The notes under the pieces: generated by a model
Database searches by the model: none
What the model saw: only the letters and a program-made list of their open reading frames with translations
Told to the model about the DNA's origin: nothing
Program-made: the position numbers and the translations under genes
DNA from: a bacterium
GTDB lineage: Bacteria > Tectomicrobia > Entotheonellia > Entotheonellales > Entotheonellaceae
Assembly (NCBI GenBank): GCA_027294925.1
Contig: JAPULM010000458.1
Span: forward strand, 1-5,888
Length of the DNA: 5,888 nt
Reading direction: 5' to 3'
Part shown: one piece after another, positions 1 through 5,888 of the stretch
How the letters are laid out: every line of letters begins with the position of its first letter
How positions within the stretch are numbered: position 1 is the stretch's first letter

Positions 1-387
1 GCGAATGCGGGGTGGTTCGATCTCTTCCGGCAGCTTACGTAGGATGTCGTTGATTTTTTCCCGTACATCGAGTGCGGCCAGATCGATGTTGGTACCCCAG
101 TTAAAGTCGACTGTGACTCTTGAGCTATCCTCACTGGAGGATGAACGAATGGTTCTAACATTGTTGATGGTAGCTAGCGTTTTTTCGATCGGATCGGTCA
201 CCAAGCGTTCGACGATTTCGGGCGCTGCGCCCTCGTAGATAGTGGAAACCGAAACCGATGGGCGGATGACGTCCGGCAGTTGATCAACGGCAAGACGCGA
301 GAGTGAAATAAGGCCTAACACGAGGATGGCGAGGAAAAACATGCCGGTGGTGACCGGACGGCGGACCGCAAGAGCGGAGAGGTTCAT
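1..387 (-). CDS. RND-family efflux transporter, inner-membrane permease (N-terminal 129 residues, partial)
   Basis: This gene encodes the start of a resistance-nodulation-division (AcrB/HAE-type) permease, which uses the proton gradient to export substrates with an adaptor and an outer-membrane channel. Translating the minus strand from 387 gives 129 residues and the frame is still open at base 1, so most of a protein usually about 1000 residues long is missing. Residues 1-12 are the cytoplasmic N-tail, with the family's 'RRPVTT' pattern at 9-14. Residues 15-33 form the first transmembrane helix. The first porter segment follows, with LPDV (37-40), Y51-E-G-A-A-P-E (51-57) and VTDPIE (63-68), all typical of RND pumps. 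The start is ATG at 387-385, preceded by AAGGAGGG (398-391) three bases upstream. It overlaps the adaptor stop as ATGA, so the two genes are very likely translationally coupled. Substrate cannot be told from this fragment; multidrug or metal export are both possible. Confidence 0.93.
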   Translation of the reverse strand, partial: MNLSALAVRRPVTTGMFFLAILVLGLISLSRLAVDQLPDVIRPSVSVSTIYEGAAPEIVERLVTDPIEKTLATINNVRTIRSSSSEDSSRVTVDFNWGTNIDLAALDVREKINDILRKLPEEIEPPRIR

Positions 388-1664
388 GATCCCTCCTTAG
401 GCCTAGGCTTGACGATTTTAACGGATGCTTTGTCCTTGAGTTTTTGATGCCCAGCCAGCACAATGGTGGCGCCTGCTGGTATATCGAAGATTTCGACCTG
501 CAACCTATTTTGCAGACCCGTGCTGACCGGACGGCGGTGTGCTTTGCCGTCTTGCACCACGAATACAGCGGTTTCTTTGCCTTGCACGGAAAGCGCCTGG
601 AGCGGCACGAGTAGCACATCGTGGCGTTCTTCCAGAATGAGCGTGACCTTGGCGAACATGCCCGGCTTTAGGCGGGCGTCAGTATTGGGCGAAACAATTT
701 CCACCTCACCGCTACGGCTGCGGGGGTCGACGGTTGGACTGATGCGCCGCACGATGCCCTTAAACACGGTTTGCGGATAGGCGTCCACCCGTATCTGGGC
801 GCTGAGGCCCGGCTGTATGTGTCCGAGGTCACGTTCGCTAATCGGTATCTTGATTTTCACCGTTGTCATGTCCACAATAGTAACCAGAGTCGTACGATCG
901 GTGATATAAGTGCCGGGGTCGACATGCCGATGGCTGACAATGCCGGTAATCGGTGCTGTGATGACGGCATTTTGCAGTTCGGCTTTGGCCAGACGTCGCG
1001 CTGCTTGGGCCGCCCGCAGGTGGGCCTGCAGGGCTTGCCGGTCTTCGATACGGGCGCCAGCTCTTAGCAGTTGCAACCGTTTTGCCGCAATGCTATGGGC
1101 GGCCTGGGTGCGTGTGATGCGCAGGTTGGCGTCTTCCAGATCTTGGGTGGAACGCAAACCGCGTTGTACCAGAGCGTGGGTGCGTTTCTGTAACCGTTCC
1201 GCATTGGTTTTTTCGGCGCCGCTTTGTTGTTCGAGATCGACCGCCTGCGCAATCTCCTCCGGCCGGGCGCCGGCTTGCATCTGCGCCCATTCGGCACGCA
1301 GGGCATCGAGTTCGGCGGTGCTTCGCTCAAAACCGGCTTTCAATTCGGTGTCGGTAATTTGGGCAATGATTTGACCGGCTTGAACAGTATCTCCCTGCTC
1401 AACCAGGAGGGTTTGTAGACGTCCTTCAACTTTGGAAAAAACGTCGATACGAGCGGCGGCAAGAATGTCGCCGGTGGCGAAGGTGGTATGTTGAATGGTG
1501 CCGCGTTGAACCGTTGTCGTATAAATGGGAGTCGGTTTGCCGGATTTGCGTTTGGAGACGGCAGCCGTATTTTGAGAGCGCGACGTGGGGAGGTAGGTGA
1601 AAAGTAAAAAGGCAACAATCAGAAGACTAACTAAAAGTATTAAAATTTTTGTCGTACGGTGCAT
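384..1664 (-). CDS. RND efflux periplasmic adaptor (membrane-fusion protein, HlyD/AcrA family)
   Basis: This is a 426-residue periplasmic adaptor that links an inner-membrane pump to an outer-membrane channel. Residues 7-25 are a hydrophobic signal-anchor. No lipobox cysteine follows, so it is probably held by this helix rather than by lipid. Residues 74-104 are the first half of the lipoyl/barrel-sandwich domain (EGRLQTLLVEQGDTVQAGQ). Residues about 108-232 form a long charged alpha-helical coiled-coil hairpin. Residues 233-265 are the second lipoyl half (ITAPITGIVSHRHVDPGTYI). Residues about 268-345 are the beta-barrel, with the conserved LKPGM at 332-336, and 346-418 are the membrane-proximal domain. 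An upstream ATG at 1868 is open in the same frame. I chose ATG 1664 because AAGGAG sits six bases upstream of it, the signal-anchor begins right after it, and the promoter lies at 1750-1777, downstream of 1868. The gene overlaps the RND permease by ATGA and is first in the operon. Substrate is unknown. Confidence 0.94.
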   Translation of the reverse strand: MHRTTKILILLVSLLIVAFLLFTYLPTSRSQNTAAVSKRKSGKPTPIYTTTVQRGTIQHTTFATGDILAAARIDVFSKVEGRLQTLLVEQGDTVQAGQIIAQITDTELKAGFERSTAELDALRAEWAQMQAGARPEEIAQAVDLEQQSGAEKTNAERLQKRTHALVQRGLRSTQDLEDANLRITRTQAAHSIAAKRLQLLRAGARIEDRQALQAHLRAAQAARRLAKAELQNAVITAPITGIVSHRHVDPGTYITDRTTLVTIVDMTTVKIKIPISERDLGHIQPGLSAQIRVDAYPQTVFKGIVRRISPTVDPRSRSGEVEIVSPNTDARLKPGMFAKVTLILEERHDVLLVPLQALSVQGKETAVFVVQDGKAHRRPVSTGLQNRLQVEIFDIPAGATIVLAGHQKLKDKASVKIVKPRPKEGS

Positions 1665-1707
1665 GCACCACTCCTTATCCTGATGCCCCACAATCGAAAT
1701 GCCGGCT

Positions 1708-1732
1708 CTGTTGGAGATATGAGGAACAACAG
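1708..1732. promoter_or_regulatory. inverted repeat in the divergent intergenic region (possible operator or leader hairpin)
   Basis: CTGTTG (1708-1713) and CAACAG (1727-1732) are perfect inverted arms around a 13-base centre. The dyad lies just downstream of the predicted efflux-operon start site. It could be an operator for an efflux regulator, which is not in this window, or a leader hairpin. Six-base arms with a wide gap can occur by chance, so this is only a candidate. Confidence 0.25.
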
Positions 1733-1749
1733 GTATTGTATGGGCCACT

Positions 1750-1777
1750 ATTGTAGTCTTTTCATTGCATGTGTCAA
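1750..1777 (-). promoter_or_regulatory. sigma70-type promoter of the efflux operon
   Basis: On the minus strand, TTGACA (1777-1772, a perfect -35 box) is followed by a 16-bp spacer and TACAAT (1755-1750, five of six bases matching the -10 consensus). Transcription would start near 1743, giving a leader of about 80 bases before the adaptor ATG at 1664. This placement also argues against the longer adaptor ORF starting at 1868. The -10/-35 boxes lie inside the predicted leader region of the divergent acyl-CoA dehydrogenase gene, so the two units may interfere with each other. Confidence 0.72.
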
Positions 1778-1822
1778 TATGAGGTTGGCAGCAGAGTGAA
1801 CATACTGAGGAGATACCGAACA

Positions 1823-2995
1823 GTGGATTTTTCTTATACCCCGGAAGAGGAAGCCTTTCGGCAAGCATTGCGCGCTTGGCTGGAAACCGATCTCAAGCAA
1901 CACCGGCAGACCTGGGGCGACGACAAAGACGAGTTCGTTCAGCATCCGAGTAGCCCCGCCAGTATGGCTTGGCACAAACGCATGCATGCCGGCGGTTGGG
2001 TGGGTCTCAACTGGCCAGAAGCATATGGCGGACGCGGCGCGACGATGATGGAACAGGTGATCTTTACCGAGGAGAGCATGCGCCTCAGTGCGCCGCCGGG
2101 GGTTAATGGGATTGGCATTAACATGGTGGGGCCGATGTTGATGCACTATGGGACTGAAGCCCAAAAGACAGCGCATTTGTCTAAAATTCTTGCCGCTGAC
2201 GAGATCTGGTGTCAGGGTTTTTCAGAGCCTGGCTCCGGCAGCGACCTGGCATCGTTGTCAACGCGGGCGGTCGAGGATGGCGACGACTTTGTGGTTAATG
2301 GCTCGAAGATCTGGACCAGCAATGCGCATAATGCAGACCGCTGTATTTTGCTGGTGCGCACGGACCCCGAGGCGCCAAAACACCGAGGCATTAGTTGTTT
2401 GTTGGTCGATATGAAAAGTCCGGGTATCTCAATCCGACCGCTGGACCAGATGAGCGGTGACGCGGAGTTTAATCAAGTCTTCTTCGAGCAGGTGCGAGTG
2501 CCTAAGCAGAATTTGCTCGGTACCCTTAACGAGGGATGGCGGGTGGCCATTTCCACCCTGAGTCATGAACGCGGCGGCATCCGTCAGTTTATGCGTTTAT
2601 ATCGTGTCGTGCAGGACGTGCAGGAACTGGCGCGGCGGCGTGGGACAGGGGGTGATGCGGTACTGCGGCAGCGTCTCGCACAGCTCCATATTGATACCGA
2701 AATTCTGCGCCTTACCACTTTGCGGGCGTTGACCAAACAGCTGCGTGGCGAGCCGCCCGGCCCCGAAGGATCGATTCAGAAATTGTCGTTTGCCAATATC
2801 TATATGCAGGCGGTGCAGGTTGCCGAAGGCATGTTAGGACCCTATGGGCAGCTTGCCGAGGGCAGTCCACATGCGATCGAGGATGGCCACTGGACTTTTC
2901 TTACCCTTTTCTCGCGGCGCTATGGGATTGCTGGCGGTACGAACGAAATCCAGAAGAACATTATTGGCGAGCGTCAGCTGGGTTTGCCGAAATAA
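1823..2995 (+). CDS. acyl-CoA dehydrogenase family protein (FAD-dependent)
   Basis: This is a 390-residue flavoenzyme of the acyl-CoA dehydrogenase family, which oxidises an acyl-CoA thioester to the 2,3-enoyl-CoA and passes electrons to an electron-transfer flavoprotein. The usual three domains fit: an N-terminal helical domain (about 1-115), a middle beta domain (about 127-225) with the FAD/substrate signature QGFSEPGSGSD (131-141) and KIWTS (162-166), and a C-terminal helical domain (about 235-385) ending in GGTNEIQKNIIGERQLGLP. The usual YEGT catalytic Glu is replaced here (I-A-G-G-T, 369-373). A Glu in the helix S-H-E-R-G-G (E249) is the likely base, as in isovaleryl-CoA and long-chain types. 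The start is GTG 1823 with GAGGAG (1807-1812) ten bases upstream. The in-frame ATG at 1769 has no ribosome site and would add 18 residues unlike the family. The chain length of the substrate cannot be predicted. It diverges from the efflux operon and precedes the dehydratase gene by 94 bases. Confidence 0.93.
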   Translation: MDFSYTPEEEAFRQALRAWLETDLKQHRQTWGDDKDEFVQHPSSPASMAWHKRMHAGGWVGLNWPEAYGGRGATMMEQVIFTEESMRLSAPPGVNGIGINMVGPMLMHYGTEAQKTAHLSKILAADEIWCQGFSEPGSGSDLASLSTRAVEDGDDFVVNGSKIWTSNAHNADRCILLVRTDPEAPKHRGISCLLVDMKSPGISIRPLDQMSGDAEFNQVFFEQVRVPKQNLLGTLNEGWRVAISTLSHERGGIRQFMRLYRVVQDVQELARRRGTGGDAVLRQRLAQLHIDTEILRLTTLRALTKQLRGEPPGPEGSIQKLSFANIYMQAVQVAEGMLGPYGQLAEGSPHAIEDGHWTFLTLFSRRYGIAGGTNEIQKNIIGERQLGLPK

Positions 2996-3089
2996 AAGCG
3001 TTAGGGGTGAGAGCCGGCCGGCAAGGCGCCTGCTGTATGAGCCTTGAGAAGAATCAGGAGGGTTTTACTACGCCATATGGAGCTTTATC

Positions 3090-4055
3090 ATGACGTCTTG
3101 TCCGACCTTTGCCGATGTTCAACAAGCCGCTGAGCGCATCAAGCCGTATGCCCATCGTACGCCGGTCTTCACCTGTAACAGTTTGAACGAGATGTTGAGT
3201 GCCACTCTTTTTTTTAAGTGCGAAAACTTTCAGAAAGCAGGGGCCTTCAAGTTCCGTGGCGCTTGCAACGCTGTCTTCTCGCTTTCCGATGAGGAAGCCC
3301 GGCGAGGCGTCGCCACCCATTCCTCGGGCAATCACGGTGCTGCACTGGCGCTGGCAGCGCGCTTGCGTGATATCCCAGCCCATATCGTCATGCCGACCAA
3401 TGCGCCAGCCATTAAGCAGGCTGCCGTAGCCGGGTATGGCGGCAGTATTGTGTTTTGTGAACCGACACAAGCGGCGCGTGAGTCTACCCTAACTGATGTG
3501 GCGCAGGAAACCGGCGCCAACTTTATTCCGCCCTATAACGACACACGGGTAATTGCTGGACAAGGAACGGCTGCCTTGGAGCTTTGTGAGGATATTGCAA
3601 GACTTGATGTGGTCATGGCGCCGGTTGGCGGCGGTGGCCTGATTAGCGGTACGGCCTTGACGGTGGCGGCGCTATCGCCCACCACACGGGTGATCGCGGC
3701 CGAACCGGCCGGTGCCGATGACGCCTACCGGTCGCTGCACAGTGGGCAGATTCAACCGTCGCTTAATCCGCAGACCATTGCCGATGGCCTGCGGACATCG
3801 CTTGGTGACCTCACCTTTGCAATCATTCGGCGTCATGTGGAGCAGATTGTGACAGTGAGCGAAGCCGCCATCATTGAAGCCATGCGGCATGTGTGGGAAC
3901 GTATGAAGATTGTTATTGAGCCGTCGGCTGCTGTTCCCGTCGCTGCGCTGCTGGAAAAGCACATTGATTTGTCTGGCCTGCGCGTTGGTGTTATTCTGTC
4001 CGGCGGCAACGCCGATCTTGATCATCTACCTTGGCAGTCGGCGTCATCCGTCTGA
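3090..4055 (+). CDS. PLP-dependent threonine/serine dehydratase, serine racemase-like (fold type II, no ACT domain)
   Basis: This is a 321-residue cytoplasmic enzyme of the tryptophan-synthase-beta (fold type II) PLP family. It probably deaminates L-threonine or L-serine to 2-oxobutyrate or pyruvate, or racemises serine. Visible residues are the PLP lysine K54 in KAGAFKFRGA (49-58), the substrate loop HSSGNHG (77-83), where S79 matches the second catalytic base of serine racemases, the phosphate-binding glycine loop G180-G183, and SGGN (304-307) near the PLP pyridine nitrogen. E205, A209 and D211 in the stretch AAEPAGADDAY have the spacing of the divalent-cation site of serine racemase (E210/A214/D216 in the human enzyme). 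The protein ends after the catalytic domain, so it lacks the regulatory ACT-like domain of biosynthetic IlvA and is probably not feedback-inhibited by isoleucine. A hydroxyaspartate dehydratase role is also possible. The start ATG has GGAG (3079-3082) seven bases upstream. A stronger AGGAGGG (3056-3062) lies further away. Confidence 0.92.
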   Translation: MTSCPTFADVQQAAERIKPYAHRTPVFTCNSLNEMLSATLFFKCENFQKAGAFKFRGACNAVFSLSDEEARRGVATHSSGNHGAALALAARLRDIPAHIVMPTNAPAIKQAAVAGYGGSIVFCEPTQAARESTLTDVAQETGANFIPPYNDTRVIAGQGTAALELCEDIARLDVVMAPVGGGGLISGTALTVAALSPTTRVIAAEPAGADDAYRSLHSGQIQPSLNPQTIADGLRTSLGDLTFAIIRRHVEQIVTVSEAAIIEAMRHVWERMKIVIEPSAAVPVAALLEKHIDLSGLRVGVILSGGNADLDHLPWQSASSV

Positions 4056-4076
4056 TGGCCATGCAGCGGCCATTTT
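4055..4076 (+). terminator. probable intrinsic terminator after the dehydratase gene
   Basis: ATGGCC (4055-4060) and GGCCAT (4068-4073) form a six-base-pair stem around a seven-base loop, followed by T residues and a pyrimidine-rich tract (TTTTCCCTTT, 4073-4082). The hairpin starts on the last base of the dehydratase stop codon. The stem is short and the T run is broken by C residues, so strength is uncertain. It sits where the acyl-CoA dehydrogenase/dehydratase unit should end. Confidence 0.5.
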
Positions 4077-4125
4077 CCCTTTCGCCCCAAGGGAGCATAA
4101 AGAATTGCATGGCCCTCTGACCATG

Positions 4126-4152
4126 TTGTGGCGTATGGTTATGTGGTATAGT
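4126..4152 (+). promoter_or_regulatory. probable extended -10 promoter of the yggX/radical SAM unit
   Basis: TATAGT (4147-4152) matches the -10 consensus at five of six bases. It is preceded by TG one base upstream (TGG-TATAGT), which makes an extended -10. The best -35-like element is TTGTGG (4126-4131), with a short 15-bp spacer, so recognition would lean on the extended -10. Transcription would begin near 4159, about 33 bases before the yggX ATG. Its position after a hairpin terminator supports a separate transcription unit. Confidence 0.5.
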
Positions 4153-4191
4153 GAGGGCAATACACCAAAAGCCAAGCTGAGGAATTGATTT

Positions 4192-4512
4192 ATGGCACCC
4201 CGTACGGTTTTCTGTACAATATTGCAGAAAGAAGCGCCTGGCATTGACGCAACCGAGTTGCAGGGCGAGGTAGCGCTGGATATGGTTGAAGCGATTGGCG
4301 GCAAAGCGCTACGCCAGCGCATCTACGACAAGGTCTCGTGGGAAGCCTGGGAACAGTGGAAGGGGCATCTGACCATGTTGATGAATGAGCACCGTCTTGA
4401 CCTGATGGACCCCCAGACCGACGCCTTCATTCGGGAGCAGATGGAAGCCTTTTTCTTTGGTGGGGGTGCCGAACCGCCTTCCGGCTATGTGCCACCGACT
4501 GACAAGGAGTGA
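4192..4512 (+). CDS. yggX: YggX-type Fe(2+)-trafficking / oxidative damage protection protein
   Basis: This 106-residue cytoplasmic protein belongs to the YggX (iron-trafficking) family. Members are linked to protecting Fe-S clusters from oxidative damage and to handling labile iron. The N-terminus R-T-V-F-C-T-I-L-Q-K-E-A (4-15) carries the conserved cysteine (C8 here, C7 in E. coli). The core EAWEQW (51-56), TMLMNE (61-66) and the Gly-Tyr-x-Pro end (98-101) match the family. Against the roughly 90-residue E. coli protein, as I remember it, there is an insertion of about 13 residues between D19 and R43, and the C-terminus has extra prolines. GAGGA (4179-4183) lies eight bases before the ATG. 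The stop TGA is 6 bases before the radical SAM start, and that gene's ribosome site (AAGGAG, 4504-4509) lies inside yggX, so the pair is probably coupled. The joint location suggests a link between iron supply and an Fe-S enzyme, which is inference. Confidence 0.92.
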   Translation: MAPRTVFCTILQKEAPGIDATELQGEVALDMVEAIGGKALRQRIYDKVSWEAWEQWKGHLTMLMNEHRLDLMDPQTDAFIREQMEAFFFGGGAEPPSGYVPPTDKE

Positions 4513-4518
4513 GCCGCT

Positions 4519-5888
4519 ATGCGTGTGGTTCTGATTTCCACCTATGAGATCGGGCGCCAGCCGTTTGGTCTCGCCTCACCGGCCGCCTGGTTGCGGCGAG
4601 CCGGTGCTACGGTCGATTGTCAGGACCTATCCCAGGGGCCGCTCTATGAAGCGGATGTTATCGCAGCTGATCTGGTGGCGTTCTACGTGCCGATGCACAC
4701 CGCCACCCGCATTGCCGCGCCTGTGGTGCAACGGGTAAAAGCGCTGAATCCAACAGCGCATTTGTGTTGCTACGGTCTGTATGCACCCATGAACGAAGCC
4801 TATCTGCGTGGCCTTGGCGTCGATACCCTCCTGGGCGGCGAGTTCGAGACCGGCCTGGTGCATTTGGTTGGCCGTTTGCAGAGCGCCCAGCCACAGCCGA
4901 TGACGCAACCCGAACCGCTGGTATCGCTTGAGCGGCAGCAGTTTTTGACACCGGACCGGCAAGGCTTGCCTCCCCTGGACCGCTATGCACGATTGGTGCT
5001 TGGCGATGAGCTCCGTGTGGTGGGCTATACGGAAGCCAGCCGTGGCTGCAAGCATGTCTGTCGGCACTGTCCCATTGTACCGGTCTACAACGGCCGTTTT
5101 CGCATTGTGCAGCGCGACGTGGTATTGCAGGACATCCGGCAACAAGTTGAGTCCGGCGCCGAGCATATAACATTTGGCGACCCGGATTTTTTTAATGGTC
5201 CTGGGCACGCCCTACCACTCGTGCAGGCCTTGCAGCACGCATTCCCCGGCCTGACCTATGACGTCACGATTAAAATCGAACATTTGTTGCGCTATGCTGA
5301 GCATTTGCCGACCTTGCGTGACACCGGCTGCATACTGATTACCAGCGCAGTGGAGGCGGTGCAGGATGATATCTTGCAGCGCCTTGACAAGGGACACACA
5401 TGCCAAGACTTTTTAGAGGCCCTGGCGCTGTGCCGCAGCATGGATATCCCCCTCAATCCCACCTTTGTCGCCTTTACCCCGTGGACAACGCTGGCGTACT
5501 ACCTCGAGCTGCTCACCGTGCTAGCCGAGCAAGGATTGGTCGAGCACGTTGCCCCCATCCAATTGGCCATGCGCCTTCTCATTCCAGCCGGTTCTAAACT
5601 ATTGGAGCTAGCGGATATTCACGCTGTCATTGAGGGATTTGATGATAGTGCCCTGATCTATCGGTGGCGGCATGCTGATTTGCGGGTCGACCGATTGTGC
5701 GACGATGTCCTGCAACTGGTGCAGAGTGGTGAGGCCGAGGGTGCCGAGCGGCGCGACCTGTTTACCCGTCTATGGGCAGCCGCCCACCAAGCGGCGGGAC
5801 GCATCATACCGCCCGTGCCGCAAGCGATGGTTGTCACACCCCGTGGTCCGATTCCTTATCTCAATGAGCCCTGGTACTGTTGAGCAGA
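4519..5888 (+). CDS. Cobalamin-binding-domain radical SAM protein, probable CUAEP-tail selenoprotein (3' end cut by the window)
   Basis: This is a B12-binding-type radical SAM protein. Residues 1-125 form a Rossmann-like cobalamin-binding domain, with VPMHTATRIAAPV (57-69) and YGLYAP (85-90); the DxHxxG cobalt-ligand motif is absent. The [4Fe-4S] motif is CxxxCxxC at C177, C181 and C184 (SRGCKHVCRHCP), followed by a TIM-barrel core with TFGDPDFFNG (218-227) and a C-terminal region from about 350 to 454. It should cleave S-adenosylmethionine reductively to start radical chemistry; substrate and product are unknown. Translation reaches C454 and then TGA (5881-5883), GCA and GA. Read as selenocysteine, this gives Cys-Sec-Ala-Glu/Asp, matching the family known to me as CUAEP/CCAEP-tail radical SAM (seleno)proteins. 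I therefore treat the TGA as probably recoded and the gene as continuing past 5888. If TGA is a true stop, the gene ends at 5883 with 454 residues. The start ATG has AAGGAG nine bases upstream and follows yggX by 6 bases. Confidence 0.9.
5881..5883 (+). other. candidate selenocysteine (UGA) codon, Sec455
   Basis: This in-frame TGA follows the codon for C454 and precedes GCA (Ala) and GA, the first two bases of a Glu or Asp codon. The residues C-U-A-(E/D) agree with the CUAEP tail of a radical SAM (seleno)protein family whose other members carry CCAEP. A Cys-Sec pair at the extreme C-terminus would be a redox or metal/selenium-handling motif. A bacterial SECIS hairpin would lie directly downstream, beyond the window, so it cannot be checked here. 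Confidence 0.75.

Follow-up and report, generated by a model that had tools for sequence, protein, structure and literature searches.

Results

A radical SAM gene at the edge of the window

The window, by which we mean the whole stretch of 5,888 nucleotides analysed here, ends within a radical SAM gene whose open reading frame (4519-5883, forward strand) runs for 454 codons; its last residues are NEPWYC, and TGA, GCA and the two bases GA follow (Table 1). The first-pass annotation had read this end as Tyr-Cys-TGA-Ala-(GA-) and guessed at the family named for a CUAEP or CCAEP tail. Both readings stand: the frame is W-Y-C-TGA-GCA-GA to the last base of the window, and residues 3-454 match the NCBIfam family NF040546, 'CUAEP/CCAEP-tail radical SAM (seleno)protein', with 627.6 bits against a cut-off of 500. 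The first-pass reading of the enzyme as B12-type fits the fold, the predicted model (pLDDT 93.8) having AprD4, OxsB and TsrM as its closest folds, although Radical_SAM is the sole domain matched by Pfam in the window protein, the B12-binding domain PF02310 being present in some of its relatives. TGA was treated as Cys in the 51-sequence alignment used for the invariant columns of Table 1, and the cysteines of the CxxxCxxC motif correspond to C178, C182 and C185 in the numbering of the relative L001. The best database matches reach 86% identity to the window protein, and among those with a name are an Entotheonellaceae bacterium and a Tectomicrobia bacterium (78%) and Entotheonella factor (72%).

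A YggX-like gene lies directly upstream on the same strand, not only in the window but also in the relatives L001, L002, L083 and L084, and it is likely that the two genes share one operon. The window further carries a dehydratase-like gene, on which the best 20 of the 57 matches of a plasmid DNA search with positions 3000-5888 all fall, and two efflux genes at its other end. Rfam gave nothing at gathering scores on the window.

Table 1. Positions of the features discussed, in the window and, where a locus (L) or genome (G) is named, in relatives
Feature	Position	Strand	Basis or remark
RND efflux pump gene (cut) and membrane-fusion partner gene	1-1643	-	
Beta-hydroxyaspartate dehydratase-like gene	3090-4055		480.7 bits, cut-off 550
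YggX-like Fe(2+) trafficking gene	4192-4512	+	PF04362, 99.2 bits; gap of 6 nt to the radical SAM gene
CUAEP-tail radical SAM gene, very probable selenoprotein	4519-5888	+	NF040546 match and tails of relatives; open beyond the window end
CxxxCxxC [4Fe-4S]/SAM motif (Cys177, Cys181, Cys184)	5047-5070	+	Invariant columns, 51-sequence alignment
Cys454 (TGT), first half of the probable Cys-Sec pair	5878-5880	+	Invariant column in 51 sequences
TGA, very probable selenocysteine 455	5881-5883	+	Codon states in 72 relatives
Start of conserved tail: Ala (GCA, 5884-5886) and first two Glu bases (GA, 5887-5888)	5884-5888	+	A-E-P in 71 of 71 readable relatives
In-frame TGA at the invariant Cys of the ligase	L001:7251-7253, L002:8301-8303, L083:3851-3853, L084:3851-3853		Identical hairpin after the codon
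Second ligase copies	G002:C1:867107-868333, G051:C1:1806766-1807992, G052:C1:1520292-1521518		No internal stop

The TGA codon and the tail beyond it

A single scan of genome contigs returned 80 loci from many phyla; 8 of them end before the tail, and in the other 72 the codon in question could be read, one of these 72 being masked by N further on, after GC. The codon is TGA in 48 of the 72 relatives, TGC in 16 and TGT in 8, so that homologues with Cys at position 455, for which the first-pass annotation had suggested looking, do exist (24 of 72); TAA and TAG were met in none. Directly after it, A-E-P is found in all 71 readable relatives, the 24 Cys-encoding ones included. What the window itself shows of the tail is C-TGA-GCA-GA, the third base of the Glu codon and the Pro lying beyond its end, and judging from the relatives Glu-Pro would follow Ala here as well; GCAGA fits GCN-GA[A/G], and by our own estimate four matching bases would arise by chance about once in 200-250 cases. 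The tail was not found to end at CUAEP, as had been supposed, since it runs for about 11 residues past Sec, commonly in the form [U/C]AEPT-EEQ-x-A (AEPTEEQVAPF after Sec in L001), with the hairpin described below within these codons; about 11 residues after Sec are likewise expected in the window.

Of the 120 best database matches, 118, the window's own protein among them, finish at W[YF]C and no further, where the DNA has either a stop codon or the end of a contig. In Thermomicrobium roseum (L085:5935-7371) the annotated gene terminates at the TGA despite its CUAEP/CCAEP-tail product name, although the plasmid copy reads on into A-E-P after the TGA; SelA was not found on the plasmid of this organism, which was the part searched. 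One locus (L042:2655-2660, TGA TGT) has the order of Sec and Cys swapped, W-Y-U-C-A-E-P, with the TGA one codon early.

A hairpin that accompanies TGA

Bases 10-36 past the codon fold with a mean energy of -9.7 kcal/mol in TGA loci (n=47) versus -3.8 kcal/mol in Cys loci (n=24; Mann-Whitney p 2e-10), the masked locus L019 being omitted here and the short L035 also left out of the following test. When compared with their own synonymous-codon variants, the TGA loci have a mean z of -1.91 (n=46, 20 under 0.05), whereas that of the Cys loci is +0.07 (n=24, none under 0.05). With the better of two registers taken for each locus, 6.2 of 7 stem bases are paired in the 48 TGA loci as against 3.7 of 7 in the 24 Cys loci, and the two registers account for 34 and 14 of the TGA loci. 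In the commoner one (34 loci, 30 different sequences) the pair 6-20 is G-C in 17, A-T in 13 and never broken; the inner pairs of the hairpin covary, and the outer ones are often broken. There are exceptions: the Cys locus L008 retains the hairpin, the TGA locus L010 has a weaker fold than its synonymous variants, and the tail of L083 favours a different fold at this place. Folded singly, seven stretches do not stand out from their dinucleotide-shuffled versions (z -0.2 to -1.2); the case for the hairpin rests on the comparison across loci. By analogy the stem in the organism of the window would lie at about 5896-5914, beyond the window end.

Selenocysteine machinery and exchange of Sec and Cys

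Genes for Sec use were sought in the genomes of 27 of the 48 TGA loci and 23 of the 24 Cys loci, with the omission of L061, which has the same isolate name as L027. SelA is present in 26 of the 27 TGA genomes, counting a 169-bit fragment below the cut-off at a contig edge in G001 (the genome of L001), and in 6 of the 23 Cys genomes (Fisher p 1.5e-7); SelB scores over the cut-off in 24 and 7 of them (p 3e-5), and tRNA-Sec reaches at least 57 bits in 21 and 7 (p 0.001), kinship being ignored in all three tests. The threshold of 57 bits was chosen because lower scores occurred in all 14 control genomes; 34 of the 50 genomes pass the curated 47 bits. L067 belongs to the only one of the 27 TGA genomes without SelA, SelB and tRNA-Sec. 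One or more Sec markers are found in 8 of the 23 Cys genomes, so that loss of Sec use alone does not account for the Cys alleles. Among five genomes of the phylum of L002, all have tRNA-Sec and SelB over the cut-off and four have the radical SAM gene.

The Sec/Cys label changes at least 10 times on a tree of 69 radical SAM sequences that was built with the tail excluded, and four of these changes are forced by well-supported branches. The window is grouped with L001, L002, L083 and L084 (SH-aLRT 98), all of which have TGA. A kinship-corrected test of the allele against the Sec genes had only three supported pairs to draw on.

An ATP-grasp ligase as the partner gene

Clustering of the neighbouring genes covered 84 neighbourhoods (83 loci and the window, with L002 counted twice, the second time as L081). 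An ATP-grasp ligase is the commonest neighbour (47 of 84), followed by NfuA-like (21), YggX-like (14, window included) and aconitase (11) families, of each of which one or two members were domain-scanned. Near the radical SAM gene, NfuA-like Fe-S genes and aconitase turn up repeatedly (L003, L005, L012, L016 and others), as does YggX, which lends the neighbourhoods an iron-sulfur theme. No NCBIfam family scored above its cut-off for the partner ligase. In the one member scanned with Pfam (L003) it has the ATP-grasp_4 (PF13535) and LAL_C2 (PF18603) domains, and the predicted fold of the L083 protein (pLDDT 90.3) is matched by Foldseek to BL00235 (3vot; E 1.4e-34, TM 0.82). With the domains of L-amino acid ligases in L003 and the BL00235 fold in L083, the partner looks like an ATP-grasp amino-acid-ligase-like enzyme.

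The ligase is present in 38 of the 53 loci that have at least 2 kb on either side, and the remaining 15 genomes have it elsewhere (12) or are without it (3). In L052, which has Cys in both genes, the two are adjacent. Of 151 genomes of the Chloroflexota, the phylum of L028, 38 carry the radical SAM gene and 49 the ligase. None of the 38 is without the ligase, which only 11 of the 113 genomes lacking the radical SAM gene possess (Fisher p 4e-26, kinship ignored); the profile behind this count was derived from ligases close to the radical SAM gene and may favour such ligases. The two genes lie within 3 kb of each other in 29 of the 38. Internal TGA codons occur in 14 of the 38 radical SAM matches, and stops in none of the 49 ligase matches. 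The 11 Chloroflexota genomes with a ligase and no radical SAM gene, and the 3 genomes in the reverse situation, speak against a strict pairing. We regard the pairing of the two genes as highly probable.

A second in-frame TGA, in the ligase

The ATP-grasp core of the partner ligase has an invariant Cys that follows an invariant R and I-G-G (motif R-x-I-G-G). This site was readable in 54 different loci and 2 repeats (L081, L082), with L027, L074 and L078 as partial matches; it is TGC or TGT in 50 loci and TGA in the four others, which are precisely those of the window's group (L001, L002, L083 and L084). Past the TGA the frame is open and similar for 121-125 codons, into the C-terminal domain, and third positions vary most. 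After the TGA, all four loci have the same letters in codons 5-11, which contain GGGAC-CGGGAU-GUCCC, whereas most of the surrounding codons vary. The synonymous-codon control gives a modest signal for this hairpin (mean z -1.63, n=4, 2 of 4 under 0.05), as compared with -0.35 in the Cys loci (n=50, 3 under 0.05). A frameshift or a decaying gene was considered as the cause of the break and rejected, as the same codon stands at the same place in four different genomes and the frame is conserved after it.

Gene callers have shortened the ligases of the window's clade, mostly to 290-301 residues. Among the 120 database clusters nearest to the 301 residues before the TGA, 81 end at IGGL, 37 continue with Cys, one continues with E and one is unreadable, the stop codon of the 81 being known only where DNA was read. 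Several ligase clusters and radical SAM matches come from contigs of equal size (178745 and 69237 bases, for example), which suggests, but does not prove, that they are linked. A second, unlinked ligase copy was found in three of the four genomes with a TGA ligase, and Cys was read in two of these copies; in all three genomes (G002, G051 and G052) only the copy beside the radical SAM gene has TGA. In the fifth genome of the phylum of L002, which lacks the radical SAM gene, the ligase has Cys. Not all ligases with a Tectomicrobia title have TGA: L010, which stands elsewhere on the tree, has TGC, and P0227 continues with Cys. By the conservation around it, the ligase TGA in the window's clade is probably a second selenocysteine codon.

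Discussion

The proposal of the first-pass annotation that TGA 5881-5883 is recoded is supported by the Cys alleles of the relatives, by the TGA-linked hairpin and by SelA, SelB and tRNA-Sec in TGA genomes, and the codon is almost certainly one for selenocysteine. If it were an ordinary stop, the protein would end at Cys454 and the tail would be untranslated, which is how gene callers treat it and how the Thermomicrobium roseum gene is annotated. However, A-E-P is kept throughout the readable relatives, including those 24 with Cys, where the tail must be translated; the hairpin covaries and is linked to TGA; SelA accompanies TGA in all but one of the 27 genomes; and every stop at this place is TGA. 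An ordinary stop is extremely improbable. Both recoding sites, their hairpins and the gene pairing are supported computationally, the ligase gene with its TGA lying outside the window and being seen in relatives, and recoding and pairing are together likely to hold, a judgement that leaves the chemistry aside.

With respect to known families, the radical SAM gene shows no difference from NF040546 (rSAM_CUAEP), with which it has the C-TGA-A-[DE] tail in common. The description line of that family names no function, neither it nor the literature searched names a partner ligase, and a literature search on CUAEP, CCAEP and RCCLKC found nothing. By sequence, the closest characterised family is ArsL (NF040542), the only other NCBIfam family above 50 bits for the window protein, which at 273.4 bits nevertheless stays below the cut-off of 450. 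The tails differ as well: the relatives have W-Y/F-C-U/C-A-E-P, with which the window protein agrees as far as the window reaches, whereas the RCCLKC tail of the ArsL type is another and longer one. Two plasmid proteins with RCCLKC tails (33 and 30% identity to L001) have a vicinal Cys pair at the C-terminus, and MAFFT sets it on the Cys-Sec pair across a long gap; this is a likeness and no proof of descent. An ATP-grasp gene is present in three of the four ArsL/RCCLKC-type plasmid clusters that were opened, but these genes lack the invariant Cys of the partner ligase, and no ATP-grasp gene lies within 5 kb in the Pseudomonas plasmid cluster, the sole one with a gene named arsL. The three clusters, from Priestia, Alicyclobacillus and Pantoea (L086, L087, L089), have RCCLKC tails and a varying set of ars-type or transporter genes nearby.

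In predicted fold and in domains the partner ligase resembles the L-amino acid ligases BL00235 (PDB 3vot) and BacD. What sets it apart is the residue past R-x-I-G-G, an invariant Cys in whose place the window's clade has TGA; the corresponding stretch of BL00235, the closest ligase with a solved structure, is free of Cys. Sec in place of a conserved Cys and a hairpin just downstream of the UGA are described for known bacterial selenoprotein families (PMC13188914), which the relatives of the window resemble in both respects. The main text of that 2026 selenoprotein review mentions none of CUAEP, NF040546 and ATP-grasp, and that of the Entotheonella/Tectomicrobia papers PMC4996862 and PMC10227082 mentions neither selenium nor radical SAM. 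Literature searches found no related paper on ATP-grasp selenoproteins, no description of a Sec-containing ATP-grasp ligase, although an earlier mention in the Haft papers (2023, 2025) is possible, and nothing on a biosynthetic gene cluster combining radical SAM, ATP-grasp and arsenic.

We propose that the TGA is read as Sec with the aid of a hairpin that overlaps the remaining tail codons, which would give an ArsL-related, B12-type radical SAM enzyme with a C-terminal Cys-Sec pair. The partner of this enzyme in a two-gene pathway would be an ATP-grasp amino-acid ligase, and in the window's clade this ligase would likewise use Sec, in the loop past R-x-I-G-G. The radical SAM enzyme may transfer a SAM-derived group, which the analogy of ArsL suggests to be 3-amino-3-carboxypropyl, to a soft atom bound by the Cys-Sec tail, be it As(III), another metalloid, or sulfur or selenium, and the Cys or Sec of the ligase would hold the same atom, or the activated acid, while the product is coupled to an amino acid. 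This group transfer and ligation, drawn by analogy, is put forward tentatively. So, and with no greater assurance, is the full picture of two selenocysteines in one two-enzyme pathway, a new family of selenoprotein ligases, both selenols acting on a shared soft-atom intermediate, and a possibly metalloid-containing, peptide-like metabolite yet to be discovered.

Other roles for the two residues have to be weighed against this proposal. Thioredoxin reductases have a C-terminal Cys-Sec, and the tail could similarly serve as a redox relay, a selenylsulfide or thiol pair that delivers electrons or resets the enzyme, with the Sec of the ligase as a separate redox switch. The vicinal Cys-Sec itself, the repeated exchange of Sec and Cys with the swapped order in L042, and the iron-sulfur and iron-handling neighbours would all suit such a relay; yet the lone Cys or Sec by the ATP-grasp catalytic motif has no obvious redox partner and none of the four scanned neighbour families is thioredoxin-like, and we regard the relay as unlikely. 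The residue of the ligase might instead act in covalent catalysis, accepting the acyl group of the acyl phosphate to form a thioester or selenoester ahead of the amide. Within the ATP-grasp core it comes after the invariant R and I-G-G, which fits this role, but the aligned stretch of BL00235 lacks Cys, and ligases of that type are not known to use such an intermediate. We consider a covalent catalyst slightly more doubtful still.

A further alternative is arsenic chemistry proper, in which the pair would make an arsenic-containing amino acid and couple it to a further one, in a pathway related to arsinothricin biosynthesis. Vicinal thiols are classic ligands of As(III), ArsL is the nearest characterised family, and the ATP-grasp genes of the plasmid clusters point the same way. 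Moreover, cells with arsL alone are reported to have produced hydroxyarsinothricin from As(III), aminocarboxypropyl transfer from SAM being predicted (PMC8552651), and Entotheonella, the host of the 72%-identical relative, is reported to accumulate arsenic (PMC5333131). On the other hand, seven ars protein probes, all single-sequence probes, gave four weak matches, in 3 of the 84 loci; the radical SAM family is spread over many phyla; the score lies below the ArsL cut-off; and the plasmid ATP-grasp genes without the Cys, together with an arsL-named cluster without an ATP-grasp gene nearby, also count against it. We consider an arsenic-specific role improbable, on a par with the relay.

The Sec reading of the window gene is by itself not new, as recoding in the radical SAM family is already known and is encoded in the NCBIfam family name. 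What appears to be new is a partner ligase that tracks the radical SAM gene and, in the window's clade, very probably has a second Sec of its own, and this gives the family a pathway context. The ligases of the window's clade also show how annotation can lose a C-terminal domain in a whole group of enzymes. Together, the radical SAM gene and the ligase point to an uncharacterised two-enzyme pathway, and they offer a testable enzyme pair in which Sec has seemingly been acquired at two steps of one pathway.
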